Source: a virus
Length of the DNA: 64,000 nucleotides
Direction: 5' to 3' (one strand)
Virus record (IMG/VR): IMGVR_UViG_3300045971_000438
Span: 62,001-126,000 of that record
In this document: piece after piece, positions 1 through 64,000 of the stretch
Layout: each line of letters opens with the position of its first letter
Numbering within the stretch: the first letter of the stretch is position 1
Notes under the pieces: generated by a model
Databases searched by the model: none
Told to the model about the DNA's origin: nothing
Seen by the model: the letters and a program-made list of their open reading frames with translations, nothing else
Position numbers and translations under genes: made by a program

Positions 1-556
1 TTGTCTGGGTTACATATAGAACCGCACGTAGGCCGTTAGGGCGTTTAGTTCCATAATTCCTGTAAAAGTTAAAGTTTTAAGACATAACTTATCTAGATTT
101 ACAATTCAGTTTTTTCATACTGGGTTGGTATAAGTCATCCTTCAGTAGTTCAATAAGATACTACGTGTAAGTTCCTTTTCCCCTTCGACGATGTCTACAA
201 GGCTCTTCGTACCCAGATTCTATAGGTCACTACTTTATTCGTTTAAAAGATTATTTTTTTTCGACTTAGGATAAGTCAGGATGAGGTTTAAACTATTTGA
301 GTAACCATGCTATTAGGTTAAAACGGTAAAACTATTTGAATAATGTGGGGCAGAATTCGGTAAAAAAGTTAAATCTTAGATACATAGCATGGTTACTCAA
401 ATAGTCTAACCTATTTGATTATCTAAAATTTAATTTAATTACCCAGCCCCTGCCCCCAAGAACTTATTTTGCCTTACCAAGATTGATAAGACGAGTACAG
501 CATATTACATTTTTCAACAAAAATCAAGGCCAAATTTTCAATTATTTTTAAAAGCC
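1..556. other. Non-coding left leader
   Basis: No ORF with a plausible start and ribosome binding site was seen on either strand. The stretch is AT-rich and contains an inverted repeat at 292-405. A short motif AGGCCGTTAG with CGTTTAG after it (near 31-50) has a relaxed counterpart near 10801-10825, in the other large non-coding gap. Nothing else was recognised. Confidence 0.6.
292..405. repeat. 22-bp perfect inverted repeat
   Basis: The arms at 292-313 and 384-405 are exact reverse complements, separated by 70 bp. The arm begins ACTATTTGAGTAACCATGCT. Its core ACTATTTGA recurs alone at 331-339, and CTATTTGA at 411-418, giving four copies of the core in about 130 bp. There is no T-run after the second arm, so a terminator is unlikely. 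A protein-binding array or processed RNA is possible; the function is unknown. Confidence 0.75.
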
Positions 557-585
557 TTTACTGTCAAGTTTATATCATGTATAAT
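557..585 (+). promoter_or_regulatory. Sigma-70-like promoter
   Basis: TTTACT at 557-562 and TATAAT at 580-585 are 17 bp apart, about 30 bp upstream of the gene at 616. The -35 box is weak and the -10 box is perfect. Confidence 0.6.
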
Positions 586-615
586 GCAATATAAACAAAT
601 AGTTACGAGGCAGTT

Positions 616-933
616 ATGTTTAAATTTAATCCCAATGACATTAATTCATTACAAATAACAGTCACGCACTCATCTCAATCAGTAGAAGTTATTTACAATG
701 ACGGGTCAAAAAGAATTTACAATAACAAAGCAGCACCTGTTAATGAGACTAGAGACATGAGAATAAACCTTCTTGTTCTATTCAAGGATAAGGATAAAGC
801 GAAAGCAAAAGGAGCTAAATGGGACCCAGGAAGGAAAACTTGGTATATAGAAAATGTAGAGGACTTAGAGCCATTTTTAGAGTGGGTTCCTAAGCACTTA
901 TTAAAGCCTTACCGTGCTTTAAACACTTTGTAG
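616..933 (+). CDS. DUF5710-like small protein
   Basis: 105 residues. The second half (about 47-95) carries the DUF5710 signature seen in phage and plasmid proteins and fused to primases or topoisomerases: a short strand (INLLVLF), then KDKAKAKGAKWDPGRKTWYI and an acidic stretch ending in an FLEW motif. DUF5710 is thought to be a small nucleic-acid-associated domain, and its precise role is unknown. The first 45 residues are not recognised. ATG at 616 is preceded by ACGAGG, a usable ribosome site. It is the first gene after the promoter at 557-585 and is followed by two tiny membrane peptides. Confidence 0.75.
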   Translation: MFKFNPNDINSLQITVTHSSQSVEVIYNDGSKRIYNNKAAPVNETRDMRINLLVLFKDKDKAKAKGAKWDPGRKTWYIENVEDLEPFLEWVPKHLLKPYRALNTL

Positions 934-943
934 GGAATTATTT

Positions 944-1063
944 ATGAGTTTTATAGGTGTATTAGTACTATCTGCATTAGCCATTTTTGTGGTAGGCTAC
1001 TTGTTCATCTATAGTAGCCCATTCATTAGATTTTTAAATCAAGATGAAAATGACAGGAATTAG
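944..1063 (+). CDS. 39-residue single-pass membrane peptide
   Basis: The ORF reads MSFIGVLVLSALAIFVVGYL and then a short charged tail (…NQDENDRN). Residues 4-25 form one hydrophobic segment. It lies 10 bp after the DUF5710 gene and 2 bp before the next tiny ORF, which fits an operon. The function is unknown; small phage membrane peptides are often host-envelope effectors or lysis-related, but nothing here decides that. Confidence 0.5.
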   Translation: MSFIGVLVLSALAIFVVGYLFIYSSPFIRFLNQDENDRN

Positions 1064-1065
1064 AT

Positions 1066-1152
1066 ATGGATTTTTTGGATGTAGTAGTAAGTATACTAAC
1101 GATTCTAAGTATTGCTGGGCTTCTTGCTGTGGTTTGGTGGTTAGGTCGTTAA
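1066..1152 (+). CDS. 28-residue membrane peptide
   Basis: The ORF reads MDFLDVVVSILTILSIAGLL, then AVVWWLGR and a stop. It is almost entirely one hydrophobic helix with an acidic start and a basic end. It begins 2 bp after the previous peptide gene, so the two may be co-translated. The function is unknown, and its small size keeps confidence modest. Confidence 0.4.
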   Translation: MDFLDVVVSILTILSIAGLLAVVWWLGR

Positions 1153-1176
1153 TTTAGTTGTCCTTTTTAAGGGTAT

Positions 1177-1198
1177 CTCCCGGCCTAACCGCCGGGAG
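1177..1198 (+). terminator. GC-rich hairpin, probable terminator
   Basis: CTCCCGGC (1177-1184) and GCCGGGAG (1191-1198) form a perfect 8-bp stem with a 6-base loop in otherwise AT-rich DNA. The sequence following runs GATTGAAACATTTTTATTATTTTTTT, so the T-run is displaced by about 12 bases. It could be a terminator after the 616-1152 genes or a leader structure for the gene at 1239. Confidence 0.5.
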
Positions 1199-1238
1199 CG
1201 GATTGAAACATTTTTATTATTTTTTTAGGATGTCAATT

Positions 1239-1508
1239 ATGAGTAAAATATACAAAGAGTCACCTTTCGGTTCTATTTTCAATTCATTTGAGGTATCAGA
1301 TGAAGGGGAACATAATCTAGAATTGTTTTTTAACGAGGGTGGGGAGTTGGAGTTATGCAGAAAGGCTGAAAAGGCAGAGGATGGGTCTGTTTATCAGAGT
1401 GTAGATCTTCATTTAGAGTTCGAGGAGGTTGTGCGATTGAAAAACTTTTTAATTTTCGCTCTTAAACCCTTCCGGGAAAACGAAGAAGATCTCTATTCAG
1501 AGGATTAG
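1239..1508 (+). CDS. Unknown acidic small protein
   Basis: 89 residues. An upstream TTG at 1158 would extend it, but that extension runs through the hairpin at 1177-1198 and has no ribosome site. ATG at 1239 has AGGA 8-9 bases upstream. The protein is acidic (many Glu/Asp, ending EEDLYSED) and has a central FEEVVRLKNFLIFAL helix. I do not recognise a family. It is followed within 3 bp by the next small genes. Confidence 0.65.
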   Translation: MSKIYKESPFGSIFNSFEVSDEGEHNLELFFNEGGELELCRKAEKAEDGSVYQSVDLHLEFEEVVRLKNFLIFALKPFRENEEDLYSED

Positions 1509-1510
1509 AG

Positions 1511-1576
1511 ATGGCTTTTCATGTCCCCGAAGAATTTTATTGCCTCCGAGAGATTTTGTATGAAGAATGCGAGTAA
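1511..1576 (+). CDS. Possible 21-residue leader peptide
   Basis: ATG at 1511 follows GAGGATTAGAG and opens MAFHVPEEFYCLREILYEEC, then E and a stop, overlapping the start of the next gene in another frame. Its stop (1574-1576) lies 14-16 bases past the alternative ATG at 1560, so it could couple translation to that start. It may equally be fortuitous. Confidence 0.25.
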   Translation: MAFHVPEEFYCLREILYEECE

Positions 1577-1853
1577 AAATTGTGAGATAGATATATTAAA
1601 AAAAATCTTTCCTAATTGTAAACCACAAGGTAGCTCAAAAACAATAACTTGGACTCTGATAGAGGGTACAAGATTGGATGTTTGCTGCACTATTAAAAAT
1701 GCGGGTTGGATCGAAACAAATGAATTACGGCACAGTGAGGCTGCATTTGTCCATAAAAAGTACCCTAATTTAAGAATAGCTCTTGACTATTCTAGTCTGA
1801 AACCTGGATGGATGAATGTAATGGTAGTGACTCCTACGGAATCTAAAGTATGA
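1521..1853 (+). CDS. Unknown small protein
   Basis: 110 residues from ATG 1521. An in-frame ATG at 1560 (MKNASKNCEI) with GAGAG eight bases upstream may be the true start, giving 97 residues. The fold is not recognised. The sequence alternates charged and hydrophobic residues with two adjacent cysteines (DVCCTI). Its stop overlaps the next start in an ATGA arrangement, which indicates translational coupling. Confidence 0.6.
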   Translation: MSPKNFIASERFCMKNASKNCEIDILKKIFPNCKPQGSSKTITWTLIEGTRLDVCCTIKNAGWIETNELRHSEAAFVHKKYPNLRIALDYSSLKPGWMNVMVVTPTESKV

Positions 1854-2041
1854 CAGGTTACGAGTTACAGTCTGTTTTAAAAGCCTATGTCACCTTACTT
1901 GAAGGAGAAAATCCGTTTGAACTAAATCTCTTTAAGCCGAGCATCACTGTGAAGGAAGCAACAGAGATGATGGAGTTACTACCTAAAGTACGGGAATATT
2001 TAGCAAAAAATAAAGTTAGGAAGCCTATGACTTCATCTTGA
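1850..2041 (+). CDS. Unknown small helical protein
   Basis: 63 residues, starting inside the stop of the upstream gene (ATGA overlap). Two predicted helices (residues 4-22 and 33-55) surround a proline. The C-terminus is basic. No family was recognised. It is the last gene before the promoter at 2038-2066, whose -35 box overlaps its stop codon. Confidence 0.55.
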   Translation: MTGYELQSVLKAYVTLLEGENPFELNLFKPSITVKEATEMMELLPKVREYLAKNKVRKPMTSS

Positions 2042-2066
2042 CATTGTATAAAATAGCGTATATAAT
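2038..2066 (+). promoter_or_regulatory. Consensus sigma-70-like promoter
   Basis: TTGACA (2038-2043), 17 bp, TATAAT (2061-2066): a perfect consensus pair. It drives the structured leader at 2070-2173. Confidence 0.85.
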
Positions 2067-2069
2067 TAA

Positions 2070-2173
2070 GATGTTATTGGCGTACTATGAGTAAGATATT
2101 AAGCCAATAACATCTGTGTTATTACTGAAACCCAGCTCTAGTGTACTTACTCTACATTATCTGGGTTTCTTTT
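2070..2173 (+). ncRNA. Structured leader RNA, copy 1
   Basis: Seen: a 12-bp stem GATGTTATTGGC (2070-2081) with GCCAATAACATC (2103-2114); the box GTTATTACTGAA (2118-2129); then a long hairpin ACCCAG (2130-2135) with CTGGGT (2161-2166) and a T-rich run (TTTCTTTTATTT). The AATAAC in the right arm of the first stem can instead pair with GTTATT of the box, giving mutually exclusive folds. Copy 2 at 8981-9091 has the same order, box and terminator but different stem sequences. Inference: a terminated small RNA or an attenuator in front of the gene at 2190. Confidence 0.55.
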
Positions 2174-2189
2174 ATTTAGGTTTAAAAAG

Positions 2190-2930
2190 ATGAAAACTAT
2201 ATCAAGAGGAGATGTTTTTGAAACGAACATATCTGGTTTTTGTACTGTTGTAGAGTATATAGATTCACGAAATGTGAAAGTTAGATTTGAAGATGGATTT
2301 GAAACAATTTGTCAATCTGGTCAATTAAGAAATGGTCAGGTTAAGAATCCAAATAATCCAATTATTTATGGTGTTGGTTTTATAGGAGTTGGAAATTATT
2401 CTCATAAATCACATCCAAGAATTTATTACTGTTGGAGGGACATGATAGGAAGATGTTATCACAAAGTTACTCAATTAAAACATCGATCTTATATTGGTTG
2501 TACTGTATGTGAAAGATGGTGGAATTTTCAAAATTTTTGTTATGATTACTTGATAATGGTAGGTTCAGATTTAAATTATCATTTAGATAAAGATTTATTA
2601 TTTAAAGGAAATAAGATATATTCACCAGAAACATGTTGCTTAGTTCCACGTCAAGTAAATAACGTTTTAGAAAAATGTGATGCTAATAGAGGTGAATGTT
2701 GTATTGGAGTTAATTACTATGAAGATAAAATAAATCCATACAAAGCTACTTGTAACGTTGAAGGAAAACAAAAATATCTTGGTATTTACAAAACAGAACA
2801 AGAAGCACGACAAGTCTATAAAGTAGCTAAAGAAGCTGAATTTAAAAGACTGGCTAATTTATACAAAGATACATTAGATTCAAGAGCTTATATAGCTTTA
2901 ATGAATCGCACGGTTGATGAAGATGATTAG
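2190..2930 (+). CDS. HNH-like homing endonuclease with AP2-like C-terminus, paralogue 1
   Basis: 246 residues, co-linear with the proteins at 41650 and 53518. Residues 1-50 are a small beta domain (DVFETN…CTVVEYID…VRFEDG). The middle (about 75-150) holds RIYYCWRDMIGRCY, GCTVCERWWNFQNF and DLNYHLDKD, the conserved block of a phage endonuclease-like family. Residues 165-225 (IGVNYYED…KYLGIYKTEQEARQVY) resemble the AP2 DNA-binding domain of homing endonucleases. It would act as a free-standing intergenic mobile gene. It follows structured leader copy 1, which may restrain its expression. Catalytic assignment is by family resemblance only. Confidence 0.75.
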   Translation: MKTISRGDVFETNISGFCTVVEYIDSRNVKVRFEDGFETICQSGQLRNGQVKNPNNPIIYGVGFIGVGNYSHKSHPRIYYCWRDMIGRCYHKVTQLKHRSYIGCTVCERWWNFQNFCYDYLIMVGSDLNYHLDKDLLFKGNKIYSPETCCLVPRQVNNVLEKCDANRGECCIGVNYYEDKINPYKATCNVEGKQKYLGIYKTEQEARQVYKVAKEAEFKRLANLYKDTLDSRAYIALMNRTVDEDD

Positions 2931-2939
2931 GGGTGACTT

Positions 2940-3203
2940 ATGAATGATTCTTACAATGCAGATTCAATAAAGATATTAACACCAGAAGAAGTCTTAGATA
3001 AATTCAGATGGGTTGAGATAGAGTCCTTATCACATAAATACCATAAGCCTAAGAAATTTATAGAGAATGGCTTTGAGGCTTGTAGACGTGCTGGTGTAGA
3101 TAAAGAGTATTTCGTTCAGTATTATTTAGAAAAAAATCCAGATTATGTAAGAAATCCTTTAGTAGAAGATGCTTACAAAGATCTAATCAGAGAACAACTT
3201 TAA
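2940..3203 (+). CDS. Unknown small protein
   Basis: 87 residues, with ATG 9 bp after the endonuclease stop and GGGGTGA upstream as ribosome site. Charged and mostly helical (TPEEVLDKFRW, KYHKPKKFIENGFEACRRAG). The K-x-K-K-F-I helix pair could be a small DNA-binding fold, but I do not recognise a family. Confidence 0.6.
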   Translation: MNDSYNADSIKILTPEEVLDKFRWVEIESLSHKYHKPKKFIENGFEACRRAGVDKEYFVQYYLEKNPDYVRNPLVEDAYKDLIREQL

Positions 3204-3222
3204 TAAATTTAGGAGTATAAGA

Positions 3223-3414
3223 ATGAACAAAAAGATTGAAATTATTGAGAATGAAGGTTTAATAGAGCTTAGAGTACAGACAACCAAGATCGAACACACT
3301 TTTCTTATTCTAGAAAAGGAAGTCGCTAAAGAATTAGCTGATTCATTGATAGAACATTTTAAAAATCCAAAGATAGTGGAGTCATTTATAATAGATGACG
3401 ACGGGTTATGCTAA
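3223..3414 (+). CDS. Unknown small protein
   Basis: 63 residues; ribosome site AGGAG lies 9 bases before the ATG. It opens with alternating beta-type residues (KIEIIENEGLIELRVQTTKI) and continues as a helix (LEKEVAKELADSLIEHF). No family was recognised. It is the last gene before the promoter at 3431-3459. Confidence 0.6.
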   Translation: MNKKIEIIENEGLIELRVQTTKIEHTFLILEKEVAKELADSLIEHFKNPKIVESFIIDDDGLC

Positions 3415-3430
3415 AAATTGAACGGACTTA

Positions 3431-3459
3431 TTGTTTTTCATTTTCAGTTTGTATATAAT
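3431..3459 (+). promoter_or_regulatory. Sigma-70-like promoter
   Basis: TTGTTT (3431-3436), 17 bp, TATAAT (3454-3459). The GTATATAATG context recurs in the promoters at 5588 and 17920. Confidence 0.7.
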
Positions 3460-3497
3460 GATTACTCATTCAAAACAAATTAAAAATGGTGAAAAAA

Positions 3498-3785
3498 ATG
3501 AAAACCAAAATAGCCGCCGCTCTATTGATGGCAGCAATATCAGCGTCAGCGTCAGCCGAGTGGAGCACCGGAGGCCCGTTTCAACTTAACGAATATCCGA
3601 CTAAGGAAGAGGGACAAAGGCATACCTGTAGTAATTATGCTATTGCTATCAAGGACTTTGATACACGAACCAGAGCAGGAGATCACAGTCAAGACGAACT
3701 TCTTAAATTATATTTGGAAGCTTATTTTAAGGAGTGTAGATTACCAACTCACGCCCGTGACATAAATGAAGAGCACATGAAATAG
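3498..3785 (+). CDS. Exported small protein with signal peptide
   Basis: 95 residues from ATG 3498, preceded by GGTGA; an in-frame ATG at 3486 lacks a ribosome site. Residues 1-20 form a classic Sec signal: MKTK, a hydrophobic core, then SASA as the cleavage motif before EWST. The mature part has two cysteines (HTCSNY, FKECRL) that could form a disulfide. The first 100 bases (GCCGCCGCT…, GGAGGCCCG) are much richer in G+C than the neighbours, which suggests recent acquisition, perhaps from a host. Likely periplasmic; the function is unknown, with envelope modification or superinfection exclusion as guesses. Confidence 0.7.
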   Translation: MKTKIAAALLMAAISASASAEWSTGGPFQLNEYPTKEEGQRHTCSNYAIAIKDFDTRTRAGDHSQDELLKLYLEAYFKECRLPTHARDINEEHMK

Positions 3786-3795
3786 AGATGATTAA

Positions 3796-4062
3796 ATGAT
3801 AAAAATTCCTAAGATGGAAGATTATTGGATCTATTTTGAAAAAGCAGCAATAGATTCAGATGTTTCTAAAGAACTTAAACTGGATTTCAAAAAGGCATTT
3901 TTTGCGGGCATTCAGGCGTTAATGTGTGGTCAGATAATTGTCGTGCAGAATTTTCCTTCAGAAGAGGATTATTTTAAAGCTATGAATAATTGGAGAGAAG
4001 AGTGTGAAGAGTTTTTTAATTCATTTAGGGAATTCCCTGCTGATTTTAACCGTATGCATTGA
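3796..4062 (+). CDS. Small phage protein (W..F / AF.AG..ALM family), copy 1
   Basis: 88 residues. The motif FKKAFFAGIQALMCG after an initial YWIYFEKA segment matches a widespread small phage protein family of unknown function, and resembles the protein at 6376 (MKNAFYAGVKSLMML). The C-terminal half has a conserved W..E.EEFF segment in both. The role is unknown. It has no obvious Shine-Dalgarno beyond AGAGATG upstream. Confidence 0.65.
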   Translation: MIKIPKMEDYWIYFEKAAIDSDVSKELKLDFKKAFFAGIQALMCGQIIVVQNFPSEEDYFKAMNNWREECEEFFNSFREFPADFNRMH

Positions 4063-4073
4063 TTAGGTAATTT

Positions 4074-4391
4074 ATGACACGATCTAAAAACAATACTATT
4101 TCTCAATTTTTAGACAGATTAACTCTGGATTTATCAAAACCCTTAAAAGATTTACATTTTTATTATCTTCATGAAAGAGATGCAGGAACACATAGTAGAT
4201 ATTATGAACAAAAAATGGTTGAGATGTGTTTCTCTGTATTAGAAGATTTTACAATTTTAGGATTTAGAATAATCAGGCCAACATTTAGACCTTTTGGTTT
4301 TATCTTCACTATTGAATTTTCCAATTATGAGAATCAGATGTATCAAATTTATTTGACGTTAAAAGATTATGGTTGGAGAGAAATAAAGTGA
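4074..4391 (+). CDS. Unknown small protein
   Basis: 105 residues, ATG with GGTAA upstream. The N-terminal part is basic and helical, the C-terminal part is beta-rich (FGFIFTIEFSNYENQMYQIY). No family was recognised. Its stop overlaps the GTG start of the next gene, so the two are coupled. Confidence 0.6.
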   Translation: MTRSKNNTISQFLDRLTLDLSKPLKDLHFYYLHERDAGTHSRYYEQKMVEMCFSVLEDFTILGFRIIRPTFRPFGFIFTIEFSNYENQMYQIYLTLKDYGWREIK

Positions 4392-4618
4392 CTAAAATTA
4401 GTATTAATGGCTTGGATTTTGAAATTCCTCAAGGTTTCATTCATGTTAAGTGGCAAGATGTTGAACTTTCCCAGACTGTGTACATGATAGGTCAGCATAG
4501 AGGTAAACCTTTTGCTTATGGCCCTTATGTTGTTTTTGATAAAATTAATAGGTTATTAGTCAGTAACAATAATAGGCCTTTTCACGAATATGTAGAATCA
4601 CTTCTTATTAGGGGATAG
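4388..4618 (+). CDS. Unknown small protein (GTG start)
   Basis: 76 residues. GTG at 4388 is chosen because GGAGAG (4375-4380) sits seven bases upstream; a TTG at 4373 would lie on top of that site. The protein is beta-rich (TKISINGLDFEIP, FAYGPYVVFDK). Function not recognised. Confidence 0.6.
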   Translation: MTKISINGLDFEIPQGFIHVKWQDVELSQTVYMIGQHRGKPFAYGPYVVFDKINRLLVSNNNRPFHEYVESLLIRG

Positions 4619-4620
4619 AT

Positions 4621-4890
4621 TTGAAGACAGATAAATTTGCCAGAGGAGTATACGTTTTTGAATCTGTTTTAGAAGGTAAATCTTATCAAGATATAGGTAA
4701 TGAAATAGGACTGTCACTTAGCACTGTTAAGCAAATTTTAGTTGAAATAGAACAGGAAGTTTTAAAATTGATCCCTTATAGGGACAGACCTCATGACAAT
4801 TATGGAAAAACTTCTCCAGATAGATTAAGAGAATTTCGCCCACTTTGGATTAATTATTTAGAAATATTTAAAAATAAGAATAATATTTAA
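4621..4890 (+). CDS. Helix-turn-helix protein (LuxR/sigma-like HTH, TTG start)
   Basis: 89 residues with a TTG start preceded by GGGGA. Residues 15-42 (SVLEGKSYQDIGNEIGLSLS, then TVKQIL) form a typical helix-turn-helix of the sigma-region-4/LuxR type: a short helix, the IGNEIGLS turn and the recognition helix TVKQILVEIE. The C-terminal part is unassigned. Likely a DNA-binding transcription factor of the phage; the target is unknown. The promoter-proximal genes around it are all small unknowns. Confidence 0.65.
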   Translation: MKTDKFARGVYVFESVLEGKSYQDIGNEIGLSLSTVKQILVEIEQEVLKLIPYRDRPHDNYGKTSPDRLREFRPLWINYLEIFKNKNNI

Positions 4891-4891
4891 T

Positions 4892-5092
4892 ATGACTGAT
4901 TTTGAATCTAGGTGTTTCTCATGCCGTTTTATGCGAAGAATAACAAGTTCTTCGCATATAAGATGTGCAAATCCAGATCTTACTTTGACTGGTGACGAAG
5001 ATGCAATAGAGAAAGGTTATTTTCAATATCCATACAATTTCAATCCTATTTGGATTAAATCTATTTGTAAAAAATTTAAGGAGAAAATCTGA
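4892..5092 (+). CDS. Small cysteine-rich, probable zinc-binding protein
   Basis: 66 residues. Four cysteines in the pattern CFSC…RCANP…CKKF match a group of small phage proteins with a treble-clef-like arrangement; the protein at 26057 follows the same pattern. Zinc binding is inferred. The ATG starts 1 bp after the upstream stop. The next gene begins directly after its TGA. Confidence 0.6.
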   Translation: MTDFESRCFSCRFMRRITSSSHIRCANPDLTLTGDEDAIEKGYFQYPYNFNPIWIKSICKKFKEKI

Positions 5093-5548
5093 ATGTTAGA
5101 CACCCATTCGTTGGTGTTTTTACATCATAAGATATTTAAAGATACAATCGTTCGTTATCCATTTATAACAGATGCTAGATTATTGTTTCATGGCACTTTT
5201 TCAGAGGAAAGTATTCAGACTTTTATACGACCAGCTTGGGGTTTTTATGTGACTCCTTTGTATTCTTGGGCTAGAGAATATTATACGGGTTTAAATAGAG
5301 AATTTGGTGATGACTATGCGGGAAAAGGGTATGTGTATGCTCTATATGCAGATGTAAAAAATACATATCTTTGTTCAGATAAAGAGTCTGATATTTTTTA
5401 TGCTAGGGATTATGATGAAATGGAAAATTTTATTGCTAGATTAGATAAATATGGATTTGACAGCATTAAGTATAGAGGTGAATCTGAGTCTATGGTTTTG
5501 TTTAAAGATGTCTTGATTATTAACGCTCTGACTGGACGACCTATGTGA
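5093..5548 (+). CDS. ADP-ribosyltransferase-like protein
   Basis: 151 residues, ATG with AAGGAG upstream. The order of motifs fits an ADP-ribosyltransferase fold like the phage ART-PolyVal group: LLFHGT (H33), then GFYVTPLYSWAREYY (50-64) in the STS/Y position, then GYVYALYADVKNTYL, and GFDSIKYRGESESMVLFKDV (121-140) carrying candidate catalytic Glu130/Glu132. The length is close to a minimal ART domain. Known family role: transfer of ADP-ribose from NAD to host proteins or nucleic acids, as in T4 Alt/Mod. Here the target is unknown and the assignment rests on motif order only. It sits among early-type small genes. Confidence 0.6.
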   Translation: MLDTHSLVFLHHKIFKDTIVRYPFITDARLLFHGTFSEESIQTFIRPAWGFYVTPLYSWAREYYTGLNREFGDDYAGKGYVYALYADVKNTYLCSDKESDIFYARDYDEMENFIARLDKYGFDSIKYRGESESMVLFKDVLIINALTGRPM

Positions 5549-5564
5549 TTGATTTTAATGAGTC

Positions 5565-5593
5565 TTAACTTTAAAATACAGTTTGTATATAAT
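5565..5593 (+). promoter_or_regulatory. Sigma-70-like promoter
   Basis: TTAACT (5565-5570), 17 bp, TATAAT (5588-5593), in the same TTTGTATATAATG context as the promoter at 3454. Confidence 0.7.
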
Positions 5594-5644
5594 GTATTTT
5601 TTAATAAGTAGTTTTAAGTTGTTTAAGAAAATAGGAATAAAGAT

Positions 5645-5947
5645 ATGAAAGATTATTATCCACAAGTTGAACTTGAAATAGGTCTTTTAAAGTATGGAAT
5701 AAAAGTTCTTGATTTATGTGCTTATGTTGGATATAGTTTTGTTTTTGAAGGTGATGAAGATTCTTTTAAAGAATCTCTTAGTAATTTTATGCAGGAGTAT
5801 GGTTGGGAAGTTCAAGATGAGGATTGGTTTCCTGGTGATCCTGGTTATTTTGGTGAACCTGCATATTTTATTATGAAGAAATTGGATGGTCAATGTTTTG
5901 AGGTCTCTTTAGATTTTCAAAATAAAATATTAACTAATGTTATATAA
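5645..5947 (+). CDS. Unknown acidic protein
   Basis: 100 residues, acidic, with an aromatic- and glycine-rich centre (DWFPGDPGYFGEPAYF). The ribosome site is AGGAATAAAG before the ATG. The fold is not recognised. First gene after the promoter at 5565-5593. Confidence 0.6.
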   Translation: MKDYYPQVELEIGLLKYGIKVLDLCAYVGYSFVFEGDEDSFKESLSNFMQEYGWEVQDEDWFPGDPGYFGEPAYFIMKKLDGQCFEVSLDFQNKILTNVI

Positions 5948-5970
5948 TCAATAAGATAGGAATAAATAAA

Positions 5971-6360
5971 ATGGGAACAAGATCTTTAACGTACGTTTAT
6001 CAAGGTAATAAATGTTTAGTGTGCATGTATCGATAAATGGATGGATATTCATCAGGACATGGATTACAGTTGGCTAATTTTTTAACTCCAATCGAGCTGG
6101 TTAATGGTCTATCTTTAGATGATGAAGGTAAAAGAGTGGCAAATGGTATGCCTTGTTTAGCGGATCAGTTAGTGGCACATTTTAAAACAGGAGTCGGAGG
6201 CATTTATTTGGAAGCCATTGGTCTTGAAAAAGATTACGGGCAAGAGTATGAATACTATATCTTCGACAACACTGTACGAGTTTTTGAGATAGATCCTACA
6301 AGGAAAGTAATTTTTCAGGGAACATGGAAGGAGTTTTTAACTTTTTGTGAGACAGTCTGA
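5971..6360 (+). pseudogene. MGTRSLTYVY-family phage protein interrupted by an in-frame TAA
   Basis: The first segment reads MGTRSLTYVYQGNKCLVCMY, then R, then TAA (6034-6036), immediately followed in the same frame by ATG 6037 and MDGYSSGHGLQLANF…VANGMPCLADQLVAHFKTGV…GQEYEYYIF. In intact phage homologues MYR is normally followed by a glutamine and then (F/M)DGY, so CAA to TAA (one base) explains the break. The downstream 107-residue part may still be made from ATG 6037, since it directly abuts the stop and reinitiation is possible. The function of the family is unknown. A sequencing error or polymorphic nonsense mutation is the main alternative. Confidence 0.75.
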
Positions 6361-6375
6361 AGCTAAGGAATTACC

Positions 6376-6666
6376 ATGCTACCGTCTATAGAATCAGAAT
6401 GGCAGAGTTTTAAAGACCTTGTCATAGATCCTGAAGCCCCAGAATATCAGATCATTGACATGAAGAATGCTTTTTATGCGGGTGTCAAAAGTTTAATGAT
6501 GTTGGAGTCAGGTTTGGTTAAATCCAACTTATCTAAAGAAAAAAAGAGTAAGGTATTCGATTCATGGAATTTTGAGGTAGATCAATATTTTGTAGATCTT
6601 GTGAAATATTACCTGAAGGAACATCTTGAAGAGCAGCCTAAGGAACAAAGGTCTAAATTAAATTAG
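6376..6666 (+). CDS. Small phage protein (W..F / AF.AG..SLM family), copy 2
   Basis: 96 residues. EWQSFKDLVIDPEAPEYQ, then MKNAFYAGVKSLMMLESG is the recognisable core of a small phage protein family with unknown role; the protein at 3796 is a more divergent relative. The C-terminus is strongly charged (EEQPKEQRSKLN). The ribosome site GGAA lies before the ATG. It follows the broken gene by 15 bp. Confidence 0.7.
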   Translation: MLPSIESEWQSFKDLVIDPEAPEYQIIDMKNAFYAGVKSLMMLESGLVKSNLSKEKKSKVFDSWNFEVDQYFVDLVKYYLKEHLEEQPKEQRSKLN

Positions 6667-6673
6667 TTGAGTC

Positions 6674-6702
6674 TTGACTTGAAGTTTTAGTTTATGTATA
6701 AT
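6674..6702 (+). promoter_or_regulatory. Sigma-70-like promoter
   Basis: TTGACT (6674-6679), 17 bp, TATAAT (6697-6702), 30 bp upstream of the radC-like gene. Confidence 0.8.
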
Positions 6703-6733
6703 GTTACTTTAATAACAAAAATGCGAGCTAACT

Positions 6734-7210
6734 ATGAAGATTAAAGAAAAAATTGTAAATTATTCAATAACTTATGAAGATGAGATTATCAATCAGGCGC
6801 TAGCTATTTTGAAAAAGCGGATTAGGAAGCCAGGGGTCTTTTTTACCGAACCAGCCATAGTAACGGACTATTTAACTCTGACTTTAGCTGAACGAGATAT
6901 TGAGGTGTTTATGGTTCTGTTACTGGATAACAAGCACGGTCTTATTCATGAAGAGATTTTATTCAGAGGAACAATATGCGAATGTACAGTTTATCCGAGA
7001 GAAGTAGCCCGATTGGTTCTTAAGTACAATGCCTCTACTTTGATCTTAGTTCATAATCACCCCTCCGGCAGTATTGAACCATCACCAGATGATCTTCTCA
7101 TTACCAAGCGAATAAAGGAAGCACTAGAGTTAATAGATGTGCAGTTGCTGGATCATATACTGATAGCACAGACTACCACTATATCAATGAGGAGTGAAGG
7201 TCTATTTTAA
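6734..7210 (+). CDS. radC: RadC-like JAB-domain protein
   Basis: 158 residues, matching the C-terminal MPN/JAB half of RadC. Seen: Glu73 in HGLIHEEILFRGT, then LILVHNHPSGSIEPSPDD with the metal ligands H107, H109 and D119/D120, then DHILIAQ and a terminal MRSEGLF, as in bacterial RadC ends. The helix-hairpin-helix N-terminus of full RadC is missing, as is usual for phage and plasmid versions. RadC-type proteins are linked to DNA repair or anti-restriction loci, and their biochemical reaction is unsettled. Promoter at 6674-6702; next gene 18 bp downstream. Confidence 0.85.
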   Translation: MKIKEKIVNYSITYEDEIINQALAILKKRIRKPGVFFTEPAIVTDYLTLTLAERDIEVFMVLLLDNKHGLIHEEILFRGTICECTVYPREVARLVLKYNASTLILVHNHPSGSIEPSPDDLLITKRIKEALELIDVQLLDHILIAQTTTISMRSEGLF

Positions 7211-7228
7211 TATGATTAGGATAAGAAT

Positions 7229-7549
7229 ATGATATACAAAGAGAAGTGGCTGTATCCTAAAACTGGATTTATCAGTATTCCCAAATCATTATTATATAAT
7301 CAGGCTAAACTAGAGCTAACATCATCAGATCTTGTAGTTTTATTATACTTAATTAGATTTTGGTCAGGAGATTTTTCTCAATATCCATCACTGCATGTTT
7401 TATCAGAAGAGACAGGTTTGTCATTGGAAAAGATATTCAAAATACTTTTAAAATTAGAAAAACATCAGTTAATGGATGTTGAAGAACGAAATGGAAATAT
7501 TTATTATAATCTATCCCCACTAGCCAATAAATTGAAGGATTTACTATGA
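7229..7549 (+). CDS. Winged-helix DNA-binding protein, replication-initiator-like N-terminus
   Basis: 106 residues. The sequence GFISIPKSLLYN…LTSSDLVVLLYLIRFWSG… YPSLHVLSEETGLS, then a recognition helix LEKIFKILLKLEKHQLM, is the layout of helix-turn-helix domains in phage replication initiators and DnaD-like proteins. It ends after the domain (YNLSPLANKLKDLL), so no second domain is present. Likely DNA binding; a replication or regulatory role is inferred. Its stop overlaps the next ATG. Confidence 0.65.
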   Translation: MIYKEKWLYPKTGFISIPKSLLYNQAKLELTSSDLVVLLYLIRFWSGDFSQYPSLHVLSEETGLSLEKIFKILLKLEKHQLMDVEERNGNIYYNLSPLANKLKDLL

Positions 7550-7788
7550 AAGACCAGAAATGTCCCACATGCCAAGCACCTATGCAAGGATCTTTTGATG
7601 ACGAAGGCAATGAAATAAAACCCAATCCTTATGCTTTTGGAGTATGCTTCACTTGCGGAGCACAGTTTAGGTATGACGAGGATTTAGAGCCACAAGAAAT
7701 GACAGTAGAAGACATCTTATCCATGCCAGATGAACTCCGGATGTTATTATCTATGATAAGCAAAAAGGTATTAAAGGCTAAGAAATGA
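7546..7788 (+). CDS. Small zinc-ribbon protein
   Basis: 80 residues. Two CxxC knuckles (CPTC at residues 6-9, CFTC near residue 34) separated by a short loop indicate a zinc ribbon. The second half is acidic (EPQEMTVEDILSMPDELRML) and ends SKKVLKAKK. The last 24 bases are duplicated at 8011-8034, where they read KKVLKAKKA and then a stop; the present C-terminus may therefore have been rebuilt when the next gene was inserted. Confidence 0.65.
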   Translation: MKDQKCPTCQAPMQGSFDDEGNEIKPNPYAFGVCFTCGAQFRYDEDLEPQEMTVEDILSMPDELRMLLSMISKKVLKAKK

Positions 7789-8034
7789 AAGAGATAAATT
7801 TAAAGATATGGACTATTTTTTTCAGTCCATTAGATTTTCCCAACGAATACGTGGCTAGACAGTTTGATGTGGATCGACCCACTAATTTTCTTTTGAGAGG
7901 AGACAGTTTGGATGATTTACGAGTTAAGATTCAGAATAATTCGGAAAATCAATTAGTTAGGATAAACCGTTGCGAAGAAGACCATATTAGCGTTATTTAG
8001 AGTTGGATATAAAAAGGTATTAAAGGCTAAGAAA
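7762..8034 (+). repeat. 24-bp direct repeat flanking a small gene
   Basis: The 24 bases at 7762-7785 (end of the zinc-ribbon gene) recur exactly at 8011-8034, downstream of the 71-residue ORF. In the second copy the reading frame continues to KKVLKAKKA and TAA, which looks like the original 3' end. The unit between the copies is 225 bp and contains exactly one gene. Confidence 0.85.
7785..8000 (+). CDS. Unknown small protein inside a duplicated 3' end
   Basis: 71 residues (LKIWTIFFSPLDFPNEYVAR…). It starts in the ATGA overlap with the zinc-ribbon stop. No family was recognised. Because it is bounded by the two copies of a 24-bp repeat, it appears to have arrived as a unit that regenerated the upstream gene's end, or to result from a local tandem duplication. 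It is too small for an endonuclease. Confidence 0.5.
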   Translation: MKEINLKIWTIFFSPLDFPNEYVARQFDVDRPTNFLLRGDSLDDLRVKIQNNSENQLVRINRCEEDHISVI

Positions 8035-8059
8035 GCTTAATTGAGAGAGGTAAATTCAT

Positions 8060-8584
8060 ATGAACTATGGCGATCTAACAATAATAGCCGAGATCCCTAG
8101 AATAAACAACCAAAGGAGAGTTTTGGTAAAATGCGTATGCGGTAATAGAACAGAAGTCTACCTACACCATTTAAAATCAGGAAAGACGCGATCCTGTGGC
8201 AACCACAAATTACTACCTAATGGATCCTACCAAATTATAAATAAAAAGGAAAAAGAACCACATAGACAATCAAAATCAAGGACTTACGCTTCGTATGCAG
8301 CCATGAAAGATCGTTGTCTCAATCCAAATTCCGACTCTTTTCAAGACTACGCAGGCAGAGGCATCACTTTAGATCCAAGATGGATAGAGTCATTCAGTTC
8401 TTTTGTAGAAGATATGGGAATAAGACCAGAAAACACTACACTAGATAGAATAGACAATAATGAAGGCTATACAAAGTCTAATTGCCGTTGGGCTACCGAC
8501 ATAGAACAAAACAATAACAAGAGAACCCAAGGACTAACAAAACTTCACAGGATTTTCGGCCAAATTAGAGAGGAAAAGAAATGA
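8060..8584 (+). CDS. HNH-type homing endonuclease-like protein
   Basis: 174 residues. The N-terminal 50 residues contain a zinc-finger-like CVCG…SCGNH. From residue 75 the sequence follows a common phage/bacterial HNH family: TYASYAAMKDRCLNP, DYAGRGITLDPRW, FVEDMGIRPENTTLDRIDNN, and YTKSNCRWATDIEQNNNKR. The DRIDNN/NCRW pair forms the presumed beta-beta-alpha metal site. Free-standing mobile endonuclease. The stop overlaps the next ATG. Confidence 0.8.
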   Translation: MNYGDLTIIAEIPRINNQRRVLVKCVCGNRTEVYLHHLKSGKTRSCGNHKLLPNGSYQIINKKEKEPHRQSKSRTYASYAAMKDRCLNPNSDSFQDYAGRGITLDPRWIESFSSFVEDMGIRPENTTLDRIDNNEGYTKSNCRWATDIEQNNNKRTQGLTKLHRIFGQIREEKK

Positions 8585-8703
8585 CATACTACGATTATTT
8601 AAAAAGTATTATAAACCAATGGAATTTTTTAGATATTTTTCTAATTATTCTATTTTGTGGACTGACACTTGGATTATTAATCCACCACGATAACAAGGAC
8701 TAA
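8581..8703 (+). CDS. 40-residue membrane peptide
   Basis: Starts in an ATGA overlap with the HNH gene: MTYYDYLKSIINQWNFLDIF, then a hydrophobic segment (LIILFCGLTLGLLI) and a charged end HHDNKD. One transmembrane helix is predicted (residues 18-34). Coupled translation supports it being real. The function is unknown. Confidence 0.5.
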   Translation: MTYYDYLKSIINQWNFLDIFLIILFCGLTLGLLIHHDNKD

Positions 8704-8708
8704 GATTT

Positions 8709-8939
8709 ATGATATTCACTAACGAAAGAAAACTTCAGTACACAAGCTACTGGCTAGCCCAATCTCAGGCTGGTATCGCTGAAGAATTACTTGAAAAAGA
8801 ACTGGATTCAATTCACACTACGAATTTAGATGCAGTAGCCCAAGGTCTGTTAATCGGTTTAGCCTCATTTTTAAATTATGTAGAAGATCATGACTTGGAC
8901 AGCCACCACATATCAGAATTAAAGAAAATGAGAAAGTAA
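8709..8939 (+). CDS. Unknown helical small protein
   Basis: 76 residues, helical throughout (AQSQAGIAEELLEKELDSI, then AVAQGLLIGLASFLNYVEDH). It resembles the general pattern of small phage proteins of unknown role without a specific match. It ends a few bases before the consensus promoter at 8944-8972. Confidence 0.55.
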   Translation: MIFTNERKLQYTSYWLAQSQAGIAEELLEKELDSIHTTNLDAVAQGLLIGLASFLNYVEDHDLDSHHISELKKMRK

Positions 8940-8943
8940 ACAC

Positions 8944-8972
8944 TTGACAGATATAAGAGAAGTTTATATAAT
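8944..8972 (+). promoter_or_regulatory. Consensus sigma-70-like promoter
   Basis: TTGACA (8944-8949), 17 bp, TATAAT (8967-8972). Same geometry relative to the downstream RNA element as at 2038-2070. Confidence 0.85.
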
Positions 8973-8980
8973 GACAGACA

Positions 8981-9091
8981 GTTATTGAAATAGGAGAAAG
9001 TTGGAGCTCCAATAATTTCAATAACTTAAAAAGTTATTACTGAACCCTTGCTTTTAGATCGTACTCCAACACGATCTATTTCAAGGGTTCT
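8981..9091 (+). ncRNA. Structured leader RNA, copy 2
   Basis: Seen: stem GTTATTGAAAT (8981-8991) with ATTTCAATAAC (9015-9025), enclosing the palindrome TTGGAGCTCCAA; the box GTTATTACTGAA (9033-9044), identical to copy 1; then a hairpin ACCCTTG (9044-9050)/CAAGGGT (9082-9088), with an inner TAGATCGT/ACGATCTA stem, and TTCTTTTA. Stems are conserved by pairing rather than sequence relative to 2070-2173. AATAAC can pair up- or downstream, as in copy 1. It precedes the antirepressor-like gene at 9109. Confidence 0.55.
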
Positions 9092-9108
9092 TTTACGAGG
9101 AAAAGAAG

Positions 9109-9306
9109 ATGAATTTAACAAAAAGAACAAGAACAGAATTCTTAGTCAAAATAGAAGAACGAAGAATTGATAAGAAATTAATCCCTACCATCAATGCTAG
9201 AGACTTGTGGAGCAAATTAAGAAGTAAACAACATTTTTCAGATTGGATTAAAAACAGAATAGACAAGTATGATTTCGTAAAAGGAGTTGATTATGGAATT
9301 AATTAA
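9109..9306 (+). CDS. Truncated AntA/AntB antirepressor-like domain
   Basis: 65 residues. LIPTINARDLWSKLRSKQHF, SDWIKNRIDKYDFVKGVDY is the core of the AntA/AntB antirepressor N-terminal domain; in full proteins a further C-terminal region follows. Here the frame ends at VDYGIN, exactly where the GIY-YIG gene starts (ATG 9293 lies inside it). Its opening MNLTKRTRTEF also resembles the MELIKRTKT opening of that gene. Ribosome site ACGAGGAAAAGAAG. Either a domain remnant cut by the endonuclease gene or a DNA-recognition module in its own right. Confidence 0.65.
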   Translation: MNLTKRTRTEFLVKIEERRIDKKLIPTINARDLWSKLRSKQHFSDWIKNRIDKYDFVKGVDYGIN

Positions 9307-10027
9307 GAGAACCAAAACTGATAAGAGGACATTTGAGTCCTTAAATTATAAGAAGTATGATGGATATGGGTATATTTACATTATTGAGTTTGAATCAGGA
9401 GCTATAAAGGTAGGAATGACAACAAATTTTAACCAGAGATTAAAAACACATAGAACTACATTGGGAAGAGTATCTCCTGTTTTACGTTTTTGGGTATCAG
9501 TTTTACATAGTAATTATTTGGAAAATGAGAAAGAGTTAATAGAGTTTATTTCTTATGACGAAAGATCAGAAGTGACTTTCAAATCTTCTTTTGACGTTGT
9601 TAGACGTGAAGCTGAATTACTTGATTTTGAACAGGAAAGTAGATTACAATATTTAATGAGAGTAGATACAGCGATAGAATCAAAACCAAAAGATATTATA
9701 AGTTACTTAGATTACATTAGTTCTGATTTCAGTAATCATGTAGCAATTTCAGAATGGTTAGTGGAGGAATCTAATTCTAAAGATTTGAAACAATTAAAAA
9801 TGGATTTATTTTTAGTAATGGATAATGATCTATATTCATATTTAGATAATTACTTTTTGGATCTTTGTTCTGATAACGGAGGAGGTATAAATTTAGTAGG
9901 TAAAGGATGGAATAAAGAAGATAAAGATCCTGTAATTTTTAATATGTACCCAAAAGATTTATTAGATGATATTATTCCAGAAATAAGACCTATTGTAAAT
10001 TATAGGTTGAGACAGGTAACTTCGTAA
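9293..10027 (+). CDS. GIY-YIG (T5orf172/MUG113-type) nuclease
   Basis: 244 residues. ATG 9293 is chosen for AAGGAG at 9281-9286; a TTG at 9287 is too close to that site. After the shared start MELIKRTKTDKR, residues 22-60 read GYGYIYIIEFESGAIKVGMT, then FNQRLKTHRTTLG, the T5orf172/MUG113 branch of GIY-YIG with GYIYII and the KVGMT…RLKTH arginine segment. The remaining 180 residues are unassigned and acidic. Probably a homing endonuclease; an Ant-like DNA-binding protein lies just upstream and overlaps. Confidence 0.75.
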   Translation: MELIKRTKTDKRTFESLNYKKYDGYGYIYIIEFESGAIKVGMTTNFNQRLKTHRTTLGRVSPVLRFWVSVLHSNYLENEKELIEFISYDERSEVTFKSSFDVVRREAELLDFEQESRLQYLMRVDTAIESKPKDIISYLDYISSDFSNHVAISEWLVEESNSKDLKQLKMDLFLVMDNDLYSYLDNYFLDLCSDNGGGINLVGKGWNKEDKDPVIFNMYPKDLLDDIIPEIRPIVNYRLRQVTS

Positions 10028-11134
10028 GAGTTACTCATACAAATAATCTTATAACTCCAGAGTTTCGATTAAGAAGAAACAAATAGTACATTGGATCCAG
10101 GTAGCACTTTTAATTTTTGTGTTATCGGGATACTGGGAGTTCGGAGAGAGAGATCCAAATCCAAGTGTTTTTGAACTTTCCTGGGAAGTGTTTTTTAAGA
10201 GATCCAAATCTATCTTTATTGTTAAGAAGAAAATCCAAATCCATTTAAGAATTACATGTTTGTAAGAAGATGGGATTTATCAAGAAATAAATCCATTTTA
10301 AGCTAGATTACTTCCCAGAACTGGCCTTCTAGACATAATATGCCTCGAAATCCCAGTCTGAGTTTGCCCAGGACTATCCTTGCACCTTGATCTATCCAAA
10401 CCTTATCAATTAATCACTGTCAAGAATCTTTGATTTAAGCAACGATAATTTTTTACTGCTACCATTGCATTGCTAGTAAAGGACTCTAGTCACTATCAGC
10501 TTATTTGGTGGCTTAAATTGCGTATTTTTGGCTAGTTGTTAGTTACATGGTAGCAATAATGAAAGCATATTGCAAGACGCGATTGAAAATAAATTGTCAG
10601 ACCAAAATCTAGCATAAAACAATAAGCTGAAATGATGTTCTAAAAATAAGACATAGTGGTGTATATCACTTGACTCTGTTTAGTGCCAAAAATAAGCATA
10701 AATCCATCTAATTAAAGATAGAAGCACGACATATCGATCTAGATCATACTTATGAACAATCCAGAATAAATCTAGATTTAATTGAGAAGAAACCTAGGCA
10801 AAAGGCCGTTAGAGACGTTAGGGTTTTAGCAACTTCGTAAGCCTTTATTTATAAAAGGATGGATTAAATCCAATAAAACAGGACAAAAAGTTATTTTCGC
10901 CACTGGTGGGAATTTTGAAATTACAAAACTCTATCATTTTTTATGGATTTGGAAGCCACTGAGTTAGTCTAGATTGAGTGGCTTCTAGAATTGAAAAACA
11001 GATATGGATATACTGGGTGTGCCAAAATATATGAATCTAGATTTGCTAGCCCCTTGCTCTGACCTGCTGAAAATATTGTTAATCTAGATAATACTTGCCC
11101 AGAGCTTATCTAGGTTTAGTATTAAGCCAAAAAG
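10028..11134. other. 1.1-kb non-coding region with inverted repeats
   Basis: No gene is seen on either strand. It holds GGATTTAT (10273-10280)/ATAAATCC (10287-10294); TGCTACCAT (10457-10465)/ATGGTAGCA (10547-10555); CAGCTTATT (10497-10505)/AATAAGCTG (10621-10629); and GAAGCCACT (10952-10960)/AGTGGCTTC (10977-10985). CTAG occurs repeatedly from about 10610 to 11115. It separates the plus-strand early genes from the convergent minus-strand genes. It could hold a structured RNA, an origin or a decayed gene. Confidence 0.55.
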
Positions 11135-11161
11135 AGAGTCAGATAATAAATATCTGACTCT
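11135..11161 (-). terminator. Terminator for minus-strand genes
   Basis: AGAGTCAGATA (11135-11145) and TATCTGACTCT (11151-11161) form a perfect 11-bp stem with a 5-base loop. Read on the minus strand it is followed by CTTTTTGG, a short U-run. Confidence 0.7.
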
Positions 11162-11201
11162 TGAGTTGAGCCATTACAGCCCATCGGTGTACAACATGAC
11201 A

Positions 11202-11240
11202 TTGTGGAATAAAATCTTTTATTAAAATCTTATTCCACAA
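11202..11240 (-). terminator. Second hairpin downstream of the minus-strand genes
   Basis: TTGTGGAATAA (11202-11212) and TTATTCCACAA (11230-11240) form an 11-bp stem with a 17-base loop. It lies between the end of the minus-strand gene at 11266 and the terminator at 11135-11161. There is no U-run, so RNA protection or processing is as likely as termination. Confidence 0.5.
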
Positions 11241-11243
11241 CCA

Positions 11244-11257
11244 GCACGTCCATGTGC
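11244..11257. repeat. GCACRTCCATGTGC hairpin, copy 1
   Basis: GCACGTCCATGTGC, 10 bp downstream of the minus-strand stop at 11266. Part of a CAGCAC/GTGCTG stem with loop GTCCAT. Other copies are at 11907-11920 and 14635-14648. Confidence 0.7.
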
Positions 11258-11265
11258 TGTAGCCA

Positions 11266-11550
11266 TTAAATACTGATTAGATATATGAAGTAATGCTCTT
11301 CATTGTATTTTGCCACGGTATGACCTGAACTTTTAAACGTATCATATACTTCAGGCATATACAGTCTTAAGTTATCAGCACCTTCTGACGAATCATATCT
11401 ACCAATGCCAATTCTACTTTTGCCATTTTCAGCAATCTTGTCAGTAATAAGTGCAGTGAGTGACTCTACAATAAACTTTCGTTTTACTTGTGGAGTCGGT
11501 TCAGTTTCACTTTGTTCGAGCCGTATACCGTATTGAAGATCGTATTTCAT
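11266..11550 (-). CDS. Unknown minus-strand protein
   Basis: 94 residues from the ATG at 11550, preceded on its strand by GGTGAACAAC; a GTG at 11559 is too close to that site. The protein has KFIVESLTALITDKIAENGK and a GIGRYD segment. No family was recognised. It overlaps in translation with the stop of the upstream gene at 11556, so the two are coupled. Base composition is higher in G+C than the plus-strand early genes. Confidence 0.65.
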   Translation of the reverse strand: MKYDLQYGIRLEQSETEPTPQVKRKFIVESLTALITDKIAENGKSRIGIGRYDSSEGADNLRLYMPEVYDTFKSSGHTVAKYNEEHYFIYLISI

Positions 11551-11555
11551 GTTGT

Positions 11556-11885
11556 TCACCAGTCAATTGATCTAGTTATATTCTCTTCGTAGTTCCAAGG
11601 GTTGCCTTGAACTTCTAAGTCATCAAAGTCTTCACCAATTCTTATGAAGCCATATTTTTCATCATCCATATCTTCAAGCATTTTCATGATTGAATCTACT
11701 TCAGCAAAGCCTGGTGTGTTCATGTACCACTTGATACCTGATACGTAAAAAAGTATACCTTCATGGCTGCACTCACGAGGTGTCGGTTCAGTAAACACTT
11801 CGTTAATCATGTTCTTTTGTTCGGCATCCAATTCGTCATAAATTGATTCATCTAAAACCAGTGCCACATCACTTCTGTAACCCAT
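11556..11885 (-). CDS. MGYRSDVA-family phage protein
   Basis: 109 residues beginning MGYRSDVALVLDE, the hallmark of a widespread small phage protein family of unknown function. The C-terminal half (KYGFIRIGEDFDDLEVQGNP) fits the same family, where the G.…RIGED segment is typical. ATG at 11885 follows GGGAGT. The GCACGTCCATGTGC hairpin lies in its leader at 11907-11920. Confidence 0.7.
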   Translation of the reverse strand: MGYRSDVALVLDESIYDELDAEQKNMINEVFTEPTPRECSHEGILFYVSGIKWYMNTPGFAEVDSIMKMLEDMDDEKYGFIRIGEDFDDLEVQGNPWNYEENITRSIDW

Positions 11886-11906
11886 GTTATGTACTCCCGA
11901 TAGTAA

Positions 11907-11920
11907 GCACGTCCATGTGC
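11907..11920. repeat. GCACRTCCATGTGC hairpin, copy 2
   Basis: GCACGTCCATGTGC, extended to AAGCAC/GTGCTT, in the 49-bp gap between the genes ending at 11935 and starting at 11885 on the minus strand. Confidence 0.7.
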
Positions 11921-11934
11921 TTGATTGTTATGGT

Positions 11935-12855
11935 TTAAGCCGCAGCTTGTTCTTGGTTTTTGCGTACACCACGTTTGGCTTTAGCCACCACTTCTACCAG
12001 TTCAGCAGCGATGGTCTCAACTGTTTCAACATCTCGTTGTAACGATGTTTCAACGGCTGGTTCTACTACTGGCTCTGGTACAGCCGTGATTTCAGTCTTC
12101 ACTGTGTTGAATAGTGCATTGTTATGAAACCACTCAGTCCATGCAGCTTGTTGATGCTTTTTAAAGCTGGGGCCGATGTTTGAATACACTCCGGTACTCA
12201 TGGCTGGTTCTCTTTCAGTCATCACCGCCATGCCTAATAAAGCGTATGACAACTTGTTGGGGAATGGTTGCCATACACGTTTCGTGACTTCACTCACAGT
12301 CTGCTTGCTGACATGGTATGACAAGCCGATCTCAATGAAAGTTCTCAATGAAATCAATGGTGCCCAGTTACGTAAATGTTTCTTACCAGCACGTTCGCCG
12401 TACGATCTTTCAAAAAAGTTAGTGCCTGGTTTTAACCATTGTGCCGCAATCAATCCAGCTTTTGCCGATGCTGTGTATACTTGGTACGAAGTGGTAACTC
12501 CGAGTTTGTTCACAAACTCTTCAACTTCATTAACATCTGGCATAACAATAACCAGTGCTGGAGGTGCTGGTAATTGTGCCGGTAATACTTCACCTTTTAA
12601 TTCAGCATCTGATTTTTCAATCATTTTGTCAATTTTAGCAACGACACCCTCAATGGTTGGCTGTGCGACTGGTTCTTCAACCACTTCGACAGCCACTTCT
12701 ACAGCTGGTACATCTTCAATCACTTCAACCACTGGTTCTTCAAAATGCAATTCGGTAGCCAATGTGGTCTCAGCTTCAATTGTTTCAGCCACGTCTACGA
12801 TAGTTTCAACTACAACTACTGGTTCTTGTTTGGTTTGTTTTGTATTCTTTTTCAT
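11935..12855 (-). CDS. Large Glu/Val-rich protein of unknown function
   Basis: 306 residues, ATG at 12855 with CGGTGAACTGAA upstream. Residues 5-75 are low-complexity Glu/Val/Thr/Pro (VVVVETIVDVAETIEAETT, VEVIEDVPAVEVAVEVVEEP), suggesting an unstructured acidic arm. Residues about 100-245 form a compact domain (VNEVEEFVNKLG, WLKPGTNFFERSYGERAGK, LRTFIEIGLSYHVSKQTVSE). The end is again Val/Glu-rich and closes KAKRGVRKNQEQAAA. The middle contains a possible helix-turn-helix-like stretch (IGLSYHVSKQTVSEVT), which is speculative. It is the first gene of its minus-strand group, with TATACT-like promoter sequence upstream near 12915. Confidence 0.6.
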   Translation of the reverse strand: MKKNTKQTKQEPVVVVETIVDVAETIEAETTLATELHFEEPVVEVIEDVPAVEVAVEVVEEPVAQPTIEGVVAKIDKMIEKSDAELKGEVLPAQLPAPPALVIVMPDVNEVEEFVNKLGVTTSYQVYTASAKAGLIAAQWLKPGTNFFERSYGERAGKKHLRNWAPLISLRTFIEIGLSYHVSKQTVSEVTKRVWQPFPNKLSYALLGMAVMTEREPAMSTGVYSNIGPSFKKHQQAAWTEWFHNNALFNTVKTEITAVPEPVVEPAVETSLQRDVETVETIAAELVEVVAKAKRGVRKNQEQAAA

Positions 12856-13123
12856 TTCAGTTCACCGTTTAAGTTAAAAAATTGTTTTACTGTTTTGATA
12901 CAGTGAAGCTAGTATACATTTTATAAAAGTTAAACGCAATAGCAAATTGAAGATATTTTTAATTTATTTTTATATCATTATATACAGCCACAAAACGAAT
13001 TTTCTAGTAGAAATAAGAAGTTATCTACGAATGATTTAGGTTGAATTTAGATTGAATCTAGATTATTTGTGGGTTTTATTTACGTTACTATCTTGATTTG
13101 TCAGTAGTGATATGATAGACTGG

Positions 13124-13141
13124 TTTTAATTTATATACAAT
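13124..13141 (+). promoter_or_regulatory. Conserved element before GIY-YIG gene 1
   Basis: TTTTAATTTATATACAAT, identical at 14968-14985 before the second GIY-YIG gene, ends five bases before ATG 13147. If TACAAT serves as -10 box, the transcript would be almost leaderless. Confidence 0.5.
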
Positions 13142-13146
13142 ATAAG

Positions 13147-13851
13147 ATGGAACTAATTAAGAGAAAGAAGACTGTTTATAGGAAGAGGAAAAAGACTGTT
13201 TATAGGAAGAGGAAAAAGACTGTTAGAGATTATATAGTCTACTTACATAGATCACCATCTGGTAAGTGTTATGTGGGATTAACTAAAGATTATGATAGAA
13301 GATGTCTAGAGCATAAAAAGGATAATAGGTGTAGATTATTTGCTAGAGCTATTGAGAAGTATGGGTGGGATAATTTAGAACATACCATACTTGAATCTGG
13401 ATTGACTTTAAAAGAAGCTAAAGATAAAGAATCATATTATATAGAGAAGTACAACACATTCGTACCAAATGGGTATAATTTAACTACGGGAGGCGAAGGT
13501 TACATAGTTTCGGATGAAACAAGGAAGAATATGTCTCAAGCTCATAAAGGAGAAGTAAGGGAATATTTAAGGGGAAAAAATCTATCTGAAGAGCATAAAA
13601 GAAAGATATCTGAAGCTATGAAGAATATAACTAAGGAGACACGAGAAAAACTTTCTTATCGTGCTAAAAATAAGACTGAGGAACATCAGAGGAAGATAAC
13701 TGAAGCGTTAACAGGTCAGAAAAGATCTGACGAAACTCGTCAGAGGCAAGCAGCTTCAGCTAAGAGGCGTAAGAAAAGAGAAAGAGATAAAAGATTGTTA
13801 GAAGCAATTCAACAGTGTAAGCACCTAAAGTCTAGATCAATTCTAGAGTGA
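13147..13851 (+). CDS. GIY-YIG homing endonuclease with NUMOD3 motifs, copy 1
   Basis: 234 residues. It opens MELIKRKKTVYRKRKKTVY, an internal 24-bp tandem repeat giving three KKTV(Y/R) units. Residues 28-118 are the GIY-YIG domain: YIVYLHRSPSGKCYVGLT, RRCLEH, and LTLKEAKDKESYYIEKYNT with the catalytic Glu, then GYNLTTGGEG. Behind it come three to four NUMOD3 DNA-binding motifs (SDETRKNMSQAHKG, SEEHKRKISEAMKN, TEEHQRKITEALTG, SDETRQRQAASAK). It lies on the plus strand inside a minus-strand region. Close paralogue at 14992. Confidence 0.9.
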   Translation: MELIKRKKTVYRKRKKTVYRKRKKTVRDYIVYLHRSPSGKCYVGLTKDYDRRCLEHKKDNRCRLFARAIEKYGWDNLEHTILESGLTLKEAKDKESYYIEKYNTFVPNGYNLTTGGEGYIVSDETRKNMSQAHKGEVREYLRGKNLSEEHKRKISEAMKNITKETREKLSYRAKNKTEEHQRKITEALTGQKRSDETRQRQAASAKRRKKRERDKRLLEAIQQCKHLKSRSILE

Positions 13852-13978
13852 TAAAGACAGAAGATGTCAATTTGGATCGATAATAACGCAATCTAAATCT
13901 ATAATCATTCGTGGTGGAATGAATGTAAATAAGAGTGACTCCATTCACTCCATTTACTATGTGGTAGTGAATCAACTT
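13852..13978. terminator. Convergent intergenic hairpin region
   Basis: Between the plus-strand GIY-YIG gene and the minus-strand gene ending at 13979. GTAAAT…ATTTAC with the inner AGTGA/TCACT pairing (about 13925-13961) forms a hairpin that could end transcription from both sides. The U-runs are weak. Confidence 0.4.
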
Positions 13979-14269
13979 TTAGAGTGGTCGTAATTGCAAA
14001 ACAGATACATTTCGTTCATCTTTAATGACTCTAATGCATCTGTATCTCAGTTTAATGACACGAAAAAACGAATTAATATCTTCGGCATCGCTGTGATCTA
14101 CTGATAACCAAATATCGAATATATCCATCAGTTCTGGTGCGTAGCAGATTGTTGAAATACTACCTGCTTCTATTTCCCAAATGCCATTGTCATCGACATC
14201 TAAGCATTCTTCTATCATTGTTCTTACTTGTTTTATTTCTACAGCATTATAGCTTGCGATATTACTCAT
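13979..14269 (-). CDS. Unknown minus-strand protein
   Basis: 96 residues from ATG 14269, preceded by AGGAAAATAAG; upstream in-frame starts run back to 14320 but have no ribosome site. Sequence: SNIASYNAVEIKQVRTMIEE, acidic centre (LDVDDNGIWEIEAGSIST), then a FRVIKLRYRCIRVIK beta region. No family was recognised. Third gene of the minus-strand run that starts at 14807. Confidence 0.6.
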   Translation of the reverse strand: MSNIASYNAVEIKQVRTMIEECLDVDDNGIWEIEAGSISTICYAPELMDIFDIWLSVDHSDAEDINSFFRVIKLRYRCIRVIKDERNVSVLQLRPL

Positions 14270-14339
14270 CTTATTTTCCTCAGTGTGTGCTACCGCCGTT
14301 CTATAAACGAAGTGTAACACACTCTTGTTAAGTTGTCAA

Positions 14340-14603
14340 TTAACTCCAACGATTCAAATACTTACACACTCTTGCAGCTTCAGCTCTAGTCAAGTATGGG
14401 TCTTTGTCTTGTTCGTTACTTAGATTTCCGTAGTAATCTCTTTGGCTGTCCCATATTTTGAAAGCTGGAATAACCAAATTGGGTTCAATCAACGTGGTTG
14501 ACATTTCTACTGTGTATCTTTTCTTCATTGTCTTTACTCCGTAAAGTGCTAATGATTGATCCATTTCTTGTTCTGCAACATTCATTTCTTCTTGAGTCAT
14601 CAT
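14340..14603 (-). CDS. Unknown minus-strand protein
   Basis: 87 residues (MMTQEEMNVAEQEMDQSLAL…). ATG at 14603 follows GGTGTAAAAATC, the start context shared by several minus-strand genes. The C-terminus DPYLTRAEAARVCKYLNRW looks helical. No family was recognised. The GCACATCCATGTGC hairpin is in its leader. Confidence 0.6.
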   Translation of the reverse strand: MMTQEEMNVAEQEMDQSLALYGVKTMKKRYTVEMSTTLIEPNLVIPAFKIWDSQRDYYGNLSNEQDKDPYLTRAEAARVCKYLNRWS

Positions 14604-14634
14604 GATTTTTACACCGTGGTTGGTTGGGGTTAAA

Positions 14635-14648
14635 GCACATCCATGTGC
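14635..14648. repeat. GCACRTCCATGTGC hairpin, copy 3
   Basis: GCACATCCATGTGC, between the minus-strand genes ending at 14658 and starting at 14603. One base differs from copies 1 and 2, and it restores a six-base stem (GCACAT/ATGTGC). Confidence 0.65.
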
Positions 14649-14657
14649 GGTGGTTGG

Positions 14658-14807
14658 TTAGTGTTGTGGAGTAGCTTCAATCAGTATCATGTAGACTTGA
14701 CGAAGTTTATCATTCAGTTCAAGCCATGTTTTACAACCACGTCGTGTGGCTTGCATTAAACCGCGTATTTTGTGGATTTCACGACTTTTGTTATCAATTT
14801 TTTTCAT
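14658..14807 (-). CDS. 49-residue basic protein
   Basis: ATG at 14807 with CGGTGTATAAA upstream: MKKIDNKSREIHKIRGLMQA, then TRRGCKTWLELNDKLRQVYM, and ends IEATPQH. Basic and helical. No family was recognised; small basic phage proteins of this sort can bind DNA or RNA. First gene after the minus-strand promoter at 14857-14885. Confidence 0.55.
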   Translation of the reverse strand: MKKIDNKSREIHKIRGLMQATRRGCKTWLELNDKLRQVYMILIEATPQH

Positions 14808-14856
14808 TTTATACACCGTTAGATTATTGTTGCTGGCGTTATTACCAACAAATTAT

Positions 14857-14885
14857 ATTATATATAAACTAAACTTGTAAGTCAA
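14857..14885 (-). promoter_or_regulatory. Minus-strand sigma-70-like promoter
   Basis: On the minus strand TTGACT (14885-14880), 17 bp, TATAAT (14862-14857). It drives the genes at 14807, 14603 and 14269. Confidence 0.75.
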
Positions 14886-14991
14886 AGACTATTTTCAGTA
14901 GAAACAAGAGGTTACTGAGAATTATTTCAGATGTGATCTAGACAAGTTGGCGGGGATATGTTACAATTTTTAATTTATATACAATGTTAAG

Positions 14992-15600
14992 ATGGAACTA
15001 ATTAAGAGACAGAAGACTGTTAGAGATTATGTAGTCTATGTACATAGATCACCTTCTGGAAAGTGTTATGTTGGAATAACTAAACACTATGCTAGGCGAT
15101 GTTTAGCACATCAGCATGAAAGTAATAGATGTAGATTATTTGCTAGAGTTGTTAAGAAATATGGATGGGAGAATATAGAACATATCATACTTGAATCTGG
15201 ACTAACTTTAAAAGAAGCTAAAGAGAAAGAACAATATTACATAGAGTATTATAATTCATTTGCACCACATGGCTATAATCTAACTACGGGAGGTGAAGGT
15301 TACACAGTTTCGGATGAAACTAGGCAAAAACAATCTAATTCATTGAAAGGACATAAACATACAGATGAAACTAGACAAATAATGACTCAATCTAATAAGA
15401 ATAAAGGTTCTAAAAGATCAGAAGAATTTAAGAAGATGATCTCTCAAATTAATAAAGGTAGAAATCCTTCTAGAGAGCAAAAAGTAAAAGCATCTGAATC
15501 TAATAAAGGTAAGAAAAGAACTGAAGAACAAAAACAAAATCATAAAGCAGCATGGATTAAAAGAGTAGAGTTGTATGGTTTAAGGGGTGTCAAACAGTAG
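14992..15600 (+). CDS. GIY-YIG homing endonuclease with NUMOD3 motifs, copy 2
   Basis: 202 residues, a close relative of the gene at 13147. It opens MELIKRQKTVRDYVVYVHRS with no internal repeat. GIY-YIG core: YVVYVHRSPSGKCYVGIT, RRCLAHQ, EAKEKEQYYIEYYNS, GYNLTTGGEG. NUMOD3-type repeats follow (SDETRQKQSNSLKGHKHTDE and SEEFKKMISQINKG). The 18-bp element TTTTAATTTATATACAAT ends seven bases before the ATG, and about 100 bp of upstream sequence resembles that of copy 1. Plus-strand insertion between minus-strand genes. Confidence 0.9.
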   Translation: MELIKRQKTVRDYVVYVHRSPSGKCYVGITKHYARRCLAHQHESNRCRLFARVVKKYGWENIEHIILESGLTLKEAKEKEQYYIEYYNSFAPHGYNLTTGGEGYTVSDETRQKQSNSLKGHKHTDETRQIMTQSNKNKGSKRSEEFKKMISQINKGRNPSREQKVKASESNKGKKRTEEQKQNHKAAWIKRVELYGLRGVKQ

Positions 15601-16135
15601 GTATTTTTGTGAGCTATACTAGCACACCAAGGCATTGTGGAGCGTGTTACCAAGACGATTTTTTGGGGCTTAAAGATGGTGTTTTGATGGTTTGCCAAGA
15701 TGGTATTCAGGCGCTGTCTAGACAAGCAATTTTGTAACTAGATTTGATCTAGGTTTGAGAATCGAGATTGCTTGTGTAAGGTTTTCGTTTCTAGATTTGG
15801 TTGTAGAATCGCTTGCGTCTAGATCGTTTTAGTAAAGGTGTTGTTATCTTTTCTGTTAGTGGTGTACGTATATTAGATGTATTTGGATATGATCTAGATT
15901 TATGTGAGAATATATCTAGATGTTTTTAAGATTTGATCTGGAATTATTCTAGAATTGAGATTTGTATTTAGAAAAAGTCTAGATCTAAAAAAATTTGGAT
16001 AAAGAATTTGCTGGGCATGGAAAATAGAGCTAAAGAAGATGTTAAATAAATATTTAATAAAAATAAATAAGTTTTATAAAACAATTATTAAGTAGTAAAT
16101 TGTTTTATATCAAACAATTTTTTAGGCAAAAAAAA
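15601..16135. other. CTAG-rich non-coding region
   Basis: No gene is seen. From about 15738 to 15985 the tetranucleotide CTAG occurs about eight times, usually in a context like ATCTAGATT. From 16071 the region carries two TGTTT/AAACA-type palindromes. It separates the plus-strand GIY-YIG gene from the minus-strand operon terminator. Confidence 0.6.
16071..16119. repeat. TGTTTTATATMAAACA-type palindromes, 3' cluster
   Basis: GTTTTATAAAAC at 16071-16082 (perfect) and AATTGTTTTATATCAAACAA at 16098-16117 (near-perfect, extending to 16119). They are related to the sites at 17539, 17720, 18462, 18492 and 18525. They resemble operator sites for a dimeric DNA-binding protein. Confidence 0.65.
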
Positions 16136-16166
16136 GCATCAATTAAGGTTTAATTTTAATTGATGC
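16136..16166 (-). terminator. Bidirectional intrinsic terminator
   Basis: GCATCAATTAA (16136-16146) and TTAATTGATGC (16156-16166) form an 11-bp stem. On the minus strand it is followed by eight U; on the plus strand by GGTTTTTTATTTT. It ends the 17483-16173 minus-strand operon. Confidence 0.9.
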
Positions 16167-16172
16167 GGTTTT

Positions 16173-16328
16173 TTATTTTGGTTTGATTAATAAGTATGGT
16201 AGTTTTTTGCATGGGTCTAACCCATGCTGTATAAAAACACAATTATCAGATTGATTTAAACCGGCAGGTTTAAATCTGTACCCTTTGTTAATTAGTTTTT
16301 TTATTTCATCCAGACACAATGTTTTCAT
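16173..16328 (-). CDS. 51-residue protein
   Basis: ATG at 16328 lies in an ATGA overlap with the stop of the gene ending at 16325, so it is translationally coupled. Sequence: MKTLCLDEIKKLINKGYRFK, PAGLNQSDNCVFIQHGLDPC, ending LLIKPK. Its stop reads into the terminator. No family was recognised. The GCATGGGTCTAACCCATGC hairpin lies inside the coding sequence. Confidence 0.6.
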   Translation of the reverse strand: MKTLCLDEIKKLINKGYRFKPAGLNQSDNCVFIQHGLDPCKKLPYLLIKPK

Positions 16329-16507
16329 TGTATGCTTTCTTCAAAAGTAAAATCATTATAATCTATATTAAATAGATTAATTTTAGATTGTTTAGCATGG
16401 TACTCACACCATGCTAAAATACCGATTAATTCTGATTTCTTTATAATCTGGCTTTGATTTAATGATAAGGTTAATTTAACCTTATCATTATTTAATAACA
16501 TTTTCAT
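16325..16507 (-). CDS. 60-residue protein
   Basis: ATG at 16507 follows CCGGAGTATAAA; a longer reading from 16537 would include that site. Sequence: MKMLLNNDKVKLTLSLNQSQ, then IIKKSELIGILAWCEYHAKQ. Mixed beta/helical; no family was recognised. Coupled to the downstream 51-residue gene. Confidence 0.6.
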   Translation of the reverse strand: MKMLLNNDKVKLTLSLNQSQIIKKSELIGILAWCEYHAKQSKINLFNIDYNDFTFEESIQ

Positions 16508-16572
16508 TTTATACTCCGGTTTATTAGAATAAGGCATTTTAACCAGATGCCTTTTAAACTGGTATGGAATGA

Positions 16573-16836
16573 TTAAGCGTAAATCATATCATCCCAAAAA
16601 TTATTTGTATCGTTTTGTGTGTGCCTAGGTTTCCCGTTCCACGGAATTACACGACCGTTATTTAAACGCACTAAAGGTTTAGAATAGGCTGGAGTATCCC
16701 GCCAGCATTTGTTACCTGATTTATTTATATATACCTCATGGGCAAGAGGTATCTCCTTTACGCCAAATTTATCACAGGCCTTCCTGATATTGTTATAACC
16801 ATTGGGATGGTTATATCTTTCTGTAGCATTATTCAT
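16573..16836 (-). CDS. Unknown basic protein
   Basis: 87 residues; ATG 16836 after AAAGGTGTAAAAA. NNIRKACDKFGVKEIPLAHE followed by YINKSGNKCWRDTPAYSKPL suggests a compact domain with two cysteines. It is followed by NNGRVIPWNGKPRHTQND. No family was recognised. Part of the minus-strand operon. Confidence 0.6.
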   Translation of the reverse strand: MNNATERYNHPNGYNNIRKACDKFGVKEIPLAHEVYINKSGNKCWRDTPAYSKPLVRLNNGRVIPWNGKPRHTQNDTNNFWDDMIYA

Positions 16837-16901
16837 TTTTTACACCTTTTTATTAAATAGGGCAGTTTTAACCAGACTGCCCTGATAACTGGTATTGATT
16901 G

Positions 16902-17483
16902 TTACTTGTTTTCCGTTCCTGTTTTAGCAATTGGTATTTTAACTTCTTTAAACTTTTTACCAATTATAACTTGGTTAAATGCCGGTATATTATCAATATA
17001 CCAGTCTGCAAAGTCTGTAGCTGGAATACCTGTATCTTTACCATTATCTTTTTTAGTTGTGCGGCCACCACTTCCGAGAGTACTAAACTTACCGGTATTT
17101 GGTAATGGTTTATTACCTAGTCTGCCTAGTAATACTACAATACCAATAAATGCCAACTGCTCTGCCGACAATGCTGCCATTGTTGGAACAAACTTCTTAA
17201 TGTAAGCGGTAGCTATTCCGATTAAGCCATCCATATTAGTGATAGTCGGACAAAAATTCTTTAAAGAATAATTGGCCGAATTACTAGATACACGGGCGTA
17301 GCCAAGCGTACTCATTATAAAATCATTTGCTACGCCTTTTACAGATACCATGTTATTGTGACATAAACTGCTGGCAAGCCATTGATTTTTAATAGCTTTT
17401 TTACAAAGTGTAAAAACCAAAGTTTTAGAGGAATCCTCTGATTTCACTTCTAAGTTATTATTTTCATTGTTTTTAATATTCAT
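16902..17483 (-). CDS. Unknown protein with a hydrophobic central segment
   Basis: 193 residues from ATG 17483 (GAGAGTGCATAAC upstream); a GTG at 17492 would lie too close to the site. The centre (about residues 105-123, AEQLAFIGIVVLLGRLG) is hydrophobic and could enter a membrane. Around it are polar segments with GGRTTKKDNGKDTGIPATDF. No family was recognised. First gene of the minus-strand operon, directly downstream of the palindromes at 17539 and 17720. Confidence 0.6.
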   Translation of the reverse strand: MNIKNNENNNLEVKSEDSSKTLVFTLCKKAIKNQWLASSLCHNNMVSVKGVANDFIMSTLGYARVSSNSANYSLKNFCPTITNMDGLIGIATAYIKKFVPTMAALSAEQLAFIGIVVLLGRLGNKPLPNTGKFSTLGSGGRTTKKDNGKDTGIPATDFADWYIDNIPAFNQVIIGKKFKEVKIPIAKTGTENK

Positions 17484-17538
17484 GTTATGCACTCTCTTAT
17501 AATATTATATTGTTTTAAACAGACAATATTAAACTGTG

Positions 17539-17560
17539 AAATGTTTTATATAAAACATTT
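17539..17560. repeat. 22-bp perfect palindrome (operator-like)
   Basis: Core TGTTTTATATAAAACA, extended symmetrically by AAA and TTT. It lies 56 bp upstream of ATG 17483 on the minus strand, near the presumed promoter of that operon, which fits an operator position. Confidence 0.75.
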
Positions 17561-17719
17561 TATTAATACTACTATACCATGCTAGGTTTGCAATCGGATA
17601 ATATACTTATGCTTAATGGTAGTATACAGTATCTATATAATAAATTAGATACAATACATAAAGAATATACACAAGCGCACCGACGTGCTTTCTATGACAT
17701 CACGTTGATAGAAAGTATT

Positions 17720-17748
17720 AATAAAACATTCTAATAAAATGTTTTATT
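17720..17748. repeat. Interrupted palindrome of the same family
   Basis: AATAAAACATT (17720-17730) and AATGTTTTATT (17738-17748) are 11-base inverted arms with a 7-base spacer. The half-site ATGTTTTAT is shared with the site at 17539. Confidence 0.65.
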
Positions 17749-17850
17749 GTCATATTATTATAATGATGTTATTTAATACTGTTTAATCTAAGTATTAAAA
17801 ACCTTCAATCAATGGTTTTAATATGTAAGCTCAAATTGTTAAAAAGCTAA

Positions 17851-17880
17851 CTTCCTTTTTCCTTCCTACTTTTCCCTTCC
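17851..17880. other. Pyrimidine tract
   Basis: Thirty bases with a single purine (CTTCCTTTTTCCTTCCTACT, then TTTCCCTTCC). Such tracts can melt easily or form triplexes and are seen at some replication origins. No further support here. Confidence 0.5.
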
Positions 17881-17919
17881 TGCAATTTAATTATAGTATG
17901 TTTTAAAAATTATGTTGTA

Positions 17920-17925
17920 TATAAT
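17920..17925 (+). promoter_or_regulatory. Possible promoter -10 box
   Basis: GTTGTATATAATG repeats the context of the promoters at 3454 and 5588, but no good -35 box is present. It would transcribe into the tandem-repeat array. Confidence 0.35.
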
Positions 17926-18052
17926 GTAAAATAATTTCAAAATAAAGTTAAGTATTTGATTTTATTGATAATTTATTTTTAATATGCCCAGCAACGGTTG
18001 CGGTTTCCAGCTTTATCCATCCTTTTTACTCACTTTTTTAGAATAACCCACT

Positions 18053-18385
18053 AGATTGATATGTATTTTACTAAAACTTGCCGAATATAACTATAACACC
18101 CACTTAAAATTTGTGTAAAATTGCTTGCCCAACTAATCAATAACACCAGATTGATATGTATTTTACTAAAACTTGCCCAACTAATCAATAACACCAGATT
18201 GATATGTATTTTACTAAAACTTGCCCATCTTATCAATAACACCCACTTAAAATTTGTTTAAAATTGCTTGCCCAACTAATCAATAACACCAGATTGATAT
18301 GTATTTTACTAAAACTTGCCGAATATAACTATAGCACCCACTTAAAATTTGTTTAAAATTGCTTGCCCAACTAATCAATAACACC
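18053..18385. repeat. Seven-unit tandem repeat array (about 48 bp each)
   Basis: Two alternating left halves, AGATTGATATGTATTTTACT… (units 1, 3, 4, 6) and ACTTAAAATTTGTTTAAAAT… (units 2, 5, 7), both run into TTGCC, followed by a right half: CAACTAATCAATAACACC (units 2, 3, 5, 7), CATCTTATCAATAACACC (4), or GAATATAACTATARCACC (1, 6). TTGATA and TATCAA within units are inverted. The length regularity and the mosaic halves resemble replication iterons or a partition site. No spacers of unique sequence exist, so it is not CRISPR. A 63-codon minus-strand frame inside it is a repeat artefact. Confidence 0.85.
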
Positions 18386-18684
18386 GGATTGTTTTACATC
18401 AAGCACCCAAATAAAATTTGTACGATTTTTATAGCAAACTTTTTTACATAACACTAAAACATGTTTGATATAAAACAATTTGTAAATATTTTGTTTGATA
18501 TAAAACAATTTACTATACTACTTTTGTTTTATAAAACATATACTACCCATACACTTAACGCGTAATAAAACCCATACCATTATCCCGTAACCACCCAACT
18601 CCATAAATCCAACTCCAACCCCACAAAACAAATCCCAAATCCATATCTACAAAAACTGATCCTAAAAAATTTTTTCAATAACCC
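18386..18684. other. Post-array region with palindromes and C-rich tract
   Basis: No gene is seen. It carries a degenerate palindrome at 18389-18405 and the clustered sites at 18462-18538, then a stretch with repeated CCA/CCC words (18545-18650). Confidence 0.5.
18462..18538. repeat. Operator-like palindrome cluster
   Basis: TGTTTGATATAAAACA at 18462-18477 and identically at 18492-18507 (30-bp pitch, about three helical turns), then TGTTTTATAAAACA at 18525-18538. The cluster lies 150-220 bp upstream of the consensus promoter at 18685. Confidence 0.75.
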
Positions 18685-18713
18685 TTGACAGTACCATAAA
18701 TATTATATATAAT
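18685..18713 (+). promoter_or_regulatory. Consensus sigma-70-like promoter
   Basis: TTGACA (18685-18690), 17 bp, TATAAT (18708-18713), directly upstream of the queD remnant and the queD/queE genes. Confidence 0.85.
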
Positions 18714-18747
18714 AAATAAATAACTAAAACTACTGGAGTTATTTACA

Positions 18748-18807
18748 ATGTTTACAATTACCAAAACCTTTGAATTTTGTTACGGCCACAGGTATGTTGA
18801 CGCATAA
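18748..18807 (+). pseudogene. Remnant 5' end of a second queD allele
   Basis: ATG 18748, with CTGGAG upstream, opens MFTITKTFEFCYGHRYVDA and a stop. The first 15 residues align with the intact queD at 19334 (MFVIEKAFQVTYGHR), including the zinc-ligand histidine of YGHR. The homology stops where the HNH gene begins (ATG 18794 lies inside it in another frame). It is the displaced original 5' end of queD, with its own ribosome site and promoter, and may now serve as a leader peptide coupling translation to the HNH gene. Confidence 0.8.
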
Positions 18808-19303
18808 AAGACTTACAGAGAGATTAGAGTATGATCCCAATACAGGACTATTTGTGTGGAAGTACAGAAATCCATCTGATTTCAAAAATACCTTAAGATG
18901 CGCTAGTTGGAATTCTAAACATTGTGGAGAAATTGCTGGAAGAAAAGTAAAAACAAAAACAGAATACATTTCTATTGGAATAGACTATAAAACATATCTA
19001 GCACACCGACTAGCTTGGTTCTATGTATATGAAACGTGGCCTAATAAAACACTAGATCATATAGATACTATAAGAAGCCACAACTGGATTACCAATCTTC
19101 GTGAAGCTACTTATGGAGAAAATAACCAAAATATAAGAGTAGCAATGAAAAGAAATTTATCAGGATATTTAGGAGTGTGTACAGATAATGGAGGTACTAC
19201 GTTTAGAGCAAAAATCCAAGTAAATGGAAAGTCACACTATCTTGGATCCTTTAAAAATCCTGAAGATGCCCATGCAGTATACTTAATAGCTAAACGGGTG
19301 TAA
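18794..19303 (+). CDS. HNH homing endonuclease with AP2 domain, inserted in queD 5' end
   Basis: 169 residues from ATG 18794; earlier in-frame starts lack a ribosome site and run into the queD remnant. Layout: LTERLEYDPNTGLFVWK, GEIAGRK, YLAHRLAWFYVYETWP, then the HNH core TLDHIDTIRSHNWITNLREA and NNQNIR, then SGYLGVCTDNGGTTFRAKIQ, the AP2 DNA-binding segment ending KNPEDAHAVYLIAKRV. The protein at 25564 has the same architecture. The flanking split of queD gives its insertion site. Confidence 0.9.
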   Translation: MLTHKRLTERLEYDPNTGLFVWKYRNPSDFKNTLRCASWNSKHCGEIAGRKVKTKTEYISIGIDYKTYLAHRLAWFYVYETWPNKTLDHIDTIRSHNWITNLREATYGENNQNIRVAMKRNLSGYLGVCTDNGGTTFRAKIQVNGKSHYLGSFKNPEDAHAVYLIAKRV

Positions 19304-19315
19304 TTCCCGTTTAGC
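19289..19315 (+). other. 10-bp hairpin with the HNH stop codon in the loop
   Basis: GCTAAACGGG (19289-19298) pairs perfectly with CCCGTTTAGC (19306-19315); the TAA at 19301-19303 is in the 7-base loop. No U-run follows. It lies 19 bases before queD. Confidence 0.65.
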
Positions 19316-19333
19316 ACAATAGAGGAGTAACAC

Positions 19334-19828
19334 ATGTTCGTAATAGAAAAAGCATTTCAAGTGACCTACGGTCATCGTATCGCTACGCAAACCTTAAGTG
19401 ATAATAGAGAATGCCAATGCAGGCGTTTACACGGTCATGGAGGATCGTTGGTAATAGAACTGAGTTCTAAAAACTTAGTCCGAGGCATGGTCTTAGATTA
19501 CAATGAACTAGATATAATAAAAGCGTTCATTGATAAGTTCTTAGATCACCGTATGATCTTGGATAAGGATGACCCCATGCTAAATTACTTGATAAAAGAA
19601 TACGAGATAGTAGATTCTCAATGGCGATTTAGCAAAATCAGAAAAAGTAATGACTATGAAGATTTAGTTGAGCAAGAACTTTATGAATCACTAATTCTGA
19701 TAGATTGCGAACCGACATCAGAGAACTTTTGTAAAATCTTATATAATGAGCTGAAACAAATAATTCCATGGGTATCCAAAGTTTCGTGGTCTGAGACTGG
19801 GAAAACTAACGCAACCTACATGGAGTGA
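19334..19828 (+). CDS. queD: QueD-like 6-carboxytetrahydropterin synthase
   Basis: 164 residues. The T-fold enzyme of the queuosine pathway converts dihydroneopterin triphosphate to 6-carboxytetrahydropterin. Seen: zinc ligands H14 (YGHR), H33 and H35 (RRLHGHGG), catalytic C29 in CQCRRLHGH at the same spacing as in bacterial QueD, MVLDYNELD, LDHRMILDKDDP, and the C-terminal WSETGKTNATY with the conserved Glu. There is an insertion of about 40 residues after LDKDD typical of phage QueD. ATG follows AGAGGAGTAACAC. It is followed 9 bp later by queE. It probably supplies a 7-deazaguanine precursor for DNA modification or host tRNA; which is not decided here. Confidence 0.9.
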   Translation: MFVIEKAFQVTYGHRIATQTLSDNRECQCRRLHGHGGSLVIELSSKNLVRGMVLDYNELDIIKAFIDKFLDHRMILDKDDPMLNYLIKEYEIVDSQWRFSKIRKSNDYEDLVEQELYESLILIDCEPTSENFCKILYNELKQIIPWVSKVSWSETGKTNATYME

Positions 19829-19837
19829 GATGATATT

Positions 19838-20497
19838 ATGTTAAATGTGAAGGAGATATTTTGGAGTGTGCAAGGCGAGGGACCTTACTCAGGGACACCA
19901 GCATGGTTTATAAGATTGGCTGAATGTCCGTTACGGTGTTTCGGCTGCGATACGAGTTTCTTGAATGGTGTTCTTATGGATGAGAATGATATTCTTAAAA
20001 CCATTAAAGTGAATGTAAATCCTAAACAGTGCCAACTGGTCGTGATTACTGGTGGGGAGCCGCTTGCTCAAAACCTAAGTCCATTACTTGAATTACTGCA
20101 TAGTGGTTATTCTTATTTTGTACAGATTGAGACTAGTGGGGTGACTTGCCGTGAAGAGAATCTTGAAATGTTGGAACATTGTGTAATAGTGTGCAGTCCT
20201 AAAACTCCTAAGATTGATAAAAAGCTGCAACCCTTAATAGATTTTTACAAGTATGTGGGTAGAGTGTCTGAATGTGATGACGATGGTCTGCCTAGTGCTT
20301 TGCTGAATGGAGGCTCACCATTCGTGTATAGAGATAAACATCGTCTGGTTCATGCACCGCATACGGTGTTTCTTAATCCTTTGGATGAAGGTGATGCCGT
20401 CCTTAATCAAGCTAATCTAGTGTTTGTGGCTGAGGTTTGTATGAGGAACAACTGGAGAATGGGAGTCCAATTACATAAACTGGCGAACCTTCGTTAA
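19838..20497 (+). CDS. queE: QueE 7-carboxy-7-deazaguanine synthase
   Basis: 219 residues. Radical SAM enzyme that rearranges 6-carboxytetrahydropterin to 7-carboxy-7-deazaguanine. Seen: EIFWSVQGEGPYSGTPAWFI, the cluster motif C30-PLR-C34-FG-C37, SAM-binding TGGEPL (71-76), and ETSGV. The family's C-terminal part is present (QLHKLANLR). It directly follows queD. Partner enzymes for preQ0 formation (FolE, QueC) and for DNA insertion (DpdA type) are not in the window, so they must come from the host or the rest of the genome. Confidence 0.92.
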   Translation: MLNVKEIFWSVQGEGPYSGTPAWFIRLAECPLRCFGCDTSFLNGVLMDENDILKTIKVNVNPKQCQLVVITGGEPLAQNLSPLLELLHSGYSYFVQIETSGVTCREENLEMLEHCVIVCSPKTPKIDKKLQPLIDFYKYVGRVSECDDDGLPSALLNGGSPFVYRDKHRLVHAPHTVFLNPLDEGDAVLNQANLVFVAEVCMRNNWRMGVQLHKLANLR

Positions 20498-20538
20498 GAA
20501 TATTTTTAGTAAATTTTATAAATAATGAGGAAAATGAA

Positions 20539-20814
20539 ATGTTTGCTGTGAGAAAAAGAAGTGAGAAAAAGTCTGATATTAGAATTGAAGATCATAAGAA
20601 TGGTCATCTATTGACCGCTAAACAAGTGGAATATTTATTTGGAGTGACTCCAACGTCTATTCATAACTACCGAAGAAAGAACCAGTTGCCAGTCCATCAC
20701 TTGCACAGTCCTGGTTTGGTGAAGCCACCCGTTCGGTTTGACGAAGGTGAGATTCTTAAATGGGCTTCTATGAATAATATCGAGATTAAGAACGATTTAG
20801 CGAATTATCAGTGA
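20539..20814 (+). CDS. Excisionase/MerR-like HTH protein
   Basis: 91 residues. GHLLTAKQVEYLFGVTPTSI, HNYRRKNQLPVHHL is a winged-helix HTH of the MerR/excisionase type with the ARL-like turn after a leucine-rich first helix. A basic start (RKRSEKKSD) precedes it. Likely binds DNA; its role is unknown. ATG follows ATGAGGAAAATG; the gene ends two bases before the next start. Confidence 0.6.
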   Translation: MFAVRKRSEKKSDIRIEDHKNGHLLTAKQVEYLFGVTPTSIHNYRRKNQLPVHHLHSPGLVKPPVRFDEGEILKWASMNNIEIKNDLANYQ

Positions 20815-20815
20815 G

Positions 20816-21313
20816 ATGACGACAGGAGAAATCTTAATCGGGCTGAGTTCTTTGTCTAAAAAAGACTTAGAACTGGTCAGGAAAACGGCTACTCTGTTAC
20901 TGGCTAAAAGTTCTGTAATTGATTCTAAGACTGAATTGTTTTATGACAATCTAACTTTAAACTTACAAAAGGTGGATGTGAATACTATGAATATCCACAT
21001 CTATAAGAAACAAAAGCCTGACTCTTATGTCTCTTTAATAGAGGTCTGTGATGAAGTGTTTTCATTTATGGGGAAGTATGGTGTTTTAAAGTTACTTGAA
21101 CAGAAACTGTTTTTAAGTCTTTTGACTCCATTAGTAATAGATAAAATTTTAGAAAGCAATGTGCCTTTGCTAATGAATACGTTGATAGCATTTTACAAGA
21201 ATGCTCCCAGTTACTTTAGAAATGCTTATCCAAACTACGACAGAGTAGCTGTGCAATTCTTGATAAAAAGCCGCTCTGTTAACGAAGCGATAATACACCA
21301 TTATGAGGAATGA
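20816..21313 (+). CDS. Unknown helical protein
   Basis: 165 residues, mostly helical (LSSLSKKDLELVRKTATLLL; VSLIEVCDEVFSFMGKYGVL). ATG 20816 follows the previous stop by one base. No family was recognised. Its position between an HTH gene and a primase suggests a replication-associated accessory role, which is only an inference from context. Ends with an ATGA-like overlap to the next ORF. Confidence 0.6.
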   Translation: MTTGEILIGLSSLSKKDLELVRKTATLLLAKSSVIDSKTELFYDNLTLNLQKVDVNTMNIHIYKKQKPDSYVSLIEVCDEVFSFMGKYGVLKLLEQKLFLSLLTPLVIDKILESNVPLLMNTLIAFYKNAPSYFRNAYPNYDRVAVQFLIKSRSVNEAIIHHYEE

Positions 21314-21315
21314 AA

Positions 21316-21504
21316 ATGACAACAAGGAATGAATTACACGGTAATCTAGCAAATGGCACGTTAATGAAGGATAACAAACCCAGTTATATTATAGATGGAC
21401 ATGGTAGAGGTTTCGTAGGTGCTATAGTATGGAAAGTGGTGCCTGGCTATGGTAGATGTAAATTTATAGTAACTGCGGGTGGAGGATTAGAAAGAGTGGA
21501 ATAA
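21316..21504 (+). CDS. Unknown small glycine-rich protein
   Basis: 62 residues from ATG 21316, seven bases after GAGGA; ATG 21310 is alternative but too near that site. GHGRGFVGAIVWKVVPGYGR is the core. No family was recognised. It precedes the primase by six bases. Confidence 0.5.
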   Translation: MTTRNELHGNLANGTLMKDNKPSYIIDGHGRGFVGAIVWKVVPGYGRCKFIVTAGGGLERVE

Positions 21505-21510
21505 ATTTAA

Positions 21511-22494
21511 ATGCGTCGTAGATTTAGTATTATTGAGTTTCTGAACAAGCATAATATTCCCTATATTGAAGGTGGAGTCAATGTTAAAAGGGGCGAGGTT
21601 AATATCCGTTGCCCCTTTTGCATAGATGATCCATCTGCTCACTTAGGGGTTGATGAGCAGAGACAGATTTTCTCATGTTGGAGAAACCCGAGACACAGGG
21701 GACGACTTGTTAAGTTAATCATGGTGCTGGGTAGGATAAGTTACAGCCAAGCATGTGCCCTGTTGGGGCAAAATGACCATTGGTTTGATGGTGGGGCGTT
21801 CAGTAATTTCATAGCTAATCCCGAAGCATTTTTTGAAGCAGATAAAATCAAAATAAAAACACTTCCAAAGTACCCATTTAAAGATTATAATGTCAAAATT
21901 CCTAGACTATTCGTGGACTATCTCATTAGCAGGGGCTTTTATTATAAGCATATTCCTGATCTTTTCAATGAGTATAGTATTAGGTATTGTGTTGAAGGAC
22001 TTTATAGAGACAGATTAGTTATTCCTGTAACTCTAAGAGGAGAACAAGTCACATTTACAACTAGGTCTATTAGTGACGGTATAAGGTACTTATCCTTATC
22101 AGAAAAAGACGGTGCTCTGCTTTCAATAAAGGAAACTGTATGGAACTTCGATAATCTTTTAGATTATGGAGGTGAGATATTGTTCTTGTGTGAAGGACCA
22201 CTAGATGCATTAAAGTTAGATTATTATGGAAAGAAAATAGGGGGGCGGGCGACTTGTTTGTTTGGGAAAAATATTAAAATGGAACAGATACTCCTTTTAT
22301 CTGAACTTGTTGAAAGGTTCAATAAGGTAGTACTGCTTTTAGACAGGACTGAATTTGATTCTATGCTCCGAATGGAGCGTTTAGTCTCCTTCCTTAAAAA
22401 ACCAGTAGTAATAGGAGAATTACCAGATGGAGTTAAAGATCCAGGTGAACTGTCAATAATACAAGTGAGAAATCTTGTAAGGAAATATTTATGA
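21511..22494 (+). CDS. DNA primase (CHC2 zinc finger plus Toprim)
   Basis: 327 residues. Zinc finger: C34-PF-C37, H44, C56 (RCPFCIDD…SAHLG…FSCWR), as in DnaG-type primases. Then RDRLVIPVTLRGEQVTFTTR, and a Toprim-like half: GEILFLCEGPLDALKL with its glutamate and KVVLLLDRTEFDS where DxD normally sits. Here the second Asp is replaced (D-R-T), which is unusual. A helicase domain is absent, so it must work with a separate helicase. It likely makes primers for phage replication. The next gene overlaps its stop. Confidence 0.8.
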   Translation: MRRRFSIIEFLNKHNIPYIEGGVNVKRGEVNIRCPFCIDDPSAHLGVDEQRQIFSCWRNPRHRGRLVKLIMVLGRISYSQACALLGQNDHWFDGGAFSNFIANPEAFFEADKIKIKTLPKYPFKDYNVKIPRLFVDYLISRGFYYKHIPDLFNEYSIRYCVEGLYRDRLVIPVTLRGEQVTFTTRSISDGIRYLSLSEKDGALLSIKETVWNFDNLLDYGGEILFLCEGPLDALKLDYYGKKIGGRATCLFGKNIKMEQILLLSELVERFNKVVLLLDRTEFDSMLRMERLVSFLKKPVVIGELPDGVKDPGELSIIQVRNLVRKYL

Positions 22495-22694
22495 CTAGGA
22501 ACCCATTAATTGATCCATTACCTGGAGATGTTATCGAGACTTATAATGAGATGTTGGGGATAACTTCACTCAGAAAAGTGACTAGAAGAAATGGTTGCCA
22601 GGTGTTTTTTACTGTAGACGATAACCAATACATCGTATGTGTCGATATATTCCGAGTTATGTGTAAAAACGGGAAAATACTTTTAACTAAATAG
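22491..22694 (+). CDS. Unknown small protein
   Basis: 67 residues, starting in an ATGA overlap with the primase stop. DPLPGDVIETYNEMLGITSL then RKVTRRNGCQVFFTVDDNQY: beta-rich, like small SH3-like or chromatin-like barrels, but no family was recognised. Confidence 0.55.
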   Translation: MTRNPLIDPLPGDVIETYNEMLGITSLRKVTRRNGCQVFFTVDDNQYIVCVDIFRVMCKNGKILLTK

Positions 22695-22703
22695 AGGAAA
22701 GTA

Positions 22704-23135
22704 ATGGATAGATTTATAGTATTTAATGGTAAAGATGAAACTGGAATTACATATTCCACGTTTCGAGAAGCTGAAGTGGCTTTAATAAATTTTTGCAAAG
22801 AAAATACTGACTTAATTCAGTATAGTTTTATAGGTTGTTTAACCCATAAAATAACTATAGTTAGCAAACATCATGAGCTAGCACCTATTAATCAAGCCTC
22901 TACAAAAGAAGGCTACCTTCCACAAGAAGGGGACCTATTTCGTAAAATGCGAGGTTATCGAGTTAAAAGTACTGGAGATCTTGTTTTTGAAAGAAGAGTG
23001 GTAAAGGTAGGCCCAGACTTTGTCGTTTTACAGAATGGTGATAACGAGAAGGATTTACAGACCATGCCCCAGTACCAATTCTTTCGTTGGATCCGAGGTG
23101 CTGAATTTGTTGAACGGGCAGGAAAATTACTATGA
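22704..23135 (+). CDS. Unknown protein
   Basis: 143 residues; ATG after GAGGAAAGTA. The second half, LPQEGDLFRKMRGYRVKSTG, and ERRVVKVGPDFVVLQNGDNE, is a small beta-barrel-like segment resembling that at 22491. It overlaps the start of the Rad50-like gene by 4 bases. A nuclease partner (SbcD/Mre11) would be expected near here, but no metallophosphatase motif (DxH, GNHD) is visible. Confidence 0.55.
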   Translation: MDRFIVFNGKDETGITYSTFREAEVALINFCKENTDLIQYSFIGCLTHKITIVSKHHELAPINQASTKEGYLPQEGDLFRKMRGYRVKSTGDLVFERRVVKVGPDFVVLQNGDNEKDLQTMPQYQFFRWIRGAEFVERAGKLL

Positions 23136-25033
23136 AATTTATACAACTTAAAATTCAAGGTTTTAAATCGTTTGGAGAAAATCAAGTATTAGACTTTCCT
23201 AGTGATCCTGGTTTGTATTTCTTAACTGGCAAAAATGAATGTGAGCCAGACCTTGAAGCCAATGGCTCTGGTAAATCTTCTACATTTGATGCGGTCTGTT
23301 TTTCTTTGTATGGCAAAACGCCAAGAAATTCAAAAGCAGGGGATATCTGTAATTGGTATGCTGATGAAAAGACTGTTGTATCTTTAAAATTTGAGATTAA
23401 GAATCAAATTTACGACTTAAAAAGGACATGGTCACCTAATTCTATTGTCTTAAATGGTAAAAATGTTAACCAAGATGAACTTTTATCTGTCATTAGACTT
23501 GGATTCGATGATTTCCTGTACTCTGTGCTGTTTTCACAGTTTAGACCTCAATTTTTTGACCTAAGTGCTGCTGAAAAAACAACTTTATTTTCGTCTATCT
23601 TGAACCTTGAAGAGTGGGACGAATACAGCAAAAGAGCAAGTAACCAAGTTTCTCATTTAGGTGGTATTGAAAATGATCTAAAACTTGAAATCTCACACAT
23701 GAAGGGCATGAAGGAGTCGTTAAAATCACTAAAATTTGAAGAAAAGATCCAAAATTGGGAAGAAAAACGTCAAAATACTATATCTGGACTTGAAACTGAT
23801 ATTTTTGTAATTCAGACTGATCTTGAATTGTTAAAAACTAGCACTTTAGAGCTTTTATCTGAAAAAAATACTTTTATTTTAGACAAAACTGATTTTAAAG
23901 ATAAACTTGATGAACATAATAAAGACATACAGTCTATTTGTGACGATCTAAAGGAAATTGTAAAGGTAGAAAAGCAAATTGATGAAGATATACTTGATAT
24001 TAAAACACAATTAGGTGTTTATAAGTCACAAATCTTGAAATTTGAGAAATTAGGTGATAATTGTCCCTCATGTTTGCAAAAAGTTGATCCAAAACACGTT
24101 GAAAAGGAACTTAAAATTATAAAAGAAGAAATTACCACTCTTTTAGTTAAAGATAATGAATTACAATTAGAAAAACAAGAAGCTGAAGACTTAAAAGTGG
24201 ATCTTATACTTGATAAAGATCTAATTAATGAAAAGAAAGATGAAATAAACTCTAAAATCTTAGTTATTCAACGTGAAAACAATAAAAAAGAGCTTTTAAT
24301 TGCAAAAGTAGATGCTCAAGTTAAGATTAATAAAACAGAGGTATCAAAACTGCTGCTTACTATTAATAAGAAAAATTTAGAGATAGAAAAACTAAAAGAA
24401 GAAGAAAATCCTGTTTTAATTGAGCAACAGACTACTAAAAATCAAATAAAGATTCTCACTAGTGAGATATTACAAAAAGCAAATGAATCTTTAACACTGG
24501 CTGGTACAATTGAACAAACAGCTTTCTGGGTCAAAGGTTTCCGAAATATTCGACTATTTCTTATCAGTGAAGTGCTTACACAATTGGAGTTAGAGTCTAA
24601 TAATGTTTTGTTTAGACTGGGTTTACGAGACTGGTCAATATCTTTTGATATTGATAGGGAAAATAAATCCGGCACAATACGAAAAGGGTTCAGTGTTCTT
24701 ATTACTTCTCCTTACAACGATAGTCCCGTAGCTTGGGAGTCATGGTCGGGAGGAGAAACACAACGTTTGAAACTGGCATCCACTATAGGGTTGAGTAATT
24801 TAATACTAGCCCGTTGTGGTATAGATTCCTTCGTTGAGGTATATGATGAAGCATCCAACTGGTTGAGTACGAAGGGAGTAGAACAATTGGTGGAATGTTT
24901 GGATAATAGATCACAAGAATTAGATCGCCAGATATGGATGATAGACCATCGTTCTTTAGAAAGTAGTTCTTTTAAAGGTGTGTATTCAGTAAATAAAAAT
25001 GAATCTGGGTCTTATTTTGAGCATATAATATAA
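23132..25033 (+). CDS. Rad50/SbcC-like SMC ATPase
   Basis: 633 residues. Walker A with an insertion, LTGKNECEPDLEANGSGKSS (K48); Q-loop region SQFRPQFFDLSA; two coiled-coil arms separated by a zinc hook C311-PS-C314; ABC signature SWSGGETQRLKLASTIGLSN; Walker B VYDEASNWLS; and a D-loop/H-loop IDHRS. Shorter than bacterial SbcC, like T4 gp46-type phage proteins. Family role: with a Mre11-type nuclease it processes DNA ends in recombination-dependent replication. That nuclease is not found in this window. Confidence 0.9.
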   Translation: MKFIQLKIQGFKSFGENQVLDFPSDPGLYFLTGKNECEPDLEANGSGKSSTFDAVCFSLYGKTPRNSKAGDICNWYADEKTVVSLKFEIKNQIYDLKRTWSPNSIVLNGKNVNQDELLSVIRLGFDDFLYSVLFSQFRPQFFDLSAAEKTTLFSSILNLEEWDEYSKRASNQVSHLGGIENDLKLEISHMKGMKESLKSLKFEEKIQNWEEKRQNTISGLETDIFVIQTDLELLKTSTLELLSEKNTFILDKTDFKDKLDEHNKDIQSICDDLKEIVKVEKQIDEDILDIKTQLGVYKSQILKFEKLGDNCPSCLQKVDPKHVEKELKIIKEEITTLLVKDNELQLEKQEAEDLKVDLILDKDLINEKKDEINSKILVIQRENNKKELLIAKVDAQVKINKTEVSKLLLTINKKNLEIEKLKEEENPVLIEQQTTKNQIKILTSEILQKANESLTLAGTIEQTAFWVKGFRNIRLFLISEVLTQLELESNNVLFRLGLRDWSISFDIDRENKSGTIRKGFSVLITSPYNDSPVAWESWSGGETQRLKLASTIGLSNLILARCGIDSFVEVYDEASNWLSTKGVEQLVECLDNRSQELDRQIWMIDHRSLESSSFKGVYSVNKNESGSYFEHII

Positions 25034-25051
25034 TTAATTTGGAGTTTAAAA

Positions 25052-25561
25052 ATGAGAGGACAAAAACCTACAGTAGAGATAATTTATTCTGATAACTACG
25101 ATTTTGAGAAATGGGGGCCACTAGTCCCAGCTACTGAAGGTGCGGCTGGTTTTGACGTTCGTGCCTGTGCATGTACAGACGTTATAGTTGCACCGGGATC
25201 TACAGTTAAAATAGATTTAGGAATAAAATTGCATATAAATGATCCACACCTGGCTGCAATGCTGATACCTAGATCTGGTCTAGGTGTTAAAGGTCTGGTA
25301 TTAGGAAATACTATTGGATTAATTGATTCTGATTATCAAGGCCCCGTGGTAGCGGCGGTTTTCAATCGTCTACAAAAAGAAGATCACATGTTTTATGACT
25401 CTTGGTATAAAAATGAAAATAATATAGTTATTCATCCTGGTGATAGAATAGCTCAATTAATATTCCTACCTGTAATCATACCTACATTATTTAAAGTGAA
25501 TCATTTTGAGGAAACAAGGCGTGGTGAGGGTGGGTTTGGTCATACTGGAGTAGGAGATTAG
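25052..25561 (+). CDS. dut: dUTPase
   Basis: 169 residues, trimeric dUTPase family. All five motifs are present: AAGFDVRA, PRSGLGVKGL, GLIDSDYQGPVVAAVFN, GDRIAQLIF, and RGEGGFGHTG. It hydrolyses dUTP to dUMP, keeping uracil out of the phage DNA. There is a 15-residue insertion (KEDHMFYDSWYKNENNIVI) before motif 4. ATG after GGAGTTTAAAA. Upstream is the Rad50-like gene, downstream an HNH gene. Confidence 0.95.
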   Translation: MRGQKPTVEIIYSDNYDFEKWGPLVPATEGAAGFDVRACACTDVIVAPGSTVKIDLGIKLHINDPHLAAMLIPRSGLGVKGLVLGNTIGLIDSDYQGPVVAAVFNRLQKEDHMFYDSWYKNENNIVIHPGDRIAQLIFLPVIIPTLFKVNHFEETRRGEGGFGHTGVGD

Positions 25562-25563
25562 TT

Positions 25564-26079
25564 ATGCAAGAATATCATTGTGAGGACTTTCTTTCACAAG
25601 AAAAATTAAAAGAATTATTAGAATATAATCCAGATACAGGAGTTTTTATTAGAAAAATTAGATCAGGTAAAAATGTTAAAATTGGAGATGTTGCTGGATG
25701 TCTTACGAATCATGGATATATAAGTATACGTTTATTTAATAGACCTTTTTATGTTCATAGATTAGTTTGGTTGTATATCCATGGAATATGGCCTGAACAT
25801 GATATAGACCATATAAATGGAATTAGAAAAGATAATAGATTAATTAATTTACGAGAAGCTGCTAGATTTCAAAATATGCAAAACGTATATAGAGCAAGAA
25901 GTAATAATATTTCAGGTTATTTGGGTGTATCTTATGATAGAGTAGGTAGAAATTATTATGCACAGATTACTTTAAATGGTGTTGTAAAACATCTAGGTCA
26001 TTTTAAAACAGCAGAAGAAGCAAGTGAACGTTATCTTAGTGAAAAGGTTAAATTACATGAATACTACAACAGGATATAG
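25564..26079 (+). CDS. HNH homing endonuclease with AP2 domain
   Basis: 171 residues, same architecture as 18794: LKELLEYNPDTGVFIRKIRS, GDVAGC, YVHRLVWLYIHGIWPEHDID, then HINGIRKDNRLINLREA with the HNH histidines and NMQNV, then SGYLGVSYDRVGRNYYAQIT, the AP2 segment. Initiates 3 bases after the dUTPase stop and overlaps the next gene's start (ATG 26057). Free-standing mobile gene. Confidence 0.9.
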   Translation: MQEYHCEDFLSQEKLKELLEYNPDTGVFIRKIRSGKNVKIGDVAGCLTNHGYISIRLFNRPFYVHRLVWLYIHGIWPEHDIDHINGIRKDNRLINLREAARFQNMQNVYRARSNNISGYLGVSYDRVGRNYYAQITLNGVVKHLGHFKTAEEASERYLSEKVKLHEYYNRI

Positions 26080-26248
26080 ATGTGAGGACTGTAATGTGTT
26101 TCATTTGGATTTAGATAATCCAGAACAAGTTATTTTTAGATGTAAGTATGAAAAGGAACCATTAAGTTTTGAACCCAAAACAAAAACACCTTGCAAGCGT
26201 TTCATGCCAAAAGAGTACATTCAAGCACTTAACTTTGATACAAGGTAG
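26057..26248 (+). CDS. Small cysteine-rich, probable zinc-binding protein
   Basis: 63 residues from ATG 26057, inside the end of the HNH gene in another frame. Cysteine pattern CEDC…FRCKYE…PCKRFMP matches the protein at 4892 in arrangement. Zinc binding is inferred, and the function is unknown. The overlap suggests that the HNH gene was inserted just upstream or that it donated the start region. Confidence 0.6.
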   Translation: MNTTTGYRCEDCNVFHLDLDNPEQVIFRCKYEKEPLSFEPKTKTPCKRFMPKEYIQALNFDTR

Positions 26249-26254
26249 AATTTT

Positions 26255-26905
26255 ATGTCTTACAAAATGTCAACAAGAGCACAAGTCATATTGAGAAGAA
26301 CTTATAACAGACCTTTAAATGATGAAGGAACTCTATTTGAAACATGGTCTCAAACTCTAGATCGGGTTATTAATCATCAGAAATGGCTTTGGGAAAGAAC
26401 TTTAGGTAAGGAATTAAATGAAAATCAGTTAGAAGAGCTTGCTGAATTACGACAGTTAATAGAAGAATGTAAGGTATTTCCAGCAGGACGTGTTTTATGG
26501 TTAGGAGGCACTGAAATAGGTCGAACTAGGGAATCAAGTTTATTAAATTGCGCCTTTATAAATGTAGAAACTATTTGTGATTTGGTAGATGTATTATGGA
26601 ATTTATTACAGGGTTGTTTTCATCCAGATACTAAGATTCAAACTAGTGAAGGTATTTTAACACTTAGAGAGTTTGAAAAAAGATTTAATACAGGTGAAGA
26701 AATTATAGTTAATTCGTTTAATGAGGAGTTACAAGAGTTTGAATATAAGCCTGTTTTAAAAACTAATTTTTCTTTAAAACAAGAAAAGTTAGAGTTAACA
26801 TTTGATGATGGTTCTGTTTTTAAGTGTACTGAAGATCATGAATTCTTAACAAAGAATAGAGGATATGTTAAAGCTGTTGATTTATTAGAAACAGATATAT
26901 TGTAA
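26255..26905 (+). CDS. nrdJ: Ribonucleotide reductase N-extein fused to split-intein N-half
   Basis: 216 residues. Residues 1-120 are the start of an adenosylcobalamin-dependent ribonucleoside-triphosphate reductase: VFPAGRVLWLGGTEIGRTRE then SSLLNCAFIN, with C99 in the place of the redox cysteine near the N-terminus of this family. At residue 121 the sequence turns into an intein start, CFHPDTKIQTSEGILTLREF, with Cys1, and block B TEDHEFLTKNRGY (T-x-x-H). The frame then ends at ETDIL. The matching C-half starts at 28090. It must be joined in trans by protein splicing. Next ORF is the endonuclease at 26958. Confidence 0.9.
   Translation: MSYKMSTRAQVILRRTYNRPLNDEGTLFETWSQTLDRVINHQKWLWERTLGKELNENQLEELAELRQLIEECKVFPAGRVLWLGGTEIGRTRESSLLNCAFINVETICDLVDVLWNLLQGCFHPDTKIQTSEGILTLREFEKRFNTGEEIIVNSFNEELQEFEYKPVLKTNFSLKQEKLELTFDDGSVFKCTEDHEFLTKNRGYVKAVDLLETDIL
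26615..26902 (+). other. Split-intein N-terminal fragment (96 residues)
   Basis: Codons 121-216 of the gene at 26255, starting with TGT (Cys1) after the extein …LLQG. Ends naturally at a stop after block B, as in known naturally split inteins. Confidence 0.9.
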
Positions 26906-26914
26906 ATTCTTTTG

Positions 26915-26957
26915 GTTCCTGTTACAATGTTATGGTTCATAATTTTGGAGCAGGAAC
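26915..26957 (+). promoter_or_regulatory. Hairpin masking the ribosome binding site of the endonuclease gene
   Basis: GTTCCTG (26915-26921) pairs with CAGGAAC (26951-26957), which abuts ATG 26958 and contains the AGGA ribosome site. The loop has a further 5-bp stem TTATG/CATAA (26930-26942). A layout known for phage T4 homing endonucleases, where early transcripts keep the ribosome site hidden. Confidence 0.7.
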
Positions 26958-28127
26958 ATGGGAATTAAAGGTGTTATTCAAAAATATAGAAAACAGTATT
27001 GGTTAATTAGGGGTTTTTCAGAAGAAGAATCTGCTAGTAAGGCTGATTTTTATTCTAAACTTAGAAATTCTTGGACTCTTGAATATTGGATAAGTAAAGG
27101 ATTTTCTAAAGAAGAATCTTTAGAAAAATTAGAAAAAAAACGTTTAGAAGTCAGTGAAAGAAGAAAAGCTAATCCAATAGAATTTAAAAGAGAAAATTGT
27201 AAGAGTTGTATAGAGTGGTGGTTAAAAAATTATTCTGAAGAAGAAGCAAATTTATTACATAAACAACATTTAAAGTCTATTCAGAAAGAATTACTAATAC
27301 CACCATCTCAAACTAGATATTGGGTTGCTAAAGGTTTTTCAGAAGAAGAATCTAAAGTGAAAGTATTAGAATTTAATACTAGAAATAAAGAGTTTTTTAT
27401 AAAAAGATATGGAAAAGAAGATGGTGAAAAACGACATAAGGAGCGAAGTGAAAAGTTTAGTGAAAATACAGTCTTTAAAAAAGAAACTGGAAGGGTAGAA
27501 GAGATTCAAAATTTAGCAAGATTAAATAATCCATTACAAAGAGACTATTGGGTTGCTAAAGGATTTTCTGAAAAAGAAGCAAAAGAAAAATCTAATGAAG
27601 TTAGAAGATATACTTCTCCAAAATTTAAAGAATATTGGATTGAGAAAGGATTTTCAGAAGTAGAAGCTGAAGAAAAGAAAAATACATATAATTCTTATAT
27701 GTGTAACGAAGCATTAAAGAGTATGTATACTAGGGAATTTAAAAATAATTCTAAAGGTGAGAAAGAGTTATATAAGATAGTAAAATTTTATAGTTGGACT
27801 GCTTTAAGAAATCAAAGTTTTAATATTGGAGATAGATGGTGTTTTCCAGATATAGTTATTGATGATAAATTGGTAATAGAGTATCAGGGTGACTATTACC
27901 ATGCTAATCCTGCTTTTTACGAACCTTCAAGAAAAATGTTGGGTAGTACTGCTAGTGAAATACATAAGGTTGATGAAAGAAGGAAAAAATTATTAGAATC
28001 TTTAGGATTTGCTGTAGAAATTGTTTGGGAATATGACTGGGTTTCTTGTAAAGATAAACATGAATTGGTTAAAAATTTATTAAGGAAATATGATGCAATT
28101 AGTGGGCAAAAGATTATTAAAAGATGA
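26958..28127 (+). CDS. Free-standing Vsr-like (EDxHD-type) homing endonuclease
   Basis: 389 residues. Residues 12-255 carry six repeats of the type YWxxKGFSEEEA (YWLIRGFSEEES, YWISKGFSKEES, YWVAKGFSEEES, YWVAKGFSEKEA, YWIEKGFSEVEA, and one WWLKNYSEEEA), probably DNA-binding. The end is a restriction-fold nuclease: FPDIVIDDKLVIEYQGDYYH, then a helix with KVDERRKKLLESLG and FAVEIVWEYDW. This family is known from fractured genes, where it lies between the halves of a split-intein-bearing gene, exactly as here. The ATG is in a hairpin (26915-26957); its end overlaps the ORF at 28090. Confidence 0.85.
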   Translation: MGIKGVIQKYRKQYWLIRGFSEEESASKADFYSKLRNSWTLEYWISKGFSKEESLEKLEKKRLEVSERRKANPIEFKRENCKSCIEWWLKNYSEEEANLLHKQHLKSIQKELLIPPSQTRYWVAKGFSEEESKVKVLEFNTRNKEFFIKRYGKEDGEKRHKERSEKFSENTVFKKETGRVEEIQNLARLNNPLQRDYWVAKGFSEKEAKEKSNEVRRYTSPKFKEYWIEKGFSEVEAEEKKNTYNSYMCNEALKSMYTREFKNNSKGEKELYKIVKFYSWTALRNQSFNIGDRWCFPDIVIDDKLVIEYQGDYYHANPAFYEPSRKMLGSTASEIHKVDERRKKLLESLGFAVEIVWEYDWVSCKDKHELVKNLLRKYDAISGQKIIKR

Positions 28128-28200
28128 AGAAAGTTATATAGACATAGCTGTTAAGGACAACCATAACTTTGTTTTAGAGAATGGAATAGTTGTACATAAT
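28090..28200 (+). other. Split-intein C-terminal fragment (about 37 residues)
   Basis: From ATG 28090 to AAT 28198-28200. It contains an IDIAVKDNHNFVLENGIVVH block F/G region and ends His-Asn, followed by Cys (TGT 28201). Confidence 0.9.
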
Positions 28201-30930
28201 TGTGGGGTTGGATTTTCTCCCATCATTGGCACATTAACAGGATTTCGTAAGAAAATATCAGAAATAGAAGTTATTCGTTCTAAATCTACTAAAAAAACAG
28301 GGATTGATAATAATGAAGAAATTTGGGATCCATTAACTAAAGTTTGGACTATAAAGATAGGTGATAGTGCTGAAGCTTGGGCTAAAGCTTTAGGCAAGTT
28401 AGTGGCTGGAAAGTATCCAGCATCTAGATTAGTTCTAGATTTTTCAAATATAAGACCATCAGGTGAAAGACTTAAAGGGTATGGATGGCTTAGTTCAGGT
28501 GACGAACAAATTTCTGTTGGTTTTAAGAAAATATCAGAAATACTCAATAGTAGAGCTGGACAATTACTCACTAAGATAAATATTTTAGATGTTGTTAATT
28601 GGTTAGGAACTATTCTTTCGTCACGTAGGTCAGCACAAATCTGTTTGTTTGAATATGGTTCTCCTGAGTGGGAAGAATTTGTGGTTGCTAAAAAGAATTA
28701 TTGGGAAACAGGAAATCCACAAAGAGCCCAAAGTAATAACAGTCTAGCGTTCAAATCTAAACCTTCAAAAAAGGAATTAGAAACTATTTTTGAATTAATG
28801 GCAGATGCAGGTGGATCGGAACCTGGATTTATGAATATGGAAGCTGCTTTAAAAAGAGCCCCGTGGTTTTCAGGATTTAACCCATCTTTAAGAAAAGGTA
28901 CTAGAGTTTATACAAATAAAGGTATTATTCCTATTGAGACTTTAGAGAATGATCTTTTTGAAGTGTTTACTATAGATGGACAATATAAAGAGGCGCGTTG
29001 TAAATTATCTGGTAAAAATCAACAACTTTACAGAATAATTTTACAAGGAGGCCATGAATATTATGCTACTAAAGAGCATAATTGGCCTATAAATAGAAAA
29101 AATAAACATAATTATGATCTTAGAAAAGATTTAATTAAGGTTACAACTGAAGAACTTAAATCAGGGGATTTACTTGTAAACACTATGAGAGATTCGTTGT
29201 ATCCAAATGCTGTTAAAGGTTCTTATGATGATGGATTTTTTATTGGATGGCTTTTGAGTGATGGTTGGATAACAAAAAGATCTCAAGGTTCAACTTGTTT
29301 AGAAATTGGATTAATAGTAAATCAAGAAGATTATGAAAGTTCTATAAGAATTAAATTAGAGGATTATTTAGAATCTTTTGGTAGTGAATGTAAATTTAAA
29401 AATCCTAATAAACAAAGTTCTTGGGAATTACAAACGTCTATAAAATCTTTAAGTGATTGGTTATTAGAGTGTGGTGTTACAAATAATGAAAGATTACCTT
29501 CAAGTTTGTTTTCATCAGAATATTCAGAGGATTATAGAAAAGGTTTTATTGATGGAACTTTTTCTTCTGATGGTGGCTTAGATTTTGGTGGTTTAAGAGG
29601 TAGGGAAAGTAATTCAGTTAGGATTATTCTTAATTCTAGTAAGATTGAAAGAATTAAAGATATGTCTGAATTATTAGGTTTTTATGGAATAAGAACATCT
29701 GTGAGATTTGTACAAACTACAGGCATTTTTCCTAATGGTAAAGATTATAAAAAATTGTATGATTGTTATTATTTGGGTATTTCAGCTCCTGATTCTTTAA
29801 GGCATTTTTCTAATTTATTTCCACTTACACACGTTAGAAAACAATTTAGGATAGAGAGTGCTGATTTAAGTAAGAGAGGAAAACTTCCTGGTTTTATTAA
29901 GATAGAATCTATTGAAAAAACAGATTTATTTGAAGATGTTTGGGATATTGGAGTTTATGATGAAAGTCACACATTCCAATTAGCTCATGGATTTACTGGT
30001 AATTGTGGTGAGGTACTCTTAGCTAATAAAGGTTTTTGTAATCTTACAGAAGTAGATGTAAGTAAGTTTAAAAATAACCAAACAGCTTTATTTAGAGCGG
30101 TTTATATTGCTGCTAGAATGAATTATAGACAGACTTGTATAAATCTTAATGATGGTATTTTACAAGAAGCTTGGAATCTTAATAATGATTTTTTAAGATT
30201 GTGTGGTGTGGGATTAACAGGAATAGCTAAACGTCCTGATTTACAATGCTACGATTATACGGATCTTAAAAGAACTGCTACGTATGGTGCCTATGGTATG
30301 GCTGATGAATTAGATATGCCTAGACCAAAGAACGTTACTGTTGTAAAACCTTCTGGCAGCACGTCAAAAGTCATGGATACTACTGAAGGCATACATAAAC
30401 CATTAGGTAAATATATCTTTAATAACGTCCAATTTAGTAAGCATGATCCATTGGTAAAACTGTTGCAAGATGCGGGTTACAATGTTTTTAATCATCCTAT
30501 TGATGAAACAGGGGTTTTAGTTACATTTCCAGTGAAATGGGAAGGCGTTAAATTCAGTATTGTCGATGGTAAAGAAGTTAATCTTGACAGTGCTGTTATG
30601 CAGTTAGACAAGTATAAAATGTTGCAAGATCATTGGTGTCAACAAAATACATCTTGTACCATATCTTATGACCCCACAGAAGTTCCCGATATTATAGACT
30701 GGATGCTTTACAATTGGGATTCTTATGTTGGAGTTTCGTTTTTGTATAGAAATGATCCTACTAAGAATGCAAAAGATTTAGGTTACTTGTATTTACCACA
30801 AGAAGTTGTCACTAAAGAAGAATACGAAGACTATGTGGCTAATTTAAGTGAAATTGACATTGAAATGGGTAATTCTCTCTATGAATTACAGAACGAAGGG
30901 TGTTCTTCAGGGGCTTGTCCTATTAAGTAG
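28090..30930 (+). CDS. nrdJ: Split-intein C-half, reductase C-extein and internal cis-intein
   Basis: 946 residues. Residues 1-37 are the C-intein, ending NFVLENGIVVHN, before Cys+1. Residues 38-265 (CGVGFSPIIG… APWFSGFNP) and 639-946 (CGEVLLANKGFCNLTEV… GCSSGACPIK) are reductase. They are interrupted by a second intein at 266-638. In class II monomeric reductases the NPCGE cysteine carries the thiyl radical and the cysteine 11 residues later is its redox partner; both match here (C639 and C650). The C-terminal CSSGAC is the regenerating pair. Excision of both inteins would leave a protein of about 656 residues. ATG 28090/28093 follows AAGGAAAT. Confidence 0.92.
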   Translation: MMQLVGKRLLKDEESYIDIAVKDNHNFVLENGIVVHNCGVGFSPIIGTLTGFRKKISEIEVIRSKSTKKTGIDNNEEIWDPLTKVWTIKIGDSAEAWAKALGKLVAGKYPASRLVLDFSNIRPSGERLKGYGWLSSGDEQISVGFKKISEILNSRAGQLLTKINILDVVNWLGTILSSRRSAQICLFEYGSPEWEEFVVAKKNYWETGNPQRAQSNNSLAFKSKPSKKELETIFELMADAGGSEPGFMNMEAALKRAPWFSGFNPSLRKGTRVYTNKGIIPIETLENDLFEVFTIDGQYKEARCKLSGKNQQLYRIILQGGHEYYATKEHNWPINRKNKHNYDLRKDLIKVTTEELKSGDLLVNTMRDSLYPNAVKGSYDDGFFIGWLLSDGWITKRSQGSTCLEIGLIVNQEDYESSIRIKLEDYLESFGSECKFKNPNKQSSWELQTSIKSLSDWLLECGVTNNERLPSSLFSSEYSEDYRKGFIDGTFSSDGGLDFGGLRGRESNSVRIILNSSKIERIKDMSELLGFYGIRTSVRFVQTTGIFPNGKDYKKLYDCYYLGISAPDSLRHFSNLFPLTHVRKQFRIESADLSKRGKLPGFIKIESIEKTDLFEDVWDIGVYDESHTFQLAHGFTGNCGEVLLANKGFCNLTEVDVSKFKNNQTALFRAVYIAARMNYRQTCINLNDGILQEAWNLNNDFLRLCGVGLTGIAKRPDLQCYDYTDLKRTATYGAYGMADELDMPRPKNVTVVKPSGSTSKVMDTTEGIHKPLGKYIFNNVQFSKHDPLVKLLQDAGYNVFNHPIDETGVLVTFPVKWEGVKFSIVDGKEVNLDSAVMQLDKYKMLQDHWCQQNTSCTISYDPTEVPDIIDWMLYNWDSYVGVSFLYRNDPTKNAKDLGYLYLPQEVVTKEEYEDYVANLSEIDIEMGNSLYELQNEGCSSGACPIK
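28885..30003 (+). other. Cis-splicing LAGLIDADG intein in the reductase (373 residues)
   Basis: Begins with Ser1 (TCT 28885; SLRKGTRVYTNKGIIPIETL), block B YYATKEHNW, LAGLIDADG motifs FFIGWLLSDGW and YRKGFIDGTFSSDG, and ends HTFQLAHGFTGN before Cys+1 (TGT 30004). The penultimate residue is Gly rather than the usual His. It splits the reductase active-site motif between NP and CGE. Confidence 0.9.
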
Positions 30931-30932
30931 TC

Positions 30933-30961
30933 TTGACAATCAATATTATTCTAATTATATT
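30933..30961 (+). promoter_or_regulatory. Sigma-70-like promoter before the packaging block
   Basis: TTGACA (30933-30938), 17 bp, TATATT (30956-30961). Confidence 0.75.
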
Positions 30962-30993
30962 AACTATAAACTCCAATATTTTAGGATTAAAAG

Positions 30994-31407
30994 ATGAGTG
31001 AATTGATACGACAACGTTCCAAAAGTAGTGAGTTAGATTTTAGTAAAAGTGCAGTTAATGCCTTTGAAAGGACTTACAGCGTGTTATTTGAGCAAGCATT
31101 GACCGAAGCTGATAGGTTACAAAGAATTAATGGTGCTATGACTGCTTTAGAACAAGAGTTATTAGATCCAGATCGTATTGCTCAAATGGACAACAGTCAG
31201 AAGTTGATGGTCTTTGATTTATTAACGCGAACGTCCAATACATCTATAAAGAATTTAATGGGTTTTGGTCAACTCTTTATGAATATTAAAACCGTTGTCA
31301 GTATATTGGAAAATACTAAGACTTCTACTATTATAGAACAAATACAAGATGATGTATTAGATATAGAATTTACATCTGAAGACTATGAAGGGATAGATTT
31401 TAAATGA
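30994..31407 (+). CDS. Unknown helical protein at the start of the packaging block
   Basis: 137 residues, helical, with LLDPDRIAQMDNSQKLMVFD followed by LLTRTSNTSIKNLMGFGQLF. No clear family. Position before the terminase genes suggests a packaging or small-terminase-linked role. Its stop overlaps the next ATG (ATGA). Confidence 0.55.
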   Translation: MSELIRQRSKSSELDFSKSAVNAFERTYSVLFEQALTEADRLQRINGAMTALEQELLDPDRIAQMDNSQKLMVFDLLTRTSNTSIKNLMGFGQLFMNIKTVVSILENTKTSTIIEQIQDDVLDIEFTSEDYEGIDFK

Positions 31408-31607
31408 ACACTAAAGTAAATCTTAAAAATATAGAAACAGTAGATGTCTCAGTTCTTAAAGATTTTGTCAAATCATCTTCTACTTCTAAACTTATTAATT
31501 TATATTCTGGATTGAATAAAGTTTCATCTCAGAGTACACAATTATGTCAAAAAAGAATTCAACAAGTTCTTTATCGTGTGAAGCCTTCCAATAGATTTTT
31601 AAAGTGA
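31404..31607 (+). CDS. Unknown small basic protein
   Basis: 67 residues, starting in an ATGA overlap. Serine/lysine-rich with an alpha-helical centre (SVLKDFVKSSSTSKLINLYS) and a basic end (KPSNRFLK). No family was recognised. Confidence 0.55.
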   Translation: MNTKVNLKNIETVDVSVLKDFVKSSSTSKLINLYSGLNKVSSQSTQLCQKRIQQVLYRVKPSNRFLK

Positions 31608-31614
31608 GATATTT

Positions 31615-32082
31615 ATGGCTGAAAATTTACCTTTAATAGAGAAATGCTTAGAATACTACTATAGATTAGGTCCAAATAGATCTCTTTTAACTTTAGAAGA
31701 AAAATCAAAAGTTCCTTTTGCAACGTTAAAAGACTGGTGTGAAGGGTTTGGTTGGGATGAAAAGATTATTGAAAGGGATAAAGATCTTAATAGGCAATTG
31801 GAAGAATCTTATAGAAGCAAGACTATTCAAATACGAAATAGACTGGTTGCCCAAATGGATGGTTTGATGAATGATATGGAGTCCTGTTCACTAGGACTTC
31901 CATTTGCGGTGACTTGTGTCGCAGATCTTAAGCAACTTTCTCAAGCCTACGAATCGTTAGTCCGGGCAAATATACTGGCTCAGACTAAGGCACAAGATTT
32001 ATTAGGTTCAGACAAGTCACCTAAGACTTGGTCTGATTTGTTAGCACATGTTGAGGGCGATCGCCCAGAGGAGTTAGAATGA
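31615..32082 (+). CDS. Probable terminase small subunit
   Basis: 155 residues. N-terminal HTH-like part: RSLLTLEEKSKVPFATLKDW, then CEGFGWDEKIIERDKDLNRQ, the W…W..K..E.D arrangement of phage TerS proteins of the type that recognise the packaging site. Coiled-coil C-terminal half (SKTIQIRNRLVAQMDGLMND), as needed for ring assembly. It lies before a large terminase gene. It is an assignment by layout, not by a strong motif. Its stop overlaps the next ATG. Confidence 0.6.
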   Translation: MAENLPLIEKCLEYYYRLGPNRSLLTLEEKSKVPFATLKDWCEGFGWDEKIIERDKDLNRQLEESYRSKTIQIRNRLVAQMDGLMNDMESCSLGLPFAVTCVADLKQLSQAYESLVRANILAQTKAQDLLGSDKSPKTWSDLLAHVEGDRPEELE

Positions 32083-32251
32083 AAAATCAAGAAGAAAATA
32101 AAGAAAAATTCTTTGAGGATTTAATTGAGTTAGCAGAGACTACGGGTGGAATGGAGATTTTGAGGAGATTGTACAATTCCTCGAATTTGTACATGAAGAT
32201 TTGAACATACAACGACCATTCGCAAACTATTATTTGGAACCTTATGAATAA
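32079..32251 (+). pseudogene. Small ORF with a probable frame break
   Basis: ATG 32079 (ATGA overlap) encodes MKNQEENKEKFFEDLIELAE, TTGGMEILRR… and stops at 32204. Another frame, open from about 32150 to TAA 32249-32251, reads NGDFEEIVQFLEFVHEDLNI, QRPFANYYLEPYE, which looks more protein-like than the first frame's end. A one-base shift near 32145-32155 would fuse them into about 57 residues. It may be a mutation, a sequencing error or programmed frameshifting; no standard slippery heptamer is visible. Confidence 0.45.
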
Positions 32252-32296
32252 GATCATTTTTGAAAAACAAGATTCAGATGTTGAAGAAAATTAAGT

Positions 32297-32536
32297 ATGG
32301 CAGAAAGTTATATTGGGAAACCTTTAGAATTATCTCCTGATAAAATAAGAGAGGTTGGAGCTGATAAGGTTGAAATTATTATAGTTCATAAATTTAGTGA
32401 TGGATCTGAAGCTGAATTTAGAGGTTTATATAAAGAAGGAAGGCAGCAATATTATTCTACTGAAATAACAAATGCAAAATCTAGTGTTCATCGTAGTGAT
32501 TCTAGAGTTGATGATTTGTTGAAAGATTTATATTAG
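32297..32536 (+). CDS. Unknown small protein
   Basis: 79 residues. MAESYIGKPLELSPDKIREV, then beta-rich (KVEIIIVHKFSDGSEAEFRG). No family was recognised. ATG follows GAAGAAAATTAAGT. It is in front of the large terminase gene. Confidence 0.55.
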   Translation: MAESYIGKPLELSPDKIREVGADKVEIIIVHKFSDGSEAEFRGLYKEGRQQYYSTEITNAKSSVHRSDSRVDDLLKDLY

Positions 32537-32577
32537 GTTAAATTTTATGAATAAGGTAATTATAGAAGTAAGAAGAA

Positions 32578-34098
32578 ATGGCTGAAACACCTGTAAGTTG
32601 GAAATCCAACTTAGTAGAGAAATCTAAGCAAGATCCTGTTTGGTGGATAGAAAATGTTCTTGGCGTTACTTTATGGTCAAAACAAAGAGAAATTTGTGAG
32701 GCTATTCGTGATAATGAACGTGTAGCTGTTCCTTCAAGTTTTGGAACTGGTAAAACTTTTTTGGCAGCTTGTCTAGTATTGTGGTTTCTATATAATTTCA
32801 AACCTGCTCAAGTAGTTTCAACAGCACCCACATTTCGTCAAGTCCGTGATTTGTTATGGGCTGAAATTCGTAATTTACATGCTAGAGCTAAAATGCCTTT
32901 GGGTGGTGAATGTCTACAACTCAGTATTAAGCTGAATGATGAACAATTTGCTGTGGGTTTTAGTACTGATTCAAATAACATGGATCTCTTTACAGGGTAC
33001 CACTCACCTAACATGTTAGTAGTTTTTGACCAGGCAGCGGGTTTATCCACAACGTTTTGGGAAGCCGCTGAAGGTTTGCTAACCTCGGCCAACTGTAAGT
33101 GGCTCGCAATCTCAAATACCGCAATCGCAGACAGCGAGTTTGCAAATATATGTATCCCTGAAAGAAGTACACGCTTTGGTGACTGGAAGATTGTTAAAAT
33201 ATGTGCAGAGGAGTCACCTAACGTAGTTGCTAAGAGGAATGTGTTTCCTGGATTAATTTCCTACGATTGGGTTCAGAAAAGAAAAAAGGCGTGGGGTATA
33301 AACGATCCCTTATACCAGATCTTTATCTTAGCTGAATTTGTTTTATCAAGTGAGATGACTGTTATCCCAGGACACTTAATTCCCATAGCTTTTGAGAATG
33401 ATGGTATTGAAGGCGATGATATTATTATCGGTCTTGATGTGGCGAGAGCGGGTCTTGATTCAACGGTTTGGGCTGCGGTCAGTGGTAGTGCTGCTTTGGA
33501 GATAAAACGCCATACAGGGAATGATTTGATGGTTGTAGTGGGTGAAACTATTGAGTATGTACGCTATTTAGAAGAGAAATACGGTAAACCTGTATCAAAT
33601 ATTAAGATAGATACTATTGGTGTAGGTGGCGGTGTTTATGACAGATTGGCAGAGCAAGATTTTCCATGTACGCCTATAAATAACTCAGAAGTCAAAGTAG
33701 TTTCGGATAAAGAACGCTATCTTAATGTCAGAGCAGAAATGGCTTGGCAGTTACGATATTTGTTCCAAAATTTTGCTATTGGTTTATTTAGACTAGTAGA
33801 TATGGATGAGGAACTTGCTGATTATTTGAAAACGGATTTACGTGTTCAAAAATATAAGATATCTTCGTCAGGAAAGATACAGCTTATATCTAAGGATGAC
33901 ATTAAAAAAGAACTAGGACGTTCTCCTGATTACTGGGATTCCTTGGTAATGGCATTTTGTGATCCTGGTGGTGGGCCTCCTGATCTTGAATATATCAGTG
34001 GTAGACCTGAAAAGAAAGAAGAACGTGTCTTAACAGATAAGGAGTGGAATAGTTTTCTTGGTATTGAGATTGATATTTTGGATTCAACCTTTAATTAG
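32578..34098 (+). CDS. terL: Terminase large subunit
   Basis: 506 residues; ATPase-nuclease motor that packages DNA. Walker A SFGTGKT (GTGKT at 56-60). Walker B MLVVFDQAAG, where D151 is followed by Gln152 instead of the usual Glu. C-terminal RNase H-like nuclease with DVARAGLDSTVW (about 284), IDTIGVGGGVYD and DYWDSLVMAF acidic residues. It lies directly upstream of the portal gene. The DQ instead of DE is unusual for the catalytic Glu; it could be a real substitution or the Glu may come from elsewhere. Confidence 0.93.
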   Translation: MAETPVSWKSNLVEKSKQDPVWWIENVLGVTLWSKQREICEAIRDNERVAVPSSFGTGKTFLAACLVLWFLYNFKPAQVVSTAPTFRQVRDLLWAEIRNLHARAKMPLGGECLQLSIKLNDEQFAVGFSTDSNNMDLFTGYHSPNMLVVFDQAAGLSTTFWEAAEGLLTSANCKWLAISNTAIADSEFANICIPERSTRFGDWKIVKICAEESPNVVAKRNVFPGLISYDWVQKRKKAWGINDPLYQIFILAEFVLSSEMTVIPGHLIPIAFENDGIEGDDIIIGLDVARAGLDSTVWAAVSGSAALEIKRHTGNDLMVVVGETIEYVRYLEEKYGKPVSNIKIDTIGVGGGVYDRLAEQDFPCTPINNSEVKVVSDKERYLNVRAEMAWQLRYLFQNFAIGLFRLVDMDEELADYLKTDLRVQKYKISSSGKIQLISKDDIKKELGRSPDYWDSLVMAFCDPGGGPPDLEYISGRPEKKEERVLTDKEWNSFLGIEIDILDSTFN

Positions 34099-34130
34099 AT
34101 GGAAATAGGAAGTTGAGATACGATGATTAG

Positions 34131-34139
34131 TGATATAAT
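34131..34139 (+). promoter_or_regulatory. Extended -10 promoter before the portal gene
   Basis: TGATATAAT: an extended -10 (TG-N-TATAAT) at 34131-34139. A TTGAGA at 34113 has only 15 bp spacing. Confidence 0.5.
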
Positions 34140-34175
34140 TTCAAGAATAGAAGTATTCTTTTTAGGAAATAAGAT

Positions 34176-35777
34176 ATGTCTTTAAATTCTCAACAACAAT
34201 TTAGTTTCGTTGACTGGATGAATGAAGGTGGACAAGCTAATATCCGAAACAATGTCTTATCCACATCGTATGAAAGAGTTTCATGGGTTTATGCCTGTAT
34301 TAATACAATTGGAACGGTAGCATCCAGTGCTCCATTAGCGTTTTATACTGATCCAACATGTTCAGAAAGATTTAGGCTTAAGGATGAGAAACATAATGTA
34401 GTAACATTGTTTAATCCTCCCAAGCCTCCTTTTATTCCATCACTTAGAGAACTCATATTTAGAACTTTTGTCCATTTAGGTATTCAAGGTAGAGTTTTTT
34501 GGGTATTTGAAAAAAAGAATGGTAAGTATGCTGAAATTGACCTCAAAGGAAATCTCCGTTCAGTTCTAACTAATGGTAGTTATGGAAAACTTATGTATTG
34601 GGAAGAACACAATGCAATGGGTTCTTTTAAATGGCAACCTGAACAAGTATTACCTGTTGTTTATTATAATCCTAGAGATTTGGTAACTACAGATGTACCT
34701 GTAACAGGTTTATCACCATTGATGGCAGCTAGACAAAGTTTAGATCAAGAGTTTAATATTAATGGGTGGAACACTTCGTTTTTTAAAACGGGTATGAAAA
34801 CTCCATTATTATTGAAAGCTAAAGGAACTCTTTCAAAAGAACAAAAAGCTGATTTACGAAAAGAGATAGTTAATTATTACAGTGGTATTGATGGAGCACA
34901 TGGAGCTTTAATTGTATCGGGTGGTATTGAAGTTACACCTTTATCTATTTCACAAAAAGATATAGATTTTATTGAAGGTAAGAAATTTAATAGAGAAGAA
35001 ATAGCGTCTATTTATGGAGTTCCACCAGCATTATTGGGACTTTTTGAATTTTCAAATTATTCCAACGCCAGAGAGCAACGTAAAATATTTTGGGAAAATA
35101 CTTTATTGCCTAAAATGGCAATGATTTTAGATTTAGTTCAGATTAATATCTTAGATAGATATTTTCCTGGAATTTATGCTAAATGGGATACTTCTAATAT
35201 TTATGGACTGAAACCCGATGCTTCAGATGTAGCTAATGCTGCAAAGGTTTATTATGAAATGGGTATAGGTGTTAAAGATTTGGCAACTCTTTTAAGATTA
35301 CCAGAATTGGCTAATATTAAATTAGAAGATAGAACTCCAAAACTTCCTAATATTCTTAATAGACCGACTCCTGGTGGCAATAATAACAAACCTATACCAC
35401 AAGCCAATCGTCGTCCTAAACCTGGAAAACCTATTGATAATCCTGGTGATCCATCAAATGTGCAAAATGCTCCTAAAAAAGATTTAGAAAAATTTTTTAC
35501 AAATGTCTTGAGTAGATATACTAATTCTGCCATTATGACCAAACAAAGGTCACCTAAATTAAATAAGAAATCTTGGTCAATGGAATTTATATCTATTGTT
35601 CAACCAGAATTAGAAAAATTTTGTGAAATTAATAATTATTCTATTTCTATTGCTCTGGATAAATGTAATTGTTTTGTAACATTCTTATTAGATGGTAAAA
35701 TTTCACTACAATCAGTTCAAAATGAGCCTAGTAAATTTGCAGGTGTTTTAGTTTCTTCCATAGTGAATAAACTCTAA
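34176..35777 (+). CDS. Portal protein (HK97 family)
   Basis: 533 residues. Typical HK97-type features: WVYACINTIGTVASSAPLAF near the start, LFNPP, LGIQGRVFWVFEKKNG, GLSPLMAARQSLDQEFNING, and FNREEIASIYGVPPALLGLF, then NAREQRKIFWENTLLPKM. Forms the dodecameric entry ring of the capsid. The C-terminal 150 residues (from RPTPGGNNNKPIPQANRRPK) are proline/asparagine-rich and then unassigned. Confidence 0.92.
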   Translation: MSLNSQQQFSFVDWMNEGGQANIRNNVLSTSYERVSWVYACINTIGTVASSAPLAFYTDPTCSERFRLKDEKHNVVTLFNPPKPPFIPSLRELIFRTFVHLGIQGRVFWVFEKKNGKYAEIDLKGNLRSVLTNGSYGKLMYWEEHNAMGSFKWQPEQVLPVVYYNPRDLVTTDVPVTGLSPLMAARQSLDQEFNINGWNTSFFKTGMKTPLLLKAKGTLSKEQKADLRKEIVNYYSGIDGAHGALIVSGGIEVTPLSISQKDIDFIEGKKFNREEIASIYGVPPALLGLFEFSNYSNAREQRKIFWENTLLPKMAMILDLVQINILDRYFPGIYAKWDTSNIYGLKPDASDVANAAKVYYEMGIGVKDLATLLRLPELANIKLEDRTPKLPNILNRPTPGGNNNKPIPQANRRPKPGKPIDNPGDPSNVQNAPKKDLEKFFTNVLSRYTNSAIMTKQRSPKLNKKSWSMEFISIVQPELEKFCEINNYSISIALDKCNCFVTFLLDGKISLQSVQNEPSKFAGVLVSSIVNKL

Positions 35778-35807
35778 AGAATTTAAATCAAAAATGAGGT
35801 TTGTCCC

Positions 35808-37187
35808 ATGTCACAGTTAATTTTTTCACTAGACAAAACTGTCACTGAGAAGGGCACTGTTGGAAGTAATATTTATAAAGCTATTGCATCTACAGCCGCT
35901 CTTGACCGTGACCGTGAGGTTTTAGTGCCCAAAGGTGCAGTTACTGATTCTTTTATGAAGAATCCTGTAATGTTAATGATCCATAACTACAAACAAGTTC
36001 CTATTGGTAAAGTTCTATCTATAGACATTACCAAAGATGCAGTATCTTTTTCTTTTACGTTTGCCGATACCGAGGATGGTAACGAATTGAAAGGTCTCTA
36101 CGATACTGGATTCATGAACGCATTTAGTGTCGGTTTATATCCATTAAAATCAATGTGGATTGAAGATCAAACTCCAGATCAGTTTGAAATCACTAACACT
36201 GATGGAACTAAAGATACATTTGACTTAACCAAATACAAGATTAAGCCTCAACGTGTTGTGTTATCATGGGAATTGCTAGAAATTAGTCCAGTTCCAGTAC
36301 CTAGTAATCCAGAAGCTCTGCTAATTAGAGCCAAAGAAGACATTATCCGTAAAACAGTTGAAGGTCAACTCAGTAAGGCAGCGGGTCAACTTTTAGAATA
36401 CAGAATTGACAAGCAAATTGAAACTATTAAATTTGCCTTTGATTCTGATTTGGAAAAACTCAGTTCTTTAAAGAGTTCTAATGTCATTGAATACGTTAAA
36501 ACTCCTATTGATGTTGAAAAAAGTTGGGATGGACTTAGAGCACAAGCTTCGTTAGCTAAATGGTCATCTTCTGATGAATCTGGAGAAAAAGATTTAATTA
36601 ATTGGGGTGAATATGCTAGAGGATTTGCTTATGTCAATGTTGATAAAGCAGATAAATTATCTAGTTATAAATTTACCCACCATCATGTTATTGATAAAGA
36701 AGTAGTTGCTATTTTTAAAGGCGTAGCTAAATCTATGGCAAGTCTTTTGTCAAGTAAAGAAGTTTATGGTGATGATGCTAAAAGTATTTATGAACATTTG
36801 GCAGAACATTACAAAGATGCAGTAAAAGAGTGCCCACCTTTTGAAGATAATTATACTGAAGATCAGTTGAAAGCAATTGCTGATGGTTTAGATTGGACTG
36901 TTAAATCAGATCCAGAAAATGAATCTAATGAGGATGATGCTTCTAAAGATCCTGTTGAATTAGTTTCAGATAAGAAATTAGATCAAATACTAGAAACATT
37001 AGTAGAATTTGATGAAGTAATTAGGTTGAGATTCACTCTAATGGCTGATACACTGGATGCAATTCACGGTGATGTTAAATCTTTAAGTACTTCTGAAGAA
37101 AAATCTGATGATGAAGATCCTGACACAAGTGAAAATGTTATTGAAGATCAGCTTAAATCTTTGACTGAATTTCTAAAACAACCTTAA
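35808..37187 (+). CDS. Prohead protease (S78) with long C-terminal region
   Basis: 459 residues. Residues 1-185: KAIASTAALDRDREVLVPKG, MLMIHNYKQVPIGKVL with H59, and MNAFSVGLYP with S107, the HK97-type protease pair, and WELLEISPVPVPSNPEAL. The extra 270 residues contain a region (WDGLRAQASLAKWSSSDESG, YARGFAYVNVDKADKLSSYK) and an acidic coiled end that may be a fused scaffold. Cleaves scaffold and capsid protein in the prohead. Confidence 0.9.
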   Translation: MSQLIFSLDKTVTEKGTVGSNIYKAIASTAALDRDREVLVPKGAVTDSFMKNPVMLMIHNYKQVPIGKVLSIDITKDAVSFSFTFADTEDGNELKGLYDTGFMNAFSVGLYPLKSMWIEDQTPDQFEITNTDGTKDTFDLTKYKIKPQRVVLSWELLEISPVPVPSNPEALLIRAKEDIIRKTVEGQLSKAAGQLLEYRIDKQIETIKFAFDSDLEKLSSLKSSNVIEYVKTPIDVEKSWDGLRAQASLAKWSSSDESGEKDLINWGEYARGFAYVNVDKADKLSSYKFTHHHVIDKEVVAIFKGVAKSMASLLSSKEVYGDDAKSIYEHLAEHYKDAVKECPPFEDNYTEDQLKAIADGLDWTVKSDPENESNEDDASKDPVELVSDKKLDQILETLVEFDEVIRLRFTLMADTLDAIHGDVKSLSTSEEKSDDEDPDTSENVIEDQLKSLTEFLKQP

Positions 37188-37213
37188 TTATTAATTGTAT
37201 TGGAGTTAAAAAA

Positions 37214-38356
37214 ATGAGTGCTATGAATGTAGAAGTTTTTGGAGAATTCAGTGAAAGTGTAAAACTTGCTCTGTCTCAATTCAAAACTCAGACTGAAGAA
37301 ATTACGTTGTTGAAAAGTTTGATCCAAGATTTGGAAAATAAACTTTTAGCAATTCCTGAAAAACAAATTATTACGTTACCTAATGGCAAAATAGGTTTCA
37401 CCGACAAAACAGAAGCAAAACATTTTGTTGATTTATGCAAAGGTATTTTTCTACGAGACGGTGCGGCTGTTAAAGATTTAACAGAAGGTATTGATTCTGA
37501 AGGTGGATATTTGGTTCCTCTTGAAATTAGAAATACTCTAATTATGATGTTGAACCAATATGGGGTGGCTCGTCCTGCTTGTACTGTCATTCCTATTGCT
37601 AGAGAAGAATTATCGATGCCAAAATTGGTAAATGGCGTACAAGTATTCTGGATTGGTGAAGGTCAAACTATTCCACAAACTCAACCTTCATTCGGTGAAT
37701 TCCGTATGCTGGTTAAGAAATTGGCGGCAATGGTTCCAGTAACCTCAGAATTATTGGCTGACAGCGTTATTCCAATTGCTAATTTATTGGCAACTCTGTT
37801 TGCTAATGCCTTGGCAAAAGAAGAAGATCGTGTAATTTTCACGGGTTCTACAATTGTGGGTGACCCGTTCAATGGTGTGTTTGGTGATCCAGGTGTTAAT
37901 AGTTATGTGTTGCCAGCAACCAAGACCAAATTTACTGACATTACTTCTGACATGTTGGCTGAGATTACATCAACATTGATTCCTGCTGCTGCGGATGGTG
38001 CTAAGTTCTATATGCACAGAACTATTTTGAACGTAGTTCGTACCTTGAAGAATTCGATTGGTGAATATATTTACTCACCTGACATTCAACCAGGTACTCC
38101 TGGAATGCTTTGGGGTTACCCCATTGTGTTGTCAGAAGTAATGCCTGCTATAGGGGCTTCTGGTGCAGGTAAACCTTTTATGATTTTTGGTAATATGGCT
38201 CATTACTATATTGGGGACAGGATGGCGTTATCTGTAGCACGTTCTGACCATGTTGGTTTTGCTCAAGACAAAGTATTTTTAAGAATCATTCAACGCGAAG
38301 CTCTGGCGGCTGCATTACCAGAAGCGTTTATTGTTATTAAGACGGCTGCTCAATAA
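37214..38356 (+). CDS. Major capsid protein (HK97 fold)
   Basis: 380 residues. Residues 1-95 are a coiled-coil delta-like region (SQFKTQTEEITLLKSLIQDL) likely removed by the protease. HK97 core starts at GIDSEGGYLVPLEI and continues WIGEGQTIPQTQPSFGEFRM, VPVTSELLADS, EDRVIFTGS, and ends LPEAFIVIKTAAQ. ATG after GGAGTTAAAAA. Between protease and connector genes, as expected. Confidence 0.95.
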   Translation: MSAMNVEVFGEFSESVKLALSQFKTQTEEITLLKSLIQDLENKLLAIPEKQIITLPNGKIGFTDKTEAKHFVDLCKGIFLRDGAAVKDLTEGIDSEGGYLVPLEIRNTLIMMLNQYGVARPACTVIPIAREELSMPKLVNGVQVFWIGEGQTIPQTQPSFGEFRMLVKKLAAMVPVTSELLADSVIPIANLLATLFANALAKEEDRVIFTGSTIVGDPFNGVFGDPGVNSYVLPATKTKFTDITSDMLAEITSTLIPAAADGAKFYMHRTILNVVRTLKNSIGEYIYSPDIQPGTPGMLWGYPIVLSEVMPAIGASGAGKPFMIFGNMAHYYIGDRMALSVARSDHVGFAQDKVFLRIIQREALAAALPEAFIVIKTAAQ

Positions 38357-38368
38357 TGGAGTTAAAAA

Positions 38369-38662
38369 ATGAGTTTTTATCGGGTTATGTCTACTTTTGT
38401 GGACAATATAAATGGGCACCATTTTAGAGTAGGTCAGTTTATAGAAACAGACCAACAAAATTGGGTTGCACGATTTGGAGATATTTTGAAAAGAGAACAA
38501 ATACTTCCTAATAATGTAGATATTTTTAAAGTGGACACTTCGTTAGAAGATTCGCCTGTTATTGAAAAAATAGTTACAGAGCAACCCAAAGTTGAGAAAG
38601 GTCTTACTAGAAAACCACTTCCTAATAAAGCCATTTTGGGTGACACATCCGAGAACAAATAG
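38369..38662 (+). CDS. Small head protein of unknown role
   Basis: 97 residues. FYRVMSTFVDNINGHHFRVG, FIETDQQNWVARFGDILKRE. Directly after the capsid gene, before the connector gene, so a head-decoration or connector accessory protein is inferred. No domain was recognised. It abuts the next start. Confidence 0.55.
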   Translation: MSFYRVMSTFVDNINGHHFRVGQFIETDQQNWVARFGDILKREQILPNNVDIFKVDTSLEDSPVIEKIVTEQPKVEKGLTRKPLPNKAILGDTSENK

Positions 38663-39352
38663 ATGTCTTTGGATTCTTTTCTTAATGCTTTAGTCACTAC
38701 AGCTATTCAAACATTACAGGTATCTGATGCAACTCTTGGAAATGATTTTGCAGATGATGATCCTATAGTTAGAGTAATGGCTAAAGCCGCTTATTCTCAA
38801 ATTTGTAGTTTTTGTAACAGATATTTTGAAAAGGCTGAATTTAATGAAGAGTATCACAGTGTTTTTGATAAAATAAATCTACGCCACTCACCTGTAGAAA
38901 CAGTTTCTGGACTATGGATACGTGGCGTACCTTTAATATTAGATGTAGATTATTCTGTTGCTGGAAATAGAATAACTTTATTAAAGGCTTATGATTATAT
39001 GGAATATCCTTTATGGGATATGGAATATTTTCCATATTATTATACAGAAAGAATGAGAGAACATTCTGTTTTTACTAATGTTTGTTTGACTAGAGATAAA
39101 GATGTAGTAGTTAAATATACAGGTGGCTATCCGTATGCAGATAGCAATAACGATTTATTTACTGGTCTGCTTTTGCAGACTATGACTTTATATAATAGAC
39201 GTTCTACATTAGGAATGTCTTCTATATCAGGTACTGTGGGTCATACAGGCCCAGCTACGGTGGCAGGTGCCTCTGATATGGGTGATTTGTTAGAAGTCGT
39301 AAAAGGAATTATGATTGCGTTTATAAATTTTAGGGATGTGGATTATGTCTAG
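38663..39352 (+). CDS. Head-tail connector (gp6-like)
   Basis: 229 residues. DPIVRVMAKAAYSQICSFCN and the following RYFEKAEFNEEYH match the N-terminal all-helical part of gp6-type adaptor proteins. The mid-part LRHSPVETVSGLWIRGVPLI has the VxxVxxLxxxG pattern of that family. Fits the adaptor ring below the portal. The end overlaps the next ATG. Confidence 0.75.
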   Translation: MSLDSFLNALVTTAIQTLQVSDATLGNDFADDDPIVRVMAKAAYSQICSFCNRYFEKAEFNEEYHSVFDKINLRHSPVETVSGLWIRGVPLILDVDYSVAGNRITLLKAYDYMEYPLWDMEYFPYYYTERMREHSVFTNVCLTRDKDVVVKYTGGYPYADSNNDLFTGLLLQTMTLYNRRSTLGMSSISGTVGHTGPATVAGASDMGDLLEVVKGIMIAFINFRDVDYV

Positions 39353-39998
39353 TGGGATTCCTACTGTTTTACTTGATTTTGTAAAAGATCTAAATACAAA
39401 CACTAGGAAGAAACAGACTACTTTAGTTGCTGTTAAATCTTTACAATTTCTTAACGAGCAATTAGATAATTTAAAAACAAATCCTGGAGCTTATGGATTA
39501 TCAAGTGCAAGGGCTAATGCTTTAGAAAGGAATTTAATTCGTAGTAGAGCAGCAATAAATGTAAATAGGGATTCTATTAATATAAAGTTGAAATTAAAAG
39601 ATTCTGCTGAAAGTGATCCATCTAGTGTATCAGAATGGGCTGCTATGATTAATAGAGGGCACACTGTTAAAGGTATGAGATCTATATTACCTACAGAAAG
39701 AAAAATGTTGGCCGTTCCTTTTACCATAGGAGGTGATGAAATTGTTTCATTTGCTAGAGGATCAAGAGATCCACATATTGTAGGTAAGTTTGTAAGCCAA
39801 CATGTAGAAAAAAGCTCTTCAGGTAAACCTATGTTGTATTACTTACCTAGAGGAGACCATTTGGTTATGATGGGTAAAATTATGGGAGGCAAATGGGAAG
39901 GAATTGCCACACTATTTCAGTCAATACCCATAAAACAAGCTCCATGGGCAGATGAAATTTTATATAACGTTGCTAAAGCTCTGGGTGCAAAAGTTTAA
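39345..39998 (+). CDS. Head-tail joining / neck protein, unspecified
   Basis: 217 residues from ATG 39345, inside the end of the previous gene (ATGTCTAG overlap). N-terminus helical (LLDFVKDLNTNTRKKQTTLV), the C-terminal half contains FARGSRDPHIVGKFVSQHVE and GKWEGIATLFQSIP. No specific family was recognised; position between connector and tail-terminator genes suggests a neck or minor tail component. Confidence 0.6.
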   Translation: MSSGIPTVLLDFVKDLNTNTRKKQTTLVAVKSLQFLNEQLDNLKTNPGAYGLSSARANALERNLIRSRAAINVNRDSINIKLKLKDSAESDPSSVSEWAAMINRGHTVKGMRSILPTERKMLAVPFTIGGDEIVSFARGSRDPHIVGKFVSQHVEKSSSGKPMLYYLPRGDHLVMMGKIMGGKWEGIATLFQSIPIKQAPWADEILYNVAKALGAKV

Positions 39999-40462
39999 TG
40001 TCCAGAAGAGAAGAAGTTATCGCAGAACTTCGTAGAAGACTACTTGTCAAATTACCTTCAGCAATTATAATTGAAGGAACGGGTGGTATTTGGGGTGCAT
40101 GGGATAAGAAAATACCTTGTATTCATTTATTTGAATTACCTAGTAAAAGAATTCTTACTAAGCCGGGTATTTATACAGTAGAGTTACCAGTTCAAATTGA
40201 ATATGTGGTTAGACTGGGTAGACAGGATGGTTGTAATACTGAAGGTAGAGCTAGATTGTTATGCCTTCAACAGGCACTTGAACTGGATGAGAGATTTACC
40301 AAAGATAGAAACCTTAGAACACAAAGCATTGATTTAGTTATTAGTTATTTCTGTGGATCTGATGAAATAACGTCACCTTTACCTAATATATTAGATGCGG
40401 CTGTTTTGTATGTTTTTAAGTATGTTGACACTTTCTATGGTTATGAAAAATCTAGACATTAA
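39998..40462 (+). CDS. Probable tail-terminator / tail-completion protein
   Basis: 154 residues. EEVIAELRRRLLVKLPSAII, FELPSKRILTKPGIYTVELP, and LALQ-like QQALELDERFTKDRN are consistent with small phage tail completion proteins (gpU-like or HK97 gp10-like) by position and alternating strand pattern. The assignment is mainly positional: between connector and tail-tube genes. ATG shares its first base with the previous stop. Confidence 0.6.
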   Translation: MSRREEVIAELRRRLLVKLPSAIIIEGTGGIWGAWDKKIPCIHLFELPSKRILTKPGIYTVELPVQIEYVVRLGRQDGCNTEGRARLLCLQQALELDERFTKDRNLRTQSIDLVISYFCGSDEITSPLPNILDAAVLYVFKYVDTFYGYEKSRH

Positions 40463-40501
40463 GAATTTTTATTTTTACTTTTACTTTTATGAGGTTTCAA
40501 A

Positions 40502-41500
40502 ATGAATTATCCGTCTCCAAATCCAGCCAACTACACTTTAGGAAAAGGTATTTTATACTTTGACCAATTTGATAGTTCTGGACAATTAACAGGTGAGGTA
40601 GATCTAGGTAATGCTCCAGAACTATCTTTCAATATGTCCGTGGACATGTTAGACCATTTTAGTAGCAGAGCTGGTATATCTTCTAAAGATGCCCAGGTTA
40701 CTAAACTGATTGTGCCCACATTCACTTTCACTTTGGATGAGTTTTCTGATGAAACTTTATCCATGTTATTTTATGGTCAAAGCACTAATGTTATAAATCA
40801 GGCTGCTGTTCCTTATAAAACTGAAGCGTTGCCTGCCACAGTTAATAAAAAATCTTATTACTCGCTTGCTAATCGTAATATTGGTGCTTGGGCTGTTAAT
40901 GTAGTTTATGAAACAGGTAAAACGGCTGCTGATATTCCCGATGATGCTGTATTGACCAATACTTCAGGTGGTGCTACTAATACTTATAGTGCTCTTACGG
41001 CTGTAGGTACTCGGATCTTTTTGAAAACACCTGCAGGTACAGGTTTAGCTGCATCAGGCGACATTTATATTGCTACTGTTAAGATTGCCACATACACAAT
41101 TGCTCCACATTTTGATACTACTAGAGTTTTGATAAAGAAAGGTTCTGCTTGGTTGTTGCCCGGTGTTGATTTTACTCTTGATTCTGATTTAGGCCGTATT
41201 TTGATTGGAACTGATTCTACTTTAACAGGTAGTGAAGTGGTGAGTTTTGGTGTTGCCGCATCTAGTGTTAGAAAAATCAGTGCGGTGTCATCGAATACCT
41301 TAAAAGGCAAAATCAGATTTGTCAGTAACAATCCTGAAGGTGCTCAGTATCAGATGGAAGCGTGGAAGTGTTCCCTGAAACCATCTGGTGACACGGCCTT
41401 TATCAGCGATAATTGGGCAACCGTGAAATTTACAGCTGAAGTGTTACTTGACCGTGAGAATCATCCCTCAAGTCCATATTTGGACGTAACTATATACTAA
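40502..41500 (+). CDS. Major tail tube protein
   Basis: 332 residues. YTLGKGILYFDQFDSSGQLT, GEVDLGNAPELSFNMSVDML, DHFSSRAGISSKDAQVT, a typical start of tube proteins from long-tailed siphophages. The C-terminal part (SGAALEV-like ISAVSSNTLKGKIRFVSNNP, EGAQYQMEAWKCSLKPSGD) is beta-rich. ATG after GAGGTTTCAAA; followed by a strong hairpin at 41528-41559. Confidence 0.85.
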   Translation: MNYPSPNPANYTLGKGILYFDQFDSSGQLTGEVDLGNAPELSFNMSVDMLDHFSSRAGISSKDAQVTKLIVPTFTFTLDEFSDETLSMLFYGQSTNVINQAAVPYKTEALPATVNKKSYYSLANRNIGAWAVNVVYETGKTAADIPDDAVLTNTSGGATNTYSALTAVGTRIFLKTPAGTGLAASGDIYIATVKIATYTIAPHFDTTRVLIKKGSAWLLPGVDFTLDSDLGRILIGTDSTLTGSEVVSFGVAASSVRKISAVSSNTLKGKIRFVSNNPEGAQYQMEAWKCSLKPSGDTAFISDNWATVKFTAEVLLDRENHPSSPYLDVTIY

Positions 41501-41527
41501 GTAAATCAATGACTTAGGTGTTTTAAC

Positions 41528-41559
41528 TAGGCCACTGAAGTTTCTATTCCAGTGGCCTA
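41528..41559 (+). terminator. Terminator after the tail tube gene
   Basis: TAGGCCACTG (41528-41537) pairs perfectly with CAGTGGCCTA (41550-41559). The following stretch is AT-rich (TTAATCTAAAATAAT). It could damp read-through so that the tube gene is expressed more strongly than downstream genes. Confidence 0.7.
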
Positions 41560-41649
41560 TTAATCTAAAATAATAATCAAATATAATCTTTATTTAATAT
41601 TTTTACTGACTTATACTAATGTTTTGCATTTTATATATCAGGCACAAAT

Positions 41650-42384
41650 ATGATTAAAGTTGGAGATAGATTTGAAACGAGGAATTATGGATTTTGCACT
41701 GTTATAGAGTATATAGATTCTTATAATGTAAGAATTAGATTTGAAGATGGAATTGAAATAACTTGTACAGCAGGTGCCTTAAGAACTGGTCAAGTTAAAA
41801 ATCCAAATCATCCTAGTATTTGTGGTATTGGTTTTATTGGAATTGGAATTTATTCTCGTAAAACACATTTAAGAATTTATGATATTTGGAAATGTATGCT
41901 TGGAAGATGTTATGACGAAGGTTATAAAAATTTACATCCTACTTATAAAAGTTGTACAGTCTGTGAAAGATGGTTAAATTTTCAAAACTTTGCTCATGAT
42001 TACTTACAAATGGTGGGTTCAGATTTAAACTGGCAATTAGATAAAGATATTTTATTTAAAAGAAATAAGATATATTCACCAGAAACATGTTGTTTAGTTC
42101 CACCACAAATAAATACACTTTTAATAAAACATGTTGCTAGAAGAGGAGAATTTCGTATTGGAGTTTCCTATGATGAACATTATATAAATCCATATATAGC
42201 TAAATGTCATATTAAAGGAAAAATTAAATATCTTGGTAGTTACAAAACAGAACAAGAAGCACATTTACGCTATAAAGCCGCGAAAGAACAAGAAATAAGA
42301 AGATTAGCTAATTTATTTAAAGACCAACTTGATCCAAGAGTGTATATTGCCTTAATGAATTATGAAGTTGAGATGGACGATTAA
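41650..42384 (+). CDS. HNH-like homing endonuclease with AP2-like C-terminus, paralogue 2
   Basis: 244 residues, closely related to 2190 and 53518. DRFETRNYGFCTVIEYIDSY, then RIYDIWKCMLGRCY, SCTVCERWLNFQNFAHDYL, LNWQLDKDILFK, NKIYSPETCCLVPPQ, and the AP2-like FRIGVSYDEHYINPYIAKCH followed by KYLGSYKTEQEAHLRY. The end is MNYEVEMDD. Free-standing, inserted between the tail-tube and chaperone genes. Confidence 0.78.
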   Translation: MIKVGDRFETRNYGFCTVIEYIDSYNVRIRFEDGIEITCTAGALRTGQVKNPNHPSICGIGFIGIGIYSRKTHLRIYDIWKCMLGRCYDEGYKNLHPTYKSCTVCERWLNFQNFAHDYLQMVGSDLNWQLDKDILFKRNKIYSPETCCLVPPQINTLLIKHVARRGEFRIGVSYDEHYINPYIAKCHIKGKIKYLGSYKTEQEAHLRYKAAKEQEIRRLANLFKDQLDPRVYIALMNYEVEMDD

Positions 42385-42442
42385 AAAATCGTTGCTGGTG
42401 CTACAGTTTTAAAAAGCTTCACACTGATAATGCTAATTCGTT

Positions 42443-42502
42443 AAAGTGGCTTAAACAGCAGTTTTAATGGCTTAAAATGCCACTTTCTCAACACTTGTTG
42501 AG
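42443..42502 (+). other. Two hairpins before the tail chaperone genes
   Basis: AAAGTGGC (42443-42450) pairs with GCCACTTT (42479-42486); immediately after it, CTCAACA (42487-42493) pairs with TGTTGAG (42496-42502). The loop of the first contains GGCTTAAA twice. It may regulate chaperone translation. Confidence 0.55.
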
Positions 42503-42558
42503 TAGTTATGAAAAACAAAAAGTATAAATTCACCTACACTAAGAAGAGGAAAAAAGTT

Positions 42559-43017
42559 ATGAAACCAGCAAGACAAAGAACGAAGTTGGGTGATTCAGAT
42601 TGGACATCTTTATTTCCAGTTAAGCAGTATACAATAGGTACAACTTCTTTAGACATTTCACCTTTATCTATCCAGGAACTTTCGGGTGTTCTAGATAAAT
42701 TGTCTAATATCTCAAATAAAATCCAAAGTGATTTAATAAATAATGAATTAGATGAAGGTGTAGCTAAGTCTTCGGTAACTGTTATCAACCTTGTAAAAAT
42801 AATTATGTCTGAAAGTCCTGATATTCTTTCAGATATCTCAGGTTTGGATGTTGAAGATGTCCAATCGTTGCCATTGGATAAAGCTTTAGAATTGTTTAAT
42901 TTTTGTTTGGATGTAAACATAGAAAGCCAAGAAGGCTTGTTAAAAAACTTCGACGGCCTGACCAGCCGGATATCCAAGTTTACGAGTCCCAAGACGATGA
43001 CTCCAGCGACTCCATAG
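42559..43017 (+). CDS. Tail assembly chaperone, short form (G-like)
   Basis: 152 residues from ATG 42559, preceded by AAGAGGAAAAAAGTT; an upstream ATG at 42508 would add a lysine-rich 17-residue arm. The sequence is KPARQRTKLGDSDWTSLFPV then SIQELSGVLDKLSNISNKIQ. It ends in TSPKTMTPATP after the slip site A AAA AAC (42942-42948). Chaperone for tape measure protein assembly, by position between tube and tape measure genes. Confidence 0.75.
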   Translation: MKPARQRTKLGDSDWTSLFPVKQYTIGTTSLDISPLSIQELSGVLDKLSNISNKIQSDLINNELDEGVAKSSVTVINLVKIIMSESPDILSDISGLDVEDVQSLPLDKALELFNFCLDVNIESQEGLLKNFDGLTSRISKFTSPKTMTPATP

Positions 43018-43304
43018 GCAAGTTAGTTCAATATTTAGTAGAACATGGACATTCTTGGAATGATATAAAAACCTATACTCTTTGTGAAATTGGTGTTTTT
43101 GTCCGAGAATGTAGACTAGGTGATGTATTAAAATATGAACAAGACATCCTTATAGCTTGGTTGGGTACAAATGCGACTGGAGATTATATAAAAGATTTAG
43201 TAAAAAAACAGGATAAAAGATTAAAGAAGAATAAAAAAATAGAAGAAGATCCAGAAGCTAAAAAGAAAGAGTGGTTAAATTTCGCAAGAGCATTTGGAAA
43301 ATAA
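42559..43304 (+). CDS. Tail assembly chaperone, -1 frameshifted long form (GT-like)
   Basis: Slipping back one base on A AAA AAC (42942-42948) joins the upstream frame to KKLRRPDQPDIQVYESQDDD, and continues to TAA 43302-43304, about 249 residues from ATG 42559. The T part contains SIGKLVQYLVEHGHSWNDIK, TYTLCEIGVFVRE and a lysine-rich end. The heptamer fits X XXY YYZ exactly in frame (codons AAA AAC at 42943-42948), as in lambda-type G/GT. The second frame has no good start of its own. Confidence 0.85.
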
Positions 43305-43324
43305 AGTTTAGTTACAATCTTTAA

Positions 43325-43354
43325 ATGAAGTATGAAGTTGAGATAGACGATTAA
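43325..43354 (+). pseudogene. 3' footprint of a fourth HNH/AP2 paralogue
   Basis: ATGAAGTATGAAGTTGAGAT…TAA reads MKYEVEIDD and a stop, matching the ends MNYEVEMDD of 41650 and MNYEVEITD of 53518, with similar bases just after the stop. It lies alone, about 75 bp upstream of the tape measure gene. It is the last ~30 bp of a lost mobile endonuclease. Confidence 0.75.
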
Positions 43355-43395
43355 GAAAATGTTGTTTGTCGCTTTATTAAATCTACGTTATACTA

Positions 43396-43416
43396 CAGTT
43401 TATAATCTATAAACTG
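43396..43416 (+). promoter_or_regulatory. Palindrome before the tape measure gene
   Basis: CAGTTTATA (43396-43404) and TATAAACTG (43408-43416), a 9-bp hairpin or operator, with TATAAT at 43419-43424 and ATG 43429. A promoter -10 box there would give a leaderless transcript, so RNA structure is the likelier role. Confidence 0.45.
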
Positions 43417-43428
43417 GGTATAATCAAA

Positions 43429-46400
43429 ATGTCAGATACCTTAAATTCTTCTATTAATATACAGGTAACGGCTGATACTACAAAAGCTACTGAGTCTTTA
43501 ACAGCGTTACTTTCCTCGTTACAAAAATCATTAGATGCATTTAATAAATTTCCTGGACAGGCAGAAATAGCTGTCAATACCATATCTGCCAGTTTTGGTA
43601 AAGTTAAGACATCTGTTGAGTCAGCTCTAGAACCTCTTAAAAAATTAGAAGGAATGTTTAAAAGCGTATCTGAAAATTCAGGTATAAAAACTTCTTCTGT
43701 CAAAATTGTTGATGACGCTCAAGTAACAAAAGAGATAGGTAGTATTAGATCTTTAGTGGGCACTATTGATTCTGCTAAAGAAAAAATAGCAACTCTTGGA
43801 AGCGGTGATTCTTTATCGGCTTTTAATACAAAATTAGATTTATCAGCTACAAAAGCAACTACATTAGGCAATTATCTCAAGAATGCAGTTACGCAAGGTT
43901 CTGAATTAAGAACTATCATATCTGCTGAAGTAGGTTTAGGAGTTAAACCTAATACTATGTCTGCTTGGGCTACTCTTAATCAAAACGTAAGGGATTACAT
44001 TAGTAATATTATTAGAGCTAATTCTACTACTAATGAAGGGGCTAACGCATTAGTTAATCAACAAAAACTCTTAAATATTAATAAAGGAATTATTGATAGT
44101 AACATTTCTTCTTTGTCAAAAACAGATGCTACATATAGTCAAATATCTACTACAGTTTCAGGATTATTATCTTTACATTTTAAACTCCTAGAAACTGAGA
44201 CTAAGCAATTTAATAATGAAGCTGAAATATCTACAGCTTTAGCAGCTAGAGCTGGAATTATTAAAACATTAGGGCAACTTCAGTCTGAATTAGCTATAAA
44301 ACAGAATAGTTCTTTTGTAAATCCAGGTGATGCTGCTAAGGTTAATGAATTAGTAGCACAAGTAAATCAATTAGGTTTAGCTATAAGAGCTCCAATTTCA
44401 GCATTAAAATCATTTTCAGATGATATTAAAAATACTGCCTCTGCCGCTTCGGATACCAGTTTAAATATTAAGAGTTTATCTTTATCATTACAGAATTATG
44501 CCAATTTAAAAGTACCTGAGGATTCTCTTGGCTTTAAACAACTGATGTCTAGATTAACTGCTCTAAGAAATGAGATAAATAAAACATCAATAAGTTTGGA
44601 TGATCTTGCTAAAAATCCTGTTCTGTCTAAGGAACTAAAATTAGAAGTAGGCATACAACAGGCAGGTATAGGTATTTTATTAGAGCAATTGAATACTATA
44701 GAGCAAGGTTTTATAAAAGATGCTGACGCGGCTAAATTAGATGTTGCCGCTAAAGCCAAACTTGATGTTGCTAATAGAACTGTTGTTGAATCGGGAACAA
44801 AATTAATAGATGTTTTAACAAAACAAAAAGAAGCATTGGTTAAGGTATCAGAAGGAATTATAAAAACGGATTCAGGTACATTTATTTCTTCAAATTTAGC
44901 TGTTTCAAGAGATGCTGTAATTAAATCTATGGCAGATATTGAAGCAACAGCTCTTAAATCATCAGAACAAATAAATTTAATATTAAAGAGTATAGGAGCA
45001 AATGTTTCGTTTGAGAATCTTGCTCAATTAAAATCTGTTTTAGGTAATTTGAAAATTGATTCTTCTGCATCAGAAGGATTAAAGGTTTTAATTCAATTAA
45101 CAGAACAATATTCTTCTATTCAAAAAGAATTAGCTCTTCAAAGTAAAGCGAGTGTCTTTACAATACCAGTAGGTTCAGTTCAACAATTTAGTCAATTTAC
45201 AAGACAAATACGAGATTTGGATAGTCAGTTTAGTCAACTTGGAGTGAATATCAATCATGTTATGAGTGGTGATGTTCCTGTAGAGTTGTTTAATAAGATG
45301 AGTAATGCTGCTAAGAATAGTTCTATGTCAATTAGAGCATCTATGGTTAATGTAGAGACAATTCTTAAACAAGTAAAAGATAGTTTTGGTCAGTCTTTAG
45401 CAGGTGGAATTGGAATGACTGCTACCTTTGACACTTCTCAAGCTACTTCTGCTTTAAAATCTTTATTAACAACTTTAACTACTGTTAAAGAACAAATTGA
45501 TAAATTGGGTCAAAATTCAACAATGTTGGATCCTCTTATTGATAAATTAACTACTTTTACTAGTGAGTTATCTTTACCTATTGAAAGAATAAAAGCTTTA
45601 GAAGAAATACAGAATTTGTTAAAAACAAGTTCTTTAGGTGTAACGCAAGTTCTTGTAAGTTTTAAGGAACAATTATCTACTATATTTATATCTAATTCTT
45701 TAAAAGAATTGCCTAAGCAGTTTGAAGATATATCTCTTCAGATTAAAGGATTAATACAAGAAACAGAACTTCTTAATCAAATATCTTCTAAATCAAATAA
45801 AAAAGGTTCTTATGTTGATTATCAAATGGAATTGCTTCAGTTAAAAGAATTAAATAAAGATTCTTTAGAAGCTTCAAAATCTGTAGATATTCTTATTAAA
45901 AATCTAATGTCTATAGGAAAAACTCCTGCTGGAAAACAACAAATATTTACTGAATTACAAAACCAAGTTAATGGATTAAAAGTTGCTTTTGAACAGAAAT
46001 TTGATGTAAAAATAGATATGACTAATGCAGAATCTGCATTTAAAACTATTATAGAGCAGTATATTCTTTTAAAAGATAAGATCCAAAGTAATACTGTAAA
46101 AATAAAAATGGATACTGCTCAAGTAACTGAGGCAGCAAAATCTACATCAATATCTGGAGATGCAATATTTCAAGCTACAGGGTTGCATAATACCATGCGA
46201 GCTTTAACGGAGGAAGGATCTTTATTATCAAAAGGAATAAGAAATTATTTTACATCAATTGCTGATGGATTAAAAATTGGTAAAGCATCTGTTATGGATT
46301 TTGAAAAAGGTTTGGTTTCATTAGAAGATGAGTTAGTACGATTAAGGTCAGGTGTTGTTACATGGTCAATGGGTATTATGATGATGGGTCAGGCTGTATT

Positions 46401-49400
46401 TGCTCCATTTGTATCCGCTGTTAAAGGTTTTGCTGATTTTGGCGACACTATGAAAATGGTTCAAGCTGTTTCTGAATCTACAGATGCTAAATTACAGGCT
46501 TTAACTGAGACTACTTTACAATTAACTTCTGCATCACGTTTTGATCCTAAATCTGCATCAGAAGGTTTACTTGAACTTGCTAGAGCAGGTTATTCTGCAA
46601 ATGAAGCTATAGCAGCATTGCCTATTGTCTTGCGTATGGCACAAGCTGGAGCACTTGCAGTAGGTGAATCTGCTGTTATTACTTCACATTTAATGAATAC
46701 ATTTCAATTAGGAATTGAAGAGACAGGTAAAGTAACAGATATTTTAGTTAAGGCCGCAAATGAATCTACAGCCAATGTTTCAGATTTAGGTCATGCTTTT
46801 ACTTATGTAGGTGCTTTAGCTAAAGGTTTTGGAGTTTCAATGGAAGAAACTGTGGGAGCTATTGGTGCAATGGCTAATATGGGTTTTACCGGGTGTTATG
46901 ATGACCAAACTGAAATTTTAACTAGAACTAGAGGATTTCAATTATTTAAAGATTTAATTCCAAATGAAGAAGTAATGACCATTAACAAAGATACTTTGGT
47001 TATGGAATGGCAGGCTATAGAAGATCAAGTTTGGAGATATAGTCTTAATGATTCTCCTATGTTCCATATTAAGACAAAATCTTTAGATTTGAATGTTACA
47101 CCTAATCATCGTATGTTTATTGAAACATACGCGGGAATTCGTAAAATAGTTTTAGCTGAAGATTTTAAAGAAGGAAAGTTTTTTAGAGCTGGTGTTTGGG
47201 AAGGTGTAGCTAATCCAATTTTTGTGTTGCCAGGATTAGAGCAAAATAGATCATCTCATATTAAAGTAATTCCAGATTTAGAAGTTGATATGGTAGATTG
47301 GGTTAAATTTTTAGCTTGGTATCTATCAGAAGGATCTTTACATCATGATACTAAGGGTAATTACAGAATAAGAATTACACAGAGCAAAGAAGCTAATCCT
47401 GAAAAATGTAAGATATTAGAAGATCTTTTTGAAAGACTTCCTTTTCATTTTAATTCTGATGGTAGAATAAATTATGGTTGTTATAATCAACAACTCTATG
47501 TTGAATTAGAAAAATATGGTAAAGGTTTTGCCAATAAAATTATCCCACAATATGTTAAAGATTTACCAGCTTCATATTTACAAGAATTTTATGAAAGTTA
47601 TAAGTTAGGTGATGGTGATAAACAAGGAACTTTATATACATCTGGAAAACAGTTAGCTGAAGATTTATATGAAATAGTTGTTAAATCAGGTTACGCTGCA
47701 CAACTTAAATTATTATATTCTGCAGGGACTGAGACTTTTAGTAAATCTTGGGATAGATCTCATGTTGCAACTAAAGATGGTTATGCTATCTATGTTAGTA
47801 AACATCATATAACTCCTTGGGTTTCTTTATGGAGACAAGATAAAGTATTAGAAACAACTTCTAATAAAATAGGTTATGAAAATTATACGGGCTTTGTTTA
47901 CTGCGTAACGGTTCCAAATTCTATTGTTTTAGTAAGAAGAAATGGTAAGAGTGTTTTTTGTGGTAACTCCATGGCCGGGACTGCACTTCGTGGTATGTTA
48001 GAGCATTTGTTTAATCCAACTAAAGATGAAGCCAAATTAATGGATGAACTTGGAAAAAGAATTGGTGGTGTAGGTTTACAAATTAAAGATTCAGAAGGAA
48101 GTTTTATAGGGTTTGCTAATATTATTAGGCAATTAGAAAAAGCAGGTTTTACTTCTGCAGAAGCTTTGAGATTGTTTGGACAAAGAGCTGGCCCAGGTGT
48201 TGCAGCCATGATGAAATTGGGTTCTGCTGGTTTAGATGAATTTAATTCTAAGATGTATACGGCAGAAGGAACTGCTGGAGCTATGTCACAAATGATGGAG
48301 TCATCTTTACAAGGACGGTTTGAACTGATGACTAGAGCTATTCAGAGTTTTAGTATGGCTCTTGCTCAAAATTTAGAAGCTCCATTGAAGATGGCTGCGG
48401 ATGCAATAACTACTGTTGTTGTTGCTTTCCATAATTTTCATACGGCATTAGGGCCAGTTGCTCAAGTATTAGATACTATAGCGGCATCATTAGCAGGTTT
48501 TATGGCTGTTGCTGGATCAGCAACATTCGCATGGTTCTTGATGGTTGTTCCTGTTACTCAGTTTTTAGGGTTTGTAAGATTGTTAGTTGCTGTGATGGAA
48601 GTAGGTAAAACATCTTTATTGACTAATGCGGCTGCGGGTCAGGTTTTAGCTGCACAACAGATGGAACAGATTGCTGTTTTAACAGGAGTTACTATTCAGA
48701 CTAAAGCTGCTACTATTGTTACAGAATTAAATACTATAGCTAAAATTCAGAATAATGAAGCAACAATAGCTCAAGGTTTAGCTGAAATGAGAACTGCTTT
48801 AATGGCTCAAGGTCTTACTACTGCTCAAATAGAACAGACTATGGCTATGACAGCAAATAGTATTGCTATGGCTAGAGATTCTGAAGCTGCTCTGTTGTTA
48901 GCTAAGAATACCGCTATTGCTGATCTAGCTAATAGAGGATTTTTTGCTACATTGGGTGCTTTTGGTAAGATGATGTTAAGTCAACTTGCATCAGGTTTAG
49001 CTGCTCTTGGGACTTATGTTATAAATGCAGTTAAATCTATATATACTCTTGTTGTGGCTCAGGGGGTTTTAGGAACTGCAAGTATAGGTTTATCTGGAAT
49101 ACTTACTTATTTACAGGCAGCCCTCATTCGTGTAAGTGTTGCTGCTACTACTGCTTGGACAGCTTTAATGGGACCTATAGGAATTGGAATAGCTGCATTA
49201 GCTCTTTTAGGTGCTGCTATTTATGGAATTTATCTGTCAATGACAGAAGTTGAACGTGCCAAAGAAGATGCACTAAAATTTGATAAAGAGTCAGAATCAA
49301 TTAAGAAATATGCAGGTGATATTAAAGATGCTAAAGCTGAATTAAAAGATTTACTAGTAACTAGATTAGAAGGTGAAATTGAAACTCCTAATATAGTTTT

Positions 49401-52400
49401 AGATAAAAGTAATATTGAAAAAACAATTCAACAATTTGCTAAATTAGAACAAGATGCACTTAAACATGGTAATACTGACATTGCTCTTGAATACAAATTT
49501 AATTTAGAAACTAATTCACAAGATGTTGCTCTTAGATTTAAGGATCAATTAATACCTATTATAGAGGCAGGTAAAGCTTTACCAGCAGGTATTAAACAAG
49601 TAATGGATGCATACGATACATCTGCAATAGATTCTAAAGCAGAAATTTTGGATAAATCACTTAAAAATTTTGGAATAATTCTTACTGATGGAGTAAAGAC
49701 TCAAGGTATTTTAATTACTGCATTTCATAAACTTTTTAATATTCCTATTACTTTAGATTCTGGACAACAACAAAAGTTAGTTGAAGTTATAGATCAAAAT
49801 AAGTTAATGTTTTCAAAATGGTATGAAAGTCAGAAACAGACCGTTGAAGATTTTAGTAATCTTAAAACAGCAGAAGTGCTTAGAAAATATTGGATTGATA
49901 TTTACGGAAGCTCTAGTTCTATTCCAAAAACAGTAGTAGAAGAAACAAAAAGCTCTTTAACAGTATTAGTAGAAGAAATAAGAAATACTGAAGCTAAGTT
50001 AAAAAATCATAAACCTTTACAAGTGTCTTTAGTTAATTTGGCTAAAAATTCTGATGATTTTAAAGCTGGATTAGTAGAATTTGATAATGGATATGATGAA
50101 GCTACTAAGAAAATGGCAGACAAATTTAAAACAGGTTTTGATGCTGCGGGTAAGTATCTTACAGAGTTTACTGCTATAAATTCGGAAGCATCTAAAGATC
50201 AAATAAGAACTTTAGAAAGTGCCAGTACTGAACGTTTGGCACTTGCTAAGAAAGATGCGGATATGACTGGTACTTTTGAAGTTCTTACTTCTCAAGAATT
50301 AAGAAAGACAACCACTGAAAAGACTAAAATACTTATTGATGGACTTAAAATAATAGAAGATGTTAAAAAGAGTATGATGGATTCATCACAAGGACTTGGC
50401 CCAGAACTTAAAATAGAAGCTGAAAAAGGTTTTATTGAAGTATTAGGTCAAGAAAAAACTGTGTATCAAGATTCGGTAGCTTCTATGATTGCTGAATCTG
50501 CTAAATTAGCAGATATTATTAATGGTTTAGAAAAAAATTATAGAACGTTTCATGAAAGTATTTTAGCTTCTCAGGTTAAACTTACGAAAGATGCTTGTGA
50601 AACTGATCTTACAACAGAGTCTGCTAGTTTAGAAGCTAAAAAGAAAATAGATGAGGCTAAATTAGCTTTTACAGCCGGAAATTATGCTGATGAATTTAAA
50701 TTGGCTCAAGAAGCTAAAGCAAAATTAGATGCTATAGATGCTACTACTGTTCAATCTTTTAGTACACAAGAAAAAAAGCAAATTTTTGACCAATATACAG
50801 AAATAGATAAATTAGCAAAACAAAGTGCAGACACATCTATTGCTAAACATAAGGAAGAACAAGATGCATTACAAAAAGCCATAGGAGAAACTAATAAAGT
50901 CATTCAATCTATGTCTGTTAATATGAGTCAAGTTGGAACTAGCATTGAAGGTAGTGTTAATAAGATGACTGAAGCTGTTAATAATTTACTTACAGCTCTT
51001 GCAGAAGTAGCTAAAGCAAAAGGTTTTGATATAAATCCAGCTACTCATGCTCTTACATTAGATGATGATTTAAAAAAATTACAAGCATCTCTTAGAGTTG
51101 CAGAAGTTATTAGAAATAAGTTAGTTGATATTACTAAGATTTTTGATGAAACAGGTAAACTAACAGGAGAACAGGAATCGTTAGAATATTTAAAAACATT
51201 AGATAATGCTTTTACTGATCTTCATAAAGCATCTATTAATGTTTTTGAAGAATTTAAGAAAGAAGGGGAAGATTTTAATTTACAGCCAGCAACAACATCT
51301 TTGGATATTTTTAAAAACAAGTTAGGTGAGAATAAAAAAGCACAGGAAGATTTATTAATTATACTTCGTACAACTGCTAATGAACCTGGTATTTCACCAC
51401 AAATGAAAACAGGTATAGAAGCTCAAATAGCAGAAGTTGAAAAATTTAAAAATGTAATTACTAATGATTTAAATACTCTTAGTCTTTTAGATCCATCAAA
51501 ATTTGACCAAGATAAAGAAAAATTTAGAGCTATTTTAGATGCTATAAGAATAGATTTTACTAAGTTTACAGAACATACTTATGTTGTTAATGTAGATGTT
51601 GCTGATAATCTTTTAGTTGCTGGTTTAGATAGAATAAAAGCAAAATTAAAGACTGTTGTCAGTACTCAAGATTTAATAGGTTATAAAGATGAATTAACTG
51701 CTCTACTTCAACAGTCTGTAGATCAAGGATTAAATCCTACTTTAATAAAAAGTACAAGAACTCTTCTTAATGTTGTTAAAGAAACTATTTCTACTATGGC
51801 AGGTATTGAACCTAAAATTGGAAAAAGTCCTAATCCTACCAAAGTTAATGTTGAAAAACAGGCACAACCAATAGATACTGTAGAAAATACTAATAAAAAT
51901 ATCGTTGCTATTAAAGAAGAAAATGATGTTTACACTAAAAATAGACTTGCTATTCAAGGATCAATTGATACAAGTAAACAAATTGCTGGTTTAGAAATTA
52001 AAAATACTGATGCTGTTAAAGAAGAAACAAAAGCTGTAGATGAATTATCTCAAGCTCAATTGAATAATAGAAAGATTAAAGAAGATTTAGCTAAAGTAGA
52101 AAGAGGTACAAGTACTGAAGGTAATAAAAACTATTCGTGGATGAAACCTGTTATAGAACAGACTCAAATATTTGAGGATGTTTGGAATGGCATGACTAAA
52201 AGTGTTGAAACTTTCTCAAAACAAGATTTTAAAATTGATTTAGATTTAACTGATATAAAAAATACAGAAGATGCAGAAGATAAAGTTAAACAAATAGAAG
52301 AAGGATTAAGATTAGTTGCCAAGGCTAAAGAAGAAGTTAATGGTAAAAAAATGGATCCAGAAAATCTTAAAGCTTATGCTGATAGACTAACTGATTTAGA

Positions 52401-53061
52401 AACAGCCTACACTGATGCTTTATCTAAATTAGATAAACCTTTAACTCCTGAAGTTAAGGCTACTTCTTTAAATGAAACCACTTTTAGCTTAGAAAATATG
52501 GTTAATATGCTCAATTCTTTGAAGTCTGAACAAGTAGGCATACCTGTAGAAGTTTTTGATAAAGCAACTAGTGTTGTAGAAAGTATCCAAGCTAGTGTGG
52601 ATCAATTACACGGTAAAACTTTAGATATTATAGTGAATAAAGTATCAGGAAATAGTATTGGTGGATTAATTAGCTATTTTACTGAAGGTGGTAATGTTTT
52701 TAATAGACCAAGTTATTCGGTAGTACCAGGTTCAGGGGATGGTGATAAAGTGCCAGCCATGCTTGAGGCTAATGAATTTGTTTTACGAAAATCATCTGTA
52801 CAAAAATTTGGTGTACCTTTCTTGAATAATATTAATGCGGGTATTTTGAAACTTCAATCAGGTGGATTGGTTTCTGGATTTGATCTTAATTCTATACAAG
52901 GTTTAAATGATAGTTCTTTTAATAAAGGAAAAGATGGTAAAATTCTTGACGAAGTTAATGTTAATTTACAAGTAGGTAACCATCCAGTTCCTTTTGTAAT
53001 GAAATCTAATAGAGAAACAGCTAATGAATTATTAGCCGTTCTTAAAAATGTGGGGTTGTAA
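43429..53061 (+). CDS. Tape measure protein containing an intein
   Basis: 3210 residues before splicing. The N-terminal 900 residues are helical heptad-like and Ser/Thr/Lys-rich (TLNSSINIQVTADTTKATES). A phage minor tail/TMP core starts near residue 975 (SVMDFEKGLVSLEDELVRLR, then FADFGDTMKMVQAVSESTDA, AQAGALAVGESAVITSHLM, and ETVGAIGAMANMGFTG). An intein occupies 1156-1513, after which SMAGTALRGMLEHLF resumes. Hydrophobic segments near 1690-1960 fit membrane insertion. C-terminus GGLISYFTEGGNVFNRPSYS, VPAMLEANEFVLRKSSVQKF is the usual end of such proteins. Without the intein 2852 residues remain, suggesting a tail of some 400 nm by the usual residue-per-length rule. Confidence 0.93.
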   Translation: MSDTLNSSINIQVTADTTKATESLTALLSSLQKSLDAFNKFPGQAEIAVNTISASFGKVKTSVESALEPLKKLEGMFKSVSENSGIKTSSVKIVDDAQVTKEIGSIRSLVGTIDSAKEKIATLGSGDSLSAFNTKLDLSATKATTLGNYLKNAVTQGSELRTIISAEVGLGVKPNTMSAWATLNQNVRDYISNIIRANSTTNEGANALVNQQKLLNINKGIIDSNISSLSKTDATYSQISTTVSGLLSLHFKLLETETKQFNNEAEISTALAARAGIIKTLGQLQSELAIKQNSSFVNPGDAAKVNELVAQVNQLGLAIRAPISALKSFSDDIKNTASAASDTSLNIKSLSLSLQNYANLKVPEDSLGFKQLMSRLTALRNEINKTSISLDDLAKNPVLSKELKLEVGIQQAGIGILLEQLNTIEQGFIKDADAAKLDVAAKAKLDVANRTVVESGTKLIDVLTKQKEALVKVSEGIIKTDSGTFISSNLAVSRDAVIKSMADIEATALKSSEQINLILKSIGANVSFENLAQLKSVLGNLKIDSSASEGLKVLIQLTEQYSSIQKELALQSKASVFTIPVGSVQQFSQFTRQIRDLDSQFSQLGVNINHVMSGDVPVELFNKMSNAAKNSSMSIRASMVNVETILKQVKDSFGQSLAGGIGMTATFDTSQATSALKSLLTTLTTVKEQIDKLGQNSTMLDPLIDKLTTFTSELSLPIERIKALEEIQNLLKTSSLGVTQVLVSFKEQLSTIFISNSLKELPKQFEDISLQIKGLIQETELLNQISSKSNKKGSYVDYQMELLQLKELNKDSLEASKSVDILIKNLMSIGKTPAGKQQIFTELQNQVNGLKVAFEQKFDVKIDMTNAESAFKTIIEQYILLKDKIQSNTVKIKMDTAQVTEAAKSTSISGDAIFQATGLHNTMRALTEEGSLLSKGIRNYFTSIADGLKIGKASVMDFEKGLVSLEDELVRLRSGVVTWSMGIMMMGQAVFAPFVSAVKGFADFGDTMKMVQAVSESTDAKLQALTETTLQLTSASRFDPKSASEGLLELARAGYSANEAIAALPIVLRMAQAGALAVGESAVITSHLMNTFQLGIEETGKVTDILVKAANESTANVSDLGHAFTYVGALAKGFGVSMEETVGAIGAMANMGFTGCYDDQTEILTRTRGFQLFKDLIPNEEVMTINKDTLVMEWQAIEDQVWRYSLNDSPMFHIKTKSLDLNVTPNHRMFIETYAGIRKIVLAEDFKEGKFFRAGVWEGVANPIFVLPGLEQNRSSHIKVIPDLEVDMVDWVKFLAWYLSEGSLHHDTKGNYRIRITQSKEANPEKCKILEDLFERLPFHFNSDGRINYGCYNQQLYVELEKYGKGFANKIIPQYVKDLPASYLQEFYESYKLGDGDKQGTLYTSGKQLAEDLYEIVVKSGYAAQLKLLYSAGTETFSKSWDRSHVATKDGYAIYVSKHHITPWVSLWRQDKVLETTSNKIGYENYTGFVYCVTVPNSIVLVRRNGKSVFCGNSMAGTALRGMLEHLFNPTKDEAKLMDELGKRIGGVGLQIKDSEGSFIGFANIIRQLEKAGFTSAEALRLFGQRAGPGVAAMMKLGSAGLDEFNSKMYTAEGTAGAMSQMMESSLQGRFELMTRAIQSFSMALAQNLEAPLKMAADAITTVVVAFHNFHTALGPVAQVLDTIAASLAGFMAVAGSATFAWFLMVVPVTQFLGFVRLLVAVMEVGKTSLLTNAAAGQVLAAQQMEQIAVLTGVTIQTKAATIVTELNTIAKIQNNEATIAQGLAEMRTALMAQGLTTAQIEQTMAMTANSIAMARDSEAALLLAKNTAIADLANRGFFATLGAFGKMMLSQLASGLAALGTYVINAVKSIYTLVVAQGVLGTASIGLSGILTYLQAALIRVSVAATTAWTALMGPIGIGIAALALLGAAIYGIYLSMTEVERAKEDALKFDKESESIKKYAGDIKDAKAELKDLLVTRLEGEIETPNIVLDKSNIEKTIQQFAKLEQDALKHGNTDIALEYKFNLETNSQDVALRFKDQLIPIIEAGKALPAGIKQVMDAYDTSAIDSKAEILDKSLKNFGIILTDGVKTQGILITAFHKLFNIPITLDSGQQQKLVEVIDQNKLMFSKWYESQKQTVEDFSNLKTAEVLRKYWIDIYGSSSSIPKTVVEETKSSLTVLVEEIRNTEAKLKNHKPLQVSLVNLAKNSDDFKAGLVEFDNGYDEATKKMADKFKTGFDAAGKYLTEFTAINSEASKDQIRTLESASTERLALAKKDADMTGTFEVLTSQELRKTTTEKTKILIDGLKIIEDVKKSMMDSSQGLGPELKIEAEKGFIEVLGQEKTVYQDSVASMIAESAKLADIINGLEKNYRTFHESILASQVKLTKDACETDLTTESASLEAKKKIDEAKLAFTAGNYADEFKLAQEAKAKLDAIDATTVQSFSTQEKKQIFDQYTEIDKLAKQSADTSIAKHKEEQDALQKAIGETNKVIQSMSVNMSQVGTSIEGSVNKMTEAVNNLLTALAEVAKAKGFDINPATHALTLDDDLKKLQASLRVAEVIRNKLVDITKIFDETGKLTGEQESLEYLKTLDNAFTDLHKASINVFEEFKKEGEDFNLQPATTSLDIFKNKLGENKKAQEDLLIILRTTANEPGISPQMKTGIEAQIAEVEKFKNVITNDLNTLSLLDPSKFDQDKEKFRAILDAIRIDFTKFTEHTYVVNVDVADNLLVAGLDRIKAKLKTVVSTQDLIGYKDELTALLQQSVDQGLNPTLIKSTRTLLNVVKETISTMAGIEPKIGKSPNPTKVNVEKQAQPIDTVENTNKNIVAIKEENDVYTKNRLAIQGSIDTSKQIAGLEIKNTDAVKEETKAVDELSQAQLNNRKIKEDLAKVERGTSTEGNKNYSWMKPVIEQTQIFEDVWNGMTKSVETFSKQDFKIDLDLTDIKNTEDAEDKVKQIEEGLRLVAKAKEEVNGKKMDPENLKAYADRLTDLETAYTDALSKLDKPLTPEVKATSLNETTFSLENMVNMLNSLKSEQVGIPVEVFDKATSVVESIQASVDQLHGKTLDIIVNKVSGNSIGGLISYFTEGGNVFNRPSYSVVPGSGDGDKVPAMLEANEFVLRKSSVQKFGVPFLNNINAGILKLQSGGLVSGFDLNSIQGLNDSSFNKGKDGKILDEVNVNLQVGNHPVPFVMKSNRETANELLAVLKNVGL
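46894..47967 (+). other. LAGLIDADG intein in the tape measure protein (358 residues)
   Basis: Cys1 (TGT 46894; CYDDQTEILTRTRGFQLFKD), block B LNVTPNHRMFI (T-x-x-H), LAGLIDADG motifs WVKFLAWYLSEGS and LQEFYESYKLGDGD, C-terminal VYCVTVPNSIVLVRRNGKSV, FCGN, then Ser+1. It ends Gly-Asn, like the reductase cis-intein. Inserted in the conserved ANMGFTG/SMAGTAL helix of TMP. Confidence 0.92.
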
Positions 53062-53064
53062 GTA

Positions 53065-53454
53065 ATGGCGGAAGCATTTGTAGTTAAAATTGGGTCGTTG
53101 ATTCTAAACCCTGAGATTGTCTGGGAAGACAAATCTAAATGGGTACCTATATATCAGGGCAGCGCACTTACATTGGGTGGTAAAACTATTATTCAGGCTA
53201 TAGCCGCTGTTAATGGTAGGCCGGTGACTCTTACAGCAACACAGACTCAAGGTTGGCTGACGCTAACCCAAGTAAATGCTCTATTAGTAATGGCGGCTGT
53301 GCCTGGGGCTGTTTATGTTTTTCAGTATGGATCATTCACTACCAATGTGATGTTTAGGAGTCACGAACCACCCGCTGTTGAAATGACTCCTTTAGTAGAT
53401 GGAGCAGAACCCTGTACCTATCATTCAGGTACTATTAAGTTGATAACGATATAA
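53065..53454 (+). CDS. Tail protein (tail-tip region)
   Basis: 129 residues. FVVKIGSLILNPEIVWEDKS, KWVPIYQGSALTLGGKTIIQ, LTLTQVNALLVMAAVPGAVY, with the W-x-x-x-x-L-x-x-x-L arrangement of a small tail protein common after tape measure genes in this phage type. The exact role is unknown. It is followed by a 63-bp gap with a promoter-like TATAAT. Confidence 0.65.
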   Translation: MAEAFVVKIGSLILNPEIVWEDKSKWVPIYQGSALTLGGKTIIQAIAAVNGRPVTLTATQTQGWLTLTQVNALLVMAAVPGAVYVFQYGSFTTNVMFRSHEPPAVEMTPLVDGAEPCTYHSGTIKLITI

Positions 53455-53479
53455 CCTGTTATTTTAAATTGTAAAAGTA

Positions 53480-53485
53480 TATAAT
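53480..53485 (+). promoter_or_regulatory. Possible promoter for the third endonuclease gene
   Basis: TATAAT (53480-53485) 33 bases before ATG 53518; the -35 region (TGTTAT) is poor. Confidence 0.4.
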
Positions 53486-53517
53486 ATACATTTACTTAAA
53501 ATACAATAGGTTATATT

Positions 53518-54246
53518 ATGAAGATAGGCGATATTTTTCAAACAAACACATCTGGTTTTTGTACTGTTATAGAGTATAAAGATTGTAAAAATGTAAGAGT
53601 TAGATTTGAAGATGGAACTGAAATAACTTGTCAGGCAGGTAATTTAAGAAATGGTTTAGTTAAAGATCCAAGTCTTAAGTTTTGTAGTATTGGTTTTATT
53701 GGAGTTGGAATTTATTCTTATACATCACATAAAAGAATTTATATGGTTTGGATTGAGATGTTAAAAAGATGTTATGACGAAGGTACTCAATTAAATAATC
53801 GATCTTATATCGGTTGTACTGTTTGTGAAAAATGGTTTAATTTTCAAAATTTTGCCCATGATTACTTGTTGATGATAGGTTCAGATCTAAATTGGGAACT
53901 GGATAAAGATATATTATTTAAAGGAAATAAATTATATTCACCAGAAACGTGTTGTTTAGTTCCATCTCAAATAAATAAACTTTTAACAAAAAGTGATGCT
54001 AGTAGAGGTGAATTTCATATTGGAGTTTTTTATGATGAACGTTATATAAAACCATATTTGGCTCATTGTAGTATTAAAGGAAAACAAGAGTATCTTGGAT
54101 CTTATAAAACAGAACATGAAGCACATCAAGCTTACAAAATAGCTAAAGAAACTGAAATCAAAAGACTAGCCAATGTTTATAAAGACCAATTAGATAGAAG
54201 AGTATATATTGCTCTAATGAATTACGAAGTTGAAATAACAGATTAA
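53518..54246 (+). CDS. HNH-like homing endonuclease with AP2-like C-terminus, paralogue 3
   Basis: 242 residues. DIFQTNTSGFCTVIEYKDCK, RIYMVWIEMLKRCYDEGTQL, YIGCTVCEKWFNFQNFAHDY, LNWELDKDILFKGNKLYSPE, and the AP2-like HIGVFYDERYIKPYLAHCSI, then EYLGSYKTEHEAHQAYKIAK. Ends MNYEVEITD. Inserted between tail-tip genes. The three copies differ at many positions, so they are not recent duplications. Confidence 0.78.
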   Translation: MKIGDIFQTNTSGFCTVIEYKDCKNVRVRFEDGTEITCQAGNLRNGLVKDPSLKFCSIGFIGVGIYSYTSHKRIYMVWIEMLKRCYDEGTQLNNRSYIGCTVCEKWFNFQNFAHDYLLMIGSDLNWELDKDILFKGNKLYSPETCCLVPSQINKLLTKSDASRGEFHIGVFYDERYIKPYLAHCSIKGKQEYLGSYKTEHEAHQAYKIAKETEIKRLANVYKDQLDRRVYIALMNYEVEITD

Positions 54247-54259
54247 GAGGAATAAAACA

Positions 54260-55264
54260 ATGTCAATTGAAAGATCTAACATAAAGTACTACAAATCACT
54301 TGTTTATGATGATGGGGTAGGTAGTGGTGGTCGAAGGAGTAATACCCAGATAACATCTGGATCTTCAAACCAATTATTCCCTGTAATAACAAGTGCAGAA
54401 CGATCTGCGGGATCAATAAAGTTTCGTAAAATCTTCGTTCAAGTGGAAACGTATCAAAATTTACCTTTAATTGATGCAAAGGTTTATATAGAAAGTCCCA
54501 CCCAGGCTCAAGACATGGTGTTTTTCGCTCCAGGTACAGCTACCAATATTAAATCAGGTTTAACAGGTAGTGAACGGTTTTATGGATGTGGTTATTTAAA
54601 TGCTAATGTTGCTTTAGATGCAACTGTATTAACAGTTAGAGTTGAAGATGGTACTATTCCATTGTTTGTAAGTGGCGATTTAGTTAGGATTAGTAATAAA
54701 TCTAATCTTGATGATACTACCTCAGGTACTACAGAAGAATATGTAACCATTACTGGAACTCCATCTGTAGTAGGAAGCGTAGTTACATTTAGTCTTGTTA
54801 CAGGTGTTACTAATGCGTATTTGGCTGCTGATACAAGAGTTGCATCTGTTTATCAAGCGGGTAATGTTGATACCCGTTATAGTGATTTACTAGTTTCGTC
54901 TACTGATGGACTTTATGATGAAGTAAATTATCCTATAGAGTTGGCTTCTATTTCAACGATAACTCAGAATTGGACATTAACTTTTACTACTGCTAATTTA
55001 GTGACTGTGGTAGGTGACTCTATTGGATCTTTAGGTTCATTTTTGACTTTATCAGGAATATCACCTGTAAACGTGGCCTATTCTTCTGCTTATTTTACGT
55101 TGCCTGCTGCTGCATTTAGTGGAACTTTTGTGGCTAATGACGTTATCACTTTTAAGACTTATGCTCAATTTATTCCTTTATGGTTCAAAAGAATAGTTCC
55201 TATAGGTACAGCTACTTTTACAGGTAATAAATTTGTTGTGGTGGTTGAAGGCGAATCGGAATAA
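54260..55264 (+). CDS. Tail/baseplate protein of the SIKTSDIKYY type
   Basis: 334 residues. It opens SIERSNIKYYKSLVYDDGVG, GSGGRRSNTQITSGSSNQLF, PVITSAERSAGSIKFRKIFV, a start seen in tail proteins of some siphophages, followed by beta-rich segments. No catalytic motif. ATG follows AGAGGAATAAAAC. It abuts the next gene (ATAATG overlap). Confidence 0.65.
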   Translation: MSIERSNIKYYKSLVYDDGVGSGGRRSNTQITSGSSNQLFPVITSAERSAGSIKFRKIFVQVETYQNLPLIDAKVYIESPTQAQDMVFFAPGTATNIKSGLTGSERFYGCGYLNANVALDATVLTVRVEDGTIPLFVSGDLVRISNKSNLDDTTSGTTEEYVTITGTPSVVGSVVTFSLVTGVTNAYLAADTRVASVYQAGNVDTRYSDLLVSSTDGLYDEVNYPIELASISTITQNWTLTFTTANLVTVVGDSIGSLGSFLTLSGISPVNVAYSSAYFTLPAAAFSGTFVANDVITFKTYAQFIPLWFKRIVPIGTATFTGNKFVVVVEGESE

Positions 55265-57474
55265 TGGCTATTGAAGACCTTGCGGTCACTTATACAGTTT
55301 CTGCCACTTTAACTTTTTCTTTTGAAAGAGCTAAGATTATTCCTCAATTAATTGAAGGGTATACTAGTTCAGAATTTGTTTTCAATCCTTATTCTGATAG
55401 ATTTGATCCTTGTGTAAATTACTACCATAGCTATGGTATTGATCCAATAAGTGTTAATCTTACTGGTTTAGGACATTTAATTTATGTAGGTTATAATACA
55501 GAACTTTTTCAAGAGGAATTAACTTTTGATGGTTCTTCTGTAGCTTCTTTATCTCAAATACCTATAAGTAATGTGCTTATGGGTGTTGAGAGTCGTTATT
55601 TTGAAAAAATAACAGAAACATTTAATATGGGTGAAATCACTTATACTGCATCCAGTTTTTCTCCTGTATTAAAATATAATTCTATAGCTAATGAAATAAG
55701 TGTTTCTGACAATCCAGATGTTTTAGTAAAATATTATGGAAAGATTGTTGTAAAATACAATGTTCATAAAAATACATATAAAGTTTCTTTTAAAGGTATT
55801 CCATGTTATGATTTTGCTGGTTACGTTCCAACAACCAGTCAAATGGGTTCATCTACTTTACCTTCAGGAAGTGGAAATAGTGGAGTTACAGTTACTAATG
55901 CCAGTTATTTTTCTGGTGGGACAAGTTATGTGACACAAGATAATGTTATTACTTATACTACACAACTAACTCCAAATGATCTCATATTGACAAATGAGAA
56001 TTATACTCTTGCAGCTATCTTTTTAACAGGTATATCTACTATATCAGGAAAAAGAAATCAGAATTGTTGTGCTAGACCGACTTATGCGGGTGGTGTTGTA
56101 ACAGGTGTTTCTGGAGATAATAATGAGGCTTTTGGTTGTACTACTGTTGTAAGTCTTTATGGGGATAATCCTGATTCAGTTTCTGATAAAAATAATAATG
56201 CAAGTGTAGGATATATGGGTTACTCTAAAGAAGGAGTTATTGAGACTTTAGAATTTAATGGATCTACATCAGTATCTTTAAAATATATTCCTATTGGTAT
56301 CCCTAGTATTATAGAAAAATCTGATTTTGAAAGTATCGGAACTTATGCTAATGGTAGTGGTACATCCAATGTTCCACATAGTGGACTTGGATATAATCCA
56401 TTTACTAATTCTTATGAAATAATTCCAACATCAGGTATAAGTAATGCTCAATTTTTTGGAACTATGGTTATTGGTTATGAGAGTGAAAGATATGATTATG
56501 CAGTAACTTTTAGCCAAAATAATTGCCCTGAAAATACAGATACTGAAGCTGAAAGGAAAAGAAAAGAAGATTTATCTAAAGCATTTCTTGTTATTACTTG
56601 GGGTCCTACTCATAAAACATCGCTGACTGTAAGTAGAGACAGTTCTTGTTGCCCTAAACAAAAACCAGGAAAATCAATAGAATCATATACAGTTAAAGTA
56701 GAACATGCATCTTTTTGTAATTCTTTTAAATCTAAAAAAGAAGTTTCACAAAGTGCATTAACAGGTTATACAGCTAGAGTAGATATAACAGATTATATTT
56801 TAGTACATAATTTTGGTGAATATGATTTTGATTTAGATGCTTATACAATAGAAGATGGAACTTTTGGTAAAGCTAAACAAGATTCTGGTGGAGAATCTTC
56901 AGTAGGTGAAGTTGCAAAAGCACTGGATATTTCTTTTTCAAAGGTTTTTAGAAAAGAAGTTTTAATAAGACAACAATTATCTTTAAAAGAATCTAGTACG
57001 GCAACTTTAGATGGAATACCAAAACAACCCAATTGGAAAGAAATTGTTCCATTAAAATCTATTCTTCCACAAAAATATGAACTCTATGTTTGTTTTGGTG
57101 TAAAAACTGAAGAAGTATATACAGGAGAGTACAATTATTCTACACACACTTTTAATATTACTGGAGTCAAACAACTAAAAGCTAATGAAGTTTGTATCGT
57201 TAATTCTTTAAATATAGAAATGTTAGTATCTGGAGTTATAGAAGTTTCGTATTATACAACTATCTGTATTTATGAGATAATGTATACTTTAGGTTCTTCT
57301 AATCCAGCACCTAGTGTAACAGAATCAAGATATAGAATTAGTTTTGTAAGTGACGATATTGTTTTAAATGGAGAATGTAAGTCTGATATAAAATCTATAA
57401 ATGTGGTCAGTAAGAAAAAACTGAATAAAAGTTTTAAAGAATTTTTTGATTCATGTAAGACATGTAATCCTTGA
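55264..57474 (+). CDS. Large beta-rich tail protein
   Basis: 736 residues, starting one base before the previous stop ends. Repeats the motif (F/Y)NPYSDRF…VNYYHSYGI and GYNPFTNSYEIIPTSGISNA in the first half, suggesting repeated domains of about 130 residues each (residues 1-180 and 270-420). Many cysteines appear late (NQNCCARP, CCPKQKPGK, SFCNSF, FDSCKTCNP). No family was recognised. Probable tail-tip or adhesin component. Confidence 0.6.
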   Translation: MAIEDLAVTYTVSATLTFSFERAKIIPQLIEGYTSSEFVFNPYSDRFDPCVNYYHSYGIDPISVNLTGLGHLIYVGYNTELFQEELTFDGSSVASLSQIPISNVLMGVESRYFEKITETFNMGEITYTASSFSPVLKYNSIANEISVSDNPDVLVKYYGKIVVKYNVHKNTYKVSFKGIPCYDFAGYVPTTSQMGSSTLPSGSGNSGVTVTNASYFSGGTSYVTQDNVITYTTQLTPNDLILTNENYTLAAIFLTGISTISGKRNQNCCARPTYAGGVVTGVSGDNNEAFGCTTVVSLYGDNPDSVSDKNNNASVGYMGYSKEGVIETLEFNGSTSVSLKYIPIGIPSIIEKSDFESIGTYANGSGTSNVPHSGLGYNPFTNSYEIIPTSGISNAQFFGTMVIGYESERYDYAVTFSQNNCPENTDTEAERKRKEDLSKAFLVITWGPTHKTSLTVSRDSSCCPKQKPGKSIESYTVKVEHASFCNSFKSKKEVSQSALTGYTARVDITDYILVHNFGEYDFDLDAYTIEDGTFGKAKQDSGGESSVGEVAKALDISFSKVFRKEVLIRQQLSLKESSTATLDGIPKQPNWKEIVPLKSILPQKYELYVCFGVKTEEVYTGEYNYSTHTFNITGVKQLKANEVCIVNSLNIEMLVSGVIEVSYYTTICIYEIMYTLGSSNPAPSVTESRYRISFVSDDIVLNGECKSDIKSINVVSKKKLNKSFKEFFDSCKTCNP

Positions 57475-57501
57475 AATTAAGTTTAATAAAGGAAAAATAA
57501 A

Positions 57502-57858
57502 GTGATTGAGTATAAACGAAAATATTCCATTCTTAATTTAACTGATTTAGGATTGTTTCATGACGGTCAATTGCCTCCTGATTACGATGGTTCAGTATTA
57601 AAGATAGAAGTTGTTCATAGAATTTTATTTGTAAATGAATTTACGGGTGAGTTGTTTACGATGACATTTAATCCTCCTGATGCAAAAAATTCTAGTAAAA
57701 CTGTTACTCCATATACAAAAGATGAAATAAAGTTAAGAACTGCTGATGTTAATGAAGAACATGAGGATGGCAACCATTATTTTCCTAAAAGAGTAAAAGA
57801 TTTGGCTGATTTTTTTATAGCAGATATAGAAAAAGATGGTGAGTCAAAGGTCATTTAG
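57502..57858 (+). CDS. Unknown tail-region protein (GTG start)
   Basis: 118 residues from GTG 57502, which follows AAGGAAAAATAAA. Sequence: KYSILNLTDLGLFHDGQLPP, LKIEVVHRILFVNEFTGELF. Beta-rich first half, acidic second. No family was recognised. It directly abuts the next ATG. Confidence 0.6.
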   Translation: MIEYKRKYSILNLTDLGLFHDGQLPPDYDGSVLKIEVVHRILFVNEFTGELFTMTFNPPDAKNSSKTVTPYTKDEIKLRTADVNEEHEDGNHYFPKRVKDLADFFIADIEKDGESKVI

Positions 57859-58518
57859 ATGTTTAGAATCAGTTCTTTTTTAGATACGGATACTACAATA
57901 GATTCTGAGGGAAATAATTACTTTGTTTTAGACAGTCCCTATTCTTTTCCAGTAGCCAATGTGGTTAATTTTTTATTGGATCCTAACGTGAATATAATAG
58001 TTAATTCTACTTTTGAAAGTCTTGATAACTTCAGTACATCTTCAATATTGTTTCAAAAAGTGTATTATGAATTTTCTTCTGCTTTTAATTTCTTAACTAC
58101 TTTAAATACAATTAAAGTTAAAGATAGTCTTATTTGTTTAGATGATTTTTATAAAGTAACATCACCTTTGGAATGTTTTGAAAGATTCCAAATAAATAAT
58201 TTTTATGAGTTTTTAGATAATGAAGCATTTATTATAAAGAATGGTTTAGATATTTTTACAAATGGATTACTTGTAAAGAATTTTTGCAGTTCTTTAGATC
58301 CATATACAGTTTTTGTTACAGATACTATAGAATTAACAGATACGTATGTTAATCCAGTATTTTCATTTTTAGATTCTTTATACGACTGTAAAAATACTGT
58401 ATCTGCTGAATTAGCAGTTTTAGAAGATTTTGTAGATAGAGTTCCAGTTTCAAAAGCATTTGAATTTTTACAAGATTCAAAAGTAACTCCACCTTTTTCA
58501 ATCACGATGACTAATTAA
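57859..58518 (+). CDS. Unknown tail-region protein
   Basis: 219 residues, repetitive strand-loop pattern rich in Phe, Leu and Asp (FYEFLDNEAFIIKNGLDIFT; YVNPVFSFLDSLYDCKNTVS). Possibly short tandem repeats of FLD-x-x-type segments, as in fibrous adhesins. No family was recognised. Confidence 0.55.
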   Translation: MFRISSFLDTDTTIDSEGNNYFVLDSPYSFPVANVVNFLLDPNVNIIVNSTFESLDNFSTSSILFQKVYYEFSSAFNFLTTLNTIKVKDSLICLDDFYKVTSPLECFERFQINNFYEFLDNEAFIIKNGLDIFTNGLLVKNFCSSLDPYTVFVTDTIELTDTYVNPVFSFLDSLYDCKNTVSAELAVLEDFVDRVPVSKAFEFLQDSKVTPPFSITMTN

Positions 58519-58523
58519 GATTC

Positions 58524-59657
58524 ATGGCTTTAATTACTTTCAGTTTTGTATCTTTAGATATATCAATAGACGAAAATAGTCCTTATTGGGATTGTGCTGC
58601 TGTCATAGCAGACTATTCTCAATTTGAAAGTATTAATGAAGGTGATTCTTTTAATGTATCTATATCGGGTGAAATTTGGACATTTATTATTGTCAGTAAA
58701 AAAGAAGATAGAAATTCACCTGCCATACCTAATTTTACAATTACAGGTAGATCTGATACATGTTTATTAGACCCACCTTATAAGCTTCCACTCATTTATG
58801 TGATGCAAGAAGATAGCAGTGCTAAAGAAGTGGTATCTGCTTTATTAGAACATAGACCTGTGACTTGGCTGTTAAAAGATTCTGTCGGTGCAGAATTAGA
58901 TTGGACTTTAGATATGTTCAGTATCGCTGAAAGTGGTTCTAGCAGATTGGATTGCGCTAAGAAAATAGTTGAAGCGGCTGGTGGAGTTTTAGAATGTGAG
59001 CCTGATGGAACTGTGGTAGTTAGACCTTTGTTTTCTATATCTCCTTGGCAATATGATACAATAGTTGCAGATCATTCATTTACAGATGTTGAAAATTTAC
59101 TTAATCTGTCTTTTGATTATACTTTAGAATCATTTTATGATTGGGTAAGAGTTAGAAATGTAGACCATTCTACTATATACGCTCCTACTGATAAAATAGA
59201 AATGATTTTCAATTTAACAGATGATGGAACTAATTTTATTGAGAGTAGGTCTGAGAATTTACATGGATGGTTAAGAGTTTATCCATTTCCATACAGAAAT
59301 ATGGAAGTTAAAACAACAGGATCTTTAGCTGTAGTAAAAATAGATTTTGCTACTAAAAAAGAAGAATATAGAGTAGTTCCTAGAGAATTTATAGAGATAA
59401 TTAAAGGTGCGGGCAATACTCAGTTTCCTATTTATGATATTTTAGAGTTTCGTTGGCAAGCAGAAGATTTAGGCCCATTGACATTCAATCCTTATACCAC
59501 GGTTTTATTTTCTACTAAGGCAACGCCAGGTTATTCTACAGTAATGGTCACGTATAGAACACGGTGTTATAAATGGGCAGTAATTGCTACTATGCCAGAA
59601 CTTTTTTCAAAATACGAGACTCAAATTCTTTTGGTGGATCCAAGTGCCATTAAGTGA
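58524..59657 (+). CDS. Baseplate hub-like tail protein
   Basis: 377 residues. SFVSLDISIDENSPYWDCAA, FTITGRSDTCLLDPPYKLPL and AKEVVSALLE, then DWTLDMFSIAESGSSRLDCA, KKIVEAAGGVLECEPDGTVV. The order (strand-rich N-terminus, a GRS-x-x-x-LLD-x-PY loop, a helix and a second barrel) is that of hub proteins such as phage gpD or T4 gp27. The function of forming the trimeric tail hub is inferred. Its end overlaps the next GTG start. Confidence 0.65.
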   Translation: MALITFSFVSLDISIDENSPYWDCAAVIADYSQFESINEGDSFNVSISGEIWTFIIVSKKEDRNSPAIPNFTITGRSDTCLLDPPYKLPLIYVMQEDSSAKEVVSALLEHRPVTWLLKDSVGAELDWTLDMFSIAESGSSRLDCAKKIVEAAGGVLECEPDGTVVVRPLFSISPWQYDTIVADHSFTDVENLLNLSFDYTLESFYDWVRVRNVDHSTIYAPTDKIEMIFNLTDDGTNFIESRSENLHGWLRVYPFPYRNMEVKTTGSLAVVKIDFATKKEEYRVVPREFIEIIKGAGNTQFPIYDILEFRWQAEDLGPLTFNPYTTVLFSTKATPGYSTVMVTYRTRCYKWAVIATMPELFSKYETQILLVDPSAIK

Positions 59658-60183
59658 AATTAGCCAGTTTTTAAATACAGATGTTGCAGTCGGGTTCAAT
59701 AGCGAAACGTTGCCTGGAAATATTATTTTAGAAGAGGACAGTAATTATAATTTAAATTCATTTCCTGGATCAACTCAAAGATTTTTTTTATATACAAGTA
59801 TTGGAGTTACTAACATACAGGTATCCAGTACTTTAGGCAGTCTTAGATATTTAAAAGATTACACTGTTAAAAAGGAAGAGATGGCCACTATTACTAACCA
59901 AGGATATCTTAATTTAAAATATCCAATTACTCCAGGAACAATACCTAATTTTATGGTAATTGGTAAACCGCTTAATTATGGTGGTATAGAACAACGACGA
60001 GACAAAACTTGGCTAGTGAAAGCCCAAGACTTGAATAAGAACTACATGATGGTTATTTTATTAGTGGATTATATGACGACGAGACAGCATTGGGAGTTAA
60101 GTAATACTTTTTTCCCATTGGCTAGTTACGAAATTGGAATTTTAGCAACGGGAACTAATCCGCTTTTGAAAAAGAGTTCATAA
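59644..60183 (+). CDS. Unknown tail-tip protein (GTG start)
   Basis: 179 residues from GTG 59644, eight bases after GGTGG and overlapping the hub gene's end in another frame; earlier in-frame starts run deep into the hub gene. Sequence: PLSEISQFLNTDVAVGFNSE, then WLVKAQDLNKNYMMVILLVD. No family was recognised. Confidence 0.6.
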   Translation: MPLSEISQFLNTDVAVGFNSETLPGNIILEEDSNYNLNSFPGSTQRFFLYTSIGVTNIQVSSTLGSLRYLKDYTVKKEEMATITNQGYLNLKYPITPGTIPNFMVIGKPLNYGGIEQRRDKTWLVKAQDLNKNYMMVILLVDYMTTRQHWELSNTFFPLASYEIGILATGTNPLLKKSS

Positions 60184-60184
60184 A

Positions 60185-60745
60185 ATGCCCATAGTACCTA
60201 TTACTCAGCAACAGATTGTAACTGCGAACTTAAGTGTCACGTTTACAGTGTCAGGGGCATCTTCTTTAAAAGCAGAAATAGATTCTCGTCATAGTGGTGG
60301 TAATGCGGGTAAAACCAGTTTTAAGCCAGGCGACGAGGTATCTTGGTTGCTGTTTAGAAGTCCGGCAGTCTATTTAGATCAGATTATTACCAGTGCGGGT
60401 ACTACATCGGGTTCCATAATTGATAGCAAAGGTGGAACGGGGGAGTCTATACCCGTTAAAGAATTTTTATCTTTAGCGGGAGTTTATGATGTGTCTTTAG
60501 AGTACCCGTATTATTCCAATTTTTCGTATGAATGGGTAGGTACTCCAGGTGCCACTGTTATAGAAACTCCACCTATTGGATCAACTCAACTCAATTTTAA
60601 AGGTACAAGTAAATACGGGGCTATAGGTTATTTAATAATAAAATATAACACGTTAGGAGAAGTAAATCGGTTAGTGTCTACTTACTTACCCTATTTACAA
60701 TATGATATAGTAGTCTATATAGGTGGACATGATCCTAATCTTTAA
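60185..60745 (+). CDS. Unknown tail-tip protein
   Basis: 186 residues, beta-rich. VTANLSVTFTVSGASSLKAE, FKPGDEVSWLLFRSPAVYLD, GAIGYLIIKYNTLGEVNRLV. No family was recognised. It lies 1 bp after the previous stop, in the tail-tip operon. Confidence 0.6.
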   Translation: MPIVPITQQQIVTANLSVTFTVSGASSLKAEIDSRHSGGNAGKTSFKPGDEVSWLLFRSPAVYLDQIITSAGTTSGSIIDSKGGTGESIPVKEFLSLAGVYDVSLEYPYYSNFSYEWVGTPGATVIETPPIGSTQLNFKGTSKYGAIGYLIIKYNTLGEVNRLVSTYLPYLQYDIVVYIGGHDPNL

Positions 60746-60761
60746 ATTCAAGGTGAATTAA

Positions 60762-61115
60762 TTGATTGTTACAGATATTGTTGTTCAGAGGCCAAATGCT
60801 TTCCCATATAAAGCAGAAGACATATTTGATATTTTGATCCAGGGTAAAGAATGTGCCTTAGCTAGAGGACGGTCTTTTCTTGATGAAAAAGGTACAGGTA
60901 CCCAAGTTGTTTCATTTGATATTCCATACGTACCTAATTTAAGATTAGGACAAATAGTCCAAGTTTCAGATTCATTTTTAGCTTTGACTTGGCGAGCTAA
61001 AATAGTATCTATCAGTCATAAGATTCAAATAGGATCTGGTTCTTCATTGCTATTGACCACAAATTTGAAAGTAAAAAAACCATCCACTTATTTTGTTCCC
61101 GCTTCGGAGTTCTAA
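60762..61115 (+). CDS. Small tail protein (TTG start)
   Basis: 117 residues from TTG 60762, six bases after AAGGTG. IVTDIVVQRPNAFPYKAEDI, FDIPYVPNLRLGQIVQVSDS, LTWRAKIVSISHKIQIGSGS: the pattern of a small OB-like barrel often fused to hub proteins. Probably a hub or spike-linked piece; inferred from position. Confidence 0.6.
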   Translation: MIVTDIVVQRPNAFPYKAEDIFDILIQGKECALARGRSFLDEKGTGTQVVSFDIPYVPNLRLGQIVQVSDSFLALTWRAKIVSISHKIQIGSGSSLLLTTNLKVKKPSTYFVPASEF

Positions 61116-61117
61116 TC

Positions 61118-61351
61118 ATGAGTCTTGTAAACGATTTAAAATCAGTGTTTAATCCAAGTAAATCTTATGTGACGGGTAATGTTATATCTGTAGAAGTAGA
61201 TAGGGCTATTGTCAGTACTATTAATGGTCGAGCGAATTGTGGCATAGGTATATTGTCTACTTTAAAAGCGAATGATAAAGTCCATATTGAGGACGGCACT
61301 ATCATAGGTAAGTTGTCTGATGAAAAATCTCTTACCAAACACTTCGTTTGA
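61118..61351 (+). CDS. Unknown small tail protein
   Basis: 77 residues. KSYVTGNVISVEVDRAIVST, then INGRANCGIGILSTLKANDK and VHIEDGTIIGKLSDE: an OB-fold-like barrel, reminiscent of gp5-type or phage P2 gpV N-terminal domains. Ribosome site not obvious beyond GGAGTTCTAATC. Followed by 117 non-coding bases. Confidence 0.5.
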   Translation: MSLVNDLKSVFNPSKSYVTGNVISVEVDRAIVSTINGRANCGIGILSTLKANDKVHIEDGTIIGKLSDEKSLTKHFV

Positions 61352-61468
61352 AAACGCGTCTTGCTGGCACGAAAATCGTTGTCTAAGCCACGTTCTTTTT
61401 ATGAGTGGTGTACTGGTGTTAGTTAATGAAAACTCCAAGCTTAAATCGAATATTTTGAAGGTGGCATT

Positions 61469-62590
61469 GTGGCAGTAATGGTTTTTAGAAATACAGATAC
61501 TGGAGTCCCTGATCCTGGATTAAAAAGTGACAGTGCTTCAGGTATGTTTGTCAATTTTTTAGATAAATGTCTGGTTACTGGATTTGGTGGTGCAAGCATT
61601 TCATCTATTACTAGAAGTGGGTCTGTTGTAACTGTGGTGACAGCTACTGCTCATGGTTTGGCTCCTACATTACAGACTTATAGGTATGTTTTAATAGCAG
61701 GAGTAGAGCAAACAGAGTATAATGGCACGTTTAAGGCCACAATCATCAATACAACCACTTTTACTTATCCAATAACAACAACTCCTATATCACCTGGAAC
61801 CAGTTCTACTGCAATGACTGTTAAAATTGCTCCGGCTGGTTGGACTAAACCATTTACGGGAACAAATAGTGCCGCATTTAAACAGCCTGCTGGTTCAAAT
61901 GGAATGTATCTTTTTGTGGAAGATACTGTAGGTATTAATGGGTTGCTTTATCGTGGTTATGAAACCATGTCTAACATTGGTACAGGAACAAATCCATTTC
62001 CTGCAGGTGCTTACCTTAGTTGGTATAAATGGAGTACATCGGGTATTGATTGGGTATTCATTACTAATGGGAAGTTTTTTTATTTTATATCGTTGTGTTC
62101 TTATACTTCTTATTATAGTTATTGGGTGATTGCTTTTGGGGATTTCACTTCGTATTTAATAGCTCCAGATAATTATAATACTATTTTAATAGGTAATGCT
62201 CTTTCTACTCAAGCATGTAATTTTATGTGTCTTGGTAATGGAACTGGACGTTATATCGCTAGATCTTGGGCTCAAACAGGAGCTGCTTTTTCTTTTGCAA
62301 ATTGGACTGATGGTATATCAGGAGCTTATATAGGTGGACAAGGTTTTAGTTATCCAGAACCTAATAGAAATGCTTTTATAGTATCTCCTGTTTATATTAA
62401 TGATGGTTGTAAACGAGGAGTATTACCTGGATTTCTTAATCCATTACATGCAGCAAGAATATTTGCTGATCTTGATTTTATTCAAGGTACAGGTGATTAT
62501 GCAGGCAGACTTTATCTTTATAAATATCTTGGAGGTTCTAATGCTCCTGCTAATACTGCTGCTCTGTTTGAAGTTTCGGACACTTGGTAA
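61469..62590 (+). CDS. Receptor-binding / tail fibre-like protein 1 (GTG start)
   Basis: 373 residues from GTG 61469, after GAAGGTGG. Start AVMVFRNTDTGVPDPGLKSD; an Ig/FN-like region (SSITRSGSVVTVVTATAHGL, GVEQTEYNGTFKATIIN), then PAGWTKPFTGTNSAAFKQPA, RGYETMSNIGTG, and a repeated IGGQGFSYPEPNRNAFIVSP segment. The same architecture recurs in 62966. Probable adhesin or distal tail protein binding the host surface. Confidence 0.65.
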   Translation: MAVMVFRNTDTGVPDPGLKSDSASGMFVNFLDKCLVTGFGGASISSITRSGSVVTVVTATAHGLAPTLQTYRYVLIAGVEQTEYNGTFKATIINTTTFTYPITTTPISPGTSSTAMTVKIAPAGWTKPFTGTNSAAFKQPAGSNGMYLFVEDTVGINGLLYRGYETMSNIGTGTNPFPAGAYLSWYKWSTSGIDWVFITNGKFFYFISLCSYTSYYSYWVIAFGDFTSYLIAPDNYNTILIGNALSTQACNFMCLGNGTGRYIARSWAQTGAAFSFANWTDGISGAYIGGQGFSYPEPNRNAFIVSPVYINDGCKRGVLPGFLNPLHAARIFADLDFIQGTGDYAGRLYLYKYLGGSNAPANTAALFEVSDTW

Positions 62591-62596
62591 ATAGTT

Positions 62597-62953
62597 ATGG
62601 CAACAATAACTCCAACTAACATGTTATGTCTTTCAAATGATATTCCTATATATTGTTCACCTTGGATTGAATATTGGGATTCTAAAGCCTGTTTTATTCC
62701 TGATGTGACTGGTTCTATATCAGGAGTAGTCACTCTTAAAGGTGTACTTATGCCAGGTGAACTGGTGTCTTTGTATTACAGACCTAATGGTAAGAAAATA
62801 GGATCTGTTTTAACTGATAATAATGGATCTTTTACTTTTCAGCATCTGGATAAAAACAGTAACCAATACTACGCAGTTGCCAGACTAAAAGGAACCTATA
62901 TAGAGCCAGAAAAATACAACGCTCTAATTTACGATCTGCTTCAACCAATTTAA
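62597..62953 (+). CDS. Small tail protein with carboxypeptidase-regulatory-like fold
   Basis: 118 residues. GSISGVVTLKGVLMPGELVS, LYYRPNGKKIGSVLTDNNGS, FTFQHLDKNSNQYYAVARLK: the G-x-V…G-x-V-x-L…T-D-x-x-G-x-F-x-F pattern of Ig-like CarboxypepD_reg domains that decorate phage fibres. Three cysteines in the N-terminus. Sits between the two paralogous fibre genes. Confidence 0.65.
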   Translation: MATITPTNMLCLSNDIPIYCSPWIEYWDSKACFIPDVTGSISGVVTLKGVLMPGELVSLYYRPNGKKIGSVLTDNNGSFTFQHLDKNSNQYYAVARLKGTYIEPEKYNALIYDLLQPI

Positions 62954-62965
62954 AGAGATAAGAAA

Positions 62966-64000
62966 ATGAGTGGAACCACCATTGTCACACTAAGATCTAC
63001 AGATACAGGAGCACCACGATTATCTGGTACAGCAGGAGATATAATTGCTTTATTTGATGCCTGTCTTATCAATGGCTATAACAGTAAAACAGTTCTAAGT
63101 ATGGTTAGAACTAATCAGACTGTTACTGTCTATTTTGCTACTGCACATAATCTTGCAGGAGATGGGGTTACTAAAGTTTTAATATCGGGAGCAGATCAAG
63201 TTGAATATAACGGAATATTTAAAATAAGTAATATCCAGGCTTCATCTTTTGATATTACGGTGACAGGGTCACCTTTGTCTCCCGCTACTGGGACTACTAT
63301 TACATCTAAAGTGGCTCCAGTAGGTTGGTCTAAGGCTTTTACTGGAACCAATTTAGGTGTGTACAGAAGTTTAGAAAGTACTGCCACCAAATTATATCTT
63401 CGTATTGATGATACGGGTACTTTATCTTGTAGAGCCCGTGGTTTTGAAACCATGTCTGATGTGAATAATGGCAGTGGTTTGTTTCCTACTGATTTACAAT
63501 TATCGGGTGGTTTGTTTATTCAAAAATCTAATAGCGCTTCTACTGCTTCACGGCCTTGGATTTTAGTAGGCGATGGGTTTGAGTTTTTCTTTTTTAGTGC
63601 AGCGCACGGAAGTTATCCAACTTTATTTTATTCTTTTCATTTTGGTGATCCAGCATCGGAAATGACCAGTGATCCGTATGGTTGTTTGATTTATGGTGGT
63701 AATGCAGATGATACTGGTCAGGCCCCAGCCTTTTACTGTGGTGTTGCTCCTCAATCTATAACAACTTCTTTAGCTGCCCAGGCAGGTCATTATTACGCTA
63801 GGATTTATAATCAACTAGGTGGTAGTGTAGGAGCTTCTAAATTAGGTTCAAGTGGTTTAGGTGGAACTACAATAGGATATGGTGGTATTTTAACTTATCC
63901 TGCACAACATAATAACGGTTTATATATTGCTCCTATTGTCGTATCAGACACGTATGTCATACGAGGTCAATTGAAAGGACTTTACCAACCATTACATAGA
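62966..64000 (+). CDS. Receptor-binding / tail fibre-like protein 2 (partial)
   Basis: Open to the end of the window (345 codons, no stop). It starts MSGTTIVTLRSTDTGAPRLS, parallels the protein at 61469: VTVYFATAHNLAGDGVTKVL, ADQVEYNGIFKISN, VAPVGWSKAFTGTNLGVYRS, RGFETMSDVNNG. The two are diverged paralogues, so a duplicated adhesin pair is likely. ATG after AAGAGATAAGAAA. Confidence 0.7.
   Translation, partial: MSGTTIVTLRSTDTGAPRLSGTAGDIIALFDACLINGYNSKTVLSMVRTNQTVTVYFATAHNLAGDGVTKVLISGADQVEYNGIFKISNIQASSFDITVTGSPLSPATGTTITSKVAPVGWSKAFTGTNLGVYRSLESTATKLYLRIDDTGTLSCRARGFETMSDVNNGSGLFPTDLQLSGGLFIQKSNSASTASRPWILVGDGFEFFFFSAAHGSYPTLFYSFHFGDPASEMTSDPYGCLIYGGNADDTGQAPAFYCGVAPQSITTSLAAQAGHYYARIYNQLGGSVGASKLGSSGLGGTTIGYGGILTYPAQHNNGLYIAPIVVSDTYVIRGQLKGLYQPLHR

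Follow-up and report, generated by a model that had tools for sequence, protein, structure and literature searches.

How does a phage obtain a single ribonucleotide reductase from a gene that stops part-way, gives room to an endonuclease gene and starts again in another frame? The question is raised by a tailed phage record of 156,133 bp, in which nrdJ, the gene for a class II reductase of the RTPR family, is divided over two ORFs lying within the window analysed here (64,000 nucleotides of the record). Here, we argue that nrdJ is very probably a fractured gene, whose two products would be trans-spliced by a split intein and relieved in cis of a second intein, with a probable homing nuclease encoded between the halves.

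A reductase gene in two pieces

All three ORFs and the intein borders proposed in a sequence-only reading of this DNA were matched by the computed borders (Table 1). ORF 1 ends with a TAA (26903-26905) straight after the intein N-half, IN, while the C-half, IC, starts within the endonuclease gene, giving a 38-base overlap; AAGGA, read directly in the sequence, stands upstream of the ORF 2 ATG. No read-through can join the three ORFs, since each is in a different frame. The HNH_3 gene directly upstream of ORF 1 is another likely mobile gene, outside the split-intein block.

Table 1. Coordinates in the window of the divided nrdJ gene, its inteins and neighbouring features
Feature	Position	Strand	Description
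HNH endonuclease gene (neighbour)	25564..26079	+	HNH_3 PF13392 E 1.9e-13; phrog_99 E 3.5e-62
ORF 1	26255-26905	+	216 aa, NrdJ N-extein and intein N-half (IN)
NrdJ N-extein	26255..26614	+	120 aa; TIGR02505 E 1.8e-31 over residues 7-121
Intein N-half (IN)	26615..26902	+	96 aa, Cys1 at 26615, block-B T-E-D-H at 26828
Predicted RNA hairpin	26905..26966	+	encloses endonuclease ATG, partly pairs GGAG Shine-Dalgarno-like site
Free-standing endonuclease	26958..28127	+	389 aa, between IN and IC
ORF 2	28090-30930	+	946 aa, intein C-half (IC), exteins and continuous intein
Intein C-half (IC)	28090..28200	+	37 aa, ends VVHN; Cys+1 at 28201
NrdJ middle extein	28201..28884	+	begins CGVGF
Continuous intein	28885..30003	+	373 aa, Ser1, ends TGN|C
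NrdJ C-terminal extein	30004..30930	+	ends CSSGACPIK

Both intein halves are recognised above cut-off, ORF 1 by TIGR01445 (34.6 bits against 24.5) and ORF 2 by TIGR01443 (27.6 bits against 15.6), with E-values of 1.3e-9 and 9.9e-9, respectively, over the whole record. Between them they retain Cys1, T-x-x-H, the F block and the terminal His-Asn before Cys, and joining IN to IC exactly restores the conserved QG-CGVGF site of the reductase; the window has a single match to the HN|CGVGF DNA pattern, and none appeared across 100 shuffles. In the PDB, the fused halves best match the NrdJ-1 split intein (8ubs, E 6.6e-10), yet NrdJ-1 is distant in sequence and presumably located at the NPC site, different from LLQG|CGVGF. 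Among phages, the fused intein matches 34 records within an E limit of 1e-3, likewise distant and every one below 60% identity. The proposal of a split intein in a B12-type reductase thus holds, on the models above cut-off, the precise fit of the join to relatives without the interruption and a divergent copy located at LLQG|CGVGF as well (described below); models and join equally bear out joining at the protein level, and the two reductase pieces most likely self-join after translation.

The exteins are those of a reductase. The N part scores 109.1 bits against TIGR02505, below the whole-protein cut-off of 340.05, as expected of a fragment, and the entire ORF 2 scores 462.7 bits (E 2e-138) against the same cut-off. 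By alignment to the Lactobacillus leichmannii RTPR structure (1l1l), the N-extein Cys at codon 26549 corresponds to Cys119, the first residue of the C-terminal extein (30004) to Cys408 and the Cys at 30037 to Cys419, to which we assign by alignment the catalytic roles presumed for these residues in RTPR. Because the equivalents of Cys119 and of Cys408/Cys419 sit on different polypeptides, a single half should be inactive.

The continuous intein directly precedes the presumed catalytic Cys, and a homologue occupies the same place in MW202615. Its last Asn is preceded by Gly rather than His, and the MW202615 relative ends alike. Matches to LAGLIDADG_3 (16.3 bits, cut-off 22.5), LAGLIDADG_2 (14 bits, cut-off 25) and PF14890 all fall below cut-off, and together suggest that it probably carries a LAGLIDADG-type homing endonuclease domain. 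The sequence-only reading had three polypeptide segments joined by two splicing reactions; one trans and one cis reaction stand, with three extein segments distributed over just two polypeptides.

The endonuclease between the halves and its start site

The N-terminal part of the endonuclease contains repeats of the type YW-x-x-K-G-F-S-x-E-E-x, and its C-terminal domain contains E308, D312, H315 and D339 (codons 27879, 27891, 27900 and 27972), which we take to be the EDxHD motif. In an alignment of 11 rows, the E, the H and the last D are invariant and the first D nearly so, a Ser replacing D312 in the nuclease of a divergent phage (L099). Single-sequence searches say little: DUF559/MTES_1575 matches are below cut-off only, phmmer against the PDB gave no meaningful match, and tblastn with the whole endonuclease against 50,697 phage records gave none at 1e-5. 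With its C-terminal 140 residues, 44 phage records were matched within an E limit of 1, the best of them at 9e-7. Profiles reach further, one (A5) matching the Vsr chains 1vsr, 1odg and 1cw0 at E of about 3e-6. Another (A4), whose rows carry no Vsr label in a database but were picked using a Vsr-like motif pattern together with a profile, matched Vsr chains at 4.3e-4 to 4.5e-4, with an AI-designed TIM-barrel chain first at 3.8e-4.

A full-length AlphaFold model from a two-row alignment was discarded (pLDDT 49.9). The model of the C-terminal domain (pLDDT 85.3) has 1cw0 as its top Foldseek match (E 4.9e-4), and VIA-align gave Z 11.1 for 1cw0, 10.8 for 3hrl and 10.0 for 3r3p, in a comparison where mitochondrial ribosome and human FASTKD4 chains score no lower than the homing endonuclease (Z 10.4-10.5). 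As modelled, the domain is of the Vsr/EDxHD fold, and the profile and fold matches to Vsr and I-Bth0305I uphold the earlier description of a free-standing Vsr-like endonuclease between the intein halves. The catalytic-domain fold is shared with I-Bth0305I (3r3p) and E. coli Vsr (1cw0), which differ from the window nuclease in their flanking domains and are only 16% and 21% identical to it.

At the endonuclease start, a 91-nt stretch folds with an MFE of -25.5 (z -5.43, 0/200 shuffles), the most extreme among the 62 ORF starts tested, at a raw energy that is not itself extreme (112 of 8522 window stretches are equally low). No such hairpin was found at the L099 nuclease start (z -0.87) or at a helicase locus of the window's own phage (z +1.11). 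Between 26000 and 28300, 11 sigma-70-like sites were found against 10.9 in shuffles, with no late promoter recognised by this sigma-70-type scan; one site (26900-26928, +) overlaps the 5' side of the hairpin. Hairpin control of homing endonuclease expression is described for T4 I-TevI and Aeh1 mobE (PMC2988022). The locus resembles these in that a predicted hairpin covers the ribosome site of a probable homing endonuclease gene in a phage, and differs in that no late promoter is recognised at the locus by the sigma-70-type scan and the hairpin occurs at one of the three loci tested.

Occupancy of the site and rival explanations

In four relatives (L003, L004, L005 and L006), QG-CGVGF is uninterrupted at exactly the LLQG|CGVGF join, so that the first site is empty. 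L099 has a split intein and Vsr-type nuclease at this nrdJ site without the second intein, while MW202615 has the second intein and no split intein; the two elements are therefore separable. The fused inteins of the window and L099 share 40 of 127 aligned residues (~31%; z 13.3, 200 shuffles). In raw identity, the helicase split intein of the window's phage is at least as close to the nrdJ one (41 of 116 residues in common), and the L099 intein exceeds it in score alone, 138 against 88. Since just two phages with the block at LLQG|CGVGF were found, homing is something we infer.

Ten viral matches to HN|CGVGF were obtained, two of them reductases: L099 and L102, a second record of the window's virus. 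Six lie in other genes: five fall in zinc-ribbon-like ORFs with CHNCGVGF, and the one in L096 marks the end of a continuous intein. The remaining two (L100, L101) are in ORFs of 20 and 27 residues. Among 66 matches in bacterial and archaeal genomes, none was a reductase, judging the flanking residues by eye. An nrdJ scan with alignment A1, in which QGCGVGF was among two patterns and the best 80 were kept, selects against split copies and was therefore left out of these counts. The scans found further fractured genes besides nrdJ here, and one viral contig (L186) has three split inteins in a single reductase. Outside the window, the genome of the window's phage has a second gene built in this way, for a Hel308-like helicase with one continuous intein and one split intein, the latter again with a nuclease of its own.

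Might the reductase instead be two non-covalently assembled chains, with the intein halves as relics? In phage Aeh1, NrdA is reported to work despite being divided by mobE and having no self-splicing element (PMC2988022, PMC3653736). Here, however, the splicing residues listed above are all intact, L099 retains the same features at ~31% identity, which is unlikely for relics, and IN and IC tails would persist in a conserved enzyme region; we consider such an assembly improbable. A broken gene with a non-functional product, whether pseudogene or assembly error, would fit reductase ORFs that lie in different frames 1.18 kb apart, and is slightly less probable again. Every ORF is open, the computed spliced protein can be aligned with intact phage NrdJ over the entire length, its two C-terminal cysteines included, and the helicase gene of the same genome has the same design. 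Assembly error is unlikely, because IMGVR_UViG_3300045970_000382 (possibly not independent) shows 0 mismatches over two overlapping pieces of 13,167 and 14,838 bases. Least probable of all is an intron that removes the insert from the RNA and makes protein splicing needless: group I introns occur in phage reductases (PMC3653736) and this genome has one elsewhere, but the window has no Rfam match at the gathering threshold, both coding termini consist of intein halves whose splice junctions are exact, and a clean product would require intron ends to coincide with intein ends.

Known systems, proposed mechanism and meaning

The window locus is one more case of an already known arrangement, the fractured genes combining split inteins with EDxHD/Vsr endonucleases that Dassa et al. 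reportedly described in 2009 (NAR 37:2560). It shares with these the order of N-half, free-standing Vsr-type nuclease and C-half, the location in a phage metabolic or replication gene and a reductase target; it differs in the LLQG|CGVGF site, the continuous intein in the same gene and the second fractured gene in the genome. The polB gene of Aeromonas phage Aes123 (JN377899), with its N-intein, putative VSR endonuclease and C-intein, is arranged in the same order, with ORFs that overlap and a nuclease of the same domain, but is another target gene, and its nuclease lacks YW..KGF repeats by pattern search. The phage PTm1 polymerase, as annotated, has the same order. The dnaE of Trichodesmium is said to combine split and continuous inteins in one gene, with no endonuclease between the halves, and unlike nrdJ here is on a cyanobacterial chromosome. 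That a split intein coexists with a cis-splicing one in a reductase had been put forward as new; the second intein is indeed present, and the novelty is reduced by the three split inteins of L186 and by the title of Liu & Yang 2003 (as cited in PMC5874633), which names a split dnaE with multiple inteins in Trichodesmium erythraeum.

For the fractured nrdJ, we infer the following course of splicing, site-specific cleavage, homing and delayed nuclease translation. Two polypeptides would be made, the N-extein with IN, and IC followed by extein, continuous intein and extein. IN and IC would associate and fold as one intein, and trans-splicing that employs Cys1, the last Asn and Cys+1 would join LLQG to CGVGF; the continuous intein would excise in cis, exposing the Cys aligned to the catalytic one, to yield a class II reductase of 656 residues. 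Intein-free nrdJ alleles are the most likely substrate of the Vsr/EDxHD-type endonuclease, which would cut them at LLQG|CGVGF or close to it, and cutting and repair in mixed infections would spread the whole block of IN, nuclease gene and IC, while the start-site hairpin may delay nuclease translation.

Taken with the helicase, this suggests a broader reading, which we offer tentatively and rate at a little under even: the phage may run at least four intein reactions (two trans, two cis), with orthogonal split inteins and a nuclease delayed by its hairpin. Both genes, which serve DNA replication, would have the same double design, a LAGLIDADG-type continuous intein and a split intein accompanied by a Vsr-type nuclease of its own, and their split inteins would need to be orthogonal in one cell. 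Holding the nrdJ nuclease back until late infection would time reductase assembly and homing apart. In the part of the literature on phage split and multiple inteins that was covered, we found no report naming two fractured genes in one phage.

The intein halves are candidate protein-ligation tools, and two split inteins in one phage genome constitute a natural test of split-intein orthogonality. The locus adds LLQG|CGVGF as an insertion site in reductases. With two divergent split inteins found there in nature, and relatives without the intein for comparison, the idea that a split intein and its nuclease invade a phage metabolic gene can be put to the test.

A reductase gene in pieces

The sequence-only reading held that a B12-dependent ribonucleotide reductase gene is broken by a split intein with a free-standing endonuclease between its halves, and that a second, continuous intein lies in the same gene. 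The gene is nrdJ, which encodes an RTPR-type class II reductase. The three ORFs are indeed where it placed them, with their borders recomputed here and the reductase and intein regions recognised by models. The first ORF encodes the reductase N-terminus (TIGR02505 over residues 7-121), after which comes an intein N-terminal region; the third opens with an intein C-terminal region and then encodes the remainder of the reductase. As the reading frames of the ORFs differ, no single read-through joins the nrdJ pieces. A same-sequence record, IMGVR_UViG_3300045970_000382, shows 0 differences across two overlapping pieces around the locus (13.2 and 14.8 kb). Upstream of the fractured reductase lies an HNH_3 endonuclease gene (25564-26079), which adjoins a dUTPase gene (25052-25561).

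Features of the nrdJ and helicase loci and of the related locus L099. Positions for nrdJ are those of the window, with computed intein and extein borders; those for the helicase are of the whole record. A slash marks a splice junction.
Feature	Position	Strand	Details
nrdJ first ORF	26255-26905
nrdJ N-extein			120 aa
nrdJ intein N-half	Cys1 at 26615		96 aa
nrdJ-locus endonuclease	26958-28127		389 aa
nrdJ third ORF	28090-30930
nrdJ intein C-half	from ATG 28090		37 aa
nrdJ Cys+1	28201
nrdJ continuous intein	28885-30003
Hel308-like helicase locus	41504-36346 (L111 2347-7505)	minus	one continuous and one split intein, nuclease between the halves
Helicase continuous intein	40550-39228	minus	441 aa
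Helicase intein N-half	38663-38358	minus	Ser1; TIGR01445 only 19.8 bits, below cut-off
Helicase-locus nuclease gene	38323-37406	minus	305 aa; exceeds the DUF559 and NUMOD3 cut-offs; MTES_1575 (E 3e-8) falls below its own
Helicase intein C-half, on third ORF	37479-37375	minus	THN/CNTCATN; TIGR01443 over cut-off
L099 reductase			LLQG/C intein N-half; 266-aa nuclease overlapping both neighbours; 38-aa C-half ending VVHN/CGVGF

Removal of both inteins yields a 656-residue protein that aligns over its full length with the NrdJ proteins of L003 (an IMG/VR record), MW202615 (L004), PQ867841 (L005) and Sinorhizobium phage phiM19 (L006). The split-intein site, QG-CGVGF, is uninterrupted in all four, and the continuous-intein site, NP-C, in three of them. 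Alignment to the Lactobacillus leichmannii RTPR (1l1l) assigns the equivalent of Cys119 to the first polypeptide and those of Cys408 and Cys419 to the second, with the continuous intein immediately preceding the Cys408 equivalent. In the L. leichmannii enzyme, Cys408 serves as the radical cysteine, with Cys119 and Cys419 forming a redox pair; if these roles hold, either polypeptide alone, or an unspliced one, should be inactive.

The split intein in other genes and phages

Among solved structures, the fused intein halves best match NrdJ-1 (8ubs, E 6.6e-10), with DnaE inteins next, and against 50,697 phage records they retrieved distant inteins only (34 records within an E limit of 1e-3, none reaching 60% identity). 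A DNA pattern for HN/CGVGF found 10 viral loci, one being the second record of the window's virus and one L099, a divergent phage; the other eight have no reductase, as far as their ORFs tell. L099 (IMGVR_UViG_3300030688_000075, 35 kb) encodes a different reductase in the same order as the window locus, and its C-ORF of 596 aa is too short to hold a continuous intein. In MW202615, which is 58.9% identical to the window C-ORF over 97% (residues 33-946), the first site is empty and the continuous intein present. Each of the two elements is thus found without the other, and both are present in the window. Judged from conservation, splicing is very likely.

When the intein models, which some intein ends escape, were run on all 156,133 bp of the record with an E limit of 1, they matched at two places only, the nrdJ locus and a minus-strand helicase locus outside the window; further inteins may have been missed. 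The helicase parts match PRK02362 at E 4.6e-27 and 2.6e-22, far below the whole-protein cut-off, and the joined pieces give an 848-residue helicase. The fused inteins of nrdJ and the helicase share 41 of 116 aligned residues (score 88, z 8.2) and those of the window and L099 40 of 127 (score 138, z 13.3), so the same-site pair is not closer by identity alone. Rfam RF00028 also matches a group I intron in the record at 80.1 bits (139596-139878, L116 14596-14878, plus strand), followed by an ORF that looks HNH-like by eye (L116 15074-15805). L114 has an Rfam tRNA match (11452-11575, minus strand) whose 124 bases are above the usual length, perhaps through interruption.

The endonuclease and its start region

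Searched as a single sequence, the endonuclease was hard to recognise, matching DUF559/MTES_1575 below cut-off and phrog_22677 at E 1e-9. Its C-terminal domain was aligned with nuclease domains of fractured and other phage loci, picked by motif pattern, seed profile and tblastn. All 11 rows share D47, I56, E57, G60, H64, D88, G99 and W106, numbered as in the 138-residue piece, and D61 is nearly invariant (Ser in L099). Used as a profile, alignment A5, which includes rows database-labelled Vsr or mismatch endonuclease, matched Vsr at E about 3e-6; A4, which omits them, did so at about 4e-4, with an AI-designed TIM barrel (7mcd) ranking first at 3.8e-4. The profiles matched I-Bth0305I weakly (0.011 and 0.036). 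The predicted domain model (pLDDT 85.3) has Vsr 1cw0 as its top Foldseek match (E 4.9e-4) and VIA-align Z scores of 11.1 (1cw0), 10.8 (3hrl), 10.0 (3r3p) and 9.5 (1vsr); mitochondrial ribosome chains and human FASTKD4 (9i05, 9gek) also score 10.4-10.5, and the fold is thus more widely shared. The protein is likely to be an active nuclease, and homing is plausible. Its N-terminal part (26958-27680) carries repeats of the type YWVAKGFSEEES, four found by pattern and a fifth by eye. The nucleases of L099 and PA5oct have two each (YW-x-x-K-G-F-S-x-E-E-x), and seven others checked by the same pattern have none. By analogy, these repeats may form a DNA-binding module, possibly an unnamed one.

GGAG can be read seven bases upstream of the endonuclease ATG, and AAGGA upstream of the C-half ATG. 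A hairpin of -25.5 kcal/mol is predicted at the endonuclease start (z -5.43, 0 of 200 shuffles) and is the most extreme among 62 ORF starts (z -5.14), its raw energy being unexceptional (112 of 8522 window stretches are equally low). Passages of PMC2988022 report that such hairpins hold back expression of T4 I-TevI and Aeh1 mobE. No start-site hairpin was found at either of two comparable loci tested, L099 and the helicase. In the nrdJ region, the number of promoter-like sites matches that in shuffles, and one site overlies the hairpin. Hairpin control of the endonuclease is a tentative lead.

Fractured genes, known and new

A scan with the helicase C-ORF identified 29 viral loci, one of them in the window's virus. 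In the other 28, the intein C-half lies near the ORF start in 22 (21 by script and L202 by eye; two reach a contig end) and inside long ORFs in six, and since several are near-copies (e.g. L198-L200, L203-L206), there are fewer separate cases. A simple pattern detected a nuclease motif in the upstream ORF at 9 of the 22. The interrupted genes, as we read their sequences, appear to include reductases and dUTPase-like and clamp-loader-like ORFs. In L186 (IMGVR_UViG_3300008255_001543, 4446-8933), three split inteins divide a ribonucleotide reductase into four ORFs, with junctions, by eye, of RR/C..HN/S, NP/C..HN/C and SGSA/C..HN/S; at the middle one lies a nuclease-like ORF whose motif is EIKG, not EDxHD. 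The dUTPase-like ORFs of L203-L207 and L198-L200, several of them near-copies, begin with an intein C-half (CGYRGE or CDYRGE after HN) and have an EDxHD-type nuclease gene directly upstream. Clamp-loader-like genes of L209 and L212 are intein-split by eye, with the N-half after LDE and the C-half before CDYLTPNA. In an uncultured 636-kb phage (LR756504, L092 1067-5367), an NrdA-like reductase carries an intein N-half; a nuclease with an EDxHD-type motif follows, and the remaining reductase sequence comes after it. The C-half of this intein was not located.

The window nrdJ matches the fractured genes of Dassa 2009 (cited in PMC3653736, PMC7090010 and PMC12350094) in the order of its parts, the family of its nuclease and the class of gene interrupted, and annotated isolates with the same gene order are Aes123 (polB) and PTm1 (polymerase). 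The window locus is a new member of the fractured genes, at an insertion site not met in the literature passages covered, and adds to them a continuous intein in the same gene, a twin arrangement in the helicase and a start-site hairpin.
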